Virus record (IMG/VR): IMGVR_UViG_3300030329_006583
Coordinates: 124,001-188,000 of that record
Strand: one strand, 5' to 3'
Origin: a virus
Length of the DNA stretch: 64,000 nt
A program made the position numbers and the translations under genes. Positions 1 through 64,000 of this stretch are shown here, piece by piece. Below the pieces are notes generated by a model. It saw only the letters and a list, made by a program, of their open reading frames with translations. It made no database searches and was not told the DNA's origin. How positions within the stretch are numbered: the stretch's first letter is position 1; each line of letters starts with the position of its first letter.

Positions 1-6
1 ATTAAG

Positions 7-405
7 TGGAGACGCCGGGAATCGAACCCGGGTCCTAAATACCTCCAACATCATGTCATTCACAAGGTTAGCCATTTTACTCTAAACCGGCAAAGTAACT
101 CGAATTATCCCATCCCATATCGAGTATCTGGGATCCACCTGTATAAAAAGGTAATCACTTATTTCTAACTGAAAACCTTTTTTACCACCAGGGTAACCAT
201 TCAGCCCTATTTACTCGAAGGCCAATCGAGTTTTGCTGGTCTTAGTTAAAAAGGCTCCCAGCAGCCTCGGATTAAGCAGCTAGTGCGTAATCGTTGTAAG
301 TGTCAGTGTTGGCACTTATTAAGTTCAGCGTTTTTACAGAGACCTTCGCTGCCCTCTGCCTTGCACATAATGGTTTTGATACTCAGTCGAAACCTTTACA
401 TCCCC
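7..405 (-). ncRNA. ssrA: tmRNA (transfer-messenger RNA)
   Basis: The 5' end GGGGATG (405-399) pairs with CGTCTCC (14-8) to form the acceptor stem, followed by discriminator A at position 7; CCA is not encoded. A T-arm with TTCGATT loop lies at 15-31, and the 5' part carries the tmRNA-typical GGTTTCGACTG. The resume codon is GCC (313-311) and the tag frame ends at TAA (274-272), encoding ANTDTYNDYALAA, which ends in the classical YALAA degron. It would rescue stalled ribosomes and tag nascent chains for ClpXP-type proteolysis. The boundaries come from pairing and could be off by a base. Confidence 0.95.
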
Positions 406-420
406 AATATTAATTTAAAT

Positions 421-606
421 CTATTTTCTAGATTTTTCTTCACTAATTGTTAATTTTACCAGATCTTGAGCTTCCTTTTTCAATAATCTTAAACCCTTTC
501 TAGCTCTTACACCGGCTGATGCATTTCCACTAGCATTTTTATGTACGTCTAACTCAAGACTCTCTACCAATACCTTTATTTCGTTCCACTTATCAATGAT
601 TGACAT
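421..606 (-). CDS. Hc1-like (histone H1-like) small DNA-binding protein
   Basis: A 61-residue helical protein starting at ATG 606 behind AAGGAGAAAATT. The centre and C-terminus (GNASAGVRARKGLRLLKKEA) match the pattern of bacterial Hc1/histone H1-like proteins, in which a GNKAAGTRARKALxELKK-type segment is diagnostic. A role in DNA compaction is therefore expected by family. It is the last gene before the tmRNA, 16 bases away. No zinc motif or membrane segment is present. Assignment is by remembered motif only. Confidence 0.6.
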   Translation of the reverse strand: MSIIDKWNEIKVLVESLELDVHKNASGNASAGVRARKGLRLLKKEAQDLVKLTISEEKSRK

Positions 607-616
607 AATTTTCTCC

Positions 617-832
617 TTAAATTATAATATTAGAATCATTTTGATTCTGCGCTTCTGTGATATCATCCATGAATTGCTGACAACATTGCGAAATTTCCGT
701 GAGTGCATTATTATCTTCTAATTCTAATGATAACAAATAACAAATTTTTAAAATCTGTTGTTGTGTAACACCATAATCAAGTATGGTTTTTACAATTTCT
801 CTGCTCACTATTGATTTTTCTATTGCGTCCAT
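617..832 (-). CDS. Small helical protein of unknown function
   Basis: A 71-residue acidic, apparently all-helical protein (Leu/Ile heptads, CysCys at about residue 50). It lies between the Hc1-like gene and a zinc-ribbon-like gene with gaps of about 10 bases, so it is probably co-transcribed. No recognisable family. The start ATG 832 has no strong ribosome site. Confidence 0.6.
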   Translation of the reverse strand: MDAIEKSIVSREIVKTILDYGVTQQQILKICYLLSLELEDNNALTEISQCCQQFMDDITEAQNQNDSNIII

Positions 833-842
833 ATTTTACGTT

Positions 843-1307
843 TTACTCCACCGCCCTTCTATCTATAAATGATTCTATCTTAAATTTATCTTCTTTTTCA
901 AAAACCAACATTTTACCGGTGATTTCATTTTCAACGTCATCTTTTGTCAAAACTACAAAAGATCCCCATCTTTTATTATCTATAATAAATTTAACATTTT
1001 CATAAGTGGGCAAATCACATTTATACGATTCTAGAATTTCAACTACACCTTTATCCAAAGTATATTTTATATCAATAATGGAGGATTGTGATTTTAAATC
1101 ATCCTTCCCAGCCATAATATGAGATTTACAAATATCAAATATTTTATGTATCACCCCACAATTATTACATGTAACATATTTTGGAATGACTGTATCACTA
1201 TCATCAATAATAGAAAACACAACGAATTTATGATATGCAAAATTCTCTTTATTCCTAAACTGAGGTAATACACAATGACATTCAATTATGTGTTTAATCC
1301 CATCCAT
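843..1307 (-). CDS. Unknown protein with putative zinc-binding cysteines
   Basis: A 154-residue protein with two early cysteine/histidine groups (ECHC near residue 10 and CNNCG near residue 47), a spacing compatible with a structural zinc site. The C-terminal half is alternating beta/charged and unrecognised. It sits in the leftmost minus-strand operon. Function unknown. Confidence 0.65.
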   Translation of the reverse strand: MDGIKHIIECHCVLPQFRNKENFAYHKFVVFSIIDDSDTVIPKYVTCNNCGVIHKIFDICKSHIMAGKDDLKSQSSIIDIKYTLDKGVVEILESYKCDLPTYENVKFIIDNKRWGSFVVLTKDDVENEITGKMLVFEKEDKFKIESFIDRRAVE

Positions 1308-1316
1308 GTTTTTATT

Positions 1317-1523
1317 TTATTGCTTTTTAACTACAGATAACACATTATTTGATCCACGATCAAACGACATATTGACACTATTTGTCACTGTATTTAATAA
1401 TGATTTTAATTCTTCTTTTGTTAATGTTGATCTGTATGTTTCTACCACTGAATTATTAATTTGAGAAACAACAAAATCCCTTAATTCATATAATTTTCTG
1501 CCAAGTTCACTTTCTAAACTCAT
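1317..1523 (-). CDS. Small unknown protein, helical
   Basis: 68 residues, beginning MSLESELGRKLYELRDF. The start ATG 1523 is chosen over an upstream in-frame ATG because GGAGG lies 6 bases before it. Predicted helical and neutral, with no family recognised. It follows the YkuK-like gene in the same direction. Confidence 0.6.
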   Translation of the reverse strand: MSLESELGRKLYELRDFVVSQINNSVVETYRSTLTKEELKSLLNTVTNSVNMSFDRGSNNVLSVVKKQ

Positions 1524-1606
1524 ATCCACCCTCCATGGAAAATATATGGAAAATATATTCCTCACGTAACACTAGTTAAATTGAAGTATGAAATTTGTAT
1601 AAATAA

Positions 1607-2077
1607 TTATTTCGTGTATTTATCGGCAACGGTAGCAGATGCCCATGAATCAGGTTTTAAAAGATAATTAAATCCCATTCCTAATGCATAATTCGCTAAT
1701 GATTTTGCATATTTTGCACTTTTATGAATGATATTTTGATTGGCATCAATATGAATTGTGATTTTTTTTCCGGTTTCCGTTTTAATCGAATTTGCAATAT
1801 GAATAGATCTTTCTACTTCTTCAAATAATCTAGCTTGTAGATTGTTGTAATGGTGCCTAGGTTTTTGAGATTTATTGACGAAATATACCCCACCATTACC
1901 AGGCCATGTCAAACAAATGGCTGTAACATATGTAATATTTTCTTTAACAACATGAGAATCTGAACCTACATGAATTTCAACAGGATTTAAATTTTTTATT
2001 TTTTTAAAAACGTCGATTATGTTGAAATTTTCCCCACTACCTGTTTTCCAATTTTCAAAATGGTGAAATATTTTCAT
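1607..2077 (-). CDS. RNase H-fold protein of the YkuK/DUF458 family
   Basis: 156 residues from ATG 2077; an in-frame TTG at 2098 would overlap the chaperonin gene by 11 bases. Family marks are the early Asp in VGSDSHV (strand 1), LFEEVERSI, the IHIDANQN acidic strand, and the C-terminal GMGFNYLLKPDSWASATVADK block. These correspond to the RNase H-like active-site layout of the YkuK family, whose substrate is not established. It is one of the last genes of the transcription unit carrying the chaperonin and PrkA genes. Confidence 0.82.
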   Translation of the reverse strand: MKIFHHFENWKTGSGENFNIIDVFKKIKNLNPVEIHVGSDSHVVKENITYVTAICLTWPGNGGVYFVNKSQKPRHHYNNLQARLFEEVERSIHIANSIKTETGKKITIHIDANQNIIHKSAKYAKSLANYALGMGFNYLLKPDSWASATVADKYTK

Positions 2078-2087
2078 ATTTTTTATA

Positions 2088-3458
2088 TCATGATTCAATC
2101 ACAGAGACTGAAGAATTTTTTAGTTGTTTATAAATTGAAAATGCACTATCAATACCTGACATTAATGCTGTGGTGCCAAAAAGGGATAGGCCAAGTTTTT
2201 TTAAAGAATTATTGATATACACATTTAATAAGTATTCATGTTTTTTTTCTTTAGGATCAAGTAATTCTATATTTTCTAAATCTATTACCCCATAATTTCT
2301 TATATGATAAAACATGTTAAAACCGGATTCTATCCTATCTTTAATAACACCATGCATTTCACCAAATTTACTAGAGATAGAAATTTCTACTTTATTTGCG
2401 GTTAAATTTCTAATTCGTTGGGAAATTAAATTTATTTTATCTCTTTCATTAATTTGTTTTAGTTGTTCCTTTAAATTGGAAACATGAAGATTAACACTAT
2501 GCATAGAATCTTCATGTTCAATAGTGATAATCCCCCTAGAATATTGGGCAGATTTAATATGATTGAAATCATCTAATTTTATAGTAGATATTAATTCCCC
2601 TTTAAGTGATGATCTCACATCCAACCCACATACAGTTGCGATATCATTTAACATATTAATCCCATTTAAATCATAGGGAACACACAAAGGCAATATATTA
2701 AGCATTCCGTTTTTCATATTAACGGCCAATGTATTACATACTTCCGGGGCAAACCCCCTAGCGATAATGATAGTGGGTGAATTATCTTTGGACAATTCTA
2801 GAAATATTTTTTCTATTTCTGATACCCTTTCAATTAATCCTTCTATCACAATAATTTTAACATCATGATATTTCCATTTATTTAATGCGTGATATTGAAT
2901 AAATTCGGTTGGGGGTTTAATTGGGAAATCATAACCTACTTTAATTTCTATAATATTTTCATTTCTGGGTGTATCATTTACGAATACAGAACCAACATTT
3001 TTAGATTCCTGTATGGAATTAACTAAAATATCATAGGTAAATTTATCATGATAATAATTTTGTATGATATGTCGATAATCTTTAAAGGTTGCTTTCCTGG
3101 AATTTAGTGCAAAACTTTTTTTTATAATTGTTTTATCTAGGGGTTGAATATTCAAATCAATTGATTTATAAAGCCCTAATAAACACGAAAGAAAAACATA
3201 ACCACTACCGGTATTCTTTTTTTCATTATTAAATACAGTACCAAGTATTATATCTTTCAGTAGTTTTTGTGATTTATTTTCTACACGGATATCTTTTAAA
3301 ACCCGGGCAAGATCTGCTATTTCTAATTTTCCTAATCTTTTACCATACGTATGATACACACCGGTATTTTGTAATTGTGTAATTACTTCTTTTAAGGACT
3401 TAAAAAAATCATTTCTAGAAACTTTCGTTTCACTTTCAAAAAGTGCCTGGGTATACAT
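2088..3458 (-). CDS. Highly divergent GroEL-like chaperonin
   Basis: A 456-residue protein, shorter than GroEL (about 548). The middle aligns by eye with the GroEL apical domain: IIIARGF..EVCNTLAVNMKNG..NILPLCVPY..NGINMLNDIATVCG matches the IIAEDVEGEAL..LVVNKLRG..KVAAVKAPGFG..R..ML.DIA.LTG block. Then come IKLDDFNHIKSAQ (KATLEDLGQAKR in GroEL), a QLKQINERDK..LISQRIRNLTA helix pair and a TEVEMKEKKARV-like stretch. The nucleotide site looks degenerate: the GDGTTT loop is replaced by NTGSGYV, and the Asp after RVED is not conserved. No GroES gene is visible. It follows PrkA and an 86-residue membrane protein, so it may serve folding of phage proteins or a non-ATPase role. Confidence 0.72.
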   Translation of the reverse strand: MYTQALFESETKVSRNDFFKSLKEVITQLQNTGVYHTYGKRLGKLEIADLARVLKDIRVENKSQKLLKDIILGTVFNNEKKNTGSGYVFLSCLLGLYKSIDLNIQPLDKTIIKKSFALNSRKATFKDYRHIIQNYYHDKFTYDILVNSIQESKNVGSVFVNDTPRNENIIEIKVGYDFPIKPPTEFIQYHALNKWKYHDVKIIVIEGLIERVSEIEKIFLELSKDNSPTIIIARGFAPEVCNTLAVNMKNGMLNILPLCVPYDLNGINMLNDIATVCGLDVRSSLKGELISTIKLDDFNHIKSAQYSRGIITIEHEDSMHSVNLHVSNLKEQLKQINERDKINLISQRIRNLTANKVEISISSKFGEMHGVIKDRIESGFNMFYHIRNYGVIDLENIELLDPKEKKHEYLLNVYINNSLKKLGLSLFGTTALMSGIDSAFSIYKQLKNSSVSVIES

Positions 3459-3461
3459 TTT

Positions 3462-3722
3462 TTAATGTGGGATATTTGTTTTGTTGCCGGCAAAAGCAGC
3501 GGCCGCCTTATAAATTGCGTCTTTTACATCTTGCTGTTGGTTGTCCAATAATTTCTGTGCCTCAGAAAAACGATGAATTGCCATGGCAGCACGACAAAAT
3601 GCAATCACTAGGGACGTACCAAAAAATACATGACCCAATACATTCATCCCTGCAATATAAAGGGCGGCTGCTGAAACCATGGTTATTTCTGGATATCCAA
3701 AACTAATGTGAATTGAATTCAT
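3462..3722 (-). CDS. Small membrane protein
   Basis: 86 residues with a hydrophobic N-terminal half (about residues 10-45, enough for one or two membrane passes) and a helical, Gln/Asp-rich C-terminus. ATG 3722 is preferred because AGGAGG stands 6 bases upstream; the longer ATG at 3737 overlaps that ribosome site. It lies between PrkA and the GroEL-like gene, 3 bases from the latter. Function unknown. Confidence 0.65.
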   Translation of the reverse strand: MNSIHISFGYPEITMVSAAALYIAGMNVLGHVFFGTSLVIAFCRAAMAIHRFSEAQKLLDNQQQDVKDAIYKAAAAFAGNKTNIPH

Positions 3723-3776
3723 ACTATACCTCCTCATTGATTATAATCAACAAAAATTCTAAGTACAAATTAATTC

Positions 3777-5705
3777 TTAGCTATCGCGCCATAAATTATT
3801 GCTAGCAAAGGTAAGAATTTCTTCTGCAGAATCTTCATTGTAACCATATTCTTTAATCATAACGTCAACCATGTCAGAATACTTCTTTTGCTGTTCATCA
3901 TCACGTGTTTTGGATTTAGTTACAATGCGTGCCATATCTTTCACAGAGCCAATCAGGTACCCTTCAATGGCTTCCTTAAGGGGTTCATAACTGGAATAAT
4001 CCACCTTTTCACCACGCCGCATTTTTGCAAACATGTAGGCGGTTACATCACTACGGAAACCATCCTTGGAGGAACCGACAATACCGATTTGTTCTTCAAT
4101 AGATCTCAGGAAATTCTCATCAGGTTCCATGTCTTCTTTTGTAATACGATTTTTTAATTTTTGCCTTGTGGTATAAGCCTCTGCATTATCAAGGTAATTG
4201 TCAAATAGCGACTGGGCTTGCTCTTCATATGCAGTAATAAAGGCCTTTGCAATTTCAGTTTCCAGGATTTTAAGATACTCTTCTCTTACAACCTTTTGAA
4301 TTAATTCTAGACATGCATTTCGGAACTCTTCATCAATGAGTTGTTCTTTGACCTGTGTTGTAAGTGATTCCATTATTGATATTGGTGTAATCATACCTTT
4401 TTCGCTATCAGATAATGCATTATCAATGGCTTTCATGATAAAACGAGTTGAAATACCTGACATACCTTCTTTCCTTGATTCTTCACGAAGATCTTTAATG
4501 TCAATTTTTTTCACCCGGCCTTTCTCAATAACCTCATCACCATTATAGATTTTCAGCTTTGTCATAAGATCACATTTTTGTGATGGTTTAAGACGTGATA
4601 ACACTGAGAACATACTGGCAATTTTTATTGTGTGAGGTGCAATATGGGCCGTAAAATCTGAACGACTTAATTGTTTTTCGTAGATTTTTATTTCCTGATC
4701 CAATTCCAATACATACGGGACATTAATTTTAACTATACGATCTAGGATGGCTTCATTGGTGTGTTCGCTTCTAAAACGATTCCATTCTGCTTCATTACAG
4801 TGCGCCAGAATAACACCATCAAAATAAATCATGTCATTTTTACCGGGACTTGGAACTCTTTTTTCTTGAGTTGCGGTAATCACTGTATGAAGAAATTCAA
4901 TTTCATTTTTGAATATTTCCACAAATTCAACAATTCCTCGATTCCCAATATTGAATGCACCATTTAACGAAAGCACGCGTGGGTCATCTTCCGGGTAAAT
5001 GTCCAACTTTGATATGTCTTCGGTACCAATCAACGCGCCAACATCCTGGCTATTTGCGTCCATTGGGGGGACGCTGGCTATTCCCCTCCTTCCTCTTTGT
5101 GAAAAAGTTGACTGCACCACCGGAAAATTTTCATACTGTCCATCAAATTCCTCGAGGAGTCTGTGCCTAGCAATTGGACTTAGATCCCCTTCAACAGAAA
5201 CATTTAGCATTTTTTCAAACTTGTTCCGCAGAGCGCGTGGTAATAAATGTAAAGGTTCCCCTTTTTGAGGATCACCTTCTAAGTGATAATATTTTTCACC
5301 ATCTAAAACCCTTTTAATATGTTCAGTCAATGCAGATTTACCAGCACCAACAGGTCCCATAAATAAAAGCACCTGTCGACTTTCTTCGCCTTTCATTGAT
5401 GCAGATTTCAGAAAGCGCATAATTTTAGCAATAACTTTTTCCATTCCGAAAAATTCTTCTTGAAAATAATCAAAAACTTTTACATTATCATCATCAAAAA
5501 GTTTATGCGTACGTGGGTCAGTTTTATCTAGATAACTGATACCATGTTTTTCAATTGCATCACATAATCTTTTATGAGCCAACTTTATAATTTCTGGATT
5601 TTTTGAAATTTCATCAAGATAATCTAGAAATGTACCTGTAAATTTCTTTTTCTTCTTAGTATTGCGTTGTTTTTCAATAATACTTAGAAAGTCGTCCCTT
5701 TTCAT
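3777..5705 (-). CDS. prkA: PrkA/YeaG-type AAA+ serine protein kinase homologue
   Basis: 642 residues, essentially the length of E. coli YeaG. The start ATG 5705 follows GGGAG; an in-frame ATG at 5759 would overlap SpoVR. The N-terminal PrkA AAA domain has Walker A GPVGAGKS at about residue 117, LEGDPQKGEPLHLLP after it, and an HCNEAEW block typical of PrkA. The C-terminal PrkA domain is complete. In bacteria this AAA protein (reported as kinase or protease-like) acts with YeaH and SpoVR/YcgB in starvation and stationary-phase stress. Here the three genes are adjacent in the order YeaH, SpoVR, PrkA, suggesting a functional complex carried by the phage. Confidence 0.93.
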   Translation of the reverse strand: MKRDDFLSIIEKQRNTKKKKKFTGTFLDYLDEISKNPEIIKLAHKRLCDAIEKHGISYLDKTDPRTHKLFDDDNVKVFDYFQEEFFGMEKVIAKIMRFLKSASMKGEESRQVLLFMGPVGAGKSALTEHIKRVLDGEKYYHLEGDPQKGEPLHLLPRALRNKFEKMLNVSVEGDLSPIARHRLLEEFDGQYENFPVVQSTFSQRGRRGIASVPPMDANSQDVGALIGTEDISKLDIYPEDDPRVLSLNGAFNIGNRGIVEFVEIFKNEIEFLHTVITATQEKRVPSPGKNDMIYFDGVILAHCNEAEWNRFRSEHTNEAILDRIVKINVPYVLELDQEIKIYEKQLSRSDFTAHIAPHTIKIASMFSVLSRLKPSQKCDLMTKLKIYNGDEVIEKGRVKKIDIKDLREESRKEGMSGISTRFIMKAIDNALSDSEKGMITPISIMESLTTQVKEQLIDEEFRNACLELIQKVVREEYLKILETEIAKAFITAYEEQAQSLFDNYLDNAEAYTTRQKLKNRITKEDMEPDENFLRSIEEQIGIVGSSKDGFRSDVTAYMFAKMRRGEKVDYSSYEPLKEAIEGYLIGSVKDMARIVTKSKTRDDEQQKKYSDMVDVMIKEYGYNEDSAEEILTFASNNLWRDS

Positions 5706-5733
5706 CTTATACTCCCGATGTTGATTATAATTA

Positions 5734-7038
5734 TTAGATTTCCCACGGTTCATCTTCAATTATTGTATTCAATTTTACAACATCACCCCATAAGGTACTG
5801 ACATGGAGAACAACTTCATCTGCATAACTCAACTCGAGATCTCTACCGTCATGTTCATGTTCCAATGCTAGGATATTGCCGTCTTCAACTTCACCCACCA
5901 AAATTCTTGGAATGGAATTTCCTCCAATATTTTTTAATAAAGCTAATTTTACTTTTTCCCAACCTTCATCATCTGAAATTTCATCAATGGAATATGTTCC
6001 TTTTTTATTTGCAAAAGCAAAAAGATTCAATTCCTCTGCGTCTTCTTGGGTTAGGTACTGTCTTAAAAACGCTTGATCATGTGCACACTCCCGTGCTATG
6101 AAACATTCTTCCAACCCATATCTTTCCTCTATTTTATTAAATAGGTGAAATCCTAAATGATAAGGATTAATTCCACCAATATGAGGTCTTACAACCTGAT
6201 TGTGACTTTTAAGAAAAGCCAAATGCATTTCAGATGGTAAATTTAATTCATGTAAAATCCTATAATGCCAAAAACATGCCCATCCTTCATTCATAATTTT
6301 TGTTTGCATTTGTGGAATAAAATATCTAGCTTCGTCTCTTACAATTTCAATAATATCAATTTGCCAATCATCAAGCCCGGCATGATTTACAATAAACCCC
6401 AATATATCCCTATCTGGCTCTAGCGGTATCCGGTTTAAATCTAGGTGCCTATATTTGTTTTCTTCATCATTTTTAATTAAATTTGTGTATTTTCCTAAAA
6501 GTTCTTGGTGTGATTGACTTTCATAAGGAAATTCGGGAATTTGAAATTGCACAGCATGAGCAGCATCCAGGATATCTTCTACAGCTTCAACACCAATACT
6601 GGGATCTTCTATGTATGATTGAATTCTTTTTTTTGCATTCCTAAATCTTGAAATAACGGTATCAGCTCGTGTGTACTTAAACATCCTATTATTTTTAAAG
6701 AAATCAGAGTGACCAACACAGTGTGCCATGATAAGCACCTGTAAATAAAGTGGGTTTTCACGCATTAAATAAGAGATGGAAGGATCTGAATTAATTATGA
6801 GCTCATACGGTAATCCCTCTACCCCTGCATTGTACATTTGATGTGTTCTTTCGAAACTTTTTCCAAAAGACCAATGAGAATAATGAGTAGGCATACCATG
6901 GTAAGACATATTACCAATCATTTCGTAATAATCACATGTTTCATAAACAATAGGGTACCAATCTAGGCCATGGCCTTTGGCTAATTCGCATATTTTATCA
7001 TCCCATTTTTTGAGATCATCTAATGACCAATCACCCAT
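5734..7038 (-). CDS. spoVR: SpoVR/YcgB family protein
   Basis: 434 residues, somewhat shorter than E. coli YcgB (about 510). It has the family blocks MPTHYSHWSFGKSFER, YELIINSDPSISYLMREN, AHCVGHSDFFKNN, and a WACFWHYR block. Ribosome site GGAGG lies 8 bases before ATG 7038, inside the last codons of the YeaH gene (8-base overlap), so translation is coupled. SpoVR proteins are known from spore cortex formation in Bacillus and from the YeaGH/YcgB starvation group; the molecular activity is unresolved. Cytoplasmic, no signal peptide. Confidence 0.93.
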   Translation of the reverse strand: MGDWSLDDLKKWDDKICELAKGHGLDWYPIVYETCDYYEMIGNMSYHGMPTHYSHWSFGKSFERTHQMYNAGVEGLPYELIINSDPSISYLMRENPLYLQVLIMAHCVGHSDFFKNNRMFKYTRADTVISRFRNAKKRIQSYIEDPSIGVEAVEDILDAAHAVQFQIPEFPYESQSHQELLGKYTNLIKNDEENKYRHLDLNRIPLEPDRDILGFIVNHAGLDDWQIDIIEIVRDEARYFIPQMQTKIMNEGWACFWHYRILHELNLPSEMHLAFLKSHNQVVRPHIGGINPYHLGFHLFNKIEERYGLEECFIARECAHDQAFLRQYLTQEDAEELNLFAFANKKGTYSIDEISDDEGWEKVKLALLKNIGGNSIPRILVGEVEDGNILALEHEHDGRDLELSYADEVVLHVSTLWGDVVKLNTIIEDEPWEI

Positions 7039-8212
7039 CTAATTTGCCTCCAAAAAGTTTTCTAAAAGCCGGCCAGATATCTTCTTTTTGAAATATTTTT
7101 GTTATTTTAAATTTTTTGTCAACCAAAACTTTGAATTGTTTATCTAGGCTGGATTCCATAATGGTTCTCCATTCCTTCCCTTCCCTTTCAGGCTCGATTT
7201 CACAATAACAATATAATTGGCTGTAATCTTTAAGAACGATTGCCGCCTCTTCTGTTACTCTTTCATCACCAGGCCAGTTGTCACCATCGGAACATTGGAA
7301 ACAATATATGTTCCAAGCATTAGGGTGAAATCTCTCCCTGATTATTTCAATTGTTTTATTAAGTGCAGAACTAGCCAATGTTCCACCACCGGTGCCTCGT
7401 GTAAAAAATTGTTTTTCATTTACTTCTTGTGCCTTAGTGTCATGAGCAATAAAAACAATTTCTACATTTTCATAACGATGTCTAAGAAATTGGTAAATTA
7501 AAAAATAAAAACTACGTGCAAGAAATTTTTTATTTGGTGTCATGGATCCAGAGACGTCCATAATAAAAAATATAACAGCATTGCTGGATTCTTTGGTTGT
7601 CTTTTTAATATGGCGATATTCTAAATCATTTTGGTGAAAAGTGAACCTTTCATCTTGTTGACAATCATTATCAATAAGGCCTTTCTTTTTCTTTTTACGT
7701 TTTATTTTATTAATAACTGTACGTTTTTTATCTAATCGAGGACGAATACCTTCTTTTCTGTAACCGTGCCTCTTAAGCTTTTCGGTACTAACAGACTTTA
7801 ATTTTTTCTTTTCTAAATCAGGTAATTCAAGATCCCTAAACAAATATTCGGCCAATTCATCTAAAGTAATCTCTACTTCATAATATTCTATACCGGCTTC
7901 ATTACCTGCTTCACCTGGTTTTGGTTTTTTTTGCTTTTGGGCTTGACCAACTGTTTGCCCTCTTTTAATATCCCTACCTGGCGCGGATCCAACTCGTTGA
8001 TTACTTTCATTCTCACCATATATGAATCTATATTCCTTAATTCCACGAACCGGTATCTTTATCTTTTTTTTGCCATCTTCACCAATAATTGATTCTTCGG
8101 CAACAATATTGTGAATACCTTCACGGATCGCCTTTTCTATTTTTTGCTTGTGTCGTCGACGATCTGATGCGGAACGATCTGCAGATGTTTTATGTTGTTT
8201 AAAATCAGACAT
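7031..8212 (-). CDS. yeaH: YeaH/UPF0229 family VWA protein
   Basis: 393 residues (E. coli YeaH about 427). The N-terminus is basic and the centre holds a GVRGIKEY-like region. The C-terminal VWA domain begins at about residue 215 with FIMDVSGSM, an intact DxSxS metal-ion site, followed by the family block FFTRGTGGGTLASSAL and a late FQCSDGDNW. It is the first gene of the YeaH-SpoVR-PrkA unit. No clear ribosome site precedes ATG 8212; instead the start codon lies in a 9-base inverted repeat (8205-8233). Confidence 0.92.
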   Translation of the reverse strand: MSDFKQHKTSADRSASDRRRHKQKIEKAIREGIHNIVAEESIIGEDGKKKIKIPVRGIKEYRFIYGENESNQRVGSAPGRDIKRGQTVGQAQKQKKPKPGEAGNEAGIEYYEVEITLDELAEYLFRDLELPDLEKKKLKSVSTEKLKRHGYRKEGIRPRLDKKRTVINKIKRKKKKKGLIDNDCQQDERFTFHQNDLEYRHIKKTTKESSNAVIFFIMDVSGSMTPNKKFLARSFYFLIYQFLRHRYENVEIVFIAHDTKAQEVNEKQFFTRGTGGGTLASSALNKTIEIIRERFHPNAWNIYCFQCSDGDNWPGDERVTEEAAIVLKDYSQLYCYCEIEPEREGKEWRTIMESSLDKQFKVLVDKKFKITKIFQKEDIWPAFRKLFGGKLDG

Positions 8213-8233
8213 ATCATTTATAAATATGTCTGA
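8205..8233 (-). promoter_or_regulatory. Inverted repeat over the yeaH start codon
   Basis: TCAGACATA (minus, 8233-8225) and TATGTCTGA (8213-8205) form a perfect 9-bp repeat with an 11-base AT-rich centre. The yeaH ATG (8212-8210) is inside the second arm. As RNA this hairpin would hide the start codon; as DNA it could be an operator. Which applies cannot be told from sequence. Confidence 0.55.
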
Positions 8234-8267
8234 TTTGTGGCTTCAAGTTAAATTAATTGTGATAAAA

Positions 8268-9230
8268 TTAATTACTTTTTAAAATTTCCTTTGCTTGAAT
8301 CAACGCAGGCTTAAAATAAGGGTAAACATTTTCCAAAATCTCTCCCCAATCTAACCACACTGCTTCATCGTGTTCCAGCTGACCTGTAACAGGATTAGGC
8401 AAAATATTTGGTTCTTGACTAGTTTCTGCTAGATACAGCGTGGAAGGCATATGGCTAATGGGTTGGTTACCCCATGAAAAATTTAATTGAGTGATTCCAG
8501 CCTCCTCTTGTGTTTCCCTCAAGGCAGCCGTAAAAGTATCTTCCCCCGGTTCAATCCGGCCCTTGGGTAGGTCAAAACTATTTCCTAACCTTAAACCCAA
8601 TACTTTGTATTCTTTTCCATGTTTTTTCACTACCACAATACCCGCTGTCTTGTATTTGATGGAGCGAATCATTTCTTTAATATAATCTCTTAAAACACCC
8701 ACTGAATAATCTTCACCCTTGTCTTTTGTCACTATTAATGTGTGTGTACATCCAATGCCTAATCTTTTACATGTTTTTTTTATTGATTCAATATTTTTAA
8801 AATTGTCTTCAAACACATGCACATGATTCTGGTTACCTTTTTTCAAAAGTTCATGCACAAATTTACCTTTGGAATCTTGATCAATTGAACCAACTGCTGC
8901 AATTGTGAGTTCTTTGGGCATCCCATGTTTAATTAAAAACTGACGGATTGGCACTGGATCCAGTCTTGCAGAAACCACTGCTACATTATCCAACCCTTCG
9001 TTATTAATTACAAATTGTAACCTTTTAAATATCGGAAGAATAACTTTACCTTGGGGTGGATAAATTTCGAAATCACTAAAATCAAATTCATCTCCCTGAC
9101 GTCTTTCATAATTTGCAAATTCCATACCGTTTAAAAAGCTATGGGATCCATCTTCATGATTTACCACTACACGAGCTTCACTGGTAATTAGTGTATCATC
9201 AAAATCAAATATATAGAGCGTCTTTTCCAT
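8268..9230 (-). CDS. HAD-Nudix fusion hydrolase
   Basis: 320 residues from ATG 9230; an upstream TTG at 9257 would overlap the helicase gene. The N-terminal HAD-like part has FDFDDTL at about residue 10, a VSAR motif near 85 and an FEDN motif near 140. The C-terminal Nudix domain starts near residue 190 and has a complete Nudix box (GRIEPGE...RETQEEAGI). The architecture suggests joined phosphatase and nucleoside-diphosphate-type hydrolase activities, possibly in nucleotide or ADP-ribose processing. Substrates cannot be inferred. It lies between the helicase and the YeaH trio on the same strand. Confidence 0.88.
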   Translation of the reverse strand: MEKTLYIFDFDDTLITSEARVVVNHEDGSHSFLNGMEFANYERRQGDEFDFSDFEIYPPQGKVILPIFKRLQFVINNEGLDNVAVVSARLDPVPIRQFLIKHGMPKELTIAAVGSIDQDSKGKFVHELLKKGNQNHVHVFEDNFKNIESIKKTCKRLGIGCTHTLIVTKDKGEDYSVGVLRDYIKEMIRSIKYKTAGIVVVKKHGKEYKVLGLRLGNSFDLPKGRIEPGEDTFTAALRETQEEAGITQLNFSWGNQPISHMPSTLYLAETSQEPNILPNPVTGQLEHDEAVWLDWGEILENVYPYFKPALIQAKEILKSN

Positions 9231-9244
9231 ATCTTTAAATAGGT

Positions 9245-10864
9245 TTATTGTAAACAACCAATAAAATCTTTGGGGAATAATCGTTTGTTTCTTTGGTAAA
9301 AACGATCCCAGTCGGAGTCAAGAATATATGTAACTGCATGATCATCAGCACTTCTTACACTTCTTCCAGTGGCCTGTACAATTGTTTTTGCAGTTTGTAA
9401 TGGATACCACCATTTCCATTTATTCATTTTTTTTCTAATAAGTTTATCACCTAGGTAAGGATAGGGAATTTTACATATTAACTGAAACCTACTACATTCA
9501 TCCTTAAGATCAACACCCTCTGTCATTGATGGAGATAAAAGTACTGTCGGTTTTAAAGATGATTTATGTTTCTTTAAAATTTCTTCACGATTATCACTAT
9601 TGTGGATCAACAATCGATTATTTTTAACATTGTTTTTTAAGTAATTGGCAATTTTAAAGGTGTGGCAATGAATGATCCCCTTTTCTTTGGGATGTGTTTT
9701 TAAAATTTCATGAACCGCTAAGGCAAGTTTGGGCAACGTATTTTCAATAGATTTTGCAGCCATGCTACCGATATTACATTCCAATATTGGTCGATTCTCT
9801 TGCGGGAAAGGGGACTGAATAGAGATAAATTCTACATCACTTGGTTTAATTCCCAACATTTCACAATAAGCATCCTTGTCAAGGATTGTAGCGGACATCA
9901 TAATAACCTTTCTCCCATACCGTAGCAACATCTCACCGGCATATGGTGCCACATCAATTGGTTTAAATTCCAACCTTCTACCGGCCCTTCCCTCCGCAGG
10001 TACAATATTGCACACCCAATTTTCTTTATTATAAAGTTCTAAAAATCTACGTAGTTTACATGCATGTTTATCTAAGAGATCATACTGTTTGGCTAAGCCG
10101 GCAAATTCATTTAATTTATCTTTGAGCCCCACATATTTTTCCATCATTTTTTCAATGTGTTTTGTATGAGAAAATAATTTGGGTGAATATTCATCTGTAA
10201 TCCATTTAATTGCCTGTGATTGTGTCTTAATGATAGGCATTGTCAATTTAAGGCCTTGTTTTGCAAATCTTTCAGTTACAGCAATTTCAATAAATTTAGA
10301 TAATTCATCAGGGGCATTATGTGTTTCATCTACAACCAAAACATTGCGTGGTTTAATTTTACCTGCATATGAAGTCTCGGCAAGAAAATAAGGAAAATTA
10401 GTTACACTTTCCGGAGAATTAATAAAATCCTCCTTAGCTTGTTTATAGATACACCCAAAAATACATGCTTTGTAAAATGCAGATTGTTTATCTGTTGTTC
10501 TTAAGGCGCGCATTGATTCCCCACAATTATTTTGTTTTATGTATTTACATTGATAATTGCTGGATGATTTAATAGAGGTCATTTTTCCTTTTGTATTACC
10601 AAAATCAGTTACATATTGTTCTTGTAGGATTTTTTGAGTAGTTAAAAAATAAGTGCCAGATTGATAATCCTCGTGATTACCGAGATGATTTTGAATCACG
10701 CGCGCGACTGTTAATCCAATAGCACTTTTTCCCACACCGGTACCGGCTTCAATGATTACAAATCTTTTATCCTTGTTTATAATAGAATCAAGAATAAAAT
10801 CAATAGCCTGAACCTGACTATCTCGTGGTTCACTGTGTGGAAAATATCCTTCCCAATTAATCAT
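9245..10864 (-). CDS. DinG/XPD-type superfamily 2 helicase
   Basis: 539 residues; ATG 10864 is chosen because GGAGG precedes it closely. Motif I EAGTGVGKS (about residue 38), a four-cysteine group (CKYIKQNNC and CIFGC, about 105-150) placed like the XPD/DinG iron-sulfur cluster, motif II VVDETHN (DETH), and motif VI QATGRSVRS near the C-terminus. This supports a 5'-3' DNA helicase acting in repair or replication. It is the first minus-strand gene left of the divergent protease gene, so a promoter is expected in 10865-10996. Confidence 0.9.
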   Translation of the reverse strand: MINWEGYFPHSEPRDSQVQAIDFILDSIINKDKRFVIIEAGTGVGKSAIGLTVARVIQNHLGNHEDYQSGTYFLTTQKILQEQYVTDFGNTKGKMTSIKSSSNYQCKYIKQNNCGESMRALRTTDKQSAFYKACIFGCIYKQAKEDFINSPESVTNFPYFLAETSYAGKIKPRNVLVVDETHNAPDELSKFIEIAVTERFAKQGLKLTMPIIKTQSQAIKWITDEYSPKLFSHTKHIEKMMEKYVGLKDKLNEFAGLAKQYDLLDKHACKLRRFLELYNKENWVCNIVPAEGRAGRRLEFKPIDVAPYAGEMLLRYGRKVIMMSATILDKDAYCEMLGIKPSDVEFISIQSPFPQENRPILECNIGSMAAKSIENTLPKLALAVHEILKTHPKEKGIIHCHTFKIANYLKNNVKNNRLLIHNSDNREEILKKHKSSLKPTVLLSPSMTEGVDLKDECSRFQLICKIPYPYLGDKLIRKKMNKWKWWYPLQTAKTIVQATGRSVRSADDHAVTYILDSDWDRFYQRNKRLFPKDFIGCLQ

Positions 10865-10996
10865 ATATACTACCTCCACCTTAATTTTACAGTGTACATC
10901 AGTAATGTACATGATCATCAAAACTTCAAGTAATCATTCCATTATATCAAAAAACGCCTACTTAAATTATACAATCCCTTTTTTTGGAGAATTCAA

Positions 10997-11821
10997 ATGA
11001 ACACATTCTTTAGCTCACAGTGGAAGTTGATATGCTTAGTGATTGTATTGATAATTGGGGGGTATTCTTGTTGTCATGGGCCGCTTTATTTAACACAGGA
11101 ACAACACGCCACCCATTTACCTCGTGAATCATTTGCTTTAGTTTTTGCAACTGCCAATTTTACAAAAACTGTTTGTGATGAAAAATCACAGCAGTGCAGT
11201 GAAGAATCAACGTCGGTAGCCTCTAAAGGTTCTAGCGTTGTTGTAAATCACGTCAACAATGAAACATACATAGCTAGTGTTGCACATATATGTATTGAGA
11301 GCCCCCCGCGGGGGTTTGTAAGAGGTGCCAATCCTCAATCTATAAAATCCAATATAACGTTGACTCTATATGATTTATATGGAAATTCACATACCGCTAG
11401 CGTAATTTACACAGACATTGCTAATGATATTTGTATTATGAAATCACCGGGTACATGGGGAAAGAAAGTCGTGATTGCAGATGAAATGCCTTCCCCGGGC
11501 GAACGCGTATTTAATGTTGCTGCACCTTTTGGGTTTTGGGCCCCCGGTATGGTACCCATATTTGAAGGCTTTTATGCAGGTCCTGATGGTAGAGGTAATG
11601 AATTTTTCACTTTCCCAACACGACCAGGAAGTTCGGGGTCACCAATATTCAATGATGATGGGGAACTTATAAGCATAATACACTCTGCAAGTATGATGTT
11701 TGAAAATTTAGGCCTAGGATGTAAAATGAAAAATTTAATAGAGGCATTAGAATCGCATGCATTCATCGGGAATAAATGGAAAAAATCAACAATCAGGCCA
11801 CAACCTAATATGAAATATTAA
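10997..11821 (+). CDS. Exported trypsin-like serine protease, possible lipoprotein
   Basis: 274 residues, on the plus strand against the general direction, with GGAG upstream of ATG. A hydrophobic signal sequence (about 10-24) ends in GYSCC, a weak lipobox, so lipidation is possible. The chymotrypsin-fold triad can be placed at His in SVAHIC (about 95), Asp in NDICIMKS (about 142) and Ser in RPGSSGSPIF (about 211). A role in the envelope or on surface proteins is likely. It stands alone between divergent and convergent minus-strand genes, like an independently expressed cargo gene. Confidence 0.88.
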   Translation: MNTFFSSQWKLICLVIVLIIGGYSCCHGPLYLTQEQHATHLPRESFALVFATANFTKTVCDEKSQQCSEESTSVASKGSSVVVNHVNNETYIASVAHICIESPPRGFVRGANPQSIKSNITLTLYDLYGNSHTASVIYTDIANDICIMKSPGTWGKKVVIADEMPSPGERVFNVAAPFGFWAPGMVPIFEGFYAGPDGRGNEFFTFPTRPGSSGSPIFNDDGELISIIHSASMMFENLGLGCKMKNLIEALESHAFIGNKWKKSTIRPQPNMKY

Positions 11822-12091
11822 TTATCTTTTTTTCCTGTAGCGTTTTCTATGAGCGGCATTTAAAACATCTAACTGTTTTTTTGTTGGGTTTTCAATAATA
11901 TCATTAATGTCAACTAGTTCATACCTTCCGGTTGCTTCACATGCCAATGATACATAAGAATTCCCATCCTTTGAATTAAGGTGTAAATCAGTAATTGCAC
12001 CATGACATAAATTTTTTGAAAGATATATTTTTGCGTAAATAACATCACCAATTTTTAAATCAGCAATATCAAGCTTCTTTTTCTTCCTCAT
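11822..12091 (-). CDS. Small basic protein with SH3-like GDVI segment
   Basis: 89 residues from ATG 12091 (a GTG at 12106 is an alternative); it overlaps the end of the acidic 139-residue gene by 23 bases. Very basic at both ends, with LKIGDVIYAKI near the N-terminus resembling the GDLV small proteins further right. It converges on the plus-strand protease gene with no gap. Function unknown. Confidence 0.6.
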   Translation of the reverse strand: MRKKKKLDIADLKIGDVIYAKIYLSKNLCHGAITDLHLNSKDGNSYVSLACEATGRYELVDINDIIENPTKKQLDVLNAAHRKRYRKKR

Positions 12092-12488
12092 CTTCTTTTG
12101 AATCACCTGTTAATTCTTTGTCACCAAATTTAAGTTGCTCTCCATCTTGAAAGGTGATGATTGTATTGTTTGATGGGTGAGGACCAATGTGAACTTTAAT
12201 AAAATCATCGATGGAATCAAAAACAGCAATACTCCCACGTGGAGGAGGGTACAACCAGTGTGCTACACACTGCCCAGTTGCCAATAAAACACCTTCAATA
12301 ACTACACCATCCCCAGAAACACCGGTTTCATCACTTTCACGAAAAACTGTAAATGCTGTAATCCCCCGGGGTGCCAATTTGGGTGGAGCCTTAGGAATAA
12401 GATCCTCGGAAGATCTAGATGATTTAGAGACCTCTTCTTCCTCTCCGTCAGGTATATGCTTTTGTTGTTGTTCATTAACTTCCGTCAT
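12069..12488 (-). CDS. Unknown protein with acidic termini
   Basis: 139 residues; AGGAG precedes ATG 12488. A Glu/Ser-rich N-terminus (1-40), a folded-looking beta-rich centre (about 42-115: ITAFTVFRESDETGVSGDG, then HWLYPPPRGSIAVFDS) and a highly acidic tail. The centre has the look of a conserved phage protein of unknown role. Confidence 0.65.
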   Translation of the reverse strand: MTEVNEQQQKHIPDGEEEEVSKSSRSSEDLIPKAPPKLAPRGITAFTVFRESDETGVSGDGVVIEGVLLATGQCVAHWLYPPPRGSIAVFDSIDDFIKVHIGPHPSNNTIITFQDGEQLKFGDKELTGDSKEDEEEKEA

Positions 12489-12516
12489 AGGAATCTCCTA
12501 AATTAATACAATTAGA

Positions 12517-12834
12517 TCAGTCAATATCGAGCATGGTAGGGGTACCGGTATCAATATTGTTCGCCAACCTGATCCTGTTAATGTGCTCTGCGGTTTGTCT
12601 AGCAAAATTATTTGCATCAACCTCTGAATTAAATGTATTTAAAGCTGTGGAAAGTTTTGGGTTAAAGAAACATGTAACTTGGGCAAACCATTTAACACCA
12701 TTGGCATCTGCATATACATCAATTTCCATACCTGGATAATCTTCATAAGAATATGGGTCATTATCCAAGGTATGATAGTTTCTCCCTATCTCTTCCCGGA
12801 TTAACTTTCTTATGAAATTTCTTAAGATTTGCAC
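12517..12834 (-). CDS. Protein with capsid-targeting-like N-terminal peptide
   Basis: 105 residues with a GTG start at 12834. The N-terminus MQILRNFIRKLIREEIGRN is a short basic amphipathic helix ending in IREE, like the 55.6-58.7 kb cluster; the I-R-E resembles a T4-type prohead protease site. The rest is a small alpha/beta domain with VKWFAQVTCFF. It is the only member of that set outside the cluster. Confidence 0.6.
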   Translation of the reverse strand: MQILRNFIRKLIREEIGRNYHTLDNDPYSYEDYPGMEIDVYADANGVKWFAQVTCFFNPKLSTALNTFNSEVDANNFARQTAEHINRIRLANNIDTGTPTMLDID

Positions 12835-12843
12835 ATGTATTCT

Positions 12844-13146
12844 CTATTCTTTTGTGTTGTCATTTTTTTCAATGACAGCAACTTTCCACTCATCACCCTC
12901 TGATTTCTGCCATGTAAGTTTACATGGTTTGGCAGAAGAATCTTTTTGCAATTTTAAAATCGGTGAGCCGAAATGTTCATTCATTTCATCACCAATTTGT
13001 TTAAGATCCTTTTTGGAATCTTCTACGGTAGGGGTGGGTGGGAGAATATTGGGGGAATTGTGAGACGTTTTTGTCAAACTGTATGTAGCACATCCTACAC
13101 TTAATCCAATTAACAATAACGTAGTAACCAAAAGTTTAATATTCAT
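12844..13146 (-). CDS. Small lipoprotein
   Basis: 100 residues; GGAGG before ATG 13146. A signal sequence with lipobox LSVGC (Cys near residue 19), then a polar, Ser/Thr/Pro-rich mature part with QKSEGDEWKV. A membrane-anchored periplasmic protein is expected. No family recognised; lysis-related outer-membrane spanin subunits have this general layout, but nothing specific supports that. Confidence 0.7.
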   Translation of the reverse strand: MNIKLLVTTLLLIGLSVGCATYSLTKTSHNSPNILPPTPTVEDSKKDLKQIGDEMNEHFGSPILKLQKDSSAKPCKLTWQKSEGDEWKVAVIEKNDNTKE

Positions 13147-13210
13147 GATGCCTCCAAACTATTATTACTTATTCTCTTCTCTTACAAAATAACTAGTTTT
13201 ATGACATGAT

Positions 13211-13242
13211 AAAAGAAATCCGGCCTGCCAAAAGCAGGCCGG
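13211..13242 (-). terminator. Rho-independent terminator after hsp20
   Basis: A perfect 9-bp stem CCGGCCTGC/GCAGGCCGG (13220-13242) with a 5-base loop, followed on the minus strand by ATTTCTTTT. It lies 24 bases past the Hsp20 stop. Confidence 0.85.
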
Positions 13243-13265
13243 AAATGAATGCCTTAATGTATTAA

Positions 13266-13703
13266 TTATTCAACTGCAACAGAAAATTTCTTTTTTCCGG
13301 TGTTTTCAACAGGAACAGAAATATTGAGAATTCCTGCGTTATAACCCGCCGTTACACCTTCAGCATTCACACCCTCAGGTAGGCTCCATGATCGTGTAAA
13401 TGAAGAACATGAGAATTCACGAGAATTGTAATTAACTGTTTCTTTATCTTCGGCTCCATATGAAGTACCGGTAACAGTAAGGACATTATTTTCAACATCA
13501 ATTTTAAAATCCCCACGAGAAAATCCGGGTGCTGCCACTTCAATGACATACCCTTCATTGGTGGCTGCTACATTGGCGGCCGGCGAATGGGAAGAAAGAG
13601 AGGTACCCCGTTTATTAGCGGGGGCATAAGTAAAGAAAGTACGAAAGAGATCGTCGATATCACGATCAAAACGAGTATTAAAATTAGGAATAAGATTGCT
13701 CAT
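13266..13703 (-). CDS. Small heat-shock protein (Hsp20 family)
   Basis: 145 residues; AAAAGGAG ribosome site. An N-terminal arm (FDRDIDDLFRTFF), then the alpha-crystallin domain (about 45-140) with VAAPGFSRGDFKIDVENNVLTVTG, SFTRSWSLPEGV and the closing AGILNISVP. It is expected to hold unfolding proteins as an oligomer; tailed phages, including cyanophages, often carry Hsp20. A terminator follows immediately. Confidence 0.95.
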   Translation of the reverse strand: MSNLIPNFNTRFDRDIDDLFRTFFTYAPANKRGTSLSSHSPAANVAATNEGYVIEVAAPGFSRGDFKIDVENNVLTVTGTSYGAEDKETVNYNSREFSCSSFTRSWSLPEGVNAEGVTAGYNAGILNISVPVENTGKKKFSVAVE

Positions 13704-13725
13704 TATATTTTTCTCCTTTTATGAA

Positions 13726-13803
13726 TCAATTTAAATCCGGATCCTTTTTACCGGTAAGAACAATATAGTCATAATCATCTTGAGGTACATACCCCAATCG
13801 CAT
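13726..13803 (-). CDS. Possible 25-residue peptide
   Basis: An open frame MRLGYVPQDDYDYIVLTG... between Hsp20 and the next small membrane gene. Composition looks protein-like, but no ribosome site is convincingly placed. Otherwise this 118-base gap holds only the Hsp20 ribosome site. Confidence 0.28.
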   Translation of the reverse strand: MRLGYVPQDDYDYIVLTGKKDPDLN

Positions 13804-13821
13804 TTTTTTACATTTTTCCCC

Positions 13822-13938
13822 CTACATCATAAGTTGGCCAACAATTAATACAAACATAAAGACTGCAATTGCTTGCATGATGGCAATCATAGCCTCGATG
13901 CTGTGTTCATTTCTTTGGTGCTTATTGTCTTTATTCAT
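13822..13938 (-). CDS. 38-residue single-pass membrane peptide
   Basis: The start ATG 13938 has AAGGA 6 bases upstream and lies 3 bases after the preceding gene. A polar N-terminus (MNKDNKHQRNEHS) is followed by one hydrophobic helix (about 16-38). Function unknown. Confidence 0.6.
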   Translation of the reverse strand: MNKDNKHQRNEHSIEAMIAIMQAIAVFMFVLIVGQLMM

Positions 13939-13940
13939 TG

Positions 13941-14609
13941 TTATCCTTTAAGGGTACCATCAACAGCAATCTGGTGACCCTCGAGGGTCGAGATAATATG
14001 AAGATGATTGGCTAGTTTTTCAAGTTTCTTTTCAAACCTACGGATTGTGTTAATTGCTGATTCACGTTTATATTCCATCTTTTTGCGAAGATCATCATTT
14101 CTTTTTTTAAGGGTAGTCACATCACCAATTTCTACAAATGTGGCACTTAAGTCTTCATTAATGTTTGGAAAAAATGTTTTGTACAAGATGAGTGCTTCTT
14201 CATTGTCTCTAGCAAAAATATTGGCATAATGTGTGGTACCATATTTTTGAGTGATGGCGTAAATACCTTGGGTACCTTTACGTTGTAATTGACGAACCGC
14301 ACCCCTAATACGATACCAAATCCGCCTTGAACGTCGTGTGACAGTAGCCGGTGGGAGATCATGATGGGGGGTACCCCATCGATCTTTAACATATGTTCTT
14401 ACACTATCAATTGTGTGAAGCTCAAGATTAAAAAGATCTTCCACACTGTAACCATAGTGTTCAATAGAGGGAATCAAGCGATACCGGTAATCACGTTGTT
14501 CATATTCATAATATCTCTCATTTTCATATGTGAGAGAAACACCGGTGGGGCCCTGAGGGCGTTTAAGCAATAGATCATCGATAATATTATCACGTGAATG
14601 ATCAGGCAT
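13941..14609 (-). CDS. Unknown protein with C-terminal coiled coil
   Basis: 222 residues; ATG 14609 chosen for GGAG 6 bases upstream (two further ATGs lie upstream in frame). Tyr/Arg-rich N-terminal half (YENERYYEYEQRDYRYRL), a YAITQKYGTTHYANIFARDNEEAL segment, and a charged heptad region (about 165-205) that predicts a coiled coil. It is transcribed from the promoter at 14700-14727 with about 90 bases of leader. No family recognised. Confidence 0.7.
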   Translation of the reverse strand: MPDHSRDNIIDDLLLKRPQGPTGVSLTYENERYYEYEQRDYRYRLIPSIEHYGYSVEDLFNLELHTIDSVRTYVKDRWGTPHHDLPPATVTRRSRRIWYRIRGAVRQLQRKGTQGIYAITQKYGTTHYANIFARDNEEALILYKTFFPNINEDLSATFVEIGDVTTLKKRNDDLRKKMEYKRESAINTIRRFEKKLEKLANHLHIISTLEGHQIAVDGTLKG

Positions 14610-14699
14610 GCAAATCTCCATCCTCAAAGAAATGCTAATTGGGTGGTTGAGCGCTGTTAACAACCAGAAGCCAACTTCCCTCAACCAGCTGGTGTATAT

Positions 14700-14727
14700 A
14701 TTATACCACCTAGTTAGCGAATTTGCA
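14700..14727 (-). promoter_or_regulatory. Promoter of the TGCAAA/TATAAT class
   Basis: Minus strand: CGTGCAAA, 16-base spacer, TATAAT (-10 at 14705-14700). It drives the 222-residue gene and those following. Confidence 0.75.
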
Positions 14728-14752
14728 CGTATTGTAATATTAATATTTTAAA

Positions 14753-14977
14753 TTAACGATCTATTTCAGCCCAGGTATCCATGGCATCCTTGATATCACT
14801 AGATTCCCACATATCTACTAGATCAAGAAGTGCATGATATAGTTCTCGGTTAGTTTCTTTATCAACTAATTGAATATCATTTTCAACTACGTTTTCAATG
14901 GTGTGTGAAAAAGAAGAAATTAAATATTTAATTACTGTAAATTCATCATCTGTTAATTCATGTACGTTAATAGACAT
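14753..14977 (-). CDS. Small acidic unknown protein
   Basis: 74 residues from ATG 14977 (AAAGGAG upstream). An acidic, helical protein with FTVIKYLISSFSHTIENVV and a Trp/Asp-rich C-terminus. No recognised family. Confidence 0.6.
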   Translation of the reverse strand: MSINVHELTDDEFTVIKYLISSFSHTIENVVENDIQLVDKETNRELYHALLDLVDMWESSDIKDAMDTWAEIDR

Positions 14978-15026
14978 TTGAACTCCTTTGCCCAAATCCT
15001 AATTAACACTTAAGTTTAGTTAATTC

Positions 15027-15299
15027 CTAATTCGATGAAAATAGAGGGTGTTTAAAGATCAAATAATGACGGGGATAGCCGGGTGTCATAGAATTTAGTT
15101 CAACGTTTCTAGAAACAATCCAACCGGCTAGTTTATATTCCTTGATTATCGGTTTAATGTGATCATACCAATCATCAAACACATAAATTGTTTTACCGTG
15201 TTTAACTTCATAATCAGACCACGTGGATTCTTCAAGGTATTCATTAATTTCCCGAACTATTGATTTTTGTTTGTTGGAAAAAATATCTAAAAGACTCAT
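15027..15299 (-). CDS. Small unknown protein
   Basis: 90 residues, alpha/beta, with VFDDWYDHIKPIIKEYKLAGW and a C-terminal PRHYLIFKHP strand. AAAGGTG lies upstream of ATG 15299. It is followed at 15362 by the 3' piece of a split tRNA. Confidence 0.6.
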   Translation of the reverse strand: MSLLDIFSNKQKSIVREINEYLEESTWSDYEVKHGKTIYVFDDWYDHIKPIIKEYKLAGWIVSRNVELNSMTPGYPRHYLIFKHPLFSSN

Positions 15300-15361
15300 A
15301 TGATGATATCACCTTTTACGCAACAATAAATAAACCTGAAACTGGGTTTATACCCGAAGTT

Positions 15362-15427
15362 TGGTGTTCTCGGTAGGATTCGAACCTACGACCTACCGCT
15401 TAGGAGGCGGTTGCTCTATCCAGGACT
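15362..15427 (-). pseudogene. 3' piece of a split tRNA-Arg(CCU)
   Basis: Contains part of the D-loop (AGTCCTGGATA), the D-stem strand GAGC, an intact anticodon arm with loop CTCCTAA (anticodon CCT), variable loop, T-arm with TTCGAAT, acceptor strand CGAGAAC, discriminator A and encoded CCA. The missing 5' strand GTTCTCG lies 576 bases away at 16016. The stop codon of the HNH gene is inside the D-arm sequence. Nothing here shows that the pieces are rejoined. Confidence 0.8.
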
Positions 15428-15757
15428 TAGGTATTCCTTGAGCTCATCTAAATTGATGCTTCTATTCTCTAAGAATCCAACGCTTGTATTACAATTCCCA
15501 CAAAGAATCCCTCTTATTTTACCTGTCTCGTGGTTATGATCTACGCATGCTGAATATTGTTTAGCCGTACCGTCAAATTCTATTTTGTACTTACACAATT
15601 TACATCTAGAATTTTGTTTTTCTAGAAGCAACTCCCTTTCTGGGCCGGTGATGCCATATCTTTGTCGAGTGTTTCTACACACCCCACACCATCGACCTCT
15701 CTTCGGTTTTAAATTCTCACAACCTTTAGCCGCGCATTTAGCATTGTTTTCTTTCAT
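15416..15757 (-). CDS. HNH endonuclease, endonuclease VII-like
   Basis: 113 residues with an N-terminal CAAKGC...CGVC cysteine set and a second zinc group CKLC...CGNC enclosing ACVDHNHETGKIRGILCGNCN, the hallmark of recombination endonuclease VII-type HNH nucleases. His in the DHNH motif is the expected general base. It lies between an intact tRNA-Arg(CCU) and the 3' piece of a second one. Its last codons (Ser-Pro-Gly-stop) are read from tRNA D-loop sequence, as expected for insertion into a tRNA gene. It is probably a homing nuclease. Confidence 0.88.
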   Translation of the reverse strand: MKENNAKCAAKGCENLKPKRGRWCGVCRNTRQRYGITGPERELLLEKQNSRCKLCKYKIEFDGTAKQYSACVDHNHETGKIRGILCGNCNTSVGFLENRSINLDELKEYLSPG

Positions 15758-15806
15758 ACATATAAATATGTAACTCAGCCCCTAAAGTAACAAATAATTT
15801 AAAATA

Positions 15807-15882
15807 TGGCACCCCGACCAGGATTCGAACCTGGGACCTACCGCTTAGGAGGCGGTCGCTCTATCCTCTGAGCTATCGGGGC
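15807..15882 (-). tRNA. tRNA-Arg (anticodon CCU)
   Basis: 76 nt. Acceptor GCCCCGA/TCGGGGT, D-arm GCTC AGAGGATA GAGC, anticodon loop CTCCTAA (CCT), T-arm CCAGG TTCGAAT CCTGG, discriminator G and encoded CCA. The anticodon and variable region are nearly identical to the split copy next to it, while the acceptor and T-arm differ. Confidence 0.96.
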
Positions 15883-15992
15883 TTAAGCTTCACACTTTCA
15901 GGCTCTATAAGAACGTTCCCTAGGGCTTCATTTGCCTCTCAAAGACAGTCAGCAATTTCACTGGGTATGCCATAATCATCAGCCAACCCCAT
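15873..15992 (-). pseudogene. Short frame interrupted by TGA
   Basis: AGGAG stands 7 bases before ATG 15992, giving MGLADDYGIPSEIADCL, then TGA (15941-15939). The same frame continues EANEALGNVLIEPESVKLKPR to a TAG inside the tRNA-Arg. The composition on both sides of the TGA is protein-like, so this looks like a gene broken by one nonsense change, or a 17-residue peptide. Confidence 0.45.
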
Positions 15993-16003
15993 TAGATCTC
16001 CTA

Positions 16004-16016
16004 GGGCTACGAGAAC
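16004..16016 (-). pseudogene. 5' piece of the split tRNA-Arg(CCU)
   Basis: GTTCTCG pairs perfectly, 7 of 7, with the acceptor strand CGAGAAC at 15366-15372, followed by TA and GCCC (first D-stem strand, one mismatch to GAGC). The short length makes this suggestive rather than certain, but 11 consecutive bases fit tRNA expectation. Confidence 0.6.
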
Positions 16017-16020
16017 AAAT

Positions 16021-16374
16021 TTAAAGATTGATATTATTGGGAAGGTGTTCAAAACGTTTTTCCAAAACGTGAAGTTTTTCCCACACACGAAGAAATCGAA
16101 CTAGGAACATAATTTCTTCATCCGATAGTTTATCTTTAAACACGTGTTTTTCATCCCCTTCATATATAAATTTAAAGACATCATCATCGGTGATATTGGT
16201 GGTAAGCGTATCTAGATCTTTTTTACTGGTGTGGCAGCTTTTACAATTTTGCGTCCAAATGTTACCCGGTGCTACCTTGTCCACCTGAAGATCTTCGGGA
16301 CTTTGGGAGTGAGCGCAATGAGGTAAAATAAAAAAGAACGAAAGCATCAATACAAAAAAACTGACATGTTTCAT
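16021..16374 (-). CDS. Exported c-type cytochrome
   Basis: 117 residues from ATG 16374 with AGGTG upstream. A signal peptide (hydrophobic about 4-18, ending near AHS-QS) and a single CKSCH haem-c attachment motif at about residues 44-48, preceded by APGNIWTQN as in class I cytochromes. A C-terminal helix with Met in DEEIMFLVRFLRVWEK could supply the axial ligand. It would be matured in the periplasm by the host Ccm system. The gene overlaps the methyltransferase stop region, so it is co-transcribed. An electron-transfer gene in a phage-like region is unusual. Confidence 0.82.
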   Translation of the reverse strand: MKHVSFFVLMLSFFFILPHCAHSQSPEDLQVDKVAPGNIWTQNCKSCHTSKKDLDTLTTNITDDDVFKFIYEGDEKHVFKDKLSDEEIMFLVRFLRVWEKLHVLEKRFEHLPNNINL

Positions 16375-16376
16375 AA

Positions 16377-17000
16377 TCACCTAGCAATAACCTTTTTAGT
16401 AAGAGACGGATTAATCATCCGGGCAAGTGTATCACGCACATCCTCTCCCATGGTTGGGGGACATTCATTTCCAATACAGTCCCAATTAACACGATCCCGG
16501 CGAGCAAATATTTCAAGCTTATTCCACTGTGGAAACATTAAATCTAGGGAATCCTGCAGCTGCTCAGGCTTTTGGGAGTGTGTCATGGTTGGATGCATTA
16601 GTAAGTTTCGCTGGGAGTGATTCTCTAAAAATTTGGTGTACTTCCCTTTGACACCAACCAAACATGGTTCATGACAGTTACGACCCAACCGACCCATCCC
16701 AAAGGCCAGCTTGGTGGGATCATTTTTAGATGTCTTACCCCAAATCCAGAGTTGTTTGTAATTAAAACCCCATGCTTTCATTACTTCTAAACCAGACATC
16801 AGGAATGCTGAAGGTACCCAAAGTGCCAAGATACAATTTTCATCGGCAACTGCACCGATCGGAAGACGCTTGATTGCTTCAACATTGAGGGTGGGATACA
16901 TGTTATCAACACCCCTGATAATTTTTCCCCCATATTTAAGTTTATCATCAAAACTCCATGGGGGGTCTGCAACAATTACGCCATATTTTTTCTGAACCAT
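16377..17000 (-). CDS. MT-A70 family N6-adenine methyltransferase
   Basis: 207 residues with the catalytic DPPW at residues 12-15 (VIVADPPWSF), ALWVPSAF, WGFNYKQLWIWGK, HSQKPEQLQD and the SAM-site closing KLEIFARR. These are the MT-A70 group features shared by phage DNA adenine methyltransferases. The likely role is modifying phage DNA against host restriction, or regulation. No restriction partner is seen nearby. Transcribed from the promoter-like site at 17041-17068. Confidence 0.92.
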   Translation of the reverse strand: MVQKKYGVIVADPPWSFDDKLKYGGKIIRGVDNMYPTLNVEAIKRLPIGAVADENCILALWVPSAFLMSGLEVMKAWGFNYKQLWIWGKTSKNDPTKLAFGMGRLGRNCHEPCLVGVKGKYTKFLENHSQRNLLMHPTMTHSQKPEQLQDSLDLMFPQWNKLEIFARRDRVNWDCIGNECPPTMGEDVRDTLARMINPSLTKKVIAR

Positions 17001-17040
17001 TTAATATCACTCTTTTATTGGAGGGTTAACGTTATGTACA

Positions 17041-17068
17041 ATTGTATACAGAGTGATGATAATTTATA
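17041..17068 (-). promoter_or_regulatory. Probable promoter (variant -35)
   Basis: TATAAA, 16-base spacer, TACAAT (-10 at 17046-17041), the same geometry as the other minus-strand promoters but with a weaker -35. It is followed by the methyltransferase gene at 17000. Confidence 0.45.
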
Positions 17069-17084
17069 AAACGCATGGCGTTTT

Positions 17085-17351
17085 TCACTCACATTTTTTC
17101 AAGGAATTAATTTTTTCAATGATGTATACAGTATCTGGCAGGACCATTATGCCGTTGCTGGTAATGACATGGTGAAATATGGCTTCTTCTGTATTATCGG
17201 CAACATCATCAATAAGAAGCCCTCCACGTGGAACATGGCGCATCTCCATATGATCGTACAAGGCGGCATAAACAATAAAGCCGGTATATTCACCCTTAGG
17301 GTAGACAGAAACCAGGTCCCCTGGTTTCACACACTCATTTTTTTCAAACAT
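17085..17351 (-). CDS. Small SH3-like protein (GDLV type)
   Basis: 88 residues (ATG 17351, weak site). VKPGDLVSVYPKGEYTGFIVYAA fits the first two strands of the GDLV family. This member has an unusually long insert (HMEMRHVPRGGLLIDDVADN) before the last strands. Confidence 0.65.
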   Translation of the reverse strand: MFEKNECVKPGDLVSVYPKGEYTGFIVYAALYDHMEMRHVPRGGLLIDDVADNTEEAIFHHVITSNGIMVLPDTVYIIEKINSLKKCE

Positions 17352-17433
17352 TGATTTCCAAAACAACATGTTGGCGTGATGATGGGTCTCCCATCATGAG
17401 ACACCACATCATCGCCATACGTTTCAGAAATAC

Positions 17434-17688
17434 TTAGTATATTGTACTTAAATCAGGCCAAATAATGTTGCGGGTTCGAGAAAGTAACCTTAATTCGCCA
17501 AATTCATACCAATCACCGTCATTGGTAACATTCTCAATAATATTGTCCCCGGCACACCAATGCACTTGGCAAAATCCCATATACAACCCGGGTTCATATG
17601 CATCCTCAAATTCTAGAACGCTAGTAACAATTCCCATACTATAATATTCACGATCGTAATGAGAAACCAAATCACCTTCTTGAATCAT
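17434..17688 (-). CDS. Small SH3-like protein (GDLV type)
   Basis: 84 residues; GGAG before ATG 17688. MIQEGDLVSHYDREYYSMGIVTSV, then GFCQVHWCAGD and FGELRLLSR: the opening, GIV and V-W strands of the family. Leader of about 120 bases from the sigma70-like promoter at 17816-17844. Confidence 0.7.
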   Translation of the reverse strand: MIQEGDLVSHYDREYYSMGIVTSVLEFEDAYEPGLYMGFCQVHWCAGDNIIENVTNDGDWYEFGELRLLSRTRNIIWPDLSTIY

Positions 17689-17815
17689 GTACAGCTCCAG
17701 GTTGGGGTATACCGACACAGAATAAATAGGTAACACATGAGGTACATGCACAATTCTTGGGTGGCATATAATAGGATCGAAGGAAGTTCATGAAACACCG
17801 TATACCTAGTAGTAA

Positions 17816-17844
17816 ATAATACCATGGTACCGGTGTTTTTTCAA
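17816..17844 (-). promoter_or_regulatory. Sigma70-like promoter
   Basis: TTGAAA (17844-17839), 17-base spacer, TATTAT (17821-17816) on the minus strand. It matches the host housekeeping consensus better than the TGCAAA class and overlaps the end of the next gene upstream. Confidence 0.6.
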
Positions 17845-18069
17845 CTAATATTCCTCAATGGCATCGCTTCTAACACGTGCAAACTTTCCAAAATCCGGAA
17901 AGCTAACCACGTGCCAATAAAGCGAGAGACCGGTGCGAGCAATCTGTGGTTTGACCACCATACCATATGCGCCGAGCATACTCTTGCACCCTTCCGGCAA
18001 AGGACCGGCAAAAACAACCAACTCAGGATCCTCACTGACCAACCTGACTATCGCCCCGTGTTCAAGCAA
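17845..18069 (-). CDS. Small SH3-like protein, TTG start
   Basis: 74 residues from TTG 18069, with GGAGGT 5 bases upstream; it overlaps the preceding gene by 8 bases. LLEHGAIVRLVSEDPELVVFAG then MVVKPQIA and a GLSLYWHVVSFPDFGKFARV end. The GxIVRL opening places it loosely with the GDLV set. Confidence 0.55.
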   Translation of the reverse strand: MLEHGAIVRLVSEDPELVVFAGPLPEGCKSMLGAYGMVVKPQIARTGLSLYWHVVSFPDFGKFARVRSDAIEEY

Positions 18070-18238
18070 CCAACACCTCCACGTGACCCTGGTAAAGCTC
18101 GTCCTCCTCGCCATCCGGGTACATCACTACCACCACCTGGGGTCCCTGTGGATGCTCTTTGAATACATCCACTACCGTTCCTAGGCCCCGTTTACCATGA
18201 CCATTGTATACACGGACTACATCGCCAACCCGAGTCAC
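18062..18238 (-). CDS. Small SH3-like protein, GTG start
   Basis: 58 residues from GTG 18238, with GAGGAGG upstream (longer in-frame ATGs lie inside the neighbouring gene). TRVGDVVRVYNGHGKRGLGTVVDVF, VVVVMYPDGEEDELY and VEVL give a minimal complete version of the GDLV fold. Confidence 0.65.
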   Translation of the reverse strand: MTRVGDVVRVYNGHGKRGLGTVVDVFKEHPQGPQVVVVMYPDGEEDELYQGHVEVLVA

Positions 18239-18254
18239 AAACGCCTCCTCATCA

Positions 18255-18602
18255 TCACGCAACTTGTGCACGTTCCACCTCGCCGCTAGCGCTACCAACC
18301 GAAGACACCAATTCAAATGTGGGAATTCCCCGTTCCAACCATACCGGGATCCAACCAATGCTAGAATCGGCGGGTACCCAGCAGTCTCCCTTCAACTCGG
18401 GATTGGCATACATCTGTGGGCGCTGACGATTACTCCCCGGGGGACTGGGGAACCAGTGTACCAACACCAAGTTTTGCATGCGCCGGAAACCATGGTCTGT
18501 CTCATACTCATATGCGTGATTGACGTGACGATCCACAATCATCCCCATCTCTAGGGAACCATTGACGTCATATCTCACGATATCACCAACCAACAGTGTC
18601 AA
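18255..18602 (-). CDS. SH3-like protein of the RYxxNGS subgroup
   Basis: 115 residues from TTG 18602 (GGAGG 7 bases upstream). VGDIVRYDVNGSLEMGMIVDRHV and LVLVHWFPSPPG match the gene at 50195-50476 (GDVIMYRWNGSRQMGLIMD, ALIHWF), so the two are paralogues with a longer insert than the rest of the family. The start is uncertain. Confidence 0.6.
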   Translation of the reverse strand: MTLLVGDIVRYDVNGSLEMGMIVDRHVNHAYEYETDHGFRRMQNLVLVHWFPSPPGSNRQRPQMYANPELKGDCWVPADSSIGWIPVWLERGIPTFELVSSVGSASGEVERAQVA

Positions 18603-18692
18603 ACCGACCCCTCCCCCACCGTGGCGTATCTGGGGATGGGTTGATTGCGCGCTTTGTTTTCCCCGCATTGTTTTATACCACCATCCATGCTG

Positions 18693-18887
18693 TCAACCCT
18701 TGAATGTCTCTTCGCATAGGGCTTCACAACCGGTCCATGAATTATCGATGTTCAACCGGTACTTTTTAGCACAGTCCCTCATGCATGACTCGTAATTGGG
18801 GGCGTGAAGCGCCAAAAGAAGACCTACCATGGTGGCTAGCACCACCATGGCCAGAAATAATATTGCTCTGAATACTCGGTCATCCAT
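18693..18887 (-). CDS. Small membrane protein with cysteine-rich tail
   Basis: 64 residues: one membrane helix (about 6-28), then CMRDCAKKYRLN...GCEALCEE, four Cys in CxxxC pairs likely exposed outside the cytoplasm. AGAAAGAAG precedes ATG 18887. Function unknown. Confidence 0.6.
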   Translation of the reverse strand: MDDRVFRAILFLAMVVLATMVGLLLALHAPNYESCMRDCAKKYRLNIDNSWTGCEALCEETFKG

Positions 18888-18907
18888 ATTCTTCTTTCTC
18901 TCTGCAC

Positions 18908-18983
18908 TGGCTCCGACAGTAGGACTCGAACCTACGACCTAGTGGTTAACAGCCACCCGCTCTACCAACTGAGCTATATCGGA
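18908..18983 (-). tRNA. tRNA-Asn (anticodon GUU)
   Basis: 76 nt: acceptor TCCGATA/TGTCGGA, D-arm GCTC AGTTGGTA GAGC, anticodon loop CTGTTAA, T-arm GTAGG TTCGAGT CCTAC, discriminator G and encoded CCA. Confidence 0.95.
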
Positions 18984-18991
18984 ATATGTTA

Positions 18992-19067
18992 TGGAGCCAC
19001 CGAGAGGACTTGAACCTCCGACATGCTGATTACAAATCAGCTGCTCTACCAGCTGAGCTACGGTGGC
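18992..19067 (-). tRNA. tRNA-Thr (anticodon UGU)
   Basis: 76 nt: acceptor GCCACCG/CGGTGGC, anticodon loop TTTGTAA (TGT), T-arm with TTCAAGT, discriminator T and encoded CCA. It lies 8 bases from tRNA-Asn. Confidence 0.95.
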
Positions 19068-19081
19068 TAACTCGATCATAA

Positions 19082-19291
19082 TTATAACCTACTAGTAACA
19101 TGCTCCCGCGGGGCTGAGGCAATTGTTTTCAGGCTCTTGGTCAGGCCGTGAGTTGCGTTGCCATTGCTCCACAGTACTTCAACATATGTTACGTCATTAC
19201 CCAATTCATCTACCCTAAATATCTTTTTACCTGATAGCACCAATCCTAACATCATATGACGGTCACTGTATACTATATCCCCAATATCCAT
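19082..19291 (-). CDS. Small SH3-like protein (GDIV type)
   Basis: 69 residues: MDIGDIVYSDRHMMLGLVLS, then YVEVLWSNGNATHGL, the family V-LW-NG strand. It lies directly upstream (5') of the tRNA pair on the same strand. Confidence 0.7.
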   Translation of the reverse strand: MDIGDIVYSDRHMMLGLVLSGKKIFRVDELGNDVTYVEVLWSNGNATHGLTKSLKTIASAPREHVTSRL

Positions 19292-19420
19292 GTCTTTTCT
19301 AAAATATGCTCGTGAATTTTTTCCGGGAAATTGTAGTTTTGGTTTCGAAACTTGCTCGAGAAATTTTTGTGAAAAAAGCCATTATGGTTTTCGATTCCTG
19401 CTCGTGAAAAAAATTCATAG
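19290..19420. repeat. Three imperfect 46-bp repeats
   Basis: GCTCGTGAA (19308), GCTCGAGAA (19354) and GCTCGTGAA (19400) recur at an exact 46-base period. The second and third copies are also alike upstream (GGTTTCGA/GGTTTTCGA). No protein frame uses the period. Could be protein-binding sites. Confidence 0.5.
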
Positions 19421-19454
19421 CCTTAGCGGCCGCCCCTCCCGGGCGGCTCCAGTA

Positions 19455-19546
19455 AGTATGCAAGGGGGCCTTCTGGCCAGGCCCCAGAGGGGCCCGAAAT
19501 TGGGGCCGGTTGAGGGGCCCCGTTGGGGGCCCCACCAGAGTGCCGG
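19455..19546. other. GC-rich self-complementary segment
   Basis: Several overlapping GGGGCCCC-type inverted repeats, including GGGGCCCC-GTTG-GGGGCCCC at 19514-19533 and GGCCCCAGAGGGGCCC near 19480. Strong hairpins on either strand, no T-run on the minus side. The base composition is unlike the AT-rich surroundings. Together with the repeats at 19290-19420 it fills the gap with no gene I can support. Confidence 0.5.
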
Positions 19547-19690
19547 TTACAGCCCCCCACCACGATCCCGTCGATTGGGGAAATCAGGTCTCTGTGCCAG
19601 TGGTTCCGGCATGCCGGCTAGCCACACCAAGATGCAGTCCCTGATAGCCATGGCTACCAGCACCGCGGATACTGTCTCAAGAAACGTCAT
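19547..19690 (-). CDS. 47-residue membrane peptide
   Basis: ATG 19690 with AAGGAG 7 bases upstream, overlapping the previous small gene by 14 bases. A hydrophobic N-terminal half (MTFLETVSAVLVAMAI) and an Arg/Gly-rich tail. Confidence 0.5.
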   Translation of the reverse strand: MTFLETVSAVLVAMAIRDCILVWLAGMPEPLAQRPDFPNRRDRGGGL

Positions 19691-19787
19691 CTCTCATCTC
19701 CTTTGGCAGCTTTGGTCCCCGACTAGCCATCCACCCGAATGCTAGCCATCCTCCTACAATTGCACATACAATCAGTGCTCCTTCCAT
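19677..19787 (-). CDS. 36-residue membrane peptide
   Basis: A strong AGGAGG site before ATG 19787. One hydrophobic helix (ALIVCAIVGGWLAFGWM) and a short basic/acidic tail. It follows the VWA metallopeptidase gene by 14 bases. Confidence 0.6.
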   Translation of the reverse strand: MEGALIVCAIVGGWLAFGWMASRGPKLPKEMRDDVS

Positions 19788-19801
19788 GATAAACCTCCTA
19801 A

Positions 19802-21139
19802 CTAGTTGTTATCATTACCTTTTTTCATATTGATTACAAAATCCCGGCGCTTTGGCTCAAAGTAGAGCCGGTCTCCGGGTGTAATTACCCAGCCTCTTTT
19901 CAATTTGCTAGCGCCCGGGTCTGCTGCCTCGCCATCTGTCATGATGAGGTACCCGTCAAACCGGTGCTTGTTCTTGTTGGCGTGCTTGGTTACACAGCTG
20001 AAGCAGGTACCTCCAAAGCGAGTCCGACCCACTCCCGGGGTGCTGTTCCGCTTCCAGACCCGTTCAGACTTGACGTCGACCGCAGTATCAAAGTTGTAAA
20101 TTACAAATTCAGTCTGCCGTGCCAGGTTTTTCAACTCACCAAAGAACAGTTCCAGGTCAGCGTCAGACACAGAACCGGACTGGTCAATGTATACTGCGAT
20201 GCTGCTAGTGTAACCCCTTTCCACACCCGGGTGAACACCGGTGTACTTCCGGTGCAACCGACGGACATTGCTGTGACGGTTGCTACGCCGGCTCATACCA
20301 CAGAACTGCTTGAGAACAGCTTGCCACGGGATTTCTTTACTGATGATATCCCGGATGGTCTTCCGACCCTCTGCACTGATGCTACCCCAACCGCGGGCTC
20401 GACCGTCTGCCTCCTTAGCGGCATCTTCAATTACCTGCTTGACCTTGCCTTTCAGAAATTCCCGGTCACCGTCGGTCAGCTCATCCCACCCACCATGGTC
20501 ATCCATGGTACCAGGCGCAGCATCACCAGGCATGCCTTCCCCATCACCATCACCTTCCATGGCTTCCATAGCCTTTTGTGCTTTCTCATCCTGCATGAAT
20601 TCAGAGAAATACCATTCAGCTGATTTGTACTTGGGAAGATTTGCTTGAAACTCCGAGAGCGTATTATAATTTTCCACCATCTCCGGCGTCATCTTCTCCA
20701 ACTGTTCCGGAGTCAACTCAGGATACGGTGACCCGGGGTAGAGACCACACTCAGGCAGCTCTTCCCGCGGGATATTGCAGTTGATTGACCAGTCACAGGC
20801 GTAGTTCCACTGCTTGTGTGGCTCCTTGCGACGATCAAAGATGTGGCCGAGGATGATGTGCCATGCCTCGTGCTTAAGCAAACCGCGAACGTGCTTGGTT
20901 GGCAATCCGGCAACAAACCGTGGATTCCAATAAAGCTTCAACTCTCCCTTCTCGCCAGTTACTCCCGCAGTGGGCAGCATCTCAGTGCGAATCTTGGTGA
21001 GCTTACGCATCACAGCCGAGTAAAAAGGCTCGTTCCACAGCAGGTCCAGGAGATAGGGGTCAAGCTTGAATGCCCCTGCTTCCTCTGCCGTTACCTCTTC
21101 AACCGGCGCAATGTCTACGTTCGTTCCTTTGTTTGACAT
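19802..21139 (-). CDS. HExxH metallopeptidase-like protein with C-terminal VWA domain
   Basis: 445 residues from ATG 21139 (AAGGAG 9 bases upstream). N-terminal metallopeptidase-like domain (DUF2201 type) with HEAWHIILGH near residue 90, an acidic Gly/Met-rich linker (about 195-230) and a C-terminal VWA-like domain opening with AVYIDQSGS (metal site D-Q-S-G-S) and ending LIMTDGEA. Such proteins are encoded next to MoxR AAA ATPases, as here (21452-22534), and probably act as the substrate-binding partner of the ATPase. Own promoter at 21170-21197. Confidence 0.88.
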   Translation of the reverse strand: MSNKGTNVDIAPVEEVTAEEAGAFKLDPYLLDLLWNEPFYSAVMRKLTKIRTEMLPTAGVTGEKGELKLYWNPRFVAGLPTKHVRGLLKHEAWHIILGHIFDRRKEPHKQWNYACDWSINCNIPREELPECGLYPGSPYPELTPEQLEKMTPEMVENYNTLSEFQANLPKYKSAEWYFSEFMQDEKAQKAMEAMEGDGDGEGMPGDAAPGTMDDHGGWDELTDGDREFLKGKVKQVIEDAAKEADGRARGWGSISAEGRKTIRDIISKEIPWQAVLKQFCGMSRRSNRHSNVRRLHRKYTGVHPGVERGYTSSIAVYIDQSGSVSDADLELFFGELKNLARQTEFVIYNFDTAVDVKSERVWKRNSTPGVGRTRFGGTCFSCVTKHANKNKHRFDGYLIMTDGEAADPGASKLKRGWVITPGDRLYFEPKRRDFVINMKKGNDNN

Positions 21140-21169
21140 GCAATATCTCCTTTTCCTTCCTTCAAGCTT

Positions 21170-21197
21170 ATTATACCCCACCGGTCGGAGATTTGCA
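21170..21197 (-). promoter_or_regulatory. Promoter of the TGCAAA/TATAAT class
   Basis: CGTGCAAA, 16-base spacer, TATAAT (21175-21170). The -10 contains the TAA stop of the upstream 63-residue gene. About 30 bases lead to the metallopeptidase gene. Confidence 0.78.
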
Positions 21198-21362
21198 CGC
21201 GTCATTACTTTTTATTTTAATTGTACTGCTAGGGAGGGGAATGTACAAACCTGAGAGTGTTTTAACGAGGTCTTCTGCAATCAGCTGTTGGGCGGAATCG
21301 CTAGCTAGGTTAACCTGCCCTTCACCATGCTTCTTCAATACTTTCTTGATTTCCTCTAACAT
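21171..21362 (-). CDS. Small helical unknown protein
   Basis: 63 residues from ATG 21362 (GGAGGAAGAG upstream). MLEEIKKVLKKHGEG..., mostly helical; the last residues are encoded by promoter sequence. It lies between the MoxR ATPase and the metallopeptidase. Confidence 0.5.
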   Translation of the reverse strand: MLEEIKKVLKKHGEGQVNLASDSAQQLIAEDLVKTLSGLYIPLPSSTIKIKSNDACKSPTGGV

Positions 21363-21451
21363 CTCTTCCTCCACGCAAAAATATGTGAGCAGTTTAAAGT
21401 CTTGCTCAGGACCTTTTCCGACCAAGGAAAAAACTTAATGATTACCGGCTG

Positions 21452-22534
21452 TTACACCTCTCGGCTAGCCTTCACTGCCTCGACCACCCGCTGCCCAAGC
21501 AACTTGTGGAGCTTCTGGATGTTAGGCACCTTTTGGGTTGCCACACACTGGTTCCAAAAGTGCACCAGCAGTTCGTCACCAAGAGTACCGGCGAACGCCG
21601 CAGCATTCTTGGCCTGCTTTGTAGTCCACTCATTATCAGCAAAGTGATTCCCAAGCTTGACAATCAGGGCACCCTGACCCTCAGCGCCAAGGTTCTTGAC
21701 CTTGTCCTTGGATTCCTTCCAATCATCGAGGACGTCCTCAGCACTCAGCACCAGCTCGTACTTCTCAACAAACTCAGAAAAAGCAATGCTAGCTTCCACA
21801 CCGAGCATACCGAGGCACACTGCGTAGAAACCTTCCGGACGTTCCTTGCCGGCGAATGCGGTAGGAGCCATCCCCATGTGAACCAGGGAATCATTGACTC
21901 GGTGCCAGCTGGCAGGATTGGGACATACCGTACCAGGCTCAACCTCAGAAGGGTCGACTCGCAGGTGCACCGGGTTCTGACGAATGAAGTCGATCAGGAC
22001 AGAGTCCAAACCAGCATCGGTTGCCCAGGTCAGCCAATCTTCCGTGGAAGGCTCGAGGTCAGTGACCCAGAAGCGCCGCAGCAGTGCGGGGTCCATGTCA
22101 TTGACGTCATACTCAGCACCGTGGTTGATGGCGCAGAAGATGCGAGTCTCAGGGTGAAGGCGATAAGGGTTACCGTCCTTGTCGTTACCAAGCTCTCGAT
22201 CCAGCACCAGCTGGAACGCACCCTGCAGGACACCGGGAAGCGCGCGGTTTGCCTCGTCAAGCATGACAACACATGGCTCTTGGCAGGCTCGCACAAACCA
22301 GGAAGGCATGCAGAACGTCATGATCTGCGTTTCCTTCATGCCCTCAATGTCAGGGTAACCACCGAAGTCACCTTCCGACATGGTGCTCAGTCGCACGTCG
22401 ATGAAGGGAAGCTCCAACTCATCAGCACATTGGCGCGCCAGGTGAGACTTACCTACACCGGTCGGGCCACGCATCAACACTGCGATATGTGGGGGAAGCT
22501 TTGACGCTACGTTGGTAAAAGTTTTGATGTCCAT
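21452..22534 (-). CDS. MoxR-type AAA+ ATPase
   Basis: 360 residues; AAGGAG before ATG 22534. Walker A GPTGVGKS at 23-30, Walker B VVMLDEAN near 90, sensor-type CAINHG near 128 and arginine-finger DPALLRRF near 145. The PASWHRVNDSL region marks the C-terminal lid. MoxR ATPases remodel targets through VWA partners; the VWA/HExxH gene follows two genes downstream on the same strand. No transmembrane segment. Confidence 0.92.
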   Translation of the reverse strand: MDIKTFTNVASKLPPHIAVLMRGPTGVGKSHLARQCADELELPFIDVRLSTMSEGDFGGYPDIEGMKETQIMTFCMPSWFVRACQEPCVVMLDEANRALPGVLQGAFQLVLDRELGNDKDGNPYRLHPETRIFCAINHGAEYDVNDMDPALLRRFWVTDLEPSTEDWLTWATDAGLDSVLIDFIRQNPVHLRVDPSEVEPGTVCPNPASWHRVNDSLVHMGMAPTAFAGKERPEGFYAVCLGMLGVEASIAFSEFVEKYELVLSAEDVLDDWKESKDKVKNLGAEGQGALIVKLGNHFADNEWTTKQAKNAAAFAGTLGDELLVHFWNQCVATQKVPNIQKLHKLLGQRVVEAVKASREV

Positions 22535-22594
22535 ATTAGCTCCTTGGTCGTTGGACTTACCGGGTCAGGCCTACCTTGCCCTTCCTTCTGTTCT

Positions 22595-22622
22595 ATTATA
22601 ACTATTCTGTGCCCGTTTTGCA
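22595..22622 (-). promoter_or_regulatory. Promoter of the TGCAAA/TATAAT class
   Basis: CGTGCAAA, 16-base spacer, TATAAT-type -10 (TATAAT at 22600-22595). It drives the MoxR gene with about 55 bases of leader. Confidence 0.75.
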
Positions 22623-23202
22623 CGTACTTTTGCATAATTGTTGATTTTTTTTCTTCCCCCTGGCGTAACGTGGAGTGCATTTGGGTCTCATTTTCGCGCA
22701 GCCCGAAGTGAAAAAAATGTTGTACATTTCTGAGCCGACGTGGTAGAATAGACCATGGCGGTTGCAATTACCGCTGTGCATCCTGAGGGCTATCGGCAGA
22801 TCTGCGTTACCCGCGGCCGCTGCGACGGGGTGCTAAGTCCAGCTCTACCAATTCAGCAGCCCATTTCCTCCTGTAACCACCCTTACTGCAGATTCCCCCT
22901 CGCAGCTCACCGAGACTAGTGGCCCTCACGATCCCGGACCAATGGCCAATTAACCACTTGTCACGAACGAAGACGGGGATAGCCACTTGTCTGGGGTGGT
23001 AGATGTTATTTGGGCTCGTTAGCAGGGTCGGGAGCAGCATGCTGGGGGTGTGGCTAGCCCGTTCTTGGTTCCGATCTACTAGCAGTCTACCTACTCGCTT
23101 GATTAGGCGTTTGTCTCTCTGATCGTTTGGTTTCTCTTGTTGTTTTTAATATTAGTTGCGGGTGAATCGGTAGTGGAATTGATGATCTAGATATTTAAGA
23201 TC
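22623..23202. other. Intergenic region between MoxR and plus-strand lipoprotein genes
   Basis: About 580 bases between divergent genes. It holds the upstream part of the MoxR promoter region, one doubtful minus-strand frame (22807-23040), and a plus-strand TTGTAC-18-TAGAAT promoter-like pair at about 22721-22750. A plus-strand 53-codon frame starts at 22755 but lacks support. No repeats or RNA structure were recognised. Confidence 0.5.
22807..23040 (-). CDS. Doubtful small protein
   Basis: 77 codons. The segment VFVRDKWLIGHWSGIVRATS...WAAELVELDLAP has the feel of the small SH3-like proteins, but there is no ribosome site at the ATG and the N-terminal third looks non-coding. The start could lie inside. 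Confidence 0.35.
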   Translation of the reverse strand: MLLPTLLTSPNNIYHPRQVAIPVFVRDKWLIGHWSGIVRATSLGELRGGICSKGGYRRKWAAELVELDLAPRRSGRG

Positions 23203-23820
23203 ATGAACCGTTCCCTATCTAAATTGCTGATCAGTGGTGTTATCATTGCAGGGGTTCTCACTTCATGTATTTCAGGACCATGGCTACCTCGTAACAGTAC
23301 TAAACCCATGCAAGAAAAGAGAGAGCGTTGTGATCGATGGGTGACCCAACCCCAGATGATCCAACTGCCAGTGTTCAATCAAGCTTGGCACATTGTCAGT
23401 GATTGTGACCAATACGCAGGGGAAGCAGTATCCATAGCTATGTTAGCGTTTTACCGAGAATGGCATGTTACTTTCGGAGATGTAACAGGTAAAGTGTGGA
23501 AAGCTTTGGATACCGTGATGATTGAATGGTCTCCCAGGGATCGAAATATAACAGCACATAACATGGCAGGTACCCTACAACGTAACGCCCCACTGTCAGG
23601 TGTGGTTTTGTCTCCCGGAATGATATGGGTTCGCCCATCAGTCAATGGACCCATATGTGAAACGAGCTTAATCCATGAATTGGTGCACATAGCTATTTGG
23701 AGTCTCAAAGGTACTGACGGCGATCCGGATCATTTGGGTAGCAAATACTGGGGATGGACGGTTGATCACACTGCTTTGATTCAGCGCGTTAATGAACAGC
23801 TTTGTGAATTGGGAATATGA
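23203..23820 (+). CDS. Lipoprotein with HExxH metalloprotease motif
   Basis: 205 residues on the plus strand. A signal sequence with lipobox LTSC (Cys near residue 22) and a mature domain with paired cysteines. The C-terminal ETSLIHELVHIAIW carries the zinc motif HExxH (near residue 158), followed by DPDH and VDHTAL, which may give the third ligand. A periplasmic or outer-membrane peptidase is expected. A second plus-strand gene follows within 45 bases. Family beyond the gluzincin-like motif unknown. Confidence 0.78.
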   Translation: MNRSLSKLLISGVIIAGVLTSCISGPWLPRNSTKPMQEKRERCDRWVTQPQMIQLPVFNQAWHIVSDCDQYAGEAVSIAMLAFYREWHVTFGDVTGKVWKALDTVMIEWSPRDRNITAHNMAGTLQRNAPLSGVVLSPGMIWVRPSVNGPICETSLIHELVHIAIWSLKGTDGDPDHLGSKYWGWTVDHTALIQRVNEQLCELGI

Positions 23821-23863
23821 TTCTAAATTATTATCTCTTCGCGCGCGCTTCCTATTTAAAGAT

Positions 23864-24022
23864 ATGAAACGCTTGATTGCATGGTTGATGTCCAAATTAC
23901 AGAAGCCGGAGAGGTTTGTGCAATGTAATGCTATTCATCCGCACTTGGGTAAATGGAATTGCTGCACCAAAAAAGAAGGACATCCCGGTCCTCACCAAAC
24001 AACTAGTTCATATATTTTTTAA
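23864..24022 (+). CDS. Small zinc-finger-like protein
   Basis: 52 residues from ATG 23864. The C-terminal half has CNAIHPH...NCCTKKEGHPGPH, the C-x(n)-C-x(n)-GHxGPH pattern of a small zinc site common in phage proteins. Its end overlaps the end of the convergent phosphomannomutase gene by 4 bases. Confidence 0.55.
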   Translation: MKRLIAWLMSKLQKPERFVQCNAIHPHLGKWNCCTKKEGHPGPHQTTSSYIF

Positions 24023-24798
24023 TGCTTCGCCTTTCCACCCTCGGATAGAAGGGGTATCAGGTGTTGTTGAATGATACGTACAGTTTCCTCTGGGCCGGAT
24101 GTGGGATAACACCTGCCGGCAACTGCTTCGCAAATTGTTCGATCATTTCCACTACCTACGCACTTATCGCCCACAAAATAGACCTGAGCGCCTGGGAAGT
24201 GATTTAAGGCATATGTCTTATCCCACCCAGGAGGATACACATCAATGGACGTTTCACCACCCAGCGCCGCCACGATGTCAACAGGTACCTGTTCCAAGAA
24301 TTCTGTGAGGTACCTTTGCCTGATCCTCCATTGTTTATCCATTCTTTTAAATTTTTCCCGGTCGTGAGGTTGTGCATCACGTCCTGAAGGACACCAATTT
24401 AGCATTGAACTCCTAAAATCCAGAAAATGCCCAGTCAGAGGAATAGGATACTTTGCAGCAATTTCAGCTTGCAACGCCAAAGCTGTTCTTACCACTAGTT
24501 CATAATCATCAGGTCCCAGGTGGGTACGCATATCACTTTCGGTTTTCAAGTTCATGTCTGCATCATAATATTGGGTGCCATTGCAGGGGAGTATGTGGAG
24601 GTTTTTTAATAGCGGGTGTTTCAATAAACAACTGATTTGTTCCTTGATGTAATTGAGGCCACTTCCAGTCACAATACCAATGTCCGCGTAAAATGCCAGT
24701 TCTACCATGGGTCCCAATAATTCCTCTGGGTCAACCGGCTGGCGAGAAGGGGATAGTGTACCATCCATGTCAAAAAGAACTATAGTGTTATTTAACAT
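24019..24798 (-). CDS. Eukaryotic-type phosphomannomutase (HAD family)
   Basis: 259 residues (eukaryotic PMMs about 245-262). LFDMDGTLSPSRQ holds the HAD nucleophile and acid Asp; the cap region has HFLDFRSSMLNWCPSGRDA and EREKF-like KFKRMDKQWRIR; then ETSIDVYPPGWDKTYAL and VGDKCVGSGNDRTI (motif III/IV). These are the characteristic PMM1/PMM2-type blocks, predicting interconversion of mannose-6-phosphate and mannose-1-phosphate for sugar-nucleotide synthesis. The adjacent methyltransferase and cytidylyltransferase-like gene fit a glycan-related group. The start overlaps the methyltransferase by 11 bases. Confidence 0.85.
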   Translation of the reverse strand: MLNNTIVLFDMDGTLSPSRQPVDPEELLGPMVELAFYADIGIVTGSGLNYIKEQISCLLKHPLLKNLHILPCNGTQYYDADMNLKTESDMRTHLGPDDYELVVRTALALQAEIAAKYPIPLTGHFLDFRSSMLNWCPSGRDAQPHDREKFKRMDKQWRIRQRYLTEFLEQVPVDIVAALGGETSIDVYPPGWDKTYALNHFPGAQVYFVGDKCVGSGNDRTICEAVAGRCYPTSGPEETVRIIQQHLIPLLSEGGKAKH

Positions 24799-25489
24799 TA
24801 TTCACTCTCTTTAATATCACTTTCAATTCTGCAAAACCTTTGGGGGAAATTTCATATTTAATATCCCAAAAATCTTTTCTAAAAAGAAACACAGGATCGG
24901 AATTTAAAATATTTAATTTCCCCCACTCCACATTTTGTTCAAGCCATTCGTCCACCGCGGGTCGTACACCTTCTATTGGTGAACATGTTTCACGGGGAGT
25001 AGCTAATTCTAGGTCCTTGGTATTATTTCGTTCGGCATAATATAAATCCTTAAATGCCCAACGACCATTATAATCATCACATAATATTATGGTCCAAGGT
25101 TCCATTAATGGTTTTATAAAATCCAACTCCTGAGAAACTGTTTCATAATTGTGATCACCGTCAATCATAATAAGGTCATATTTTGTGCCCGTACCCAACT
25201 TTGGTAAAGTGCTGAGGCTATTGCCTTCGATGTAATACACGTCTCTTTCACAAAGTTCATGAGTCCAGTTTACGTAATTCACGTGGTCCATTTGAATAAA
25301 CTGTTCATGTAAATTCTTGTCAATTTTTATGTCTATGCCCACATATGCAAACTTTTCAAATCGGGATAAATTAGATATCAGCGGCAGCGCACTTTGCCCG
25401 CGGTCCACACCAATCTCCAGCACTTTGGGAAATTGAAATTGAGTTAAAAAATAACGTGAAAGTGGTTTGATGAACCCTAGATATGACAT
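24788..25489 (-). CDS. Class I SAM-dependent methyltransferase
   Basis: 233 residues; AGGGGAA upstream of ATG 25489. Motif I VLEIGVDRGQSA near residue 22, VGIDIK as the acidic loop, and YDLIMIDGDHNYETV as motif II/post-II, which is the Methyltransf_24 pattern often seen in sugar or cell-surface O-methylation. The C-terminal 80 residues are unrecognised. It overlaps the phosphomannomutase gene. Confidence 0.85.
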   Translation of the reverse strand: MSYLGFIKPLSRYFLTQFQFPKVLEIGVDRGQSALPLISNLSRFEKFAYVGIDIKIDKNLHEQFIQMDHVNYVNWTHELCERDVYYIEGNSLSTLPKLGTGTKYDLIMIDGDHNYETVSQELDFIKPLMEPWTIILCDDYNGRWAFKDLYYAERNNTKDLELATPRETCSPIEGVRPAVDEWLEQNVEWGKLNILNSDPVFLFRKDFWDIKYEISPKGFAELKVILKRVNNVK

Positions 25490-25498
25490 TAAATTCCC

Positions 25499-25753
25499 CT
25501 AACACCGAGGATTGAAGTGAATTAAATTGTCTCTTTCATTAATTACTTCAATTTGGGCTGGCAAAATTTTGCCATTTTGAGAAACGATAGAATCAAGCCG
25601 GTAAGGTGTGGAATCATAGCCTCGGGTCCACTGTACCATTGCAACAGTGGTGCCGGACACTATTTCCTTACCTACCTCGATCACTATGCCCATGCCGGTG
25701 TTATCTTCATCCTGGTATTCACCAATCAGGCGAACCAGATCACCTTCTTTCAC
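25499..25753 (-). CDS. Small SH3-like protein (GDLV type), GTG start
   Basis: 84 residues from GTG 25753 (AAGGA 7 bases upstream), overlapping the nucleotidyltransferase by 14 bases. VKEGDLVRLIGEYQDEDNTGMGIVIEVG, then AMVQWTRGYDSTPYRLDSI. The ATG at 25789 is a less likely start. Confidence 0.7.
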   Translation of the reverse strand: MKEGDLVRLIGEYQDEDNTGMGIVIEVGKEIVSGTTVAMVQWTRGYDSTPYRLDSIVSQNGKILPAQIEVINERDNLIHFNPRC

Positions 25754-26183
25754 TCGGCTGTCCTTGGCGTTTTTGATGTTCAGCTTCATAAACCCTATTA
25801 CGTAGATCGCTCGTTGACCAACCATGGTCCCTAGAATTGAAGTAAATTGTAATAGGGAGCTCACATCCCGTAAACTCTTTACCTTCCCAGTCAGCACCCA
25901 CAATTCGAACGTCAGGGGAAAGCATTTTAAGTAAATTCACCAAGTCTTCTTCGGTATCATAAAGAACTACTTCATCTACGTATCGGATGGCTTTCACCAT
26001 GGTGATCCTTTCGTCATAAGATTGAATCGGTTTGTTTTTATGAAGACGATCCAGGTTAGGATCCGATTGAACCCCTACAATCAAATAGTCGCACTGTTCC
26101 CGAGCTTCCTTCAACATCAAAGCATGCCCAGCATGTAGAAGATCAAACGCACCACATGTGAAACCGGTTTTTATTTTTTTCAT
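25740..26183 (-). CDS. Cytidylyltransferase-like nucleotidyltransferase
   Basis: 147 residues from ATG 26183 (TAGGATG upstream). GAFDLLHAGHALML carries the HxGH nucleotide-binding motif; GVQSDPNLDR and the C-terminal WSTSDLRNRV are like TagD-type glycerol-3-phosphate cytidylyltransferases and the RfaE C-domain. It would activate a phosphorylated polyol or sugar with CTP or ATP. Close to the phosphomannomutase and a methyltransferase, consistent with a small glycan-precursor set. Confidence 0.85.
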   Translation of the reverse strand: MKKIKTGFTCGAFDLLHAGHALMLKEAREQCDYLIVGVQSDPNLDRLHKNKPIQSYDERITMVKAIRYVDEVVLYDTEEDLVNLLKMLSPDVRIVGADWEGKEFTGCELPITIYFNSRDHGWSTSDLRNRVYEAEHQKRQGQPSERR

Positions 26184-26184
26184 C

Positions 26185-26370
26185 TTACATCCTATCAAAT
26201 TCAGCTAAGAATAATTTTTGTACATTTCCGCCCACTAATATGTTCCATTTTCCCTGTATAGATCCCAATTCGTAATCCCATGGGGACCAACTGGCGTTTA
26301 ACACAATTCCTACACCCATGGTGGTTTTAACCAACATCCCTGTTTTGGGTTCAAATTCTAATTCTTCCAT
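26185..26370 (-). CDS. Small SH3-like protein, divergent
   Basis: 61 residues: FEPKTGMLVKTTMGVGIVLNASW, then GKWNILVGGNVQKLFLAEF. G-MLVK and VGIV correspond to the GDLV and G-IV strands of the family, with an N-terminal extension. Confidence 0.6.
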   Translation of the reverse strand: MEELEFEPKTGMLVKTTMGVGIVLNASWSPWDYELGSIQGKWNILVGGNVQKLFLAEFDRM

Positions 26371-26378
26371 GTCAATTA

Positions 26379-26588
26379 TTATCCTTTCATAAAGGTAATT
26401 AAACCATCTTTTTTTCCTGCTTTTTGTACATCAGCTGCACGGCACCGTAAAAGCCTACCTTCATACAACACCGTGGCTATTTTTTCCCATGGGTGATATT
26501 CCACCAATAATCCCAGCCTCCACGGTAGTGGGTTGTTCACCACATCCAGTGCAGCTGATTTAAAACGAACCATATCACCTTGCTTCAT
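26379..26588 (-). CDS. Small SH3-like protein (GDMV type)
   Basis: 69 residues from ATG 26588, which overlaps the upstream gene by 14 bases. MKQGDMVRFKSAALD..WRLGLLVEYHP, IATVLYEGRLLRCRAADV. Confidence 0.72.
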   Translation of the reverse strand: MKQGDMVRFKSAALDVVNNPLPWRLGLLVEYHPWEKIATVLYEGRLLRCRAADVQKAGKKDGLITFMKG

Positions 26589-26814
26589 TGATGATCTCAT
26601 GATTGCCATCTTCATATTCTATTAAACGCAATACATCATACATCTCACACAAATCCTTCCAATAACAAGGGGATGCAATTTGAGGTTTCATGCCTGTCAG
26701 GCGCTGAAACCAGATATGACGGCTCCATCCCCCACACCATCCGGCCGGCCTAGGCAGGAATATATTCCCAGTGCTGCATTTAACAAAAACTGTTTCTTGC
26801 TTAACCCTCTTCAT
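26575..26814 (-). CDS. Small unknown protein, Trp/Cys-rich
   Basis: 79 residues from ATG 26814 (14-base overlap with the gene before). PRPAGWCGGWSRHIWFQRL and CYWKDLCEMYDVLRLIEYEDG; ends IINEAR, the tail produced by overlap with the next start. Confidence 0.6.
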   Translation of the reverse strand: MKRVKQETVFVKCSTGNIFLPRPAGWCGGWSRHIWFQRLTGMKPQIASPCYWKDLCEMYDVLRLIEYEDGNHEIINEAR

Positions 26815-26983
26815 TAGATTGTGGTGCCTCTCTTTGATAACCGTCAATTACTACCCTTCCTTCCCAAGAATATACCCTGATTTTAGTCATGACAACTTTG
26901 GGTGAAGCATAAAGGTGCTTAAGCACAATTTCAGACTCTGGATCCATTTTTTCTAGAGATTTCATCACATCACTAACTTTCAT
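26801..26983 (-). CDS. Small phage protein of the MKVSDVMKSLEK type
   Basis: 60 residues: MKVSDVMKSLEKMDPESEIVLKHL resembles the widespread short phage proteins that open with a helix followed by a DPDAEVVV-like strand. Function unknown. Overlaps its upstream neighbour by 11 bases. Confidence 0.65.
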   Translation of the reverse strand: MKVSDVMKSLEKMDPESEIVLKHLYASPKVVMTKIRVYSWEGRVVIDGYQREAPQSNEEG

Positions 26984-27176
26984 TAATCACTCCTTTCCCG
27001 TTCGCCGTACCAATCAACTTCATTCTTTTTTCTGTCACCATAAACGGGTGTTCTTTGCCATTAACCAAAACAACCCACGAATCGGGCAATGTTAAGGTTT
27101 CTATTAATAATGCAACATGCCCCTGATATCTTGGATAAGCTTCGTCATACAATCTTACCAGATCACCTTCCTTCAT
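26973..27176 (-). CDS. Small SH3-like protein (GDLV type)
   Basis: 67 residues from ATG 27176 (an earlier in-frame start lies in the neighbour). MKEGDLVRLYDEAYPRYQGHVALLIE, WVVLVNGKEHPFMV, tail VINES. Confidence 0.75.
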   Translation of the reverse strand: MKEGDLVRLYDEAYPRYQGHVALLIETLTLPDSWVVLVNGKEHPFMVTEKRMKLIGTANGKGVINES

Positions 27177-27369
27177 TAGCCCGCCGGAGATAGCTGTGAT
27201 ATTCCGTTGTTTGATCTCCATTTGCCCACAATACATGTGCCGAATATTGTTTCCCTCCCCAACCGCCTTTAAAGGTAAGGTGTACAACAATCCCAGGATT
27301 TCTCTCCTGATAAGCATCTAAAAAAGGTGCAAAACTGGAATAAAAATTTACCAAATCACCTTCCTTCAC
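27163..27369 (-). CDS. Small SH3-like protein (GDLV type)
   Basis: 68 residues: MKEGDLVNFYSSFAPFLDAYQ, GIVVHLTF, SAHVLWANGDQTTE, tail ANEGR from the 14-base overlap with the next gene. Confidence 0.75.
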   Translation of the reverse strand: MKEGDLVNFYSSFAPFLDAYQERNPGIVVHLTFKGGWGGKQYSAHVLWANGDQTTEYHSYLRRANEGR

Positions 27370-27544
27370 TAATTAACTCCAGGTAAGGGGGAAGAAACGA
27401 CCATATTTCATTTCCTATGTTAACATCCAATATCATTGCGGGTGTTGATGAATAACCGTCTGGGGCAGGACGGATCTCAACAATCAAACCCATCTTTGTT
27501 TGATTATACGGTGCTAAAGGTCGGACCAAGTCACCGACTTTCAC
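27356..27544 (-). CDS. Small SH3-like protein, typical GDLV member
   Basis: 62 residues and representative of the family that fills 25.5-37.7 and 49.5-52.5 kb: MKVGDLVRPL (strand 1), MGLIVEIRP (strand 2), AMILDVNIGNEIWSFL (strands 3-4) and LELISEGR (strand 5 plus overlap tail). The order GDLV, G-x-V-x-x-V, V-x-W/N-G, L-x-V-I suggests a five-strand SH3/KOW/Tudor-like barrel. No catalytic residue is conserved, so a binding role (nucleic acid, ribosome or protein) is the plain inference. Function not known. Confidence 0.78.
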   Translation of the reverse strand: MKVGDLVRPLAPYNQTKMGLIVEIRPAPDGYSSTPAMILDVNIGNEIWSFLPPYLELISEGR

Positions 27545-27743
27545 TGATCACAACCCTCCCGGGATTATTGATAGCATCTTTCACCTTTAAATTAAATTGT
27601 GCCGCCGTGTCTCTCACAATTCTTTTCATACGGTTTGAATTACCGGTAATAACAACAAAGGGGGTATCATACATGGCGCAGCATTCAATGATAATATCAG
27701 GCACTTCCGAATGCCGGATCCCATGGAGATCAACGCTTTGCAC
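27531..27743 (-). CDS. Minimal Smr-domain protein
   Basis: 70 residues from GTG 27743. VDLHGIRHSEVPDIIIECC contains the DLHG motif, and TPFVVITGNSNRMKRIV the second strand with TGxxN, here in place of the usual TGxGxHS loop. Smr domains nick or bind DNA or RNA; this is a stand-alone, short version. It sits inside the GDLV array with the same 14-base overlaps. Confidence 0.7.
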   Translation of the reverse strand: MQSVDLHGIRHSEVPDIIIECCAMYDTPFVVITGNSNRMKRIVRDTAAQFNLKVKDAINNPGRVVISESR

Positions 27744-27909
27744 TAGCCACCACCCTTACATTAGACGAATGTGCCTCATTAACATTACCGGTTTTACAAA
27801 ACATAACTTGGGCATAATTACTCTGGGAATATTCTTTGTGCACGACTAGTGCCAAGTCCCCGGCATTTGAGCAACATTCCCTAATTTCTACCAAGTCCCC
27901 AATTTCCAT
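27730..27909 (-). CDS. Small SH3-like protein (GDLV type)
   Basis: 59 residues from ATG 27909: MEIGDLVEIRECCSNAGDLALVVHK, AQVMFCKTGNVNE. It begins directly after the stop of the membrane peptide gene and overlaps the Smr gene by 14 bases. Confidence 0.72.
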   Translation of the reverse strand: MEIGDLVEIRECCSNAGDLALVVHKEYSQSNYAQVMFCKTGNVNEAHSSNVRVVASAKR

Positions 27910-28032
27910 TTAAAACGCCCCCACTAGCGCCGTAACCCACTGATCAATAAAATGTATAATCGCCATACAACTAGCCATAAAAGCCGCAGAGAAACATAAG
28001 ATGATGAAAGCATCAATTAATTTCTTTTTCAT
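27910..28032 (-). CDS. 40-residue membrane peptide
   Basis: ATG 28032 overlaps the stop of the upstream gene (TAATG). MKKK, then a hydrophobic helix (about 5-28), and VTALVGAF at the end. Confidence 0.62.
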   Translation of the reverse strand: MKKKLIDAFIILCFSAAFMASCMAIIHFIDQWVTALVGAF

Positions 28033-28223
28033 TATACACCTTTCTTCTTCCGTTGTTCAACTTCTACCCATTCATGAACCACGTGCTTCAACTTTTCCCA
28101 TGGGAATTTCACTGTATTCCCATCGGTGTCGCTGAAGTACACTACCTTTAAAATTTCCCTGGTGCCATCATTTGATACCTGGACGCCTTGGACCCTCATT
28201 TCCATTGTTGCTTTATAACTCAT
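28032..28223 (-). CDS. Small unknown protein
   Basis: 63 residues: MSYKATMEMRVQGVQVSNDG then VYFSDTDGNTVKFPWEKLKHVV and a basic tail. GAGGATT upstream of ATG. Beta-rich N-terminus, helical C-terminus; no family. Confidence 0.6.
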   Translation of the reverse strand: MSYKATMEMRVQGVQVSNDGTREILKVVYFSDTDGNTVKFPWEKLKHVVHEWVEVEQRKKKGV

Positions 28224-28245
28224 TCTTTAATCCTCACACCGACTT

Positions 28246-28446
28246 TCATCGAGGCACCCCTAGCAGTCGCCCGATCAACGGATCACCCATACCCAGCGGT
28301 GACGTTAACGCCGCATACACAATCGTTGCTACCATGATAACCATACCAGCGAGAGCCACGTAGCCCACGCCCAACATAAACTCCAACGGTATTTTTGCCA
28401 CTACATTCCAATATAATTTATCCATCAATTTATCAATGGCTTTCAT
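28246..28446 (-). CDS. Small membrane protein
   Basis: 66 residues with a hydrophobic stretch (about 24-48, VGYVALAGMVIMVATIVYAAL). It is followed by a 9-codon MKVGVRIKE frame at 28220-28249 that looks like the stub of a GDLV gene. Confidence 0.62.
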   Translation of the reverse strand: MKAIDKLMDKLYWNVVAKIPLEFMLGVGYVALAGMVIMVATIVYAALTSPLGMGDPLIGRLLGVPR

Positions 28447-28651
28447 TGTTTTCTCCAGTCAAGAACCCCGGTTCCATCCCAGGGTTGAGCTTGAACAGTT
28501 CTCGGCATGCGATCTCTCCCATAATTCGCCGGCGCTCCGTCTCTCCTACTGTGGCATCTAGTTTGATACGTAACGCCTTTGCTTCTTCAAAAGCCTGTGG
28601 AGTGGGAGGCAGCTGTGACCCATCGTTACTAAACCAGTCGTTAACTTTCAT
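28433..28651 (-). CDS. Small unknown protein
   Basis: 72 residues, polar and helical (FEEAKALRIKLDATVGETERRRIMGEIA); ends NNESH through the 14-base overlap with the next gene. Confidence 0.62.
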   Translation of the reverse strand: MKVNDWFSNDGSQLPPTPQAFEEAKALRIKLDATVGETERRRIMGEIACRELFKLNPGMEPGFLTGENNESH

Positions 28652-28859
28652 TAATGACCTCCATCAGTGATGCAGCAATGTCTGTAATATCACCGGTCTT
28701 TGGGTAGAATACAGTGACGCCCTTATGTTGAGGATTACCCATCACCTGAACGGATAAAACTAACCCATGACCAAGTCTCTGCCTTTGCTGTACGGCTGGC
28801 TTAAGCTTCCAGTCTGGTAGGTTTTTTACTTTTCTAATCACCAAATCACCAACTTTCAC
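28641..28859 (-). CDS. Small SH3-like protein (GDLV type)
   Basis: 72 residues: MKVGDLVIRKVKNLPDW, GHGLVLSVQV, GVTVFYPKTGDI, MEVINES; overlaps of 11 and 14 bases with its neighbours. Confidence 0.75.
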   Translation of the reverse strand: MKVGDLVIRKVKNLPDWKLKPAVQQRQRLGHGLVLSVQVMGNPQHKGVTVFYPKTGDITDIAASLMEVINES

Positions 28860-29109
28860 TGATCACCTCGAGGTAAAGTGAATCAACATACTCACACCCG
28901 TGTGGCCCCCATTCAACCAATACTCGATCTCGAATGCCGTCTCGAGTTGGCGCGATGATATCAACCATATTCGATCGAATACACTTACCTCGTTCTACTT
29001 TCGAAACCTTAAAGGCTTGACGAGCACCGTAATAATTCTTGTCAACCTTAATCACAAAGCCAAAAGGACCAGGATCGTGCTTGAGTTTTACCAGGTCACC
29101 GACTTTCAC
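28846..29109 (-). CDS. SH3-like protein (GDLV type), long member
   Basis: 87 residues: MKVGDLVKLKHDPGPFGFVIKVD, an inserted basic loop (about 27-60), then VLVEWGPHGCEYVDSLYLEVISE. First of its overlapping run, with a 10-base gap to the preceding gene. Confidence 0.75.
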   Translation of the reverse strand: MKVGDLVKLKHDPGPFGFVIKVDKNYYGARQAFKVSKVERGKCIRSNMVDIIAPTRDGIRDRVLVEWGPHGCEYVDSLYLEVISESW

Positions 29110-29119
29110 TGACCCCCCT

Positions 29120-29641
29120 TTAACCTAATTTCCAATCAGTGCCATCAAAGGTCCACCTTAGCCAACCACCACCCAGTTCCCTGACTATCGCAGGTTTCTG
29201 CGGTGGTTCTGGTTCATCAACAAACGACCAGCCCTTATAATTGCGCTCAACGAGGTCACTTCCGAAACCCAGGTGTTTCCAACCCGCTTCCGTAGGCTGC
29301 ACCATATGGTCATAACCCGGGCCACGGGGGTCGACCATAAACATGTCTTTTGTCACCTGTACATAGGCGATGTCTTTCCCGTGACCCCAACCCTTAGTAT
29401 CATCTTCGTAGACATATACTAGCACCCACGGCTTGAAGAGTTTGTCGACAGCAGTGGCATCTGGCCCATGATCAACGGGCTTTTTGTAGTTGGGATCTTG
29501 CGGCGAACCGAGTTCATATGATCGCGCCCTTGCTGCAGCACTTCGTTCAGCTGTCCATATGCTGCCATCTTGCATCACATACTCATCTTCCAACCCTTCT
29601 TTGACAACTGGTTTGTTGATAGTGTCCGGTTTAACTTTCAT
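29120..29641 (-). CDS. Unknown protein, 173 residues
   Basis: First gene after the promoter at 29697-29725. N-terminus KPDTINKPVVKEGLEDEYV, centre PWVLVYVYEDDTKGWGHGKDIAYVQ, C-terminus ELGGGWLRWTFDGTDWKLG. A beta-rich soluble protein; no recognised family. Confidence 0.65.
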   Translation of the reverse strand: MKVKPDTINKPVVKEGLEDEYVMQDGSIWTAERSAAARARSYELGSPQDPNYKKPVDHGPDATAVDKLFKPWVLVYVYEDDTKGWGHGKDIAYVQVTKDMFMVDPRGPGYDHMVQPTEAGWKHLGFGSDLVERNYKGWSFVDEPEPPQKPAIVRELGGGWLRWTFDGTDWKLG

Positions 29642-29696
29642 TTTATTCTCCTTGGTCGAGGAGGAAAGGACCTTTCCTTTCCTTCCTTATATAAGG

Positions 29697-29725
29697 ATTA
29701 TACCATAGAGGGGGGGGGATTTGCA
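29697..29725 (-). promoter_or_regulatory. Promoter of the TGCAAA/TATAAT class
   Basis: CGTGCAAA, 17-base spacer containing a run of nine C, TATAAT. The leader has a pyrimidine-purine mirror (AAGGAAAGGAAAGG/CCTTTCC) and the CGACCAAGGAG ribosome site that recurs at 30540, 37205 and 54580. Confidence 0.8.
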
Positions 29726-29746
29726 CGCGTAACATAAAAAATATTG

Positions 29747-29962
29747 CTATTTTTTGTTTTTTTCTTGATCTAGCGAGAAAGAAACTCTTTGCGCTTCTTT
29801 TCTTTTTAGCAGATAAAGCAACGCATCATTGGAAGTATCCACCTGTTTAATTTCCCAACCATCCGCAAGGTGTTCGTTAAGGCTATTCACTTGCTTCCAA
29901 AAAGATGTTGTTACACCAGAATAAACAGGGATTACCTTGTATGCTGTCTTCATGCGGTCCAT
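29747..29962 (-). CDS. DUF4177-like small protein
   Basis: 71 residues from ATG 29962 (AAGGAAG upstream). YKVIPVYSG...LNEHLADGWEIKQVDTSNDALLYLLKR matches the DUF4177 pattern (LN-x-GAEGWELVSV ... LKR). Function of that family is unknown. Confidence 0.6.
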   Translation of the reverse strand: MDRMKTAYKVIPVYSGVTTSFWKQVNSLNEHLADGWEIKQVDTSNDALLYLLKRKEAQRVSFSLDQEKNKK

Positions 29963-30150
29963 TATTTCTTCCTTTGCGGTGGTGGGCAAGAGCAACAACC
30001 TTCAGAGATACCATGTTCGGTCTTGCGACCACACGGGTGACAGTAGGCGTAGTAGAAACCTTCATCATTAGCACCACCATCCGCGTGCCAAGCGGATGAC
30101 CGGTACTTCGGGAGGTTGTGGCGATAATTTCGATTGTAGCGGTAAGACAT
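29962..30150 (-). CDS. Small cysteine-rich protein
   Basis: 62 residues from ATG 30150 (AAGGAG 6 bases upstream; most of the longer open frame upstream is not coding). Arg/Tyr-rich N-terminus, then CHPCGRKTEHGISEGCCSC, a probable zinc site. The stop overlaps the next start (TAATG). Confidence 0.62.
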   Translation of the reverse strand: MSYRYNRNYRHNLPKYRSSAWHADGGANDEGFYYAYCHPCGRKTEHGISEGCCSCPPPQRKK

Positions 30151-30160
30151 CATATTCTCC

Positions 30161-30532
30161 TTAAGCCGAGGCCGCAGCATCACGAGCTGCCTGGCGGGCA
30201 TCGGCCTTTTCCATCTGCCATGCATGCCACGCCTCATATCCGGCGGGAGTGGTAGGATACCCATCATTCTTGAGCCACTTCTTGATGTGGGGAAGAAGAT
30301 ACCCGGTCTTCTTGACAATTGTCAGCGGCCCGGTACCACCGGCATCCAGCTCGGCGAAGAAATCTTCAACCGTCCAGTTCTTGCGAAGATGGGTCATGAA
30401 AGATCCGGCACCAGCAACACGCTTGAAGCGAGCCACAAACTTGTGTGCTTTAGGATTCCAGCGATCGGCCGGTTCTGCGTAAAAGATGTATGGTCCGTCT
30501 TTGTGAAGATTATCTTTAGTGAAGCGTGTCAT
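30161..30532 (-). CDS. Unknown basic protein, 123 residues
   Basis: First gene after the promoter at 30585-30612. MTRFTKDNLHKDGPYIFYAEPADRW, a central KNWTVEDFFAELDAGG and a C-terminal Ala/Asp-rich helix. Predicted soluble; no family. Confidence 0.65.
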   Translation of the reverse strand: MTRFTKDNLHKDGPYIFYAEPADRWNPKAHKFVARFKRVAGAGSFMTHLRKNWTVEDFFAELDAGGTGPLTIVKKTGYLLPHIKKWLKNDGYPTTPAGYEAWHAWQMEKADARQAARDAAASA

Positions 30533-30584
30533 ATTCTCTCCTTGGTCGAGTGAGAAGGACCATTCCTTCCCTCCTTACACTTAT

Positions 30585-30612
30585 ATTATACCATGCGAGA
30601 GCCTGCTTTGCA
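30585..30612 (-). promoter_or_regulatory. Promoter of the TGCAAA/TATAAT class
   Basis: CGTGCAAA, 16-base spacer, TATAAT (30590-30585). Confidence 0.8.
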
Positions 30613-30627
30613 CGCACTTATTGCATA

Positions 30628-30981
30628 TTAGTACATCTTTTTTACTGCGATTTCCCCTGTCTGGTAATCTACAAGATACCGACAACACGTACCCATGTGA
30701 TCATCTTCCCAGTTCTTCTCATCAATTACATAAGGTTCGTCATCCAACATCTCAGTCTCTCGTAACTTCCCATCAATTGCCATATTGACATTCGGGGTGT
30801 TAAAACTACGAATACCTCCCACGGCCTGAGCCTCAGTGATCAACAGCGTCAACCCCGTGGTAGTCAGTTCGTCGACGAAGAGGCGGATGCGACTCTCCAT
30901 GGTGGCGCCATCCATGTGAACGTAACAGCCCACGATGGAATTGTCTGCAAACTTAACGCCGAGTGTCGCATGCATGCTCAT
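30628..30981 (-). CDS. Phage protein with YVHMDG motif
   Basis: 117 residues from ATG 30981 (GGAGGTGG upstream). MHATLGVKFADNSIVGCYVHMDGA resembles the short YxHxDG-containing proteins frequent in phages; the C-terminus has a DDEPYVIDEKNWEDDHMG acidic block. Function unknown. Confidence 0.62.
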   Translation of the reverse strand: MSMHATLGVKFADNSIVGCYVHMDGATMESRIRLFVDELTTTGLTLLITEAQAVGGIRSFNTPNVNMAIDGKLRETEMLDDEPYVIDEKNWEDDHMGTCCRYLVDYQTGEIAVKKMY

Positions 30982-31130
30982 TCTACCACCTCCAACAAGC
31001 TCATTGAACAATTATCAAATTCGCTCGAATCAATCCACATCAAATCAGCTGACATATTTCGCTTATTAATTGCCAAAACCAGAGCCAGCCAGCCTCTTCT
31101 CTTGCGGCGTACCAAATCACCGACTTTCAT
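30978..31130 (-). CDS. Small SH3-like protein (GDLV type), 50 residues
   Basis: MKVGDLVRRKRRGWLALVLAINKRN, LMWIDSSEF, LLEVVE. ATGA overlap with the next gene and 14-base overlap with the previous one. Confidence 0.72.
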   Translation of the reverse strand: MKVGDLVRRKRRGWLALVLAINKRNMSADLMWIDSSEFDNCSMSLLEVVE

Positions 31131-31383
31131 TCTTTTTCCTTTCCTCATAGGCATCCTTGGCCTGTCCGCCTAAGGCACCAATATCACCCAGCGCATCGAG
31201 AAGAGTTCTGTCTGCTCCCTTGCTACCGGTGATCGTACAAGGCCCTATTCCCATCACACGTGGAGCGTTAGGCATGTGACCGGTCTTCATATTCTCACGA
31301 ATCTCTTCGTCGGTGTCTCCATAAGGTGACCACCATCCACCGCCGGGTTGAAGAATCTTTCCGCATGGTCCCATTACACTCAT
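31117..31383 (-). CDS. Unknown Gly-rich small protein
   Basis: 88 residues from ATG 31383 (GGAGG upstream). MSVMGPCGKILQPGGGWWSPYG, MGIGPCTITGSKG, LGDIGALGGQAK, tail KKNESR from overlap. No family. Confidence 0.6.
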   Translation of the reverse strand: MSVMGPCGKILQPGGGWWSPYGDTDEEIRENMKTGHMPNAPRVMGIGPCTITGSKGADRTLLDALGDIGALGGQAKDAYEERKKNESR

Positions 31384-31574
31384 GATACTACCTCCACACA
31401 CTCTTTGCCTGCCCACCAAATTTGTTGGCCCTGCAGAATTCCTACAACATCACCACCAAGCACAAGGTCACAAACAATGCCAGGAGTGTACAGCTTATCT
31501 TCGGTCGTGTCAAATGCCGTAGGCACCCGGTTAAAATATCCAAATTTTATTTTTACCAAATCACCGACTTTCAT
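31380..31574 (-). CDS. Small SH3-like protein (GDLV type)
   Basis: 64 residues: MKVGDLVKIKFGYFNRVPTAF, TPGIVCDLVLGGDVVGIL, CVEVVS. Confidence 0.75.
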   Translation of the reverse strand: MKVGDLVKIKFGYFNRVPTAFDTTEDKLYTPGIVCDLVLGGDVVGILQGQQIWWAGKECVEVVS

Positions 31575-31761
31575 TGATCAGCTCCGATGTCCGCTTAAGC
31601 ATGTCAAGGCTTATGTGTGTGGGATTCTTAAAATCCACAACAGCAGGTGGGTTCCATCCATGGACCCACAGGACGGCGTAGCCGCCGAAGTCTTTTGAAA
31701 CCTCGATGACGTCTGCGAAACGACCGGTCGCAGGGAACCTCACCAAATCACCGACTTTCAT
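31561..31761 (-). CDS. Small SH3-like protein (GDLV type)
   Basis: 66 residues: MKVGDLVRFPATGRFADVIEV, YAVLWVHGWNP, SELINESR; both ends overlap neighbours by 14 bases. Confidence 0.76.
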   Translation of the reverse strand: MKVGDLVRFPATGRFADVIEVSKDFGGYAVLWVHGWNPPAVVDFKNPTHISLDMLKRTSELINESR

Positions 31762-31942
31762 TGATTACCTCCAGCGCTGTTCCTGCCAAGCGGATTGTTT
31801 CTCCATTACCGTACATTACGAGAGGATCCCCTTTGGTAGGGTTAAAGTTACCATGGAGATCAAACCCCACCAACGTGCCAGTCATACCTTTGTACCAGGC
31901 ATCTGATTCACAATTGCAAACAACCAAATCACCAACGTTCAT
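31748..31942 (-). CDS. Small SH3-like protein (GDLV type)
   Basis: 64 residues: MNVGDLVVCNCESDAWYKGMTGTLVGFD, LVMYGNGETIRLAGTALEVINESR. It is the best-preserved example of the full strand order. Confidence 0.77.
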   Translation of the reverse strand: MNVGDLVVCNCESDAWYKGMTGTLVGFDLHGNFNPTKGDPLVMYGNGETIRLAGTALEVINESR

Positions 31943-32145
31943 TTGACCACCTTAAGTGAACTCAAAGGCACATCATCCGAATAAGGTCCGCTCGGCATGC
32001 TCCAGATCACATTTGCCCAACCGTCATCACCTTGACGGCCATTCGGAGCCTGCAGGATCCTTGTCACAATTCCCGCCACGCAGTCAGCCGACTGCATATC
32101 AAAAGGATCGCTACTAACATATTCCACCAAATCACCGACTTTCAT
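31939..32145 (-). CDS. Small SH3-like protein (GDLV type)
   Basis: 68 residues: MKVGDLVEYVSSDPFD, VAGIVTRILQAPNG, WANVIWSMPSGPY, LSSLKVVK. The start overlaps the previous stop (TAATG). Confidence 0.76.
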   Translation of the reverse strand: MKVGDLVEYVSSDPFDMQSADCVAGIVTRILQAPNGRQGDDGWANVIWSMPSGPYSDDVPLSSLKVVK

Positions 32146-32321
32146 TATGCCACCTCCAACTCTGTTTCATCAAAAAAGAGACGCGCCCCTTTGGCATCAG
32201 TAACCCATACGTTCTCATGTGGATTGTTCGGGTCGTACTCCTCAAGGCGTTCAACGACAAAGATCTCGCCTTCGAACCAGTAGTTGATAACCTTCATTCC
32301 GACCTGAATCCATTCGTTCAA
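32145..32321 (-). CDS. Small SH3-like protein, TTG start
   Basis: 58 residues from TTG 32321 with AAGGAAGG upstream. NEWIQVGMKVINYWFEGEIFVVERLEE, ENVWVTDAKGARLFFDETELEVA. First gene after the promoter at 32359-32386; an atypical opening (VGMKVI). Confidence 0.65.
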   Translation of the reverse strand: MNEWIQVGMKVINYWFEGEIFVVERLEEYDPNNPHENVWVTDAKGARLFFDETELEVA

Positions 32322-32358
32322 TTTTTACCTTCCTTGGTTATTCCTTCCTTATGAGTAT

Positions 32359-32386
32359 ATTATACTACATAGTACATTAATTTGCA
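32359..32386 (-). promoter_or_regulatory. Promoter of the TGCAAA/TATAAT class
   Basis: CGTGCAAA, 16-base spacer, TATAAT (32364-32359). Confidence 0.78.
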
Positions 32387-32421
32387 CGTAAAGATGATAA
32401 ATTCTAGAACTATTTGCGGGA

Positions 32422-32643
32422 TCAGAGTATCAATTTACAATCATATTCCATCAGGGTTTTAATGTCACCATTCACTAACACTTCTATCACCTGGGTTTCA
32501 TCTGGATCCGAAGCCAAAGAATTGTTAACGCCCAGTGGGGGCCGGTGGTGCGGATTGTCGGCAGGTAAAATATTTAGCACGGTGCCGATATGATTGGGAT
32601 AAAACGTCCAATCATGCAAAATTACTAAATCACCGGGCTTCAT
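32422..32643 (-). CDS. Small SH3-like protein (GDLV type)
   Basis: 73 residues from ATG 32643: MKPGDLVILHDWTFYPNHIGTVLNIL, VIEVLVNGDIKTLMEYDCKLIL. 14-base overlap with its upstream neighbour. Confidence 0.74.
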   Translation of the reverse strand: MKPGDLVILHDWTFYPNHIGTVLNILPADNPHHRPPLGVNNSLASDPDETQVIEVLVNGDIKTLMEYDCKLIL

Positions 32644-32815
32644 CAATAACCTGCCATTGTGAATCTTGAGAACCAACGCCTGGACCTACAATCCACTCAA
32701 TACCATCTGCGGTGAGCACCTGAATAAACGGGGGTGATGTAGACGAGGGTGAATAATGGATTACAATACCAGCTTGTCCTGTTTCCCTGTTTATTACTAA
32801 ATCACCGATTTTCAT
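32630..32815 (-). CDS. Small SH3-like protein (GDLV type)
   Basis: 61 residues: MKIGDLVINRETGQAGIVIHYS, FIQVLTADGIEWIV, WQVIDEAR. Starts on the TAATG of the deaminase stop. Confidence 0.76.
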   Translation of the reverse strand: MKIGDLVINRETGQAGIVIHYSPSSTSPPFIQVLTADGIEWIVGPGVGSQDSQWQVIDEAR

Positions 32816-33177
32816 TATTCTTTCATTTCCAACTCTTCCCATTCACCGGCGTCATTAGTAAATCGTACTTTCCTGATCTGTGATTGTCTAATAAAATTTT
32901 GGCATTCACTACATGGCTTGGCCATGGTAAGCCCATCACCGGATTTTTTAAATCGCATAACTTCCAATTCATCACCCGGTTGTGCAAAACGCAACACATC
33001 CATTTCAGCATGCATATGAGAACCCCATGTGCCATCCGGGTACTGGCGTTTGTACTTGGGATGTGTCTTGCTTGAATTCACGCCAATGCGTACCACTCGT
33101 TTGTTGCGCCGCAATATTGCCGCCAGGTGATAAAGCCTTCCGTTGTTAAGAGCCCGTTCCCGGGCTTTGTAATACAC
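32815..33177 (-). CDS. Zinc deaminase of the cytidine/dCMP deaminase fold
   Basis: 120 residues from GTG 33177. SHMHAEMDVLRF gives the HAE motif (His ligand, Glu catalyst) and MAKPCSECQNFI the PCxxC zinc ligands. Length and layout fit CDA-fold deaminases; the substrate (dCMP, nucleic acid, other) cannot be told. GGAGG lies 12 bases from the GTG, so the exact start is uncertain. Confidence 0.8.
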   Translation of the reverse strand: MYYKARERALNNGRLYHLAAILRRNKRVVRIGVNSSKTHPKYKRQYPDGTWGSHMHAEMDVLRFAQPGDELEVMRFKKSGDGLTMAKPCSECQNFIRQSQIRKVRFTNDAGEWEELEMKE

Positions 33178-33199
33178 TGGACATTCTTTCCTCCAACAT

Positions 33200-33400
33200 T
33201 TAAATCCCGTTGATCAACTCTACGTTATCTTTGAGAAATGTGTAGACCTTATTTCCCCGAGATGGAAACATTACTTTTATCGCACCACGTGCCTCTTCAA
33301 TAACCAGCCCGGGTTCCCCTACAGGTTTGCCTATTTTTTTACCTCGCTCCATGCTAGCAAAGTTAATCCATTTAAGTTTTACCAAATCGCCGGCTTTCAT
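33200..33400 (-). CDS. Small SH3-like protein (GDLV type)
   Basis: 66 residues: MKAGDLVKLKWINFASM, GEPGLVIEEARGAIKVMFPSRG, VELINGI. First gene after the promoter at 33461-33488. Confidence 0.75.
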   Translation of the reverse strand: MKAGDLVKLKWINFASMERGKKIGKPVGEPGLVIEEARGAIKVMFPSRGNKVYTFLKDNVELINGI

Positions 33401-33460
33401 CAATAACCTCGTATTATAATACGGATGGTGCCTTTAAGGGTTAACCACCACCGTAATATT

Positions 33461-33488
33461 ATTATACACTTTTTGTATCATATTTACA
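33461..33488 (-). promoter_or_regulatory. Promoter, TGTAAA/TATAAT variant
   Basis: CGTGTAAA, 16-base spacer, TATAAT (33466-33461), placed between the virion-like genes and the GDLV run. Confidence 0.72.
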
Positions 33489-33522
33489 CGAAGAGATGAA
33501 TTAAGAGGTAAAATGGAGAATT

Positions 33523-33984
33523 TTAAGTGCGCTGGAGAACGATGGTAAAGATAACATCAACGCTATTACTACTATCACCACCACCGGTGGTTGTCATCCT
33601 AAGGCATGCGCCGGCAACAACATCAGCAGAAAGTGCACCGCTGTCAATTACTGTGGCCTCAGGAGATTCAGCCGTAAAGTTCATTGTTGTAATAACCGAA
33701 TACGCGCCGCCGGCGCCATCATTGGCCGATAACGCTAGGGTAGGTGTTCCATCAGCTGTAACCATTGCCTTGGCATTACATGCATACCACCTCACAATGG
33801 TGCCGGCATGAGGTGCCACGGTAAATGTACCGGTGCTATCTGCAGTAATGTCACCTAAACGTTGGGTTATAACCGTGTAATCCAAGGTGGCAGCACTAGC
33901 TTCACATTGAACGTCGTTTCTATAGAAGCCACTTCCTTTGGAAACCACAATCCCTTTATCATCTCTTATATCAACTTTTGGCAT
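33523..33984 (-). CDS. Virion-like protein A of three paralogues
   Basis: 153 residues. MPKVDIRDDKGIVVSKGSGFYRNDV, then a Ser/Thr/Ala/Gly-rich beta-sheet protein (DSTGTFTVAPHAGTIVRWYACNAKAMV). The opening MP-x(5)-D-K-G-x-V-x-x-G-x-G is shared with the next two genes, and the composition is that of decoration or fibre proteins. Confidence 0.7.
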   Translation of the reverse strand: MPKVDIRDDKGIVVSKGSGFYRNDVQCEASAATLDYTVITQRLGDITADSTGTFTVAPHAGTIVRWYACNAKAMVTADGTPTLALSANDGAGGAYSVITTMNFTAESPEATVIDSGALSADVVAGACLRMTTTGGGDSSNSVDVIFTIVLQRT

Positions 33985-33998
33985 ACGTCACCTTTATT

Positions 33999-34430
33999 TT
34001 ACGTCCTTTTTGCTGTCACTATAAAAAAACCTGTAACAGCGTTAGAGGCAGGCGTGCTTAACGTTAAAACCAGTTTTGTTCCTGCAGTAAACGTCTTGGT
34101 ACCGGAGGCCAAACTCAAGGCATCAGTCTCAGCATTGCCAGTACCGTCTGCTATGTTAAAAACACCGGCAGCACCTGAACCTCCAGTCACAGCAAGAGCC
34201 ACAACGGTAGCACCGCCGGGATCTGCGGTGACCATTGCATATCCCCCGGTAATTTCTCCATCAAACGGAAAAGTGCAAAAACCCCCACCACCTGCCATGT
34301 TTTGAATAAATGAGCCGACAGACATTTCATTCCATTCCGCTGCGGTAGAAGCTATGGATACACCGTTTCTTTGAAGTCCCGTCCCCGGAGTAACAACAAC
34401 ACCTTTATTATCGTCTAAATTTGTTGGCAT
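33999..34430 (-). CDS. Virion-like protein B of three paralogues
   Basis: 143 residues. MPTNLDDNKGVVVTPGTGLQRNGVSIAS, then a Gly/Ala/Thr-rich beta body ending LSTPASNAVTGFFIVTAKRT, parallel to A's VDVIFTIVLQRT. Probably exposed on the particle. Confidence 0.7.
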   Translation of the reverse strand: MPTNLDDNKGVVVTPGTGLQRNGVSIASTAAEWNEMSVGSFIQNMAGGGGFCTFPFDGEITGGYAMVTADPGGATVVALAVTGGSGAAGVFNIADGTGNAETDALSLASGTKTFTAGTKLVLTLSTPASNAVTGFFIVTAKRT

Positions 34431-34442
34431 CTTGTTTCTCCT

Positions 34443-34859
34443 TTAAGCGGTGGGGGTTAATTCAGGTAAAACAGTAAGGATCACATTATTGCCAGCCGAT
34501 GTAATTTTTACCCCAATCGAATCACCGGCTGCAAAGGTGGTACCACTAGTGATATTACCCGAATCATCTGTTACAGCCGACGTGGTTAAGGTATGACTAG
34601 TAGTACTACCATTTTTCAGAATTGTAATTTCCCCGGTACCGGGGGCAGTTGAGGCAGTGGTTCTGATACGGGTAAGACGACAAGCCACGGGCACTGCGGC
34701 ATGGGCAGTATCATTTGTGGCGCTAAAGCTGAGAAGCATCAGGTTTGGTACCATCACGCCCCATGTATTACCTGCACCTATCACCTCGGTTCCATCTATA
34801 AAAAAACCTGAACCTGGCGTCTGTACTGGACCTTTTTTTTCAATATTCGTTTTAGGCAT
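34443..34859 (-). CDS. Virion-like protein C of three paralogues
   Basis: 138 residues. MPKTNIEKKGPVQTPGSGFFIDGTEV, LTRIRTTASTAPGTGEITILKNGSTTS, ending NNVILTVLPELTPTA. It is first in transcription order of the three; the gaps between them are 12-15 bases. Confidence 0.7.
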   Translation of the reverse strand: MPKTNIEKKGPVQTPGSGFFIDGTEVIGAGNTWGVMVPNLMLLSFSATNDTAHAAVPVACRLTRIRTTASTAPGTGEITILKNGSTTSHTLTTSAVTDDSGNITSGTTFAAGDSIGVKITSAGNNVILTVLPELTPTA

Positions 34860-34930
34860 GCCGACATTTCCTTACAGCATTTAAAATAATACTGTTTTTA
34901 AATATGGTAAATGGTTTAAAATTTATAAAT

Positions 34931-35155
34931 TTATTGAATTAAATGCACACTTTGTATACAAAATTTTTTTGTTTCCCCGGTAGCCAAGGCAACCACAATG
35001 TCATCCCCCAAATTGATATCTCCAATCCCTTCAAAATATAAGGGTTGAGTCTCAAGGATATCCACAACAATACCCATACCGTGTTCCCGGAAGTTCTGGG
35101 GTGGGGTATGACAACCCAGCACCTCAATTACTTTTACGAGATTTCCTATGTGCAC
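34931..35155 (-). CDS. Small SH3-like protein (GNLV type), GTG start
   Basis: 74 residues from GTG 35155 (GGGAGG 6 bases upstream): HIGNLVKVIEVLGCHT, GMGIVVDILET, DIVVALATGETKKFCI, VHLIQ. Confidence 0.72.
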   Translation of the reverse strand: MHIGNLVKVIEVLGCHTPPQNFREHGMGIVVDILETQPLYFEGIGDINLGDDIVVALATGETKKFCIQSVHLIQ

Positions 35156-35300
35156 TAACAACCTCCCAGTCTCTCTTTGATTGTACTAGTTCTTCCCAAC
35201 TGGGCATTATTCTGACATGAATGCGACCATTCTTTCGAACCCTTGTCACAATTCCTAACATCCCATCACCGGTGCGCCTGACTAAATCATGAATTTTCAT
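35124..35300 (-). CDS. Small SH3-like protein (HDLV type)
   Basis: 58 residues: MKIHDLVRRTGDGMLGIVTRVRKNGRIHVRIM, WEVVSAHRKSRKSN. Overlaps the next gene by 32 bases and the previous by 14. Confidence 0.68.
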   Translation of the reverse strand: MKIHDLVRRTGDGMLGIVTRVRKNGRIHVRIMPSWEELVQSKRDWEVVSAHRKSRKSN

Positions 35301-35514
35301 GGATTGCCTTTACTCGTCGCGAAAGGATCCACCCAATTTCCCCCGATTGCCACAACACTTGTATGGTTGGATCTCCGGCACGGAGGGGGGTTGTTGAGGC
35401 ATTAAGCAGGGTCCTGGGATGATATACATCAAAATCAATGATAGTACCAATTTGACGAGTGTCTCCTGGCATGCCATCCTTATCACTAAATGTTATAACA
35501 TCCCCAATATTCAT
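35287..35514 (-). CDS. Small SH3-like protein (GDVI type)
   Basis: 75 residues: MNIGDVITFSDKDG, IGTIIDFDVYHP, IQVLWQSGEIGWIL, VKAIHENS. Confidence 0.75.
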   Translation of the reverse strand: MNIGDVITFSDKDGMPGDTRQIGTIIDFDVYHPRTLLNASTTPLRAGDPTIQVLWQSGEIGWILSRRVKAIHENS

Positions 35515-35672
35515 TTTGGGACACTCATGAGCATCATTGGTGAATGATACGTTAGCCGCTCGGAACCCTCAAATTTGACAAGCACGGTACCCAAGTGTTG
35601 TTGGAAAGATATGATTTTTCCAACGCCCAAGTTAGCCTTACTTTTGTGCTTAACACTATCCCCGACTTTCAT
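35511..35672 (-). CDS. Small SH3-like protein, 53 residues
   Basis: MKVGDSVKHKSKANLGVGKIISFQQHLGTVLVKFEGSERLTY. Compact, with all strands in 53 residues; ATGA overlap with the next gene. Confidence 0.72.
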   Translation of the reverse strand: MKVGDSVKHKSKANLGVGKIISFQQHLGTVLVKFEGSERLTYHSPMMLMSVPK

Positions 35673-35838
35673 ATGTCACCTCCAGATCTTTCCTTTCACT
35701 AAGGTCTATGCTACCATCCTCATAGAGAATTTCAAAATAAGTGCGGCTTGATCGATAAGGCGACTCACTGATTATGATGTCTACAACGATCCCGCTCTGT
35801 CCAACGCCATAATCGTGTACCAAATCACCGACTTTCAT
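35656..35838 (-). CDS. Small SH3-like protein (GDLV type)
   Basis: 60 residues from ATG 35838: MKVGDLVHDYGVGQSGIVVDIIISE, FEILYEDGSIDLSERKDLEVTYESRG. Confidence 0.76.
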   Translation of the reverse strand: MKVGDLVHDYGVGQSGIVVDIIISESPYRSSRTYFEILYEDGSIDLSERKDLEVTYESRG

Positions 35839-36047
35839 TAACGCTTCTCCTTTGCGCATCGCAAGTCTCTTCGTCGATGAAGACGTGCATGAACAGGATC
35901 ACCCACCCAATGTACACGGATGTTCCCGGTCCGGTGAAACACATCCAAAACTAATCCCATTCGGTTGAGGACTTCGCTGCGATAATTGCTCGTCCATTTT
36001 TGCTTACGGGCGTACGCCGAATATTCTACCAGGTCACCGACTTTCAT
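35838..36047 (-). CDS. Small SH3-like protein (GDLV type)
   Basis: 69 residues: MKVGDLVEYSAYARKQKW, MGLVLDVFHRTGNIRVHWVGDP, LRCAKEKR. Basic variant. Confidence 0.75.
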   Translation of the reverse strand: MKVGDLVEYSAYARKQKWTSNYRSEVLNRMGLVLDVFHRTGNIRVHWVGDPVHARLHRRRDLRCAKEKR

Positions 36048-36307
36048 TAGACTTTCCTCGTTTCAATCCAACGCCCATCCTCGCCCACCAATGTTTCCAC
36101 TGTCACGGTTTCGGTATGAATTTCAATTATCTCAAATGCGTCCCTAGGGATGAGTGTATATCCACCATGTCCCCAGCATACGTGAAGCCCTTTCTCAGTG
36201 AGCTTGTCGTGTTGCCCGACACGGATCTCGTGTCCTTTGGGATACATCAAACCGACCCCGGGAGTTTCCACTTCAACACGACGTTTGGCTCTAAGAATTG
36301 TTTTCAC
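36047..36307 (-). CDS. Small unknown protein, possibly SH3-like
   Basis: 86 residues: RVEVETPGVGLMYPKGHEIRVGQHDK, LHVCWGHGGYTLI, C-terminal ETLVGEDGRWIETRKV. The strand order is similar to the family but lacks the GDLV start. Confidence 0.6.
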   Translation of the reverse strand: MKTILRAKRRVEVETPGVGLMYPKGHEIRVGQHDKLTEKGLHVCWGHGGYTLIPRDAFEIIEIHTETVTVETLVGEDGRWIETRKV

Positions 36308-36497
36308 TCATCACCTCTTCCACCGATTCATAGATCTTGAATTCGACCTCTTGCGTTTCCCCGGGTGCTCCGCAAAAGCCCCATGGCTGTTGAGCCATAT
36401 GTCGCGCAGCCTCTTCAGTGGCAACAAAACGGACCATGAATCGTCCCCCGCGCTCATCTTGATGGTGCATCACTTTCCAAACTTTCATTGTTTTCAT
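36291..36497 (-). CDS. Small unknown protein
   Basis: 68 residues: MKTMKVWKVMHHQDERGGRFMVRFVATEEAARHMAQQ, an alpha/beta layout, acidic tail. 17-base overlap with the next gene. Confidence 0.6.
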   Translation of the reverse strand: MKTMKVWKVMHHQDERGGRFMVRFVATEEAARHMAQQPWGFCGAPGETQEVEFKIYESVEEVMSENNS

Positions 36498-36500
36498 TGT

Positions 36501-36731
36501 TTACCTCCACAGGGTGACGAGCATTCCAAACTCTCGATCAAAGGTATGAAGCAGTCCTTCATAATCAGTAAGCATCATTTCATCAACAATACATTCCCGC
36601 CGGCGCTTGGGATATCCCAATTGCTTGGAAAGGTTCATTGCCAACGCGATCAAATAGTGCGCATTTCCTTCCGGACCGGTGAGATCAATTTCAATGGGAG
36701 TGGCTGGTCGATTTTTCTTTGACTTAATCAT
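36501..36731 (-). CDS. Conserved small phage protein (IDLTGPxGNA type)
   Basis: 76 residues: PIEIDLTGPEGNAHYLIALAMNLSKQLG, then IVDEMMLTDYEGLLHTFDREFGMLVTL. This combination is familiar from many large phages; its role is unknown. Confidence 0.68.
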   Translation of the reverse strand: MIKSKKNRPATPIEIDLTGPEGNAHYLIALAMNLSKQLGYPKRRRECIVDEMMLTDYEGLLHTFDREFGMLVTLWR

Positions 36732-36931
36732 GATTTAATTACCTCCAATTCACCAGAAATATGCACCTCAGGATATTCTCCATCGGGCCACAGCACCTGC
36801 ACCCAGGGTATGCCGAGCTCCCCTCCCCCCGTGGACACAATCAAACCTACCATTCCCTTGAAATAGCTGGTTTGTTTATTTAAGTGCTTTACCATGTCAC
36901 CGATTCTTAAGTCATAATCATTGACTCTCAT
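36728..36931 (-). CDS. Small SH3-like protein (GDMV type)
   Basis: 67 residues: DYDLRIGDMVKHLNKQTSYFKGMVGLIVSTG, VQVLWPDGEYPEV, LEVIKS; ATGA and TAATG overlaps on both sides. Confidence 0.74.
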   Translation of the reverse strand: MRVNDYDLRIGDMVKHLNKQTSYFKGMVGLIVSTGGGELGIPWVQVLWPDGEYPEVHISGELEVIKS

Positions 36932-37194
36932 TATGCCACCCCCTCGAGGTGTTGGGCCAGAATCCCAGCCAATTGGTCGGCGTGGTCCATGGCGATCTCT
37001 CGGGCTTCCTCAATTTCAGCAGGGTTCAGGGCGTTGAACCCGGCGTTGGTGCAGACGGCAATGTGAGCCAATTGATTGCCTCGCAGTTCGTGTTGTTTCT
37101 GGAATTTATCTTCGCGCCAGAGCTGGGCAATTGCTGAAATTGCCATTCCGTCATCGGCGAGAGAGTTAACAATATCTTGAGTCGTGAAAGTCAT
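36931..37194 (-). CDS. Small helical unknown protein
   Basis: 87 residues: TTQDIVNSLADDGMAISAIAQLW, a helical Ala/Glu-rich C-terminus. First gene after the promoter at 37250-37277 with a CGACCAAGGAG leader. Confidence 0.65.
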   Translation of the reverse strand: MTFTTQDIVNSLADDGMAISAIAQLWREDKFQKQHELRGNQLAHIAVCTNAGFNALNPAEIEEAREIAMDHADQLAGILAQHLEGVA

Positions 37195-37249
37195 CTTGTT
37201 CTCCTTGGTCGAGGAGGAAAGGTCCTTTCCTTTCCTCCCTTATATAAGG

Positions 37250-37277
37250 ATTATACCACAGGTGGAAGTGATTTGCA
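37250..37277 (-). promoter_or_regulatory. Promoter of the TGCAAA/TATAAT class
   Basis: CGTGCAAA, 16-base spacer, TATAAT (37255-37250). The leader is almost identical to that at 29651-29697. Confidence 0.8.
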
Positions 37278-37294
37278 CGCATTGAATGAAATAT

Positions 37295-37531
37295 TTATGC
37301 CACAATCTGGAAAGTTGTGGCGGCATGATTACCGCAACGAACTGTATCCCCATCAACCGACAACAATACATCTACGTAATCAAACAAAGGTGGGTTATTG
37401 AGCGTATCAGGACGCACCCCCAATACAATTCCCATATGGCCAGGCCCAATTGGTTTCCAGCCGCGGCTTTCATTAACTACATCGTTGGTACGTACCCAGC
37501 TTACATTCCGCACCATATCACCGACTTTCAT
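37295..37531 (-). CDS. SH3-like protein (GDMV type)
   Basis: 78 residues: MKVGDMVRNVSWVRTND, GHMGIVLGVRPD, VDVLLSVDGDTVRCG. Confidence 0.75.
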   Translation of the reverse strand: MKVGDMVRNVSWVRTNDVVNESRGWKPIGPGHMGIVLGVRPDTLNNPPLFDYVDVLLSVDGDTVRCGNHAATTFQIVA

Positions 37532-37739
37532 TTAGCACCTCAAATTCTTCTACACGTTCCCACACACCGTATCCTCCCATCACCCCGGGAGAAATTTCTT
37601 TATCGGGAAAATTCTCGTCTTCCTCTGCCAACATCAACCACTTACCTTCTTCGTCTTCGGTGATAGCTGCCACCTGATAAACAAAATGGGCCTCTCCTGG
37701 AATGGCTCGAATATATTTAACCAAGCTACCGATCTGCAC
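37518..37739 (-). CDS. SH3-like protein (GSLV type)
   Basis: 73 residues: MQIGSLVKYIRAIPGEAHFVYQVAAITED, WLMLAEEDENFPDKE, FEVLNESR. Driven by the promoter at 37780-37807. Confidence 0.74.
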   Translation of the reverse strand: MQIGSLVKYIRAIPGEAHFVYQVAAITEDEEGKWLMLAEEDENFPDKEISPGVMGGYGVWERVEEFEVLNESR

Positions 37740-37779
37740 TGATTACCTCCGTTTTAAGATCGTTCCTTCTTATGACTCT

Positions 37780-37807
37780 ATTATAACACATATTTAGTAA
37801 GTTTGCA
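37780..37807 (-). promoter_or_regulatory. Promoter of the TGCAAA/TATAAT class
   Basis: CATGCAAA, 16-base spacer, TATAAT-type -10 (37785-37780). The -35 lies inside the last codons of the glutamine synthetase gene. Confidence 0.75.
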
Positions 37808-38834
37808 TGCATCCCGTGGCAGGTTTTGTGTTATTAATTTTCACAGAAACAACAGCCTCCCCCAATAATTTGCTCACCTTATAAGGATCACAATTAGCTG
37901 CAGGTCGCCGATCTTCTAAATAACCGCACCAATTATCTTTTGGTGTTTGGCTTGGGACTCGAATTGAGGCCCCGCGATCAGCAATCCCCCAACTAAAAGT
38001 TTCGATGTGTTGTGTTTCATGAAGGCCGGTAAGCCTTTGGTGGTTGTTTTCTCCGTATTCATTAATGTGCAGGGTGTGCCGATTTTTAAGTGATTCCAAT
38101 ATGTCTTCATAATATTTTTTATCACCCGCATGTCTCATCATATGATTACTGAAATTGGTATGACAACCCGAACCATTCCAGTCCCCTGTAACCGGTTTAG
38201 GACTAATATCAATGTCATACCCATATACTTCTGCCAATTTATACAATACGTATCGACTTACCCATAGATCATCACAGGCCTTAAGTGTATCGGTGGAAAA
38301 ACACTGGAATTCCCATTGGCCAACTGCAACTTCAGCATTAATGCCGGTAATAGAAATTCCCATCTCCAAACACTTTTTCAAGTGCGTTTCGACCAACTCT
38401 CTTCCCTTGACCTGGTTTCCTCCCACGCCACAATAATAGAGGCCTTGGGGATCTGGAAACCCTCCGCGAGGAAAGCCCAGTGGGTGGCCTTCATTTGTGA
38501 TAAAATATTCTTGTTCAAACCCCCACCAAAACTGATTGCTTTTAAATTCATCAGAATATTTTCGTAAATTGGCTCGTTCATTTGTGGGGTGAGGTGTCTC
38601 ATCACAATTTAAAACTTCACACAAAATGATATAATGATTGACATCATAACTATAGTGCCTTACCGGTTTGAGCAGGCATTCGGATTCATCGCCGGTAGCC
38701 TGTCCCGTCGAACTTCCATCGAAATTCCATAAGGGGGCATGGCCATCCCAATTGGAAACCACCTTTATCTTGCTTCGTAAATGCGGGGTGGCATATCCAT
38801 CCAACCATACGTATTCTAGAATTGTATTTTTCAT
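37794..38834 (-). CDS. Glutamine synthetase, type II (eukaryotic-like)
   Basis: 346 residues, the usual length of GSII. N-terminal beta-grasp part with WLDGYATPHLRSKIK and FDGSSTGQA; catalytic part with GFEQEYFI, GFPDPQGLYYCGVGG, NAEVAVGQWEFQ, PVTGDWNGSGCHTNFS, LTGLHETQHIE, DRGASIRVP and YLEDRRPAANCDPY, so metal, ammonium and ATP sites look complete. It would make glutamine from glutamate and ammonia in the infected cell, supporting nucleotide synthesis. Placed beside other small-molecule enzymes. GSII on a phage-like contig is unusual; it may have been acquired from a bacterial host. Confidence 0.95.
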   Translation of the reverse strand: MKNTILEYVWLDGYATPHLRSKIKVVSNWDGHAPLWNFDGSSTGQATGDESECLLKPVRHYSYDVNHYIILCEVLNCDETPHPTNERANLRKYSDEFKSNQFWWGFEQEYFITNEGHPLGFPRGGFPDPQGLYYCGVGGNQVKGRELVETHLKKCLEMGISITGINAEVAVGQWEFQCFSTDTLKACDDLWVSRYVLYKLAEVYGYDIDISPKPVTGDWNGSGCHTNFSNHMMRHAGDKKYYEDILESLKNRHTLHINEYGENNHQRLTGLHETQHIETFSWGIADRGASIRVPSQTPKDNWCGYLEDRRPAANCDPYKVSKLLGEAVVSVKINNTKPATGCMQTY

Positions 38835-38867
38835 ATTTAAATTTCCTTCATCCGCGTTAAGTATTAA

Positions 38868-39017
38868 TTAATCAAAATTTGATGACTCTTTCAAAAAAGC
38901 CACAAGGGCAATGATCAATTCCTTTCTTTCTTTGTCTTCACGTTCACTAGTGCGTAGGTTAACATCGTTAGGGGATGTAATCCGGACCGGCTCAGGGCTT
39001 TTGGTTTTAAGCTTCAC
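38868..39017 (-). CDS. 49-residue protein, GTG start
   Basis: GTG 39017 with AGGTAATTA upstream. Basic/Thr-rich N-terminus (MKLKTKSPEPVRITSPND), helical C-terminus (ELIIALVAFLKES). Unknown. Confidence 0.5.
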   Translation of the reverse strand: MKLKTKSPEPVRITSPNDVNLRTSEREDKERKELIIALVAFLKESSNFD

Positions 39018-39036
39018 TAATTACCTGTCGTTTTCA

Positions 39037-39303
39037 TTAATGTGCCAGTTGTTGGATGCACTTTTTGTTTAGCCTAGCATTTTCTCTTTCTAGGGTTACT
39101 GCATAATCATACAATTGTGGGCATTCATTCTCCAGTTCTTCCATGCATTCTTGGATGGCTTCATAATGCACTGATTCTTCCACCTCGCGCCCTTCTTGTT
39201 TCCCCTGGATATATCCAGAGGTATAGATAGATAAAGTGAGGAGACCACCCACACCGGCGAATAACACCGTAAGTGCAGTGGTTTTAATATTTTCTTTTCT
39301 CAT
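39037..39303 (-). CDS. Membrane-anchored coiled-coil protein
   Basis: 88 residues: N-terminal membrane helix (about 8-30), then a periplasmic-looking helical region with two Cys and YDYAVTLERENARLNKKC. The type II topology with a coiled coil is like an inner-membrane spanin, but the supporting partner is not identified. Confidence 0.6.
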   Translation of the reverse strand: MRKENIKTTALTVLFAGVGGLLTLSIYTSGYIQGKQEGREVEESVHYEAIQECMEELENECPQLYDYAVTLERENARLNKKCIQQLAH

Positions 39304-39306
39304 TTT

Positions 39307-39879
39307 TTATTCCTTCATAGGGCGCAAAGTTTTGCCTGGCACACCGGCAAAGACCTGCCCGTCACACATTACACTAACGCATACCTTATCATGATAATCA
39401 TACTCACCAGAAACAATCATCACCATTGAACCTTTTTTCAAAGAAATATTAGCCTCTTTCATTTCCCACCGAGAAATATCCCTGGAAACGATCGACAACC
39501 CACCTTCTGCCACCAAGCTAGGATCAATTTGCGTCTGTTCCTTTTGTGAAGTAGGAACATAAGAACGCCCTTCCTCAGTCCATGTAATTCCGCGCTTTCT
39601 TGTACGATGATTGCCTACATTGCCGGCGCTATAGGAGGAGTAAAGGTCTGCATCTAGAACATTTAGTACACTACCGGTATTGTTTTTCGCTAGCAAATCT
39701 GCGGGATTATCTGGATATTTAGCATGCCATTCTGCGAGGAGTCTCTCGTGTTGTTCACAATCCATACTTCCGTCAGGCCGCAATGCTTGCGACAGGTGCT
39801 TAAGCATGCTCTTTTCACGTTTGGCCGCTTGATCACGGAGTACTTTTTTGGCTTCAAACAATTGTTTTTTTCTTGACAT
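39307..39879 (-). CDS. Unknown protein with basic N-terminal helix and beta C-terminus
   Basis: 190 residues from ATG 39879 (AAGGA up front). Basic helical N-terminus (MSRKKQLFEAKKVL...KREKSMLKHLSQ), linker, then ISLKKGSMVMIVSGEYDYHDKVCVSVMCDGQV, a KOW/SH3-like segment. Promoter at 39912-39939. Confidence 0.65.
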   Translation of the reverse strand: MSRKKQLFEAKKVLRDQAAKREKSMLKHLSQALRPDGSMDCEQHERLLAEWHAKYPDNPADLLAKNNTGSVLNVLDADLYSSYSAGNVGNHRTRKRGITWTEEGRSYVPTSQKEQTQIDPSLVAEGGLSIVSRDISRWEMKEANISLKKGSMVMIVSGEYDYHDKVCVSVMCDGQVFAGVPGKTLRPMKE

Positions 39880-39911
39880 TACCAATCCTTTCTATACCTC
39901 GTTACAGTAAT

Positions 39912-39939
39912 ATTATAACATATTTAGAAAGGTTTTGCA
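39912..39939 (-). promoter_or_regulatory. Promoter of the TGCAAA/TATAAT class
   Basis: GTGCAAA, 16-base spacer, TATAAT (39917-39912). The -35 encodes the Ala-Lys of the final AKPF of the upstream gene. Confidence 0.75.
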
Positions 39940-40139
39940 CACGCTACATTCATATTTGAGATTTCAATTTCAAATTTGCTATCAATGCCTTGACGATCAT
40001 CTTCATCTCCCATGACATATCCTTGCATGTAGTACGTATTATGCTGAGCCTGTACAGGCCGACCTACGTATCCATCTATATACCCTTCCCGATACCAGGT
40101 AAAGGGTGCCTTTTTATCTTCAGCTTCTAATTCTTGCAA
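39924..40139 (-). CDS. Small acidic protein, TTG start
   Basis: 71 residues from TTG 40139 (GGAGGTAG upstream). FTWYREGYIDGYVGRPVQAQHNTYYMQGYVMG is a repeated G-Y pattern typical of small phage GYxxG proteins. Unknown role. Confidence 0.6.
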   Translation of the reverse strand: MQELEAEDKKAPFTWYREGYIDGYVGRPVQAQHNTYYMQGYVMGDEDDRQGIDSKFEIEISNMNVACAKPF

Positions 40140-40229
40140 TTACTACCTCCGGCATATATGGAATCTGCATAATTATAATTAGAATCCTTTGTATGTACTG
40201 AAATATTGTGTTAACAACATAAATTAATG

Positions 40230-40460
40230 CTAACACGGATGTTGACGATAATAATCAATTAAATCGATAATGTAAGCAAGTTGCCCATCATCACAATCTT
40301 TATATGATTTGCCCATCTTTGTTTTTATTCTCTCATAAAGATGTGCATAAGGATTTCGGGTAGGCAGCCAGGGTTTAGGCCGGAGTTTGCCTTGGAGTTC
40401 ATCCCCGGCAACCTTAACTGCCTCCCTAACTAGCGCAATTCCTTCGGGGCTAAGCGGCAT
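40230..40460 (-). CDS. Small phage protein with NPYAHLYERIKTKMGKSY motif
   Basis: 76 residues; the NPYAHLYERIKTKMGKSYKD block followed by LAYIIDLIDYYRQH is familiar from conserved phage hypotheticals. The start overlaps the stop of the large exported protein gene by one base. Function unknown. Confidence 0.65.
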   Translation of the reverse strand: MPLSPEGIALVREAVKVAGDELQGKLRPKPWLPTRNPYAHLYERIKTKMGKSYKDCDDGQLAYIIDLIDYYRQHPC

Positions 40461-42151
40461 TAATTTTTTCTCCGGCTAATTAACCATCCCACCAACAATG
40501 CTAGGCAAAGAAACAACAGGCCCATATTTCTATGATTGGAGGTAGTATTACACCCACCCGGTTCATGAACCTCTATTACGGTTTGAGATGTATCAGTAGG
40601 CTCCATGGAATTAACGGGAGGATTAACTACCGGGGTTTCTTCGCCCATGGGTTCGATGGGTGCTGGGTCTTGTTGCGTGTCGGCAACCTCCTCTTCTTCT
40701 GTTTCTGTTTTGGGTGGAAAATTTAAATTTTCCTTGGGATCTTCTTCTTCATTATCATACCAGTAATCCGGTATGGAAGGATAACACTCTTCAGAATTAT
40801 CAACAAGCCCATCACAATTATTATCTATCCCATCACACACTTCCATTGTTGGCATTGGGGCATCGCATGCCACATATGTTCCCATTACGCATGTTGAAGT
40901 CCCTTTACCACATTCACTGGAACACTCTATGTGTAAATTTTCATCAATAACCCCATCGCAATCATTATCCAGGCCATCACATAAAGTTTCATCAAGCTCT
41001 AAGGTGTCTGGCATAACACATAACCAAGTGCCCTTGGCACAAACAGGGACGGCATCTGCACATACACCGGTGGTTTCACACAACTCCGTCGGTGGAACAT
41101 CATTAGCATAACATTCAATATCGACTGGCGGAATCCATTCTACATCTTCTACGCTTACGCTCAGTGAATCCCACCCGTCAAACCACAATGCATTGTTATG
41201 TCTAAACTTAGCAGCGATGTTAATTTCATCCACTTTAACTGGCATGCCTTGTGTGGATTGAATCACCACAAAATATTCATGATAGGCACTGTCATTTGCA
41301 ACGCTCCCATCCTTGCTTACCACCATCTGCCAATTCATGGAATCTGCCCCACCCAGTACAATCATTTCCCATTTATAAAGAGTGACAGAATAATTGCTAC
41401 TTACTTGAAATTGCTTATTCATATACCCTTTGGATTGAATGTCGACTTTTGTGCTCAGGTCTTTAAGAAACCCACCTTCCTTAAAATCTCCAGAGACCAA
41501 CCCAGCAGCTACCGCGGCTGGATCTGCACTGGCACTAGCACCTGCTGATGCATCAAATCCGGCGGAATAACTTTGTTCTATTTGGATGGTTTTAACAGGT
41601 TCCCATTTATAATTTTGAAAAGGTACCGACCAATCCCAGCGAATTGCTCCGGCAGAACCAGAGTCAGCCATGTTAACGCCTACCATCTGGCATGCATCAA
41701 TATCATACATAAATTCGCCCAACCAATTATCTTCCTGTGAAAGCTCCCATTCATCAACTACGTTGGGCGCGCTTTTAACCTTGAGAACCATTACATAAAA
41801 ATCAGAACTTTTGGGAATAGAGGACTCAAACCAGTAAAATTCAGCCACACCATCCACGGTATTGCCCGTATTGAGGTTAGTAACGCCAAAAAAGAGAGAA
41901 TCACCCTGCCAAAAGGCGTAACGATCTAATTCACTAACATCAGAATCTTCATAAATACCAGCACCGACATATGCTCCGTAGACCTCTGTACCTTCTTTAA
42001 GGAGTCGTGCCCCTACATAAGATGTTTCAGTATCTGACAGCGTTGCTTCAATTTCATCCGGAGGTGAACCATCATCCGCTAGCGCCGGAACACTAACCGC
42101 GGTCAGAATCGATACTAATAAAATCTTTATAAATTTCTTAAACTGTTTCAT
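40460..42151 (-). CDS. Exported MopE-repeat protein with MYXO-CTERM-like anchor
   Basis: 563 residues. Signal peptide (about 5-25, ending VPALA-DD); a beta-rich domain to about residue 350 that includes an Ala/Ser-rich stretch; two MopE-type metal-binding repeats (CDGLDNDCDGVIDE and CDGIDNNCDGLVD) near 395-455; an acidic Pro/Glu-rich stalk; then GGC-NTT followed by a membrane helix (LLFLCLALLVGWLI) and RRK at the C-terminus. A Gly-Cys, helix, basic tail is the layout of MYXO-CTERM proteins, processed to the surface of Myxococcota. Likely displayed on the infected host cell. The MopE repeats bind copper or calcium by family. Confidence 0.85.
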   Translation of the reverse strand: MKQFKKFIKILLVSILTAVSVPALADDGSPPDEIEATLSDTETSYVGARLLKEGTEVYGAYVGAGIYEDSDVSELDRYAFWQGDSLFFGVTNLNTGNTVDGVAEFYWFESSIPKSSDFYVMVLKVKSAPNVVDEWELSQEDNWLGEFMYDIDACQMVGVNMADSGSAGAIRWDWSVPFQNYKWEPVKTIQIEQSYSAGFDASAGASASADPAAVAAGLVSGDFKEGGFLKDLSTKVDIQSKGYMNKQFQVSSNYSVTLYKWEMIVLGGADSMNWQMVVSKDGSVANDSAYHEYFVVIQSTQGMPVKVDEINIAAKFRHNNALWFDGWDSLSVSVEDVEWIPPVDIECYANDVPPTELCETTGVCADAVPVCAKGTWLCVMPDTLELDETLCDGLDNDCDGVIDENLHIECSSECGKGTSTCVMGTYVACDAPMPTMEVCDGIDNNCDGLVDNSEECYPSIPDYWYDNEEEDPKENLNFPPKTETEEEEVADTQQDPAPIEPMGEETPVVNPPVNSMEPTDTSQTVIEVHEPGGCNTTSNHRNMGLLFLCLALLVGWLISRRKN

Positions 42152-42184
42152 TTCTTATCCCAATTTTACGTAATTGCTTATTTT

Positions 42185-43834
42185 TTATTGCGAGAGCCTT
42201 GCAAAATAACCAGCCTTAAGCAAAACATCTCCCACCACCACACTTTCACCATTGTCTCGGGTTGCAACCCCCACACTTTTAAGAAGGCTCCCTTTAATTA
42301 ATTCCCTCTTTGACGTTTTGTTTAGCGATATTTTTCTAACGCCCCATTTTATTAGGGATTGTACCTCTGGCATGTCACAGATGCCATTATTGTCGCTATC
42401 AACCCAGATGTACATATCCTGATAAGCTATATCTGAAGGTGTGATCAGGCCATCTTTATTCGAATCATAGATTCGTAAATGATCAAACCCCCCTCTAAAT
42501 TCGAATGAAGTACCAAATAATTCCGTTCCATCATCTACAATTCCATTATCATTTTTATCTAAAAACAAGAAGCCATCTTCATGAGTCCATGCGATGGCCA
42601 CCGGCCTATCGCCATATATGTTGAAATTAACCCCTTTAGAAACTGGGAGAATATCAAATTTGCCGTTACCATTAACGTCCATAATTAGAGGATCTGAAAC
42701 GTTGCATGGTACCACCTTGAATATCTTGACAGCAGCCAACGCAAATTCATTTTTAATACCGCTTTTAATGGCAGCCTGATAATCTGATTTAGCTTGAGCC
42801 CACATAAGCGCTGATTCATTATCATATGGTTCATAATCCGGACAAAGAGGATCATCGAGCATTGCTTGAGATATTGATTTCAATGCCTCTTGGTTTGCCG
42901 GTTCAAGCAAGGATATATCGGCATTGCACACCTCAATGGGTTGAGAAACGACAGGGTAATCGGGAATATAACCGTTGGTGGCTAGCCAACTGTTGATGGA
43001 ATTGGTTAACATTTGCCGACCTATGTCTAAACCTTTCTGCACAGCGCTAGAAATTGGGGTGGGCACTTGATCACACAATGCCTTGGCTTTAATATCAATA
43101 TCCACCAAGACGCGACTTTCTTCAACCCCGCTTATCCCACCTTGCTGGTACCAAAACTCAAATTCTTCGTATTCTTCATCTGTCATTACCTCGTTCTTAT
43201 TGATGGGGTTATGCTGATCCAATCGGCTCACCAGTTTGGAATAGGCGTCTGCCTTTGCCTTATCCACCATATATTTACATAAGATGGGATCTACAGGGGG
43301 TTCATTATTATAATATTCAACAAAAGGACAGGTTTCAATTTCCGGAATCTCCCCATTGGCATCAAATATTCCTTCATAATTGTTGACAATACCCAATTCT
43401 TGTAAAACCAACGTCACCTCTTCTAGATAAAGTTCTTTACCTACATCAAGTCCCACAAAAATATATTCCCGCGTGAGCTCAATTTGTTCCAAATTTGCAT
43501 TGGTGAGATCATCAATAGTTATTTGGTCATCCGGTGCTGGTACCTCTTCCTCAATTGTTTCGGCTTCTTCTTCTGTCTCAGCATTAACCAGTTCTTCTAG
43601 CTCAGGTTCTTCTGTTTCAACCGGGTTGGAGGTACGGTCTTCCTGTAATGGTACCGGCTCCTTAGATTCCTCTTGCTGTTGAACCCCTGGATCGTTATCT
43701 GTCACAGCACCTGGTGTTATATTGCTTCCTACAAATACCACTTCATCATTAGTCGCCGGGGTTTCATCACTTGGTGTGGTGGTATCACATGCAACTAACG
43801 TAATACATAACAAATAAAATATACTTCTCATCAC
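42185..43834 (-). CDS. Large lipoprotein with calcium-binding (EF-hand-like) C-terminal domain
   Basis: 549 residues. Lipobox near LVAC (Cys about 16), a Glu/Pro/Thr-rich linker (about 20-110), a helical middle with several Cys, and a C-terminal module with DVNGNGKFDILPVSKGVNFNI, FLDKNDNGIVDDGTELFG, YDSNKDGLITPSDIAY and VDSDNNGICDMPEVQSL. The module recurs next to RTX-type calcium-binding proteins (LFG and EF-hand loops). A surface or periplasmic calcium-binding role is inferred. It precedes the MYXO-CTERM-like gene, probably one operon. Confidence 0.8.
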   Translation of the reverse strand: MMRSIFYLLCITLVACDTTTPSDETPATNDEVVFVGSNITPGAVTDNDPGVQQQEESKEPVPLQEDRTSNPVETEEPELEELVNAETEEEAETIEEEVPAPDDQITIDDLTNANLEQIELTREYIFVGLDVGKELYLEEVTLVLQELGIVNNYEGIFDANGEIPEIETCPFVEYYNNEPPVDPILCKYMVDKAKADAYSKLVSRLDQHNPINKNEVMTDEEYEEFEFWYQQGGISGVEESRVLVDIDIKAKALCDQVPTPISSAVQKGLDIGRQMLTNSINSWLATNGYIPDYPVVSQPIEVCNADISLLEPANQEALKSISQAMLDDPLCPDYEPYDNESALMWAQAKSDYQAAIKSGIKNEFALAAVKIFKVVPCNVSDPLIMDVNGNGKFDILPVSKGVNFNIYGDRPVAIAWTHEDGFLFLDKNDNGIVDDGTELFGTSFEFRGGFDHLRIYDSNKDGLITPSDIAYQDMYIWVDSDNNGICDMPEVQSLIKWGVRKISLNKTSKRELIKGSLLKSVGVATRDNGESVVVGDVLLKAGYFARLSQ

Positions 43835-43848
43835 TTCTCCTTTTTAGG

Positions 43849-44697
43849 CTATCCAACCCTCTTTTTAAACATGAACTGCATTTCTGTCATGTCATCCCCC
43901 TCAATGGCAAACCCAGCAGCTTTTGCATGTCCGCCTCCCCCGAATTTTCCTGCAATAACACTGACGTCAATATCGTCTCTCCGCGTGCGCAGGCTAAATT
44001 TATAAAAGTCCCTTTTATGATTATAGTACCAGATGATGGCAATTGCACATTCTTGTGCCATGCGGGATCCCATCTCACTCATCCACCATGGTGAATTAAT
44101 CACCATGGCATCATACCCTTCAAATTTACAGTGATAGGCATTTTTTAATATTTTACCAATGATCGCATCATTATTGGCCAATATACTAGCACCTTCATTG
44201 ATCATGGTATCAATACGGGTAGGATCTAGCATTTTATCATATTCTTCAAATTTCATGGGTACCGTATCTAATGCGGCACAAAACGCCTTAGAGTGGGGCA
44301 TCTTCCATTTCCATAAATCCCGATCTTGAATATATTCAATCAATACCGGTGTTGGTTTATTAGGATGAAAAAAATCCCATGCCAATTGTGCACCTGAATA
44401 ATTCATGTCAAATATTGCGTTAGGGAGATTCGCCAATTCCCTTTTGGCACTGATATGGTGATCAATTACAACCAGGGTTTCAGCACAATTAGTCATGTAT
44501 TTAATGGTTTCTTTGTCGTAAGAAAAATCGAGAATGGCAACATTTTTACCGGTAACATCAGGGGAAGGTGCCCCATAAGATGCCGGTACATATTCAGCCT
44601 GATTACCAATCAACTTCCATGCTGCCCAAGCTGCACCAAAACCATCGGCACAGTTTTTGTGATATATCACATAATCTATGAGGGTAGGATCAATCAC
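43849..44697 (-). CDS. DHH/DHHA1 phosphoesterase
   Basis: 282 residues. VIYHKNCADGFGA (metal ligands His and Asp), ILDFSYD, VIDHH near 78, YIQDRDLW, and the DHHA1 closing GGGGHAKAAGF near the C-terminus. By family a phosphodiesterase for oligonucleotides, cyclic dinucleotides or inorganic pyrophosphate; the short form is nearest to NrnA-like nano-RNases. Overlaps the nucleotidyltransferase gene by 4 bases, so translation is coupled. Confidence 0.9.
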   Translation of the reverse strand: MIDPTLIDYVIYHKNCADGFGAAWAAWKLIGNQAEYVPASYGAPSPDVTGKNVAILDFSYDKETIKYMTNCAETLVVIDHHISAKRELANLPNAIFDMNYSGAQLAWDFFHPNKPTPVLIEYIQDRDLWKWKMPHSKAFCAALDTVPMKFEEYDKMLDPTRIDTMINEGASILANNDAIIGKILKNAYHCKFEGYDAMVINSPWWMSEMGSRMAQECAIAIIWYYNHKRDFYKFSLRTRRDDIDVSVIAGKFGGGGHAKAAGFAIEGDDMTEMQFMFKKRVG

Positions 44698-45104
44698 TTA
44701 TTTTTACTGGCGGCAACTAAATGTGAACTGCTTTGAACTTTTCCACCGCCGACTCCCCACGCCATGTCAATCCCCAATTGTTCACATACATCAACTTCGG
44801 GAATATTATCATTTGTTCTATCACCACCATTGGCAAAAATATTTGGCTTCAACCTTTGCAATGCTTCACACACACTCCCATCGGAATCATTTACCCAGCT
44901 TACCTCAACAACACCTTTTATTGATTCAAGAATAGCTTCTCGCTCATCCCAAGGCATAAATACATAACCCTTTTTTCGTTTAAGCCAGTCATCACTATTA
45001 ATCACCACTACCACGTCCCCCAATTCGGCAGCAGCTTGAATCATGTTAACATGCCCTACGTGTAGTGGATCAAATCCACCGCTTACCATCACTGTTTTTT
45101 TCAT
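44694..45104 (-). CDS. RfaE/GmhD-type nucleotidyltransferase
   Basis: 136 residues. SGGFDPLHVGHVNMI carries an intact HxGH; VVVVINSDDWLKRKKG and FANGGDRTNDNIPEVDVC follow the RfaE C-domain pattern, and the KxxS region is ASSKNK-like at the end. By family it transfers a nucleotide to a phosphorylated sugar or small acid. A degenerate paralogue lies at 59920-60390. Confidence 0.87.
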   Translation of the reverse strand: MKKTVMVSGGFDPLHVGHVNMIQAAAELGDVVVVINSDDWLKRKKGYVFMPWDEREAILESIKGVVEVSWVNDSDGSVCEALQRLKPNIFANGGDRTNDNIPEVDVCEQLGIDMAWGVGGGKVQSSSHLVAASKNK

Positions 45105-45116
45105 TTTTCATTTCCC

Positions 45117-45941
45117 TTAATTTAATTCTAAGATCATGCATTTAGCGCCGCCACCTGCTTTTAAAAACTCGGAGATGGGTACACTTATTACATTATATCC
45201 TATTTTTTTTAATTTATCACTTATAAATGCATTACCACTCGGCATTAGCACAGTTTCACCTATAACCACACTGTTACATGCAAATCCTTCACTTTCCCAC
45301 GTATTTACAGCCATAATTTTTTTAAAAAGTCGATTGTACCTTATCTTAAGTCGACTTAACCACGAAAACGCACGCGGATTATAAAGTAGGTGCCCCTTTT
45401 CTTTATTGATGGGGGTAAAACATGTATCTAGGTGGTAATATTTTTCATCCACCAATTTAAGAGCCAATAATTTTAAACCCAGCAATTGAGCCACTACTTC
45501 TAATGCTTTTTTATCAGTTCGAAAACCATACCCACCCACCAAGGTATCACCCCATATAAAAGCATCACCATTTCCCTCAAAGCGTAAATAATTGGGGAGT
45601 TGATGGATTTCATATCCCGCCTCTTGAAACCATTTTCTATTATAGAATTTTTCGCGGCGGCGCTCGGGATATTTGAAATTGGATAACACAACCTTGTTGC
45701 CATGTACAAGGCCGGCATTAGCCGTAAATACTAAATCATTCAAACCTTTTTGTGGAGGCAACAACCTAATTTCTACCCCCAGTTCTCGTAAATGAAATGA
45801 CAATTGATTCCATTGGTGGCATGCTAGGTCGATGTTAACCTGGGGGGATGCTTCCATCCAGGGGTTAATAGGGCGCTCCACCTTGAAATATGTAGGGGGA
45901 CATAATAACATCGATTTTTGATTAGGCGACTGATTAATCAT
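45117..45941 (-). CDS. Amidinotransferase/dimethylargininase family hydrolase
   Basis: 274 residues. The guanidino-modifying fold is marked by FTANAGLV, RFEGNGDAF (acid), KYYHLDTCFTPI (His) and the C-terminal GGGAKCMILEL (nucleophile Cys). Closest by pattern to bacterial citrulline- or dimethylarginine-hydrolysing enzymes. It would act on arginine derivatives, linking with the glutamine synthetase as nitrogen metabolism. It overlaps the GIY-YIG gene by 8 bases. Confidence 0.85.
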   Translation of the reverse strand: MINQSPNQKSMLLCPPTYFKVERPINPWMEASPQVNIDLACHQWNQLSFHLRELGVEIRLLPPQKGLNDLVFTANAGLVHGNKVVLSNFKYPERRREKFYNRKWFQEAGYEIHQLPNYLRFEGNGDAFIWGDTLVGGYGFRTDKKALEVVAQLLGLKLLALKLVDEKYYHLDTCFTPINKEKGHLLYNPRAFSWLSRLKIRYNRLFKKIMAVNTWESEGFACNSVVIGETVLMPSGNAFISDKLKKIGYNVISVPISEFLKAGGGAKCMILELN

Positions 45942-46185
45942 GATTTTGTATTATATGTAGTTTTTCTGTTTTGGATAGTTTTTTAAATTGATATTCCTCT
46001 TGCTGGGCATGGGAACGATTGATACACTGTCGTTTGTATACCAGATTTACGGGACGACGAGAGCGTGTATATTTCGCCCCCCGACGAGACGTATTATGCT
46101 CCTTTATTCTCCTGTTTATATCGGTAGTTACGCCCGTGTACAAGGTATCATCGCTGCACTTAACTACGTATAACCACCACTTCAT
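45934..46185 (-). CDS. GIY-YIG nuclease (YhbQ/UPF0213-like)
   Basis: 83 residues: WWLYVVKCSDDTLYTGVTTDINRRIKEHN is the GIY-YIG core with Tyr and Arg, and RSHAQQEEYQFKKLSKTEK contains the catalytic Glu region. Single-domain DNA nuclease; no attached DNA-binding module. Confidence 0.9.
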   Translation of the reverse strand: MKWWLYVVKCSDDTLYTGVTTDINRRIKEHNTSRRGAKYTRSRRPVNLVYKRQCINRSHAQQEEYQFKKLSKTEKLHIIQNHD

Positions 46186-46186
46186 T

Positions 46187-46453
46187 TTATTTTATTAATG
46201 GCCGGAGATCTTTGTCCCAAAATTCTATGTCAGAACCTACAGGAAAGGGTTTACCTCCTATCCATTCTACTTCCCAATCACCGGCCTCATAACCAAAAAG
46301 AATTTCAGCGTAAGTAAGCAATTCCTCCGCTTCCTCCGCTTCGTCTATTAATTTTTGTAATCTGTACATGGTGAAGTCACATACATTAGAGCGTTGCATA
46401 GTAGGTGAAGCATCATCTGGGGTATTTTTTACCATCATTAGATTATCCCGCAT
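46187..46453 (-). CDS. Small acidic unknown protein
   Basis: 88 residues: helical DEAEEAEELLTYAEILFGYEAG, then VEWIGGKPFPVGSDIEFWDKD. Unknown. Confidence 0.6.
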   Translation of the reverse strand: MRDNLMMVKNTPDDASPTMQRSNVCDFTMYRLQKLIDEAEEAEELLTYAEILFGYEAGDWEVEWIGGKPFPVGSDIEFWDKDLRPLIK

Positions 46454-46456
46454 ACA

Positions 46457-46672
46457 CTAGCCATCGGTACAGGTAGGACACTTCATTGACATTTTACCGG
46501 TTTCAGTGATCGTAAGGTCCCAATTTTGCGCCGTTTCTAAATTGAATTTATCAAAAGGTGCGGCACATGTACTACATGTTTCAGGTAGTGAATCCAACAT
46601 AGACATGGCTGCTTGCAATTTTTTCTTTGCATCTTTTTGTTTTTGACGTCGTAGGCTGCGTGCGAATCCCAT
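46457..46672 (-). CDS. Small zinc-ribbon protein with basic N-terminus
   Basis: 71 residues. Basic helix (MGFARSLRRQKQKDAKKKLQ), then CSTCAAPFDK...MKCPTC: two CxxC pairs 34 residues apart. A compact type widely met in large phages; a nucleic-acid or transcription-related role is possible but unproven. Confidence 0.7.
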   Translation of the reverse strand: MGFARSLRRQKQKDAKKKLQAAMSMLDSLPETCSTCAAPFDKFNLETAQNWDLTITETGKMSMKCPTCTDG

Positions 46673-46675
46673 TGA

Positions 46676-46861
46676 TTATTGTTCCTTTTCAACAAAGCTT
46701 TCTTGAATCATTAGTTCTTCATCATTAACTAGTTTTATTTTAACATATTTTCCCGGAACATTTGTACCCAGTGATATATTGCTTTCCACCACAATCCCCT
46801 GTAATCCAGCAGGGTGAGATCCAAAACCATATTTCATTCTGATTTTTGTGCCCACTTCCAT
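46676..46861 (-). CDS. Small SH3-like protein (VGTKIRM opening)
   Basis: 61 residues: MEVGTKIRMKYGFGSHPAGLQGIVVESN, KYVKIKLVNDEELMI. Strand order like the GDLV family. Confidence 0.66.
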   Translation of the reverse strand: MEVGTKIRMKYGFGSHPAGLQGIVVESNISLGTNVPGKYVKIKLVNDEELMIQESFVEKEQ

Positions 46862-46862
46862 T

Positions 46863-47042
46863 TTATCCCTCCAATCTTACTTCCGGTACGGGAAATCCAT
46901 CTTTCCAGCTAATCCAAATCTCTTTTTGTAAATACATTTCCAATATCTCTGACATGGCCCATTTCCCATATTCGTCATCCAATTTCATGAAATTATTTAT
47001 CATATGACGCAATTTGGCTTCTGTGAAATCAATTATAATCAT
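46863..47042 (-). CDS. 59-residue helical protein
   Basis: ATG 47042 behind GGGGGAG. MIIIDFTEAKLRHMINNFMKLD, WAMSEILEMYLQKEIWISWKDG. Unknown. Confidence 0.65.
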   Translation of the reverse strand: MIIIDFTEAKLRHMINNFMKLDDEYGKWAMSEILEMYLQKEIWISWKDGFPVPEVRLEG

Positions 47043-47062
47043 ATTCTCCCCCTTGTTTCATA

Positions 47063-49507
47063 TCATTCAGAACAAGCTGTTTCGTCAAGAATAGTCATCA
47101 AACTTTCGTAAACAATGGCGGGTACCGGGGGTAACGGGTACCAACTCCCGCCGCTACTCAATGCTATTGGCTCCCACGTTTCCTTGATGTTGCCCACGGT
47201 AGGGGTGAATGCATATAAGGTGACATCATCGGCAGTGGGCAACATAGTAGTCAAATCGCTTAAATTAATCTGGGGGTTTAGGTATGACAAACCAGGTTCA
47301 TCTGTAAAAACAATCACCACGTGATGTGCATTATCCCTCCAATTTATAACAAACTCATCAATCTGCGGAATTGAAAATACCCCTGGTGATACATTAGTAT
47401 TCCATGTTAACGTGGATTTATCGTAAGGCGGAGCACCCGCTAGATCATAAAGTGATAGGTATACCGCATCATACAGCATTTCGGCACCAGACCCACTCGC
47501 AACTATAAATGTCTCAAGAAATGCAAGATCATTGACAAATGATGTAAATGGGCCCAGGGCTGAGTGAAGCAACAGGTACTCTTCATACTTAAAGCATTGC
47601 CCATCAAGGCCTAATATGCTGCAGGTAGTACCTTGCATTGGGCCGGCCACCACCCCCCACTGAAGTACCTCTTCGTCGCTATAATAGGTTGCAAAAGATT
47701 CGAGCGCGCCCATCACTCCCTTCATTTCCAAATTCATAGAACCCGATGAATCGACAATAAAAAGAATATCGGTATCCTCCATTTCCTTTCCATCATCTAT
47801 AATGCCGTCACAATCACTATCGGTACCATCACAGGAATCTTTGTCCAAAGGCAATTGTTGATCTTTACAATACCCGGGAATAAAATTGGCCAGGCCCTGG
47901 GAATTGCTATGCCCCCACTTCCCATTATAGCACATCATTTCACCAGCGTGACATATTCCAACGCCCAGGGTCTCTTCGGGTCCGGTATAACACTCTTTCA
48001 CCAGGTATTCATCCACCTTGTTGTCGCAGTCATCATCCCAATTATTACACTGTTCTTCTACGGGATCACCAATGGTTTTATAACAATCGTCCTGGAGATT
48101 TAAACCCAAGGCCCAACAATAACTAGTGCATTCAGAAACCATGGATTCTACACAAATTTCTTCACCTATCCAGTTCAACTCGTATTTGGTGCATAGGCAC
48201 GTTTGATAACCTGAACCGCAAATAAGGGGTGGGTCATCACAAGGTAATAGAATCCCAAACCACGTACATTGACAATCCAATTCTTCATCTATTTCACCAT
48301 CACAATCATTGTCCAACATGTCGCACATCTCTGGTTCAGGCTGGGCCGCGGTGCAGTTCCAGGCACCGTCTACACAATGAGACACCCCTTCCCCACATAT
48401 GGTTTCACATGTATCTATTAAATTTTCATCAATGGTGCCATCACAGTCGTCATCCTTTCCATTACATACATCTTCAGGTACCGGCCCGCATTCATCACAG
48501 GCATTACGTTGCCCTTCATCTATTTCACCATCACAATCATTGTCCAGGTAATCACATATTTCCTCAGTTGGGGTGGGAGCTGTGCATATTTCTTCACCGG
48601 CAATACAAAGCAATTCCCCTATGCCGCATTCATTTTCACATTCCCATTCACCTTCATCTATACTTCCATCACAATCATCATCTAGGTTATTGCAAATCTC
48701 TTCTTGTGGGAGTTGACCCACACATACCTGGGACCCATTAATGCACAACAAATCACCTAACCCACATTCGTTAACACACAACGAACTATCCAAATCTTCA
48801 TCCACGCTTCCGTCGCAGTCGTTGTCAGCTCCGTCACAAATCTCAGGTGGCACAGGCCCACATTCATCACAGGCATTTTTTACACCTTCATCAATAATAC
48901 CATCACAATCATTGTCCAGGTAATCGCAGACTTCTTCTATGGGTTCTGGGCCTTTGCAAATAAGTTCCCCGTTTATACAAACCAATTCCCCTTCACCGCA
49001 TTCATTAATGCATATTTCCGGATCTAGATCTTCATCCACGTTTCCGTCGCAATCATCATCTAAGTTATTACATTTTTCCGGTAAACACGGAACACATTCA
49101 GATTCAACGTATTTCCCTTTTTCACACCATTCTTCTAGATACCCATTAACACCGTTAATGTCGGTGCATTCCTTTTTGGTGATAGTATCATCTGAAGGAT
49201 CACATTCGAAATACTGTTCACACTCACCTATTTCAATTACTTCAGGAGGTTCTTTACATATATTGGTTATAATCTGGACTTTCCATATTGCGTCCAATGG
49301 GGGACAAAAGAAATATTCCGCCCTAAAACAATCAGTGCTGTAATACACATCCCCACCGGTGGTATCATTCATGATACCCATATCCTCAGGTTGGATTGTG
49401 TCAGGTGGGGCGTCAGGTTTTTTGGGAATAGAATTAGAAGAACCAGGTTGGGAACTACAACTGGCCATAAAGGCCAACAAAAATAAAAGATATGCAGAAT
49501 GATTCAT
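47063..49507 (-). CDS. Large lipoprotein with nine MopE-type repeats and a VWA domain
   Basis: 814 residues. Lipobox FMASC (Cys near 17), Pro-rich linker, then nine CxxxDxDCDxxxDE repeats (for example CNNLDDDCDGNVDE, CDYLDNDCDGIIDE, CDGADNDCDGSVDE) between about residues 140 and 560, separated by cysteine-containing ECGxGxxxCxxG segments. The C-terminal VWA domain starts with DILFIVDSSGSM (intact metal site) and has VVIVFTDEPG. By family the repeats bind metal and the VWA domain binds protein. A multi-valent surface protein is likely, perhaps for host-surface modification. Repeats suggest internal duplication. Confidence 0.88.
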   Translation of the reverse strand: MNHSAYLLFLLAFMASCSSQPGSSNSIPKKPDAPPDTIQPEDMGIMNDTTGGDVYYSTDCFRAEYFFCPPLDAIWKVQIITNICKEPPEVIEIGECEQYFECDPSDDTITKKECTDINGVNGYLEEWCEKGKYVESECVPCLPEKCNNLDDDCDGNVDEDLDPEICINECGEGELVCINGELICKGPEPIEEVCDYLDNDCDGIIDEGVKNACDECGPVPPEICDGADNDCDGSVDEDLDSSLCVNECGLGDLLCINGSQVCVGQLPQEEICNNLDDDCDGSIDEGEWECENECGIGELLCIAGEEICTAPTPTEEICDYLDNDCDGEIDEGQRNACDECGPVPEDVCNGKDDDCDGTIDENLIDTCETICGEGVSHCVDGAWNCTAAQPEPEMCDMLDNDCDGEIDEELDCQCTWFGILLPCDDPPLICGSGYQTCLCTKYELNWIGEEICVESMVSECTSYCWALGLNLQDDCYKTIGDPVEEQCNNWDDDCDNKVDEYLVKECYTGPEETLGVGICHAGEMMCYNGKWGHSNSQGLANFIPGYCKDQQLPLDKDSCDGTDSDCDGIIDDGKEMEDTDILFIVDSSGSMNLEMKGVMGALESFATYYSDEEVLQWGVVAGPMQGTTCSILGLDGQCFKYEEYLLLHSALGPFTSFVNDLAFLETFIVASGSGAEMLYDAVYLSLYDLAGAPPYDKSTLTWNTNVSPGVFSIPQIDEFVINWRDNAHHVVIVFTDEPGLSYLNPQINLSDLTTMLPTADDVTLYAFTPTVGNIKETWEPIALSSGGSWYPLPPVPAIVYESLMTILDETACSE

Positions 49508-49514
49508 TATTACC

Positions 49515-49811
49515 TCATGGTGTATTTTTTATATGATTGCCGATAAAGTCACTCCCTTTATCGCAATTAGTTTTAATGTCATCCCCCATCTTTTCAGTTT
49601 TTATAAAATTCTCAATCTTCAAACCGGTCCAAATCCGGCCTTTATGCAAAATATCTATCGCCATATAGACCTCTGTTAAGCGGTTACATGTACCAGCAAT
49701 TTCAGTTGTAGCAGAGTGTTCATAAGGACCTTTGATAATTACGGCAGGTTCGTTCCAAAATGAATTTTTTCCTGTTTCGTGAAGATGACAAATCAAATCT
49801 CCGACTTTCAT
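49515..49811 (-). CDS. SH3-like protein (GDLI type) with helical tail
   Basis: 98 residues: MKVGDLICHLHETGKNSF, AVIIKGPY, a long middle, then a C-terminal charged tail (IENFIKTEKMGDDIK). The only GDLV member with a tail this long. Confidence 0.72.
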   Translation of the reverse strand: MKVGDLICHLHETGKNSFWNEPAVIIKGPYEHSATTEIAGTCNRLTEVYMAIDILHKGRIWTGLKIENFIKTEKMGDDIKTNCDKGSDFIGNHIKNTP

Positions 49812-49990
49812 TAAATTACCTCAATATTGGTATCAAGGCACCAAATTAAAAGTTCACCGGGAAACATTACTTGTACCGTAACATTGCGTTTCCCGGTAAT
49901 TATACCAATACCCTCCCCAAGATCCGTTTGTAAAGGACTTCCTGAAACAATTTTCACCAGACAGCCAGGGGTTGGTTTAATTTCTTTCAT
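49811..49990 (-). CDS. Small SH3-like protein, 59 residues
   Basis: MKEIKPTPGCLVKIVSGSPLQTDLGEGIGIITGK, VTVQVMFPGELLIW, IEVI. TAATG overlap with the next gene. Confidence 0.7.
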   Translation of the reverse strand: MKEIKPTPGCLVKIVSGSPLQTDLGEGIGIITGKRNVTVQVMFPGELLIWCLDTNIEVI

Positions 49991-49994
49991 TGGT

Positions 49995-50192
49995 TTAAAA
50001 ACCCATAAAGTCCACTTCCACTATTGATTCAATCCTCCAAACACCCGTATGTGTCATACCGAATTGCAAATCCTGCAAAAAACGATAAGCCTCAGTCGCA
50101 GCCTCAGCAAATGTTGATTTACGCACTAGGTGTTCTTGCACTTTATGACTTTTTTCTTGTTTTAATCGTATGATAAATTCCCGATTATTCAT
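49995..50192 (-). CDS. Small unknown protein
   Basis: 65 residues: EFIIRLKQEKSHKVQEHLVRKSTFAEAATEAYRF, then WRIESIVEVDFMGF; alpha/beta with a basic N-terminus. Confidence 0.62.
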   Translation of the reverse strand: MNNREFIIRLKQEKSHKVQEHLVRKSTFAEAATEAYRFLQDLQFGMTHTGVWRIESIVEVDFMGF

Positions 50193-50194
50193 TT

Positions 50195-50476
50195 TTATCC
50201 TGGTGCGACCACATCAATCACGTTAATTCCCGGCCGTCTTTGAATGGGGACCCAATTCAATTGCCGATCTTCCCGGAGCACCCGCATGCCCTGTTCGTTA
50301 AAGGCCTCCGGAAAGACACCACCATCATTTTCAAACCAGTGAATTAAGGCACACATCAGTGATTGGCGTTCCCGACGCGGACCGATGGGACCACATTCAA
50401 TCTGCCGGCAATCCATGATCAGGCCCATTTGCCTTGATCCATTCCACCGATACATAATCACATCGCCTGCCTTCAT
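50195..50476 (-). CDS. SH3-like protein of the RYxxNGS subgroup
   Basis: 93 residues: MKAGDVIMYRWNGSRQMGLIMDCRQ, CALIHWFENDGG, LNWVPIQRRPGINVIDVV. A paralogue of 18255-18602 with the same MYxxNGS, IHWF and WVP blocks. Confidence 0.72.
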   Translation of the reverse strand: MKAGDVIMYRWNGSRQMGLIMDCRQIECGPIGPRRERQSLMCALIHWFENDGGVFPEAFNEQGMRVLREDRQLNWVPIQRRPGINVIDVVAPG

Positions 50477-50808
50477 TAGTGATTCCTTTGCCCGTCAAAT
50501 ACGCAGACAAAAATCAGATCTTCACTAGGGTTGTCATTAAATACCTTGTGAAACACCCCGTCTTTGATGAGCACAATATCGCCGGCCTCTACCTCAAATA
50601 CATCATTATCTAATTGCATTCTCCCATACCCATAGGTAAAATGATATACTTCTTCTTGGCCCGGGTGTTTATGACCCGTGGTCTCTTTGCTTGGGTGGAG
50701 AATTGTTTTAGAAACAACCAGATTTTGCAACGACGTATTATCTATAACCACATATGTTTCGTTGTCTTTTACAGGATTCCCACCTAAGTTCCATTTATTG
50801 ATTTTCAT
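50476..50808 (-). CDS. Cupin-domain protein
   Basis: 110 residues. The double-stranded beta-helix motifs are GHKHPGQEEVYHFTYGYG (G-x(n)-HxH-like with E) and EAGDIVLIKDGVFHKVFN. HKHPGQEE and the later His suggest a metal site. Small-molecule binding or isomerase-type activity is possible; substrate unknown. Confidence 0.85.
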   Translation of the reverse strand: MKINKWNLGGNPVKDNETYVVIDNTSLQNLVVSKTILHPSKETTGHKHPGQEEVYHFTYGYGRMQLDNDVFEVEAGDIVLIKDGVFHKVFNDNPSEDLIFVCVFDGQRNH

Positions 50809-51017
50809 TCGAATACCTCAAAACACCCTTCGGCATAATTGTCACACCATATGCCGCCTTGGTGAAAAAATAAGACGTCCACATACCTTAAATCCTCATG
50901 CACAATTTCTGTTACTATACCCATGGTGCCAATTGGTATTATGGAACCATAATGTGGGCTGGTAAAATCTTCTGAACGTAATTCCAATTTATTTTGAACT
51001 AAGTCACCCACTTTCAT
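50805..51017 (-). CDS. Small SH3-like protein (GDLV type)
   Basis: 70 residues: MKVGDLVQNKLELRSED, GTMGIVTEIVHEDLRYVDVLFFHQGG, CFEVFE; ATGA overlap with the cupin gene. Confidence 0.76.
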   Translation of the reverse strand: MKVGDLVQNKLELRSEDFTSPHYGSIIPIGTMGIVTEIVHEDLRYVDVLFFHQGGIWCDNYAEGCFEVFE

Positions 51018-51169
51018 TTAAAGTTATTAGTCCGGACATAACATGCGCCCCACCTGGTAAGGGCGCCGTCAAAAAAGACTGTGCATATATCTCCAGGCTC
51101 AATGAGCAATCCCATATATGATTTAGATGACATCCCGGGTTTTACTGTCACAAGATCACCGACTTTCAT
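51014..51169 (-). CDS. Small SH3-like protein, 51 residues
   Basis: MKVGDLVTVKPGMSSKSYMGLLIEPGDICTVFFDGALTRW. ATG 51169 overlaps the upstream gene by 14 bases. Confidence 0.74.
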   Translation of the reverse strand: MKVGDLVTVKPGMSSKSYMGLLIEPGDICTVFFDGALTRWGACYVRTNNFK

Positions 51170-51350
51170 TGCGATATATTACTTCCATCTCCGATTCATG
51201 TGCAATTCCCAGTTCACCATCATCATATAAAATTCTCCACCCTCCCCCAATCAGGTGCTCCATATCGCCCGATCTGACTGGGTATATATTTTCAACCACT
51301 AACCCATACATGCCATAATCAGAATCAAAAATCATATCACCGATTTTCAT
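51156..51350 (-). CDS. Small SH3-like protein (GDMI type)
   Basis: 64 residues: MKIGDMIFDSDYGMYGLVVENIYP, WRILYDDGELGIAHESEMEVIYRNESR. Confidence 0.75.
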   Translation of the reverse strand: MKIGDMIFDSDYGMYGLVVENIYPVRSGDMEHLIGGGWRILYDDGELGIAHESEMEVIYRNESR

Positions 51351-51577
51351 CAAATCTCTTTCCCATCTCTAATCACTCGATATTCACTTCTCAGATTGTT
51401 GATGTTAATTCTGCTATAACCCCATCGCAAATTATAATTTTGGGGAGTACCGGACGACCATTGAATCCATGCGTCGCGACGTGATATTTCATAAACAACT
51501 CCGGCAAACTGCTCGCCGGTCCTTTGGCAGGTTTCGATAATCAAATCCCCTACAATTGGATACCTGGAATTACGCAT
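51350..51577 (-). CDS. Small SH3-like protein (GDLI type)
   Basis: 75 residues: RYPIVGDLIIETCQRTGEQFAGVVYEISRRDAWIQWSSGT; one-base overlaps on both ends. Confidence 0.72.
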   Translation of the reverse strand: MRNSRYPIVGDLIIETCQRTGEQFAGVVYEISRRDAWIQWSSGTPQNYNLRWGYSRININNLRSEYRVIRDGKEI

Positions 51578-51792
51578 TAATGCTTTTCCATATCCTGTAT
51601 CAATCGACGAGCCTCTGCTGCCAACGATTCCATCTGATCACATACTGCGCATAGACGTGCCAGGCGCTCTTTACGGTTGGTATCCGCAGACTTACGTTGA
51701 ACTGTGACAGTCTTAGGTGTCACCGGTTTGATGCTTTCCGTCATAGGATCCGAAATTGATTCTCGCATTGTCTGTGTCCAGTCGCAACCCAT
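51577..51792 (-). CDS. Small helical unknown protein
   Basis: 71 residues from ATG 51792 (AAGGAGG upstream). MGCDWTQTMRESISD, Lys/Arg-rich centre, CAVCDQMESLAAEARRLIQDMEKH helix. Just after the promoter at 51817-51844. Confidence 0.65.
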   Translation of the reverse strand: MGCDWTQTMRESISDPMTESIKPVTPKTVTVQRKSADTNRKERLARLCAVCDQMESLAAEARRLIQDMEKH

Positions 51793-51816
51793 AGTATCCT
51801 CCTTGGTGTTGATTAA

Positions 51817-51844
51817 ATTATACCATGTTTTAAAGCAATTTGCA
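51817..51844 (-). promoter_or_regulatory. Promoter of the TGCAAA/TATAAT class
   Basis: GTGCAAA, 16-base spacer, TATAAT (51822-51817). Confidence 0.76.
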
Positions 51845-51883
51845 CTTAATATTTTTACACCTAGCAAAATATACTCGCACCAT

Positions 51884-52063
51884 TTATCGACCCAAATTAA
51901 TAACCTTTAGATGGTGAGGATGTGCCCATGCAGGGGGATCTTTCTCACGGTAATGTACCCATATCTGGCGTGAGCCAGTAAGGCACTCAGTGCTAATCTT
52001 CCACACAATCCCAACCACCGGTTCTACCGCTGACTTGAACTGTACCAAATCCCCAACTTTCAT
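51884..52063 (-). CDS. Small SH3-like protein (GDLV type)
   Basis: 59 residues: MKVGDLVQFKSAVEPVVGIVWKIS, RQIWVHYREKDPP, LKVINLGR. Shares one base with the preceding gene's stop. Confidence 0.74.
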   Translation of the reverse strand: MKVGDLVQFKSAVEPVVGIVWKISTECLTGSRQIWVHYREKDPPAWAHPHHLKVINLGR

Positions 52064-52248
52064 TACCCATCCGCAGATTGAAGAATCTTAAGCGCTGATT
52101 TTGCATTATAAACGGTGCGAAACGAATGTTCATGATTAGCCACCCCCAATTCTTGTACATCACAATCCACCCGATTATTTTCTTTTTCATACACCCGAAG
52201 AATAATAACTAATCGACTCATGTATTGACATAAATCACCAACCCGCAA
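52063..52248 (-). CDS. Small SH3-like protein, TTG start
   Basis: 61 residues from TTG 52248 (AGGGTGG upstream): RVGDLCQYMSRLVIILRVYEKENN, DCDVQELGVANHE. The helix-like C-terminus differs from the rest. Confidence 0.65.
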   Translation of the reverse strand: MRVGDLCQYMSRLVIILRVYEKENNRVDCDVQELGVANHEHSFRTVYNAKSALKILQSADG

Positions 52249-52250
52249 TG

Positions 52251-52352
52251 TTACCACCCTACCCCGTGACAAGGATATGTGCACAAGCCGTATACGGCAA
52301 GTGCGAATAAAATCAGGCATGTGCCCAAGAGGGTCTTTTCAACTAGATTCAT
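52251..52352 (-). CDS. 33-residue membrane peptide
   Basis: ATG 52352 overlaps the previous gene by 14 bases. MNLVEKTLLGTCLILFALAVYGLC is a single hydrophobic helix, ending CHGVGW. Confidence 0.55.
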   Translation of the reverse strand: MNLVEKTLLGTCLILFALAVYGLCTYPCHGVGW

Positions 52353-52536
52353 TCAATACCTCCAAATATTTTTCGCTCATAGCACATATGTCCCCGGTGA
52401 TTCCACAATACATGTTCCAGATATTTCCGCCATCGGCCCAGTAGTCATCGGTCGACGGAGACACCACCAAGTAGAGATTCCTTCCATATGGGTGAACTGT
52501 CACAAGATCGCCTGGCTTTACATTCTTAAGGTTCAT
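52339..52536 (-). CDS. Small SH3-like protein (GDLV type)
   Basis: 65 residues: MNLKNVKPGDLVTVHPYGRNLYLVVSPS, the GDLV opening shifted by six residues; tail EVLNESS. It lies just past the structured RNA. Confidence 0.72.
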   Translation of the reverse strand: MNLKNVKPGDLVTVHPYGRNLYLVVSPSTDDYWADGGNIWNMYCGITGDICAMSEKYLEVLNESS

Positions 52537-52549
52537 ATATTCCTGAAAA

Positions 52550-52800
52550 TAAAGGGCGTTTTTTCTTTATTCGAGGAGAACGCCTTAACTCCCCAGTGCT
52601 TCCGGTGCTCGCGATCACCGATTCTCCGTGTATACCGGAAGAGCATCGCACATGCTCAAAGGGGTAAGGCTCCCAACTTCCTTACCTAGGTGCAGCCTAC
52701 GCTTACGCAACCACCCCTCAATCGCAACCGGCATGCCACTCCAACGAGTGCCCGGTGATCTTGAATTGAGGTATCTGGCCTGCACCCCCCACCAATATTA
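52550..52800 (-). ncRNA. Unidentified structured RNA
   Basis: No gene frame. Perfect stems, in plus coordinates: 52555-52560/52579-52584, 52599-52606/52634-52641 (8 bp, with a competing 52603-52607/52616-52620), 52641-52646/52652-52657, 52663-52669/52680-52686, and a nested set 52689-52695/52780-52786, 52716-52722/52765-52771, 52727-52731/52752-52756, 52737-52741/52746-52750. The minus strand is favoured because it follows the operon and ends with a hairpin then CTTTATTTTC. Strand is not certain. No RNase P, SRP or 6S signature is seen. Confidence 0.65.
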
Positions 52801-52830
52801 AAAATACCTGCGCCCGCGAGAGGACACAAA

Positions 52831-53268
52831 TCAAACAGCTTCCATCAGCTTCCGCGGTACCATCACCTCGCGGCCGGAGTCCGTGTCAAGCACCATCATG
52901 TAACCCGGGCGGACGTGATAACCGATATGCGCTCGCATTCGAGCGCGCAGGACTGGATAAATTTTTCCGGCTGTGAGCTCAACATATCCGTTCTGTGGGG
53001 GGAGCCGGCTCTCGCCAGCGCTGTCGAACGCAATGCTGAATGTATCTTCGCCGCGAGCCTTCGCCTCTTTGATTTCCTTATGCTTCGCTTCTCGCCACTC
53101 TCGCTGCTGCTCACCGGACAGGCGATAGGTAGCACTGACCACACGCCGCTCGTCGCAATCCCAACTGTCTCCTGGATACTCACGCTTCCCGCCGTTACGC
53201 GTGGTGAACGCTGCGTCTTCATTAATCCGCACAAGGCCACCCTTACGAATTTTCTTTTCTTCTGTCAT
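52831..53268 (-). CDS. Unknown protein, 145 residues
   Basis: Start ATG 53268; the in-frame ATG 53289 overlaps the AAGGAG site. A KGGLVRINEDAAF opening and YVELTAGKIYPVLRARMRA resemble SH3-like strands, with a long charged helical insert (about 45-85) rich in Arg/Lys/Glu. First gene after the tRNA-Gln/His promoter region. Confidence 0.65.
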   Translation of the reverse strand: MTEEKKIRKGGLVRINEDAAFTTRNGGKREYPGDSWDCDERRVVSATYRLSGEQQREWREAKHKEIKEAKARGEDTFSIAFDSAGESRLPPQNGYVELTAGKIYPVLRARMRAHIGYHVRPGYMMVLDTDSGREVMVPRKLMEAV

Positions 53269-53398
53269 GTTTATAAACTCCTTGGTCATGTGAAATCTCT
53301 CAGCGTCTTGGCTCGGGACCCGTTACCCGATTCTATGGGAGATACCCCGGCGGGTCTTTGTTTTTCATTTTCTCTCCTACCCCCCTTCCTTCTTTTCT

Positions 53399-53426
53399 AT
53401 TATACCAAATTACACTAGAATTTGCA
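53399..53426 (-). promoter_or_regulatory. Promoter of the TGCAAA/TATAAT class
   Basis: CGTGCAAA, 16-base spacer, TATAAT (53404-53399), 19 bases beyond tRNA-Gln. It drives the 145-residue gene and probably the structured RNA. Confidence 0.78.
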
Positions 53427-53444
53427 CGCATGCAGGAAAAAAAA

Positions 53445-53519
53445 TGGCTGGGGCACAAGGACTCGAACCTTGAATGTCGGTACCAAAAACCGAAGTGTTG
53501 CCAATTACACCATGCCCCA
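53445..53519 (-). tRNA. tRNA-Gln (anticodon UUG)
   Basis: 75 nt: acceptor TGGGGCA/TGCCCCA, D-arm GTGT...ACAC, anticodon stem TCGGT/ACCGA with loop TTTTGGT (TTG), T-arm CAAGG TTCGAGT CCTTG, discriminator G and encoded CCA. Confidence 0.95.
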
Positions 53520-53526
53520 ATCGCGG

Positions 53527-53599
53527 GGTAAGCGAGGGGATTTGAACCCCCACCCACTGGCACCACAAGCCAGTGCTCTGCCGTTGAGCTACGCTTACC
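53527..53599 (-). tRNA. tRNA-His (anticodon GUG)
   Basis: Acceptor GTAAGCG/CGCTTAC, extra 5' G (G-1) opposite discriminator C as in tRNA-His, D-arm GCTC AACGGCA GAGC, anticodon loop TTGTGGT (GTG), T-arm GGGGG TTCAAAT CCCCT. The encoded end is CCG, so CCA must be added. Confidence 0.93.
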
Positions 53600-53608
53600 A
53601 TAGAATCA

Positions 53609-53740
53609 CTAGAGTGCACATGCAAGGAATAATGTTATAATACCTAGAGGTAAGGCCAACAAGCCTAACAGAAGCTCATTTCGGGCCTCTCGTTTGGCAA
53701 TTGTGGACCATCGTTCATTTTTAGGGGGCTTACGAAACAT
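53609..53740 (-). CDS. 43-residue membrane peptide
   Basis: ATG 53740 with GGAG upstream. Basic N-terminus (MFRKPPKNERWSTIAKREAR), then a hydrophobic helix (LLLGLLALPLGIITLFLACAL). Confidence 0.6.
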   Translation of the reverse strand: MFRKPPKNERWSTIAKREARNELLLGLLALPLGIITLFLACAL

Positions 53741-53761
53741 ATCTACTCCTTCTGTTGAAAA

Positions 53762-53792
53762 CAAAGAAAGTCCCGGGTCATATGACCCGGGA
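53762..53792 (-). terminator. Rho-independent terminator after radA-like gene
   Basis: A perfect palindrome TCCCGGGTCA/TGACCCGGGA (53771-53792) followed on the minus strand by CTTTCTTTG. Confidence 0.83.
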
Positions 53793-53800
53793 TGAATGGC

Positions 53801-54568
53801 TTAAGCCGCCGAGACCCGAGCCACTTCCTTAAACCCCTTACCGTCAAGGTGGAGGAAGAAAGTATGACCGCATCCGCCGAACCGGTTCTTCGTTGTCTGA
53901 AGAACTCGGCAACCGGCCAAATCAGGGTCACGGGTTTCAACCGAAAGCTCCATCATGGCATCAACCATGTGCTTAAGCTTATTGCTTCCGGCCATTTGAC
54001 CACCCTTGTTGACCTGACCAATGACAATTGCGTTACAGAAGTTCTCCTTGCAGTAGTCAGTGATCATGCTCAAAGCACGAGTCGCGGATCCACCGTTGAT
54101 GTGGGTTGAACCATCCTTACGCGTGTACTTACCATCGTCCATACACTGAAGGGAGTCGACAATAAGGAAGAACGGCTTGTTCTTGTTACCGCGCTTCTTC
54201 CGCAGCTTGTCGCATTGCTCAAGCAGCGTTGGCACGTGGGTTTCCTGCCCAGCAACGAAGCCGTTGCGAAGACCGAGGCGCTCACAAACCAGCTTGACCT
54301 GAAAAAGAGACTCTTCAGCGGTGTTAAAGAAAGCAATCCCGCCTTGTTTGGTGATTGAATCCGCAAGCTTCAGCATCATCGTGGTCTTACCGGAACCCGG
54401 GGTACCCGTAAAGAAAGTAACAGCGGAAGGTGTGAAGCCCTCACCGCCCAACGCACAGTCGATGTATTCCACACCGGTCTTGAACTTGTTCCGCAATTGC
54501 TTGGGAACCTTGATATCCAAGATGTTGGTACCGAACTTGACTTCCCTATTCTTAAGATTGAGCTTCAT
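53801..54568 (-). CDS. RadA/Sms-like recombination ATPase
   Basis: 255 residues. RecA-fold core with Walker A FTGTPGSGKTT near 55, FNTAEES, Walker B PFFLIVDSLQ near 135, and the RadA-specific KNRFG near 227. Neither the N-terminal zinc finger nor the C-terminal Lon-like domain of bacterial RadA is present, so it is a core-only version. Expected to drive branch migration or strand exchange in phage recombination. A promoter (54632-54660) and a terminator bracket it, making it a one-gene unit. Confidence 0.87.
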   Translation of the reverse strand: MKLNLKNREVKFGTNILDIKVPKQLRNKFKTGVEYIDCALGGEGFTPSAVTFFTGTPGSGKTTMMLKLADSITKQGGIAFFNTAEESLFQVKLVCERLGLRNGFVAGQETHVPTLLEQCDKLRKKRGNKNKPFFLIVDSLQCMDDGKYTRKDGSTHINGGSATRALSMITDYCKENFCNAIVIGQVNKGGQMAGSNKLKHMVDAMMELSVETRDPDLAGCRVLQTTKNRFGGCGHTFFLHLDGKGFKEVARVSAA

Positions 54569-54631
54569 TCTATCTCCTTGGTCGAAATTTTAAGCTCCAG
54601 GGAGGTACCTTTCCTCCCTTCCTTCTTTTCA

Positions 54632-54660
54632 ATTATACACCAGGATCGTCGGTTTTTGCA
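54632..54660 (-). promoter_or_regulatory. Promoter of the TGCAAA/TATAAT class
   Basis: CGTGCAAA, 17-base spacer, TATAAT (54637-54632), lying in the last codons of the upstream membrane protein; TAA of that gene is part of the -10. The leader ends CGACCAAGGAG. Confidence 0.78.
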
Positions 54661-54785
54661 CGTACTTTACACTTTTTTTCTTCTTTTTCCCACCATTCCG
54701 GGGGATCAGGATACATTTTAGTGATGCCGTACATACCACACCCGACACAAAAGAAACACAACATCGTTACCCACAATACTTCCAT
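54633..54785 (-). CDS. Small membrane protein
   Basis: 50 residues from ATG 54785: N-terminal helix MEVLWVTMLCFFCVGCGMYG, polar tail WWEKEEKKCK. The start shares a base with the previous stop. Confidence 0.6.
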   Translation of the reverse strand: MEVLWVTMLCFFCVGCGMYGITKMYPDPPEWWEKEEKKCKVRAKTDDPGV

Positions 54786-55450
54786 TACACCACCCCTCGA
54801 TAGAACATGTTGCTGCACTCCATTAACAAAATTTCTTTGGATGGGAGTGTAGTAGTTCTAATACGTGATCTTTGAATCATCTCCCCACTCTTTGGTACAT
54901 CATAGGCTAGCCACGGATTTTTTCCGCGGCGGTTTTTGGGCAACCTCTTGTCTTCTCTCCTCGTAATCAAACAAATGGGGGAACCTTCAATAATGTCAAA
55001 CAATACCGCACATGCCTGAAGCTTTTCTTCAAAGGTTAATTCATAAAACCTTTTATCGTATAGAGCACCACCCACCTTCAGGATCTCCAGGATGGTATCG
55101 CTCACAGGTTTGACATGTTCTACGCACGGAAAATTGTCATCTGTGGAACGATTCCAGTGATTGTGTTTTTTTCCCAAACCCCGAATTTTTCGGATAACCT
55201 TGGCCACTAGTTCGGTACCTTCATAGTCGGTCAGCAGCGCCGCCAAACCATCCACGTTAGCACGTGCCTCTAATTTGTGTAATTCCCCTACCATGTCATC
55301 AGAAATATACCATTCCACGTAATTTTCAAATAAACGCAAAATTCTATCAATTTTTCTTTTTGCCCCTAAATCATGTGGGCATCTTTTAAATTCAAACAAC
55401 CACGGATGCAATGATTCCACAAAGGCTAAAAATCTAGATGAATTCATACG
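54785..55450 (-). CDS. Unknown protein, 221 residues
   Basis: ATG 55450 (GAGGGTATACGT upstream). Helical N-terminus (LAFVESLHPWLFEFKRC), centre GLGKKHNHWNRSTDD, a C-terminal basic stretch (RREDKRLPKNRRGKNPWL). Own promoter at 55475-55502. No family recognised. Confidence 0.65.
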   Translation of the reverse strand, partial: RMNSSRFLAFVESLHPWLFEFKRCPHDLGAKRKIDRILRLFENYVEWYISDDMVGELHKLEARANVDGLAALLTDYEGTELVAKVIRKIRGLGKKHNHWNRSTDDNFPCVEHVKPVSDTILEILKVGGALYDKRFYELTFEEKLQACAVLFDIIEGSPICLITRREDKRLPKNRRGKNPWLAYDVPKSGEMIQRSRIRTTTLPSKEILLMECSNMFYRGVV

Positions 55451-55474
55451 TATACCCTCGTCCATTCCTTCTTA

Positions 55475-55502
55475 TTATAACTTAATAAGGAAAAATTTGC
55501 AT
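55475..55502 (-). promoter_or_regulatory. Promoter, TGCAAA/TATAAT class
   Basis: ATGCAAA, 16-base spacer, TATAAT (55480-55475). The 120 bases between the two genes here are AT-rich and otherwise featureless. Confidence 0.7.
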
Positions 55503-55589
55503 AAATTTGAGTTAATTTTTTAAAAATTAAGATAATTAAAAGCAATAATGATAAATGAAGGGATATGTGGGGGAAAGTTGTGAATTTCC

Positions 55590-55838
55590 CTATTTTTCTT
55601 CCTTGGATTTGGCGCTCCATTGATCTTTGGGCAATAATTTTTCAATTTTGAACTTTAAGATAGATTTTCCATTGACTGTAGGGTGTCCATGTTCATCTTC
55701 ACCAATTTCTTTTACAATTGTGCGCTTATTTTTAAATCTTCCGGTTAAAATCACATCGCCCGGCTCAAGATCTAACGTTAACGCTTCACGAATAAGATTT
55801 CTTAATTTTTTATTGGTGGTTTTCATTTTAGCCTTCAT
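55590..55838 (-). CDS. Capsid-targeting-like peptide fused to SH3-like protein
   Basis: 82 residues from ATG 55838. MKTTNKKLRNLIREALTLD is the shared amphipathic peptide (IRE site), followed by LEPGDVILTGRFKNKRTIVKEIGEDE, a GDVI/GxV SH3-like segment. It is the one gene that joins the two families of this window. Confidence 0.65.
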   Translation of the reverse strand: MKAKMKTTNKKLRNLIREALTLDLEPGDVILTGRFKNKRTIVKEIGEDEHGHPTVNGKSILKFKIEKLLPKDQWSAKSKEEK

Positions 55839-55974
55839 CCTTGTTCCACGGAGCATTTGAATCTTCTATCATAGAAACTATGCTCTTTTCAAACCCCCGT
55901 GCCGCAAGCCATGCCCCCACAAACATCCCGGTACTAGTGCAAAAAATAATTAGCAGCACAATCCCCCAGCTCAC
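55828..55974 (-). CDS. 48-residue membrane peptide, GTG start
   Basis: GTG 55974 with GGGGC upstream, overlapping the previous stop. A hydrophobic helix (WGIVLLIIFCTSTGMFVGAWL), then an acidic tail. Confidence 0.58.
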   Translation of the reverse strand: MSWGIVLLIIFCTSTGMFVGAWLAARGFEKSIVSMIEDSNAPWNKDEG

Positions 55975-56210
55975 TTGATAGCCCCTTTTATCTCAGCATG
56001 CAAATCTTGGGCTTTTTTTAACAATTCGGGATCTGGAGGGTTGTCCCATTCCCCCCACAGAGCCGCAACAACGTCAGACATCGCATCAGAAGCGACCTGG
56101 AAAGGATCACTATTGGATTGTGATGGCTGTGCAGCAGGTTTCTTGCCCCAGAATTCTTCCAGCACAGACTCCTTAATGATTCTTCTGAGTTGTTTCTTTG
56201 AGACTTTCAT
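55971..56210 (-). CDS. Protein with capsid-targeting-like N-terminus
   Basis: 79 residues from ATG 56210 (GGAGAAG upstream). MKVSKKQLRRIIKESVLEEFWG, with IKE as possible cleavage site; the rest is acidic and helical (DAMSDVVAALWGEWDNPPDPELLKKAQ). Confidence 0.65.
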   Translation of the reverse strand: MKVSKKQLRRIIKESVLEEFWGKKPAAQPSQSNSDPFQVASDAMSDVVAALWGEWDNPPDPELLKKAQDLHAEIKGAIK

Positions 56211-56644
56211 CTTCTCCACCTTCCCCCACCGAACACGCTTCGAAAGAGCTCGTCAGTTTCTTCCCATGACAAGGAGTCAATATAATTAGTGAGACCGACA
56301 CCATAGCCTCTTTCTGGGAGAGTCGCCAATACATCTTCTTGAATTTCTTTCCAGGTATATTTGACACCCGGCTCGCGGATTCCCTTCCACCAGCTTATAA
56401 GTTGCTGCTTGACTTTGGGATCAACTGGAGTCATTGCTTCCTTGATGATTCTTCTGAGCTGGTGCCTGGTAATTCTTATTTCTTTGAGCTCTTCCTCTTC
56501 TTCATCCTTGTCAATTATAGCTTTCTGGAGTTCATCCGGTAACTTTGTTTGGTCACCCTGGAGGGCCGGATCAGCATTGTACTTGATGGTTGCCTCGGCT
56601 TCTTCCCGGATGATTCTTCTGAGTTGTCTCTTTGTGATTTTCAT
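56207..56644 (-). CDS. Protein with two capsid-targeting-like peptides
   Basis: 145 residues from ATG 56644. MKITKRQLRRIIREEAE at residue 1 and a second copy IRITRHQLRRIIKEAM at about residue 49, separated by an acidic stretch. The C-terminal part has WKGIREPGVKYTWKEIQEDVLATLPERG and FRSVFGGGRWRR. The tandem peptides suggest a polyprotein cut at each site, or a fusion of two such genes. Confidence 0.68.
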   Translation of the reverse strand: MKITKRQLRRIIREEAEATIKYNADPALQGDQTKLPDELQKAIIDKDEEEEELKEIRITRHQLRRIIKEAMTPVDPKVKQQLISWWKGIREPGVKYTWKEIQEDVLATLPERGYGVGLTNYIDSLSWEETDELFRSVFGGGRWRR

Positions 56645-57096
56645 CGATTCGGTCCTTCTGCCCACACCATAAAATTATGCAAGAACCACGGTGGGATAAC
56701 AACATCACCCACGTTCCGACCGGTGGCGATCACATCGTCTTGCCCGGTGCCGGAGCCAATGGCCATAACAGTGAGCTTCTCATTTTCGGGTACCACAACC
56801 CATTCTGCTATGCTTTCCCCTTCGTAACGAGCTAATTCAACCGGAGCTTGAGCCATGATGACATCCCCTCGTCGCACGTAATCCCTGATCTCTTTTGGTG
56901 ACATCATGATTTCTTCAGGATTTTGAATCTCTTCTCGCAATAGCGTTTCTCTAATAAGCTGTTTAAGCTTTGTTTTTGTAATTTTCACCACTCTCTCCTT
57001 GACCTGGCCTTGTTTTTCTTCGTCTTCCCATTTCTGTGCCATTTCAGGATCATTGGCCCACATCCACCGTCTCTGTTTTTCTGATTTAAAAGGCAT
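56641..57096 (-). CDS. KSEKQRRWMWAN protein with internal targeting-like peptide
   Basis: 151 residues. N-terminal MPFKSEKQRRWMWANDPEM is a motif recurrent in proteins of large tailed phages; then an internal VKITKTKLKQLIRETLLREE at about residue 37. The C-terminal domain (GDVIMAQAPVELARYEG..IPPWFLHNFMVWAEG) is unrecognised. Cleavage at the internal site would release the C-terminal domain. Confidence 0.68.
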   Translation of the reverse strand: MPFKSEKQRRWMWANDPEMAQKWEDEEKQGQVKERVVKITKTKLKQLIRETLLREEIQNPEEIMMSPKEIRDYVRRGDVIMAQAPVELARYEGESIAEWVVVPENEKLTVMAIGSGTGQDDVIATGRNVGDVVIPPWFLHNFMVWAEGPNR

Positions 57097-57762
57097 TTAA
57101 AATTCCTCGCTATCCCTTTCCACAATGTATGCGCCTGTTCCACCCGTACCGGAATTCAAAGAATCCTCAGCGGTTTCATATGATAAAAAGATCATAGGTT
57201 GACCTGTGTGGGTGGTAACTTCCTGTCCTGCGGGTGTATAAATAACATATTCCTCAAAATTGTCACTTTCACTTATCGGTACGCCTAAGGCCGGGGCCAG
57301 ATTTTCTTCAAGGGATTCACACATCTCTAAAGGGGTGTTATCTTGTCCCTTGGCCAGGCGCCGGCTTTTATCCACCTGACCTTTATACTCTTTGGGATCA
57401 ACCACTTCCCCGTGTCCCCACGCTCGACCTTGATGATGTGCCAAATCTTCAGGGGTACCAGGCCAGGGCTGCCCTTCAATATGCCCCTTAGGGAGATCGG
57501 CATAGTATCCTTCTTCTTTTATAATTTTTCTCAATTGTTTGAGTGTTATTTTCATTTTGGTTTCCATAATTTTTCCATGAATGGCAAAGTGAGAATTAAG
57601 CGACCAAAAAAACCGTTTCAGTTCTCCAAAAGGAACCTTTCCATAAGCATCATTTGCTGCATCTAGGATAGCCTGTAGTTTTGGGCGTCTCTGCGATCTG
57701 CTTGGCGCTGCATTTAGCTCTTCATTAATGATCTTTCTTAATTGGCGCTTGGTTAATCTCAC
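57097..57762 (-). CDS. Protein with two capsid-targeting-like peptides
   Basis: 221 residues. MRLTKRQLRKIINEELN at residue 1 and METKMKITLKQLRKIIKEEGY at about residue 65, then a polar domain ending SGTGGTGAYIVERDSEEF. Like the 145-residue gene, it carries two signals. Confidence 0.68.
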   Translation of the reverse strand: MRLTKRQLRKIINEELNAAPSRSQRRPKLQAILDAANDAYGKVPFGELKRFFWSLNSHFAIHGKIMETKMKITLKQLRKIIKEEGYYADLPKGHIEGQPWPGTPEDLAHHQGRAWGHGEVVDPKEYKGQVDKSRRLAKGQDNTPLEMCESLEENLAPALGVPISESDNFEEYVIYTPAGQEVTTHTGQPMIFLSYETAEDSLNSGTGGTGAYIVERDSEEF

Positions 57763-57763
57763 T

Positions 57764-58000
57764 TTAAACCCTACCTGTTCTGCGTTTCCACGCCATGATC
57801 ATCTTATCCACGTCATGTAGATTCGAATCTTGGTGTTTTTCCCATAATTGCCGGGGGGACATCGTTAACCCATGTTTCCGCACCAAATCTGTTGCATCAT
57901 CCATTGTGAATGTTCCACCTATGTCATGATGATAAGAGCGATACTGTTCCCTTAGGGCCTTCCTAATCAATGTTCTAAGATGTTTGCCCTGGATATTCAC
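57764..58000 (-). CDS. Protein with capsid-targeting-like N-terminus
   Basis: 78 residues: MNIQGKHLRTLIRKALREQYR, possible LRE site; then a His-rich helical remainder (YHHDIGGTF, LRKHGLTMSPRQLWEKH). Confidence 0.64.
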   Translation of the reverse strand: MNIQGKHLRTLIRKALREQYRSYHHDIGGTFTMDDATDLVRKHGLTMSPRQLWEKHQDSNLHDVDKMIMAWKRRTGRV

Positions 58001-58002
58001 GC

Positions 58003-58326
58003 CTACATTTCCCCCATAGATTCCGCTAATCCCTCAGCGGCTCCTCTCAACCTACCGGCATCAAGGACGAGCTCATCGACACTTCTCCCTAACGATGCGT
58101 GATCTCCATCCTCCAACCACCCACTGTCGACATAATCCTCTGCAATACCCTCAAGCAGGTCCTCGACCTGCTTCAAACGTGTTGCAAATTCAGCGTAAGA
58201 TTGGGGATCGCCACTCTCTGTTCTAGAAGCAGCAATATTATCTTCAATTGCGGCGGCGATGCCAAGATCTGCCGGGGTCATCTGTTCCCTAATAATTCTT
58301 TTGAGTTGTTTCTTTGTAATTTTCAT
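58003..58326 (-). CDS. Protein with capsid-targeting-like N-terminus
   Basis: 107 residues from ATG 58326: MKITKKQLKRIIREQM, then an acidic helical body (EFATRLKQVEDLLEGIAEDYVDSG). Confidence 0.66.
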   Translation of the reverse strand: MKITKKQLKRIIREQMTPADLGIAAAIEDNIAASRTESGDPQSYAEFATRLKQVEDLLEGIAEDYVDSGWLEDGDHASLGRSVDELVLDAGRLRGAAEGLAESMGEM

Positions 58327-58454
58327 TATAATATCACCCACCCTAAAATCAAACCTTTAAAAAACGCCAACCACAACAGCTGATAGTTGGACCAATTGGT
58401 TTTATCTTGAACACATTTTATGCATCCTTTGTGCCATTCAATAAATTTATTCAT
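58326..58454 (-). CDS. 42-residue membrane peptide
   Basis: TAATG overlaps at both ends. MNKFIEWHKGCIKCVQDK (CIKC), then a hydrophobic helix (YQLLWLAFFKGLILGWVIL). Confidence 0.6.
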   Translation of the reverse strand: MNKFIEWHKGCIKCVQDKTNWSNYQLLWLAFFKGLILGWVIL

Positions 58455-58675
58455 TACCTACTCGCGTGATATGCTTGTAATGCATCTTCAGCATCACCTT
58501 TTGTGTCATAAGTTTGAGGCCAGAATTTGCCTGTTTTATTAGAAATAATACGCCACTTACCTTTGGAATCTTGATCAATACAACCAGATTCAGGGCACTT
58601 CCCCTTACCTGATTTATCTTCCAAAAGCAGCGCTTGTCTGATAATATTTCTTAAATGTGTTTCGTTAATTCGCAT
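58454..58675 (-). CDS. Protein with capsid-targeting-like N-terminus
   Basis: 73 residues: MRINETHLRNIIRQALLLED with LLE as the possible site, then KCPESGCIDQDSKGKWRIISNKTGK. It is first in transcription order of the run 58.7-55.6 kb. Confidence 0.64.
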   Translation of the reverse strand: MRINETHLRNIIRQALLLEDKSGKGKCPESGCIDQDSKGKWRIISNKTGKFWPQTYDTKGDAEDALQAYHASR

Positions 58676-58743
58676 GATTCCTCACTTATCCTGATAAGTT
58701 GTTTATAATTATCACGACAAAAGGAAAAATGCTACTTGAGGGC

Positions 58744-58929
58744 TTAAACAGTTTCACCTCGTAACCACCTATTTTTTTGGTGTTCTGAGATTTGTTCGTA
58801 AAGCTTTGGATTACACTCCCGGCAGACGGCTTTAAAGTGTTTGGTGTGTAAGTTTCCGACAATTGCGCAACTACGAGTGTTATCGCAAGAATGACATTCC
58901 CAAATCCGAATAGACTTTTTAGATTGCAT
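58744..58929 (-). CDS. Small zinc-ribbon protein
   Basis: 61 residues from ATG 58929 (GGAGG upstream). WECHSCDNTRSCAIVG...CRECNPKLYEQ: CxxC and CxxC pairs as in nucleic-acid-binding ribbons. Confidence 0.68.
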   Translation of the reverse strand: MQSKKSIRIWECHSCDNTRSCAIVGNLHTKHFKAVCRECNPKLYEQISEHQKNRWLRGETV

Positions 58930-59008
58930 GGCAACCTCCATACTCTGTGGTTAAAAAATGGAATGGAATTTATAAGTGAATATTGGCATCTTCTTATGAA
59001 GTGCTAAG

Positions 59009-59032
59009 GAGACGGGGCATATGCCCCGTCTC
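59009..59032. other. Perfect 24-bp palindrome
   Basis: GAGACGGGGCAT and its complement, both strands identical. It lies between two small genes. No T-run follows on the minus strand (CCTTAGC), so it is either a T-less terminator hairpin or a dimer-binding site. The rest of the gap 58930-59075 is AT-rich with nothing recognised. Confidence 0.55.
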
Positions 59033-59075
59033 GGTGTTATAATTTAATTATAACCGTGAAAGTAATAGTGTGTAA

Positions 59076-59171
59076 TTAAAAAAAGACGACAGTCATCATA
59101 ACCGCCAGCGAGGCAATTGCAGTAATGATTTGCAAGAACTGAATGTCATCATCACCCATAATGTTACGCAT
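59076..59171 (-). CDS. 31-residue membrane peptide
   Basis: ATG 59171 behind AGGAG. MRNIMGDDDIQF, then LQIITAIASLAVMMTVVFF, one hydrophobic helix. Overlaps the previous gene by 8 bases. Confidence 0.58.
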   Translation of the reverse strand: MRNIMGDDDIQFLQIITAIASLAVMMTVVFF

Positions 59172-59361
59172 GGTTTTTCTCCTTCGTGTTGTAAGTCCTA
59201 AGTTCAATCTTTCCCGGCATCAAAACCACCAGGTGCTCTTGTGGGTATTCTTCCCTAAATCTCCTTTCAGCCTGATCGTAATCAAAACCCGCATGCAATG
59301 TATGCTTGATAGGGTGGGTTTTGTTTCCTTCTAGACTTACAGAGGTCCAAATCCTACTCAT
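59164..59361 (-). CDS. Small unknown protein
   Basis: 65 residues: MSRIWTSVSLEGNKTHPIKHTLHAGFDYDQAERRFREEYPQ. Beta N-terminus, polar helix; unknown. Confidence 0.62.
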   Translation of the reverse strand: MSRIWTSVSLEGNKTHPIKHTLHAGFDYDQAERRFREEYPQEHLVVLMPGKIELRTYNTKEKNHA

Positions 59362-59403
59362 CTTTTTATCCTTGTATAATGGTTTTTTTGATTTAAATTG
59401 AAA

Positions 59404-59733
59404 TTATTTTCCGTAAGGAGTAGCTAAACCTTCAGATATCAACCACTTATTGACATTGACATCGTCAATAAAAATCTCTGCCAACCACCGACCGTACTTC
59501 CCGCGCTTATCTTTCTGGGTACGGATGACAACAGTTTTATTCCCTATTTTTTCACGTAATTGATCACGACTAATTAAACCGGTAGGACGTGATTCCCCTC
59601 TAATTTCAGGTGCATTGATACCCAACAATCGCAGTTTTTGTTTGCGTAACGTTACCCCAAACCCAAGATCAATGTCTGCGGTAACTGTGTCTCCATCATA
59701 GACCCTGCATATGTACGCTCGATATTCAAACAT
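59404..59733 (-). CDS. Thermonuclease (staphylococcal nuclease fold)
   Basis: 109 residues, short for the family (usually about 150). VYDGDTVTADID, KLRLLGINAPEIRG (catalytic Arg and acid), KDKRGKYGRWLAEIFID (second Arg) and NVNKWLISEGLATPYGK. Expected to hydrolyse DNA or RNA with calcium. There is no signal peptide, so it acts inside the cell. Upstream is a 186-base gap. Confidence 0.93.
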   Translation of the reverse strand: MFEYRAYICRVYDGDTVTADIDLGFGVTLRKQKLRLLGINAPEIRGESRPTGLISRDQLREKIGNKTVVIRTQKDKRGKYGRWLAEIFIDDVNVNKWLISEGLATPYGK

Positions 59734-59919
59734 TATGTTTCTAATTTCCCCGACTCTCTTACCGGTTTCCTTTAAAGGCGAACGATTTGTGAGGTATGTG
59801 AACCTGTTTTGTCGTTCCTCTGGCTTTCAATAGTTTCTTTTCGGTTACTGGCTTAATGCGGTCACCTAATATATTCTCCCTTGCTTTATTTATTTTATTT
59901 GTTATATTAATATCAGTGT
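59734..59919 (-). other. Gap between thermonuclease and nucleotidyltransferase paralogue
   Basis: One open frame (about 59756-59905: TEKKLLKARGTTKQVHIPHK) reads like protein but has no ATG, GTG or ribosome site in place. Otherwise AT-rich, no hairpin seen. Confidence 0.4.
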
Positions 59920-60390
59920 TTATATAGCATCATCTTCCTCGGGTTTTTTGCCATGCGCAAAAATTGTTGCTTTGTGAAGAACATCACGCACACGTTGTTT
60001 TTCATTATCTCCCAGCAACCACAACATTCCAATGCCCTCCTTCTTGCAAACCTCGACCTCCGGGGTATTGGCCAAAGTGCGTTTTCCCCCATTTCCAAAA
60101 AAGTCAGGCTTCAAACTCTGCAATGCCTTGCAAACATCACCGTTGGAATCATCCACTGAAACAACATCAATCACACCAGGAATGTTTTCCAAGATTTTTT
60201 TCCGGCGTTCCCACGTCATCCAACATCCCAAATGTCTGGCCTGATCACACCAATTATCGCTATTGAGAATGATAACAACATCCCCGTATTGTGCAGCATC
60301 TAGAATCATGGACACTTGACCTTCAGTCGGTGGATCAAACCCACCACTCAAGGCAATAATAGGTCTTTTATCGGGTTCCTTGCTGCTCAT
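59920..60390 (-). CDS. Degenerate RfaE-type nucleotidyltransferase paralogue
   Basis: 156 residues. It aligns through its length with 44694-45104: IALSGGFDPPTEGQVSMI against SGGFDPLHVGHVNMI, ILNSDNWCDQ, DDSNGDVCKALQSLKPDFFGNGGKRTLANTPEVEVC. The HxGH motif is replaced by TEGQ, so both catalytic histidines are missing and activity on nucleotides is doubtful. The C-terminus carries a LHKATIFAHGKK extension. Promoter at 60397-60424 places +1 at the ATG. Confidence 0.82.
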   Translation of the reverse strand: MSSKEPDKRPIIALSGGFDPPTEGQVSMILDAAQYGDVVIILNSDNWCDQARHLGCWMTWERRKKILENIPGVIDVVSVDDSNGDVCKALQSLKPDFFGNGGKRTLANTPEVEVCKKEGIGMLWLLGDNEKQRVRDVLHKATIFAHGKKPEEDDAI

Positions 60391-60396
60391 ATCTAG

Positions 60397-60424
60397 ATTG
60401 TATCACAAATAAAAGTTATTTACA
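60397..60424 (-). promoter_or_regulatory. Promoter, TGTAAA/TACAAT variant
   Basis: CGTGTAAA, 16-base spacer, TACAAT (60402-60397). Six bases separate the -10 from ATG 60390, so the transcript would be leaderless. Confidence 0.55.
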
Positions 60425-60443
60425 CGTATTTCAGCAATATTGT

Positions 60444-61301
60444 TTAAGGTACCGTCAAATGAGATAACTGCCCTCCGGCAATCCAATTCTCATCACACCT
60501 GCCCTTAACGCCGGCCACAGTTCCACTACCTGTCCATTGCCAAACATCCCAATGGCTCCAGTTAGGTACCTTGCGCTCCGCGTCCACACCTTCATTATAA
60601 CTAGCCAACCAAAGAGGATAATCCTTTAACTTTTTGAGACTGCTGCTACTGGCGCGTTTCATATAAGAATCCCAATACCATTTCGCAGTATAGATTAAAG
60701 GCCTCACCCTTTCGCGACAGCTTACCTCTTCCAACCATGCTATGGCCCAATCAATGTTGAGTTGATCGTCGGTTTTCATCCCAGCTTCCAAATCTAACAC
60801 CGGAAGAAGATCCCCGCACTTGATACCACCCACCTTGTTGGCTGCGTTTAAAAAATTTTCCACTTCATCATGTGCATCTTGTATGGTACCACCATTGGTA
60901 TCGGGTCGACCAAAATGATAAAATCCCACAGTGATACCATGATCACGACACCCCTTAACTTTTTCTTCATAGCCGGGATTAACGTGAGTGGTACCTTCAG
61001 TGAGCTTAATCCAAGCATGTTTTACACCGCCGGCAGCCACCTTTGCAAAATCAACAGTTCCATTATGCCGACTTAAGTCAATTGCAGGTAATACCGGAAT
61101 ACCGAGTGAGCCAAGAGTCTGAGGACCGGCAATACCGTCCACTGTCAGGTTGTTAAAACTTTGATACTCTTTAACGGCTTTTTCTGTCTTGGATCCAAAT
61201 TTGCCATCCACTGCCAAGCCTTTAAGCACAAATTGTGCCTGCAACCTGGCCACTTCCTGACCGCTGTCACCCTTTCTTAATGTGTATACCATGCTGCTCA
61301 T
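60444..61301 (-). CDS. Endolysin: peptidoglycan-binding domain plus GH25 lysozyme
   Basis: 285 residues. PG_binding_1 repeat at about 8-66 (LRKGDSGQEVARLQAQF, DGKFGSKTEKAVKEYQ, TVDGIAGPQTLGSL), then GH25 (about 70-285) with AIDLSRHNG, AWIKLTEGT, VGFYHFGRP, LLPVLDLEAG and WQWTGSG. The Asp and Glu of DLE are the expected catalytic pair. It cleaves host murein for lysis or during entry. It overlaps the HAD gene by 4 bases (ATGA), ribosome site GAGGAG. No holin is identified next to it. Confidence 0.95.
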   Translation of the reverse strand: MSSMVYTLRKGDSGQEVARLQAQFVLKGLAVDGKFGSKTEKAVKEYQSFNNLTVDGIAGPQTLGSLGIPVLPAIDLSRHNGTVDFAKVAAGGVKHAWIKLTEGTTHVNPGYEEKVKGCRDHGITVGFYHFGRPDTNGGTIQDAHDEVENFLNAANKVGGIKCGDLLPVLDLEAGMKTDDQLNIDWAIAWLEEVSCRERVRPLIYTAKWYWDSYMKRASSSSLKKLKDYPLWLASYNEGVDAERKVPNWSHWDVWQWTGSGTVAGVKGRCDENWIAGGQLSHLTVP

Positions 61302-61651
61302 AGCTCCTCGATTCTCTTTGCCTTATCATCAATCACTAAATCAAAGTGAGGTTTAGGATTGGGACTAGTGCCGGTGATCAATTCATGATATTTACATCCC
61401 CAAGCATTGAGCTGCGTTTTGGTATGCTCAGTATAATCCTTGCCTGATACCGATCCCCGCGCAGTCCAGTAAACCACACGCCATCCTTCATCAAACAGTT
61501 TGTTGATCTTGGAAATGTTGTCATGATTGGGTTCGGAAAGATCATAGCGACGTTTTCCGGAATAAAAGCAAATTGTTTCATCAATATCCACCAATGCTAC
61601 GCGTTGGCGATCACCAGTTGAAAACCTTTTGGCTTCATGAAACTCCACCAT
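61298..61651 (-). CDS. HAD-superfamily phosphatase
   Basis: 117 residues; AGGAGG before ATG 61651. VALVDIDETICFYSG (motif I), VVYWTARGSVSG (motif II) and FDLVIDDKAKRIEEL (motif III/IV) in a compact form without a cap. Probably a small-molecule phosphatase; the substrate is unknown. Confidence 0.85.
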   Translation of the reverse strand: MVEFHEAKRFSTGDRQRVALVDIDETICFYSGKRRYDLSEPNHDNISKINKLFDEGWRVVYWTARGSVSGKDYTEHTKTQLNAWGCKYHELITGTSPNPKPHFDLVIDDKAKRIEEL

Positions 61652-61663
61652 GTCAGCACCTCC

Positions 61664-62092
61664 TTATCCTACACTTACCAACTCTAGCTCAAAGTTAAGG
61701 GGTTTACCTGCTAGTGGGTGATTGAAATCCAATTGCACATTTGTTTCATCAAATCCTTCAATCTTCGCCATCATCTGCTGCCCCAATTCATTCTTACCAT
61801 ATACTGTGGCACCGGCCTGAAATTCAAAATCAGCCGGGAAACTATCGCGTGGTACAACTTGTTTTGCCTGTGGATTGTACTCGCCATATGCTTCCCCTGC
61901 CTCGAGACGAACTGTCTTTTTATCACCTACTGTCATTTGGCTGACGGCTACATCAAATCCACTAATCACCTGACCGGCACCTAGCATAAATCCCAGGGGA
62001 TCCCTGCTATAGGAGCTGTCAAACTCAGTTCCATCATCAAAGGTGCCACGATAGTGCACCGTAACCTTAGTACCATTTTCAATGTTGCTCAT
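61664..62092 (-). CDS. FKBP-type peptidyl-prolyl isomerase (SlyD-like)
   Basis: 142 residues from ATG 62092 (AAAGGA upstream). VTVHYRGTFDDGTEFDSSYSRDPLGFMLGAGQVI is the FKBP core, an insert-in-flap domain lies at about 65-120 (GEAYGEYNPQAKQVVPRDSFP), then HPLAGKPLNFELELV closes the fold. It would assist folding of phage proteins; no metal-binding His-rich tail as in E. coli SlyD. Confidence 0.95.
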   Translation of the reverse strand: MSNIENGTKVTVHYRGTFDDGTEFDSSYSRDPLGFMLGAGQVISGFDVAVSQMTVGDKKTVRLEAGEAYGEYNPQAKQVVPRDSFPADFEFQAGATVYGKNELGQQMMAKIEGFDETNVQLDFNHPLAGKPLNFELELVSVG

Positions 62093-62110
62093 TATTATCC
62101 TTTGTTTTAA

Positions 62111-62139
62111 ACGATAGGGTGCCCACCGTGCCCGCACCC
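62111..62139 (-). terminator. Possible terminator hairpin
   Basis: GGGTGC (minus 62139-62134) pairs with GCACCC (62122-62117) around an 11-base loop, followed by TATCGTTTAAAA. It is close to the FKBP ribosome site and could instead act on translation. Confidence 0.4.
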
Positions 62140-62147
62140 CCTAGGGG

Positions 62148-62633
62148 CTATTGTACCGTAAAAGTCAGAGTACCTCTGCCAACTTTTACTTGGGCTTCCC
62201 AGCCACTAAAGGCAGCTGAATATTTGTTTTCGTGTTCTAGAACATCACTGGCCAATGCATCCACTTGCGTGGTAAGCGTGGTAAAGCCGCGCTTGTGATC
62301 GTACCTCTCCGTGGATTCATCAATCATTTCCAGATCATAAAAATTATCACGCAATTGTTCTTGCACATATGTTTCGAAATCCCCATCACGCGCGTAATCA
62401 TTTAATAGATCGTGATCCCGTAATTGCCCCAGAGGATCCCCGACATACGGCATCTGGAGTGGCAGTTGGCGTGTAATTACGTGTGCCAATCGCTCCACCA
62501 CGTCAGTTTCTTCCAAAGCGGTTTCTACATGAGTTTCATTAAAATGAAAAACATCTGTCCCTTGCTCGTACACAAAGGTAATACGTGTAGTTTCATCTAA
62601 TTTTGCGTTACTAAGATTCTTCAACAAACTCAT
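62148..62633 (-). CDS. Unknown protein, 161 residues
   Basis: GGAG before ATG 62633. Acidic, helical N-terminal part (EETDVVERLAHVITRQLPLQMPYVGD), YVQEQLRDNFYDLEM, then a beta ending QVKVGRGTLTFTVQ. Probably a virion or assembly protein by location; no family match. Confidence 0.65.
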   Translation of the reverse strand: MSLLKNLSNAKLDETTRITFVYEQGTDVFHFNETHVETALEETDVVERLAHVITRQLPLQMPYVGDPLGQLRDHDLLNDYARDGDFETYVQEQLRDNFYDLEMIDESTERYDHKRGFTTLTTQVDALASDVLEHENKYSAAFSGWEAQVKVGRGTLTFTVQ

Positions 62634-62654
62634 TACCGGCTCCTTTGTCCCTGG

Positions 62655-62690
62655 TTAAAATAAATAAGGCACCTGTTACCCCGTGCCTCC
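62655..62690 (-). terminator. Terminator-like hairpin
   Basis: GGCAC/GTGCC stem (62668-62687) with a G-rich loop, followed on the minus strand by TTATTTATTTT. It lies between the 67-residue gene and the 161-residue gene. Confidence 0.6.
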
Positions 62691-62705
62691 CTGCGGGTAT
62701 GTCAA

Positions 62706-62909
62706 TTACTTCTTCTGTACGAAATCATACAACTTATCAGCGACGATTAGAACATCTTCTGTTGCATAGGGATTAATAGGATTTCTCTGTCCCTCAGGCT
62801 TCAAATGCTCATTCTCGCACTGACGGCTTTGACGATCTTGTAAGATACCAATTGCCATACCTAACAGTTCACTACGGAGTTCATACCCGCTTTTCTTTGA
62901 ATCACTCAT
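62706..62909 (-). CDS. Small conserved phage protein
   Basis: 67 residues; AAGGAG before ATG 62909. KSGYELRSELLGMAIGILQDRQSRQCENEHLKPEG...VLIVADKLYDFVQKK. Helical; the layout is that of small proteins common in T4-type phages. Unknown role. Confidence 0.68.
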   Translation of the reverse strand: MSDSKKSGYELRSELLGMAIGILQDRQSRQCENEHLKPEGQRNPINPYATEDVLIVADKLYDFVQKK

Positions 62910-62991
62910 TTTACTCTCCTTGTGTGTGTGTGTTCAACTGTTCCTCGGAACAATTCAAGAATATATCAATTGCGTTACATTGTATAACACA

Positions 62992-63027
62992 GAAAATAAA
63001 AAAGCCCGGTCAAATTTGACCGGGCTT
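62992..63027 (-). terminator. Rho-independent terminator
   Basis: Palindrome AAGCCCGGTCA-AATT-TGACCGGGCTT (63002-63027) followed on the minus strand by TTTTATTTT. It ends the 66-residue gene. Confidence 0.88.
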
Positions 63028-63056
63028 GATATGAGTATTCAATACCCTTGAAAGAC

Positions 63057-63257
63057 CTAGAGATTCTCGTTAAGGAAGCTCTGCAGCGCTTGCGCTTCAC
63101 GGCAGGTCAGGGTCAGGCTGGACTGACCCACACTGTACTGGCCACCCTGGGGCTGGGTTGCAATGGTAACCACATTGCTACCGGCACGCTTGGCGGTGTC
63201 ATTGCGGTTGATGGTGTAGTTGAAACGCTTGGTTGACTTTGTCTTTGAATAATTCAT
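63057..63257 (-). CDS. Small unknown protein
   Basis: 66 residues; AAGGAG upstream of ATG 63257. Basic N-terminus (MNYSKTKSTKRFNYTINRND), beta-rich middle, SLTLTCREAQALQSFLNENL helix. Single-gene unit ended by the terminator at 62992-63027. Confidence 0.66.
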   Translation of the reverse strand: MNYSKTKSTKRFNYTINRNDTAKRAGSNVVTIATQPQGGQYSVGQSSLTLTCREAQALQSFLNENL

Positions 63258-63364
63258 ATGGAATTGTCTCCTTAAGGTTGTTGCGGGATAGTTAAATGCC
63301 CGTTAAGTTGAAACAATATTACCCTGAGTGACCGGGGTGTATAAAACGTACAAGATTAAATTAT

Positions 63365-64000
63365 TTAATCCTTGGAGATTGTCACGTAACCGCCGTAGAT
63401 TATCTGTGAGGTGGCGGTGTTTCCCACCTTGACCACCAACATGTTGGTGGTGGATGACGACACGTCAGTGATATCAATCTCAGCGCTGCAGTCGCCCGTT
63501 CCTTTTACCTGCTCAGCGGTACCGTCAATGAATGCTTCGTATACACCCACTGCCATGCTGGTGGCACTACTATAAACACGGACATGGGTGGCGGTATAAC
63601 CGGTAGGGATGGGCACATACGCATACACTTCAAGGGTGGCATGCATGACCTGGATCCCCAAGGTTGCATCATCTACGGCGAGGTTGAAATAGCCGTTGTC
63701 GTCATTAGGAACAAAATCACGGGCAATCAGCTTGATCCTCGTCTGTGATCCATGCCACCCGTTGTGGCTAGCCACAGTGACAGCTCCGCCGGCACCGGCA
63801 TCGGTGAGGGTGACGTTGTCTCCGGCGGTCAGCACCCGTTCACCAGAAAGAGTGCCGTCAGTAGCCAAGGTAACATACTGCGCGTCTGTGGGAGCGCCAG
63901 ATCCTCCCCCGGCTGTCAGGTCAGTCTCACTGACGTCATATGAACGCCAGTATATCTTACCATCGGACTTTGCGTACAGGTAACCTTGGCCGTCAGATGG
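63365..64000 (-). CDS. Fibre-like structural protein, 5' end outside window
   Basis: 211 residues seen; the frame is open to the right edge, so the N-terminus is missing. A Gly/Ser/Thr-rich repeat (APTDAQYVTLATDGTLSGERVLTAGDN) precedes a jelly-roll-like C-terminal domain (about the last 130 residues: RIKLIARDFVPND, YAYVPIPTGYTATHVRVYSSA, MLVVKVGNTATSQIIYGGYVTISKD). This is the usual form of tail-fibre, baseplate or appendage proteins. Host-receptor recognition is inferred. Confidence 0.8.
   Translation of the reverse strand, partial: PSDGQGYLYAKSDGKIYWRSYDVSETDLTAGGGSGAPTDAQYVTLATDGTLSGERVLTAGDNVTLTDAGAGGAVTVASHNGWHGSQTRIKLIARDFVPNDDNGYFNLAVDDATLGIQVMHATLEVYAYVPIPTGYTATHVRVYSSATSMAVGVYEAFIDGTAEQVKGTGDCSAEIDITDVSSSTTNMLVVKVGNTATSQIIYGGYVTISKD

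Follow-up and report, generated by a model that had tools for sequence, protein, structure and literature searches.

In the genome studied here, which is that of an uncultured T4-like phage, a tRNA-Arg(CCU) gene is split at a near-precise point in its D-loop, and its two pieces enclose an intact-looking nuclease gene of the endonuclease VII (EndoVII) type together with a second, intact tRNA-Arg(CCU). On balance, we lean toward a homing-like cassette, in which a free-standing EndoVII-type HNH endonuclease, accompanied by a diverged intact tRNA-Arg(CCU), was inserted into the D-loop of the resident tRNA-Arg(CCU). The window analysed is a stretch of 64,000 nucleotides (positions 124001–188000 of a 267,118-bp virus record), and 266 kb of the genome (532 kb counting both strands) were examined. 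The large terminase subunit is of the T4-like group, with at most 44% identity to the phage records listed; the searches may omit records very near the studied genome. On the minus strand, the locus runs from a 119-aa cytochrome-c-like ORF (ending at 16021) over four bases to the 5′ piece of the first tRNA-Arg(CCU), a probably decayed 39-codon ORF, the intact tRNA-Arg(CCU), the HNH gene, and the 3′ piece of the first tRNA. All coordinates given in an earlier note on this DNA proved correct. The features of the locus are as follows:

15027–15299: 90-aa ORF, flanking the locus on the other side from the 119-aa ORF
15362–15427, minus strand: 3′ piece of the interrupted tRNA-Arg(CCU), from the D-loop remainder through the encoded CCA
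15416–15757, minus strand: HNH endonuclease of the T4 endonuclease VII type, 113 aa (Pfam PF02945, Endonuclease_7, E = 2.7e-18)
15807–15882, minus strand: intact replacement tRNA-Arg(CCU) (ARAGORN; Rfam 69 bits)
15873–15992, minus strand: small ORF, probably decayed (SD-like TAGGAG at 15998–16003, ATG at 15990–15992, TAG at 15873–15875)
16004–16016, minus strand: 5′ piece of the interrupted tRNA-Arg(CCU), GTTCTCGTAGCCC, consisting of GTTCTCGTAGC (16006–16016) and CC
16021–16380, minus strand: 119-aa cytochrome-c-like ORF, stop codon at 16021–16023 (cytochrome c match weak, below the Pfam cut-off)

The accessory genes around the locus (window 13266–17000, minus strand) encode Hsp20, the weak cytochrome c match, and an MT-A70 adenine methylase with distant matches only and no close viral relatives. 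Elsewhere in the window (6–405, minus strand), a phage-encoded tmRNA with the tag ANTDTYNDYALAA was detected (128 bits). No sigma-70 promoter in the region scored above the shuffled controls. The T4-late-like TATAAATA was rejected as a promoter, since it occurs at chance level and lies on the wrong strand.

The 5′ piece contains the 5′ strand of the acceptor, T8 and A9, and the start of the D-stem. It starts 4 nt past the stop of the upstream ORF, which is the place where a gene would begin in a packed phage genome. Its GTTCTCGTAGC is the exact 5′ end of the intact tRNA-Arg(CCU) in the related phage contig IMGVR_UViG_3300020477_000013 (L088; G001 when taken in full). The same 11 bases start the intact tRNA-Arg(CCU) in a pair of jumbo-virus contigs (L087/L089) and in Clostridia, e.g., Butyrivibrio. 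The earlier note had claimed that the two pieces restore a perfect 7-bp acceptor, TA at 8–9, and most of the D-stem. We found 7/7 acceptor pairs between the 5′ and 3′ pieces, T8 and A9 in place, and three of the four D-stem pairs kept (C12 × A23 mismatch). GTTCTCGTAG is present once in the 532 kb of both genome strands, at the 5′ piece only. With up to one mismatch allowed, the 11-mer yielded one match in the window, as compared with 0.35 expected, and this match is exact. The chance of an exact 11-mer on the right strand within the ~640 upstream bases, as estimated from the base composition, is about 1e-4.

The 3′ piece scored 31 bits against the Rfam tRNA model (gathering score 29) and 47 bits (E = 4e-11) against a tRNA model built in this analysis. 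It is 93% identical to the intact G001 tRNA over 58 nt, and the homology to L088 is secure from 15423. ARAGORN called the joined pieces a tRNA, but it also called 55 of 300 controls in which random upstream 13-mers were joined to the 3′ piece. Therefore, neither the folding of the joined form nor the ARAGORN call was accepted as proof of the 5′ piece, the evidence for which is sequence identity. The intact L088 gene reads GTTCTCGTAGC-TCAG-CTGGATAGAGC..., and the window retains GTTCTCGTAGC and CTGGATAGAGC...GAACACCA. When AG at 15427–15426 is counted as A14 G15, the only change is T12C, with no loss and two D-loop bases gained; counted otherwise, four bases (TCAG) are replaced. Aligned to the intact G001/L088 gene, the two pieces thus make up the whole tRNA minus 0–4 D-loop bases, which argues for an insertion and not for a mere truncation. 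On either count, this alignment places the ~580 inserted base pairs at one point of the D-loop.

The HNH protein carries the catalytic and zinc motifs DHNH...CGNCN, i.e., the zinc cysteines and the DH and N motifs of the EndoVII/HNH domain. It matched PHROG 2914 (endonuclease VII) with E = 5e-23 and the T4 endonuclease VII structure (PDB 1e7d) with E = 1e-4, in an alignment that pairs the DH and CxxCN motifs. No other member of its family was found in the 266 kb examined. As the earlier note had read it, the stop codon (TAG, 15416–15418) comes from the disrupted tRNA and lies within GGATAGAGC of the 3′ piece. The homologues end at a similar point after the YL motif, which indicates that the protein is full length, with no more than its last residues encoded by the tRNA. 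No self-splicing intron family was found by Rfam over 15300–16100 down to E = 10, and the gene thus lies outside a self-splicing intron or intein. Its codon usage is not genome-like, which fits a recent arrival and is uninformative on function. The HNH was absent from G001 and from 30 further related contigs, many of which are fragments and which include no positive control genome. This sporadic presence is that of a free-standing homing endonuclease and is expected of a mobile gene. At the 80 IMG/VR loci with related HNH genes, no whole or partial tRNA lay within 1 kb; therefore, the family is not tRNA-bound in the manner of SegB.

The replacement tRNA has an encoded CCA and the acceptor GCCCCGA/TCGGGGT with a G1–U72 wobble. 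It is the only intact tRNA-Arg(CCU) that ARAGORN finds in the 266 kb examined. Compared with the broken tRNA, 44 of 47 core bases are alike (94% over 47 nt), and the differences fall on six of the seven acceptor bases, the T-stem, and the D-loop at the insertion point, where the replacement has TCAG-AGG and the target TCAG-CTGG. By this comparison, the two genes are not tandem duplicates. Its divergence at the break point of the target and in the acceptor fits a substitute that escapes cleavage, and the replacement could plausibly resist a nuclease directed against the D-loop region of the broken tRNA. The exact source of the replacement had no match in the viral or bacterial collections.

The earlier note had described the segment between the pieces as an endonuclease VII-like HNH gene and an intact tRNA with the same anticodon; both are there, and it missed the ORF at 15873–15992. 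This ORF encodes MGLADDYGIPSEIADCL (17 codons) up to an in-frame TGA (15939–15941), and read-through gives EANEALGNVLIEPESVKLKPR. Its TAG sits inside the intact tRNA, just as the HNH stop is located inside a tRNA. The frame has the best codon-usage score of the six (+0.23 bits/codon; the other frames are negative), and the 121 bases before the replacement tRNA are therefore probably a gene remnant. No homologues were found in phages, Pfam, or PHROGs. The presence of this remnant points to another phage genome as the origin of the cassette, from which a gene end, a tRNA, and the HNH would have been taken together. A 9-nt direct repeat, CCTAGGGCT, was observed at window positions 15919–15927 and 16000–16008. 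One of its copies overlaps the end of the 5′ piece, and both code for ALG in the frame of the decayed ORF.

An uninterrupted tRNA-Arg(CCU) at the same place in related phages, proposed in the earlier note as a check, was not found, although an intact gene is present elsewhere in G001. Many proteins of G001 are homologous to those of the studied genome, often at 55–80% identity and in long collinear inverted blocks, and the terminases are 82% identical. Judged from these identities, G001/L088 is a true relative. Its structural and replication genes are collinear with those of the studied genome (G000); the tRNA-bearing accessory region is scrambled, and the tRNA loci differ. The intact tRNA-Arg(CCU) of G001 adjoins genes whose counterparts lie at ~213.8 kb in the studied genome, where there is no tRNA. 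From its sequence, this gene is an allele without the interruption, at a different locus. Among the 31 related records searched (30 obtained through the terminase, and L088), it was the only tRNA-Arg(CCU), and none had the HNH. Neither an uninterrupted allele at the studied locus nor a syntenic or homologous locus was found in any collection searched. The 5-kb locus DNA matched phages only at tRNAs, and searches with a 247-aa ORF, the 90-aa ORF, and the cytochrome-like ORF yielded no relatives. The earlier note named two findings that would count against its reading: related genomes with the same arrangement and no intact tRNA allele, or a 5′ piece absent from all homologous loci. Neither was encountered, as the searches yielded no locus homologous to this one.

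No second copy of the architecture comprising a split tRNA, an HNH, and a replacement was found. As a separate observation, the 453-kb virus contig L087 has a tRNA 5′ half (2859–2904, minus strand; acceptor, D-arm, and anticodon loop with CAT) that runs straight into a DUF559 (Vsr-like) nuclease gene (2286–2858, minus strand), and L089 shows the same. In both contigs, no 3′ half precedes the next tRNA, and no substitute was seen nearby. Apparently, this is another tRNA broken by a nuclease gene.

With the above results in hand, the homing-like cassette can be set out as a sequence of steps. The original allele would have been an uninterrupted GTTCTCGTAGCTCAG..GAACACCA between the 119-aa and 90-aa ORFs. 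The nuclease would nick or cut the uninterrupted tRNA-Arg(CCU) gene (GTTCTCGTAGCTCAGCTGGATAGAGC) of a co-infecting phage near the D-loop, and repair would copy the cassette, with the two tRNA halves acting as the flanking homology. The resident tRNA would be destroyed in this process, and the carried tRNA would provide the lost anticodon and would not be cut, since its sequence differs at the cut region. In this way, the cassette would resemble a selfish gene that makes good its own damage. The earlier note had named a homing element that destroys its tRNA target and supplies a cleavage-proof substitute. The anatomy behind this reading (an interrupted tRNA-Arg(CCU), an HNH, and the only intact tRNA-Arg(CCU) in 266 kb) stood; DNA cutting, the tRNA target site, homing, and the resistance of the replacement are what we infer. 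In favor of the homing-like cassette, we counted that the HNH ends near the natural family end while abutting the target tRNA half. Counted against it were the single instance on one contig, the missing uninterrupted allele at the locus, the lack of tRNAs near the HNH family, and the decayed-gene appearance of the 121 nt before the intact tRNA, by which the cassette is not minimal. The wider proposal, to which we give a little less than even credence, is that a phage homing endonuclease cassette directed at a tRNA gene brings along a whole tRNA with the identical anticodon that resists cleavage, whereby homing would exchange one tRNA allele for another (‘tRNA swapping’).

The strongest competitor is a passive insertion, in which foreign phage DNA (the gene end, the tRNA, and the HNH) entered the tRNA by break repair. 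The HNH would have its target elsewhere, the replacement would be a chance passenger by which the loss could be tolerated, and there would be no ongoing homing at this tRNA. The decayed ORF upstream of the intact tRNA, the HNH relatives not tied to tRNAs, and the lack of a second copy of the architecture are all consistent with this course of events. However, it leaves two coincidences unexplained: the carried tRNA has the anticodon of the broken one, and the HNH lies immediately next to the target half. Selection for an AGG decoder could account for the former. We regard a passive insertion as rather unlikely, though deserving of serious consideration.

Much less probable is a truncation, in which the HNH overwrote the 5′ end of the second of two tandem tRNA-Arg(CCU) genes, and the upstream GTTCTCGTAGC is due to chance or is a remnant of another tRNA. 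The 47-nt stretch common to the two tRNAs at 94%, the many random 5′ pieces accepted by ARAGORN, and the 5′ piece being in frame with the decayed ORF would agree with such an event. Against these stand the exact 11-nt match to intact alleles, for which the chance is about 1e-4, the 7/7 acceptor pairing, the uniqueness in 532 kb, and the location of the 5′ piece right after the upstream stop.

The remaining explanations are weaker still. Restoration of the tRNA is typical of integrase-type elements, and a remnant of such an element, integrated at the tRNA and restoring it through a carried copy, would fit in this respect. The defining feature is lacking, with no integrase among the annotated neighbors, and the D-loop insertion with a whole diverged tRNA is not a 3′-end duplication with identical att repeats; we consider this origin very improbable. 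Rejoining of the halves at the RNA level, as a split or intron-bearing tRNA with the cassette as an unusual intron, would agree with the intact pairing in both halves and with the joined form being called a tRNA and folding well. This is scarcely credible given that Rfam found no group I or II intron, that the break lies in the D-loop, and that an intact tRNA sits inside the putative intron. A group I intron in a tRNA gene, which would need a group I core and splice-competent halves, was rejected in particular, as Rfam gave no match. An assembly chimera of two similar tRNA genes might be suspected in a metagenomic contig with an exact run of about 22 nt common to the two tRNAs, but word sizes in assembly usually exceed this run, the locus lies in the interior of the contig, and neither junction lies in the shared block, which makes it equally hard to credit.

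By analogy, the precedent nearest in mechanism is found in mitochondria, where a mobile ORF (mORF) interrupts a gene and supplies a foreign end in its place, as first described for Allomyces atp6 and later for Glomus atp6, atp9, cox2, and nad3 (PMC3630166). In both cases, an endonuclease gene sits in a host gene, a diverged substitute saves the function, and the native displaced end remains alongside. Here too, the element carries a diverged copy of the gene it interrupts, the intact tRNA-Arg(CCU), which appears functional from its sequence. The mitochondrial mORFs encode LAGLIDADG or GIY-YIG enzymes and replace the 3′ end of a protein by fusion, whereas here an EndoVII-type HNH comes with an entire, separate tRNA gene in a phage. 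We did not file the cassette as an mORF, because the tRNA copy is complete and separate and does not fuse to the native part, although it works like one.

The free-standing EndoVII-motif homing endonuclease F-CphI of cyanophage S-PM2 represents a mode of homing established in T4-like cyanophages (PMC6083498). The likeness lies in the EndoVII catalytic motif, the free-standing gene, the T4-like phage, and the protection of the genome by a neighboring change at the target. F-CphI acts on psbA and a group I intron protects, whereas here the putative target is a tRNA gene and protection would come from the replacement gene. SegB of T4/T6 is a free-standing phage homing endonuclease that lies among tRNA genes and cuts in them (PMC2988022, PMC13096335), and its tRNA association is family-wide (PMC13096335). 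Like the present HNH, it is a phage endonuclease between tRNA genes, and it spreads tRNA alleles; unlike the cassette here, it is a GIY-YIG enzyme and neither splits a tRNA nor brings a substitute. Assignment to the SegB type was ruled out by the HNH/EndoVII domain and by the 0/80 relatives within 1 kb of a tRNA. Genes of the HNH/MobE type split phage genes, e.g., nrdA of Aeh1 (PMC2988022, PMC10448857), and there a free-standing HNH likewise lies inside a split host gene. However, Aeh1 nrdA works as two pieces, which a tRNA split in the D-loop cannot do, and here a substitute is supplied. Judged by these likenesses, the present case combines features of the mORFs, F-CphI, and SegB.

In the open literature, we found no earlier description of phage tRNAs that are interrupted or disrupted in association with homing endonucleases. 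To our knowledge, the strategy of an ‘endonuclease with replacement part’ is known only from fungal mitochondria. The tRNA sets of phages shift, and host nucleases that act against phages target tRNAs. If the proposed reading is true, a selfish nuclease that disrupts a tRNA gene while supplying a version of its own would directly drive the turnover of tRNA alleles in phages, and the ‘endonuclease with replacement part’ strategy would be extended to tRNA genes.

Follow-up and report, generated by a model that had tools for sequence, protein, structure and literature searches.

The window analyzed here, a stretch of 64,000 nucleotides, corresponds to positions 124001-188000 (genome coordinates) of a 267-kb virus record. 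Between positions 55590 and 58675 of this window, eight minus-strand ORFs bear ten copies of a leader of the MKITKRQLRRIIKEE type, which we refer to as class 1 (Table 1). A preliminary description had grouped these eight genes into one family with a ninth, at 12517-12834; the eight do belong together, but the ninth bears a different leader (class 2) and has no match to the class-1 HMM. The same description had recorded two genes with two copies and one with an internal copy, and we found exactly this arrangement. In ORF 56207..56665, the internal leader is preceded by ELKE and there is no start codon at that point. In ORF 56641..57096, AAGGAGAG-GTG-GTG lies directly 5' of the leader, such that the seemingly internal copy may be the true start; thus, the sequence suggests an internal start in this ORF. 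The body of ORF 55590..55856 has orthologues in relatives, and no relatives of the 57100-57555 product were found in viral contigs. The body domain of ORF 58454..58675 (KSGKGKCP...AYHASR) also occurs without a leader, as the C-terminal part of bigger phage proteins.

Table 1. ORFs of the window that bear a leader (window coordinates)
Feature	ORF	Strand	First leader codon	Leader and remarks
Class-1 ORF	55590..55856	-	55826	MKTTNKKLRNLIRE, next residue A; body GDVILTGRFKNKRT...
Class-1 ORF	55971..56219	-	56210	MKVSKKQLRRIIKESVLEE
Class-1 ORF, two leaders	56207..56665	-	56644; 56479 (internal)	MKITKRQLRRIIREE at 56644
Class-1 ORF	56641..57096	-	56988	VKITKTKLKQLIRETLLREE; 36 residues upstream of leader
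Class-1 ORF, two leaders	57097..57762	-	57762; 57555	VRLTKRQLRKIINEE at 57762; MKITLKQLRKIIKEE at 57555
Class-1 ORF, diverged leader	57764..58000	-	58000	VNIQGKHLRTLIRKALREQ
Class-1 ORF	58003..58341	-	58326	MKITKKQLKRIIREQ
Class-1 ORF	58454..58675	-	58675	MRINETHLRNIIRQALLLE, next residue D
Class-2 ORF	12517..12834	-		VQILRNFIRKLIRE, next residue E

The family is not limited to the genes of the window. The class-1 HMM matched 32 places genome-wide (25 at E<1e-4; best E-values 2e-13), with further copies at 198.3-211.3 kb of the genome and elsewhere, and large records of relatives carry between 5 and 41 copies each. Since E-values reached 2e-13, and since 3,950 frames yielded 179 real matches but five shuffles yielded none, chance is ruled out. 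Before counting columns, we left out 20 of the 179 instances (those scoring under 15 or having an offset below 0), and the class-1 set of 156 used below also omits instances that run for fewer than 40 residues, counted from the leader. A start codon (ATG, GTG or TTG) stands at the first leader codon in 153 of these 156 copies. Moreover, 35 leaders of identical type are encoded by 34 distinct DNA sequences, with differing codons for the same residues; therefore, selection acts on the protein. Column counts placed charged residues at positions 2, 5, 6, 9, 10, 13 and 14, and often at 15, 16 and 18, which leaves no room for the hydrophobic core of about eight or more residues of a Sec/Tat export signal. 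Both export-signal and RNA-level roles for the leader were considered and set aside. A scan for the late-promoter motif [TC][AG]TAAATA around the head genes and leader clusters revealed no pattern.

The class-2 leader has the consensus M[KN]LLREYIRELLxE, which the gene at 12517-12834 matches (E 1.5e-7). We left out 4 of 60 class-2 rows, and 2 of the remaining 56 before building alignment A4 (54 rows). A [hydrophobic]-x-E site falls at residues 13-15 in 55 of the 56 rows, a count with some circularity, as E14 is part of the HMM. The profiles of the two classes match only weakly (E 0.022, probability 1%). One orthologue of the window body in ORF 55590..55856 (L157) has a class-2 leader in place of class 1, with E14 kept; judged from these sequences, the two classes are swappable on one body. 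At E<=0.05, the class-2 HMM had no match in 10 of 22 records.

The preliminary description had pointed to [IL]xE, the cleavage rule of T4 gp21 (L/I-X-E; PMC9026906), in all leaders. The tripeptide is indeed present, but it is built into the motif itself (I12-x-E14, 148 of 158), and the informative sites are the extra ones at residues 18-22. Of 52 leaders with EE[KR], 40 have the E of [ILVMF]xE at residue 22 and 11 have it at residue 21, and column information in such leaders drops from 2.31 (residue 22) to 0.75 (residue 23) and about 0.3 beyond. Across all 156 class-1 copies, the site ends at residue 22 in 43, compared to 5.8 +/- 2.3 when residues 15-26 were shuffled, and within residues 18-23 in 87, compared to 32.1 +/- 4.6. 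The other 69 copies lack this second site, so that a cut would have to be at E14, which is possibly a mere helix residue. The pattern was replicated in 91 leaders from 38 other contigs, in which 39 had the site at residue 22 and 46 of the 50 EE[KR] leaders had it at 21 or 22; in the distant 484-kb phage LR756508, residue 22 is the end of the leader in 7 of 15 cases, and the other 8 have no site there. Thus, [hydrophobic]-x-E recurs at a fixed place in relatives, where the preliminary description had proposed to look for it, and conservation stops there. An L/I-X-E ending in a constant position, as in T4, is seen in the majority of copies, not in every one.

The genome also encodes a candidate protease for such a site. 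As the preliminary description had proposed, we looked for a protease and scaffold, and found a gp21-type protease (Pfam PF03420, Peptidase_S77; E 1.8e-27 and 1.3e-26; genome 45139-45747) and, adjoining its gene, an acidic scaffold-like ORF, as well as a T4-type portal (gp20 homologue) and a gp23 homologue. Throughout the clade, gp23 carries L-[RK]-E where its cleavage is predicted (63 of 63 frames); the N termini of gp23 and of the scaffold-like protein do not bear the leader. When 20 contigs were chosen by leader DNA alone, 8 had PF03420 and the identical 8 had gp23 (counts without a matched background). All 7 of these contigs of 167 kb or more had both genes, and of the 13 shorter ones a single contig (102 kb) had both and 12 had neither, as expected of fragments.

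A leader in the same register lies beside the protease itself. In 56 of 79 relatives, a small ORF downstream of the protease begins K[LIVM][ST][RK]xxLKx[LI][VI]KECLxEILxE, with LxE at residue 22 in 40 of 42 distinct sequences, the register seen in class 1. Among ORFs of at least 60 residues, 11 of 14 class-1 HMM matches lay downstream of the protease at a distance of no more than 1.5 kb, a zone holding 374 of 5,435 ORFs (P = 4e-11, which is optimistic because the loci are related). A direct comparison of the class-1 and protease-adjacent leaders gave a gapless profile match (E 6e-5), although the match is short and its HHalign probability only 36%.

These observations bear on whether the leader might instead be an uncut tag for localization or docking, in which an amphipathic helix takes many early or middle proteins to one partner inside the cell (RNA polymerase, ribosome, membrane or replication site). 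Conservation of the core 14 residues irrespective of the second site would fit such a tag, as would the ordinary enzymes among the class-2 bodies (below) and one weak match to ribosome modulation factor (1 of 145 proteins, 6.4e-6). However, conservation stops exactly at the protease-type residue, a leader in the same register is found on the gene adjoining the prohead protease, and gp23 has the same type of site; we consider such a tag unlikely.

The bodies behind the leaders are as unrelated as the preliminary description had claimed: 145 class-1 ORFs fell into 83 clusters, including 64 singletons, and internal leader copies inflate one cluster of 30 members. At E<=1e-3, Pfam recognized a single member of each of four families in these 145 ORFs (RMF, Med8, EF-hand and Mu-like_Pro), and rescanning 10 selected proteins with Pfam did not locate the RMF member. 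Searches with the same ORFs gave 1 match in NCBIfam, 0 in PADLOC and 10 in PHROGs, the latter without function. The model of one window body (A6) had a helix at 3-15 followed by strands, and at pLDDT 62 was too weak for a structure search; PDB sequence searches with A6 and a second body (A7) gave no convincing match.

Class-2 bodies include GNAT acetyltransferases (3), HD, HAD, SprT-like and DUF192 proteins. One further class-2 body (L200:5602-6132) may resemble ADP-ribosyltransferases (ARTs): R34, S75 and E130 are kept in three homologues, residues we take to be a YRG...SW...ExE-like ART pattern (R / S-x-S / E-x-E). Its model has pLDDT 64, and nearly all top rows of the structure search were ARTs, the best Z being 7.2 to an ART chain with a Foldseek E of only 0.03. 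T4 itself packages the ART Alt (PMC9026906). We also note that some class-2 bodies (HD, HAD, DUF192) could act intracellularly, where packaging would be unnecessary.

The nature of the bodies is relevant to a second alternative, in which the leaders do dock on the prohead core and the proteins serve as dispensable filler of the scaffold, to be digested and expelled. Small, diverse bodies are compatible with filler, and in T4 gp21 cleaves the core proteins into fragments (PMC9026906), but the catalytic-looking class-2 bodies (GNAT, HD, HAD, ART-like) make this decidedly improbable. Least credible of all, and very improbable in our judgment, is that the shared 5' end serves chiefly for recombination within a gene-cassette array and has no role at the protein level: short genes in tandem arrays, two leader-body units fused in one frame and the leader swap on one body would fit such a use, but the amino acids are conserved amid synonymous diversity, and conserved even in the distant 484-kb phage.

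We therefore return to the reading offered in the preliminary description, of capsid-targeting peptides cut by a prohead protease, which gains support from the protease, the site at a fixed place, the protease-adjacent leader and the L-x-E of gp23. We consider it likely that the leaders are cleavable head-loading peptides, functionally like the capsid-targeting sequence (CTS) of T4, and that the bodies are kept in the head and injected. According to this model, an amphipathic basic helix of 14-22 residues at the N terminus would dock the protein on the core of the prohead, the gp21-type serine protease that the phage itself encodes would cut after the [hydrophobic]-x-E that ends the leader, and the freed body, structurally unrelated to the others, would remain in the head with the DNA to be injected at infection. 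In this large marine T4-related phage, dozens of small proteins with otherwise unrelated sequences start with one short tag, probably a ticket for loading into the head that is later cut off, and a single particle could thereby bring a large and varied set of proteins into the host.

A broader proposal is one we hold only tentatively: that a clade of uncultured marine phages of the T4 superfamily (about 170-290 kb) has developed T4-style capsid targeting into a general code for the loading of cargo. Two leader classes that can replace each other, and that either derive from the protease-adjacent prohead core protein or are shared with it, might load tens of small proteins and enzymes (acetyltransferases, HD/HAD hydrolases, ART-like proteins) into every head, and so deliver an effector cocktail before phage gene expression. 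If the head-loading reading is right, the head cargo of uncultured phages can be read straight from sequence, one can say when and where dozens of uncharacterized proteins act (on injection, at time zero), and a modular loading tag would be available beyond the T4 and P1 systems. The leader makes the question of which proteins large phages inject directly testable.

In tblastn searches for cultured carriers, the class-1 peptide found LR756508 only, the class-2 peptide found no match, and the protease-adjacent protein P0005 gave nothing useful. The nearest cultured phages (Flavobacterium phage immuto, Microcystis phage Mel-JY01, Xanthomonas phage XacN1 and Rhodothermus phage RM378) have no leader arrays, and thus a T4-type head does not need them; neither a cultured array-bearing relative nor virion proteomics of a carrier was found, and packaging and cleavage are inferred from sequence. 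Among 30 records picked by protease, 16 had no class-1 match (E<=0.01), every one of them 134 kb or shorter, and some class-1-negative records have class-2 arrays (9 copies in G011, 10 in G017). Six leader strings had no match in the literature (PMC open subset), and titles and opening abstract lines on capsid targeting in marine, metagenomic or huge phages led to work on T4, SPN3US, P1 and others, none evidently on these leaders.

Comparable N-terminal peptides are described in other phages. In Salmonella phage SPN3US, the prohead protease removes peptides 20 and 24 residues long from the N termini of the head proteins gp45 and gp225; the account describes just these two short propeptides, from mass spectrometry, and no repeated common leader (PMC10052503). 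The first 30 residues of P1 DarB are enough to bring a reporter into the head, but unlike the proteins described here, the Dar proteins as reported have no common consensus (PMC9024508) and no leader array. The T-even internal proteins are closer, in that their bodies are highly diverse and the CTS alone is conserved, although these cargos are far fewer and are described as a defense against restriction enzymes (PMC3012670). In T4, a short N-terminal leader likewise precedes sequence-unrelated small proteins (IPI, IPII, IPIII) and the Alt propeptide, and prohead core genes likewise lie beside the protease gene (PMC9026906). The T4 peptide also has [IL]xE at its end, as the site of a gp21-type protease (control MKTYQEFIAE, next residue A). 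In contrast, the leaders here read MKITKRQLRRIIKEE...LLxE or MKLLREYIRELLxE rather than MKTYQEFIAE, span 14-22 residues rather than 10-19, and number 5-41 class-1 copies per large record rather than a few; two leader classes and a same-register leader on the protease-adjacent protein are likewise found here, unlike in T4. No recognizable similarity to the T4 CTS was found: the class-2 HMM had no match in the T4 record, and the class-1 consensus, compared by eye only, looks unlike MKTYQEFIAE. Thus, we do not claim homology to the T4 peptide; the system appears T4-like in its working, unlike T4 in sequence, and far more expanded.

The window spans bases 124001-188000 of a virus record 267,118 bases long. 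The eight ORFs that the preliminary description reported as carrying a basic amphipathic peptide are real, lie on the minus strand and hold ten copies of this class-1 leader between them. An HMM of 26 columns built from 21 copies (A1) matched 32 places in the own genome, the whole virus record, at E<=10 (25 at E<1e-4), and five rounds of composition-shuffled frames gave zero matches. The bodies that follow the leaders are diverse: clustering of 145 class-1 ORFs gave 83 groups, and 64 of these have a single member. The bodies are small, mostly 70-200 aa, and few have a known family.

Coordinates of leader genes and associated features (L-numbers, DNA stretches of the own genome or of relatives)
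Feature	Coordinates	Strand	Content
Head module, own genome	38.5-50 kb	minus	As listed: terminase, Portal_T4, 289-aa unknown, Peptidase_S77, small unknowns P0005 and P0004, three more ORFs, 562-aa acidic scaffold-like ORF (no family match), Gp23
Class-1 clusters, own genome	179.7-182.7 kb; 198.8-204.4 kb; also 211 and 248 kb		
Leader-body-leader-body fusions	L122:7285-8949; L126:1978-2895; L132:547-1317; window 56207-56665		Single frame
ORF with internal leader	window 56641-57096		Leader copy at 56988
Tiny leader genes	L008:1177-1305 (genome 211177-211305); L122:14536-14709; L135:1684-1833		~40-50 aa; three phages
Recurring body domain	window 58454-58675; L164-L169		KWRIISNKTGKxWPQTYDTKxDAEDALxAYHA
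ORF adjoining leader cluster	window 59404-59733		Presumably akin to thermonuclease (staphylococcal-nuclease type)
Class-2 gene	window 12517-12834		
HD_4 domain protein	L007:14732-15559 (genome 204732-205559)		Class-2-like start MKLLRQYISEICGMAS, without E site

The internal leader copy is preceded by AAGGAGAG-GTG-GTG, which may be a start; the stretch upstream reads MPFKSEKQRRWMWANDPEMAQKWEDEE, which we take to be akin to a short N-terminal motif frequent in phage proteins. In the fusions, E-G-K/R precedes some of the internal leaders and may hide a ribosome site; ELKE precedes another. The tiny leader genes share a tail, FGSGM[ED]QA[ED]L, that ends ELIGHT in the L008 and L122 copies. Larger proteins encoded on other viral contigs also have the recurring body domain at their C terminus, with no leader.

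Conservation among 159 distinct class-1 copies is strong up to residue 14, weaker up to residue 22 and at background beyond. In leaders of the EE[KR] type (n=52), [hydrophobic]-x-E, the putative cut site of a gp21-type prohead protease, ends at residue 22 in 40 and at residue 21 in 11, and column information falls from 2.31 at residue 22 to 0.75 at residue 23. Among all 156 leaders, the residue-22 site was observed 43 times, compared to 5.8 +/- 2.3 when residues 15-26 were shuffled within each sequence. Over all class-1 leaders, 87 of 156 have [hydrophobic]-x-E at 18-23, while the identical test gave 15 with D, 23 with K, 20 with R, 8 with Q and 21 with the order reversed. The boundary pattern was reproduced in an independent set of 91 leaders from 38 contigs, selected solely by their first 12 residues. 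[Hydrophobic]-x-E at a fixed place thus also recurs in relatives. For class-1 leaders that lack a second site at 18-23, the only place left for a cut would be E14 (I-[KR]-E|[EAS]), which looks like T4 I-A-E|A; E14 may equally be a helix feature instead of a cut site.

The gene at 12517-12834, previously assigned to the same peptide family, has no class-1 match and carries a second class of leader. Its absence among the class-1 matches is explained by L157, which is orthologous to the protein encoded at 55590-55856 but in which MKHLRQYIRQILLE stands where the class-1 leader would and the remainder aligns gap-free. A pattern derived from the L157 leader picked out eight of this kind, half of which (four) lie in the own genome. 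The class-2 HMM (A3; consensus M[KN]LLREYIRELLxE) found 9 places there and also matched 12 of the 22 other records, where the leaders form separate tandem arrays. [Hydrophobic]-x-E falls at residue 13-15 in 55 of 56 kept rows, although E14 belongs to the model. Class-2 bodies are larger than those of class 1 (17 clusters from 54) and include Acetyltransf_1 (three members), HD_4, DUF192, HAD-like hydrolase and SprT-like domains. One class-2 family places R, S and E as in the motif of R-S-E ADP-ribosyltransferases (ARTs); its structure model is weak, and its nearest structural neighbours are ARTs (best Z 7.2). In T4, the ART Alt is packaged and injected (PMC9026906; PMC5512222).

Among 30 records selected because they have the protease, 14 gave class-1 matches at E<=0.01, including all six of at least 180 kb (12-41 copies each). 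A search by leader DNA added seven records, 167-289 kb long and with 5-40 copies each, and all seven have both protease and gp23. A diverged array is present in LR756508 (uncultured phage, 484 kb), with 16 matches listed at E<=1 and 15 leaders in the stretches examined. Across a collection of 84,980 species genomes from bacteria and archaea, three contigs have the class-1 DNA pattern in its strict form; these we infer to be phage contigs in bins; S77 protease and many leaders share one contig in one such MAG and lie on separate contigs in a second. NHDW01000006.1 (L311, L314), a 305,838-base contig with leader copies, is filed under a Methylococcaceae MAG (TMED69), and contig C5 of TMED69 has an S77 protease and many leaders; the leader-bearing contig in this MAG probably comes from a large phage and was binned together with bacterial DNA.

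Finding a gp21-type protease and a scaffold elsewhere in the genome had been proposed as a check, and the head module has both Peptidase_S77 and the scaffold-like ORF. Its order resembles T4 20-67-68-21-22-23 (T4 annotation), but, unlike in T4, the small core-like genes come after the protease. The predicted gp23 propeptide has 60 residues, ending VLRE|Q, and L-[RK]-E stands at the predicted site in 63 of 63 gp23 frames recognised by a downstream motif in 80 protease loci. L029, L030, L031 and L033 have a tandem pair of gp23 genes, both with the same predicted LRE site. In T4 gp23, 65 residues are removed (PMC9026906).

We ran the class-1 HMM over 23,707 stop-to-stop frames from the 80 protease loci. 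In the 79 where a protease frame was recognised, matches came from 14 ORFs of at least 60 aa. Of these, 11 sit downstream of the protease at a distance of up to 1.5 kb, a region with 374 of 5,435 ORFs of that size (p 4e-11, optimistic because the loci are related). P0005-type proteins start K[LIVM][ST][RK]xxLKx[LI][VI]KECLxEILxE (56 of 79 loci, by pattern), with [hydrophobic]-x-E at residue 22 in 40 of 42 distinct proteins and G, A or S after the site in all 42; P0004-type proteins start KLTPALLRKIVLEEK (53 of 79 loci). When profiles were aligned, class 1 and the P0005 type matched without gaps and without a shift in register (E 6e-5, probability 36%); class 1 and the P0004 type gave E 7e-4. 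By position and analogy to T4 gp67/gp68, P0004 and P0005 are putative prohead core proteins; together with the scaffold-like ORF, they are candidate docking partners for the leaders.

In the T4 record, an exact pattern placed T4's own leader at two places, in overlapping loci that yield the same internal protein. The class-2 HMM had no match in that record; thus, as far as tested, the system appears CTS-like (resembling the T4 capsid targeting sequence) rather than the T4 CTS by descent. We found no literature on this leader in the open PMC subset, and to our knowledge three features are new: the scale, with class-1 copy numbers that reach 41 in a single record; two interchangeable leader classes; and a same-register leader on a protease-adjacent protein. 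As described in PMC9026906, T4 internal protein (IP) propeptides have 10-19 residues and affinity for the core, the first 10 residues of IPIII are enough for incorporation, and propeptide removal frees the mature protein. The leaders described here fit the T4 IP scheme, with another peptide.
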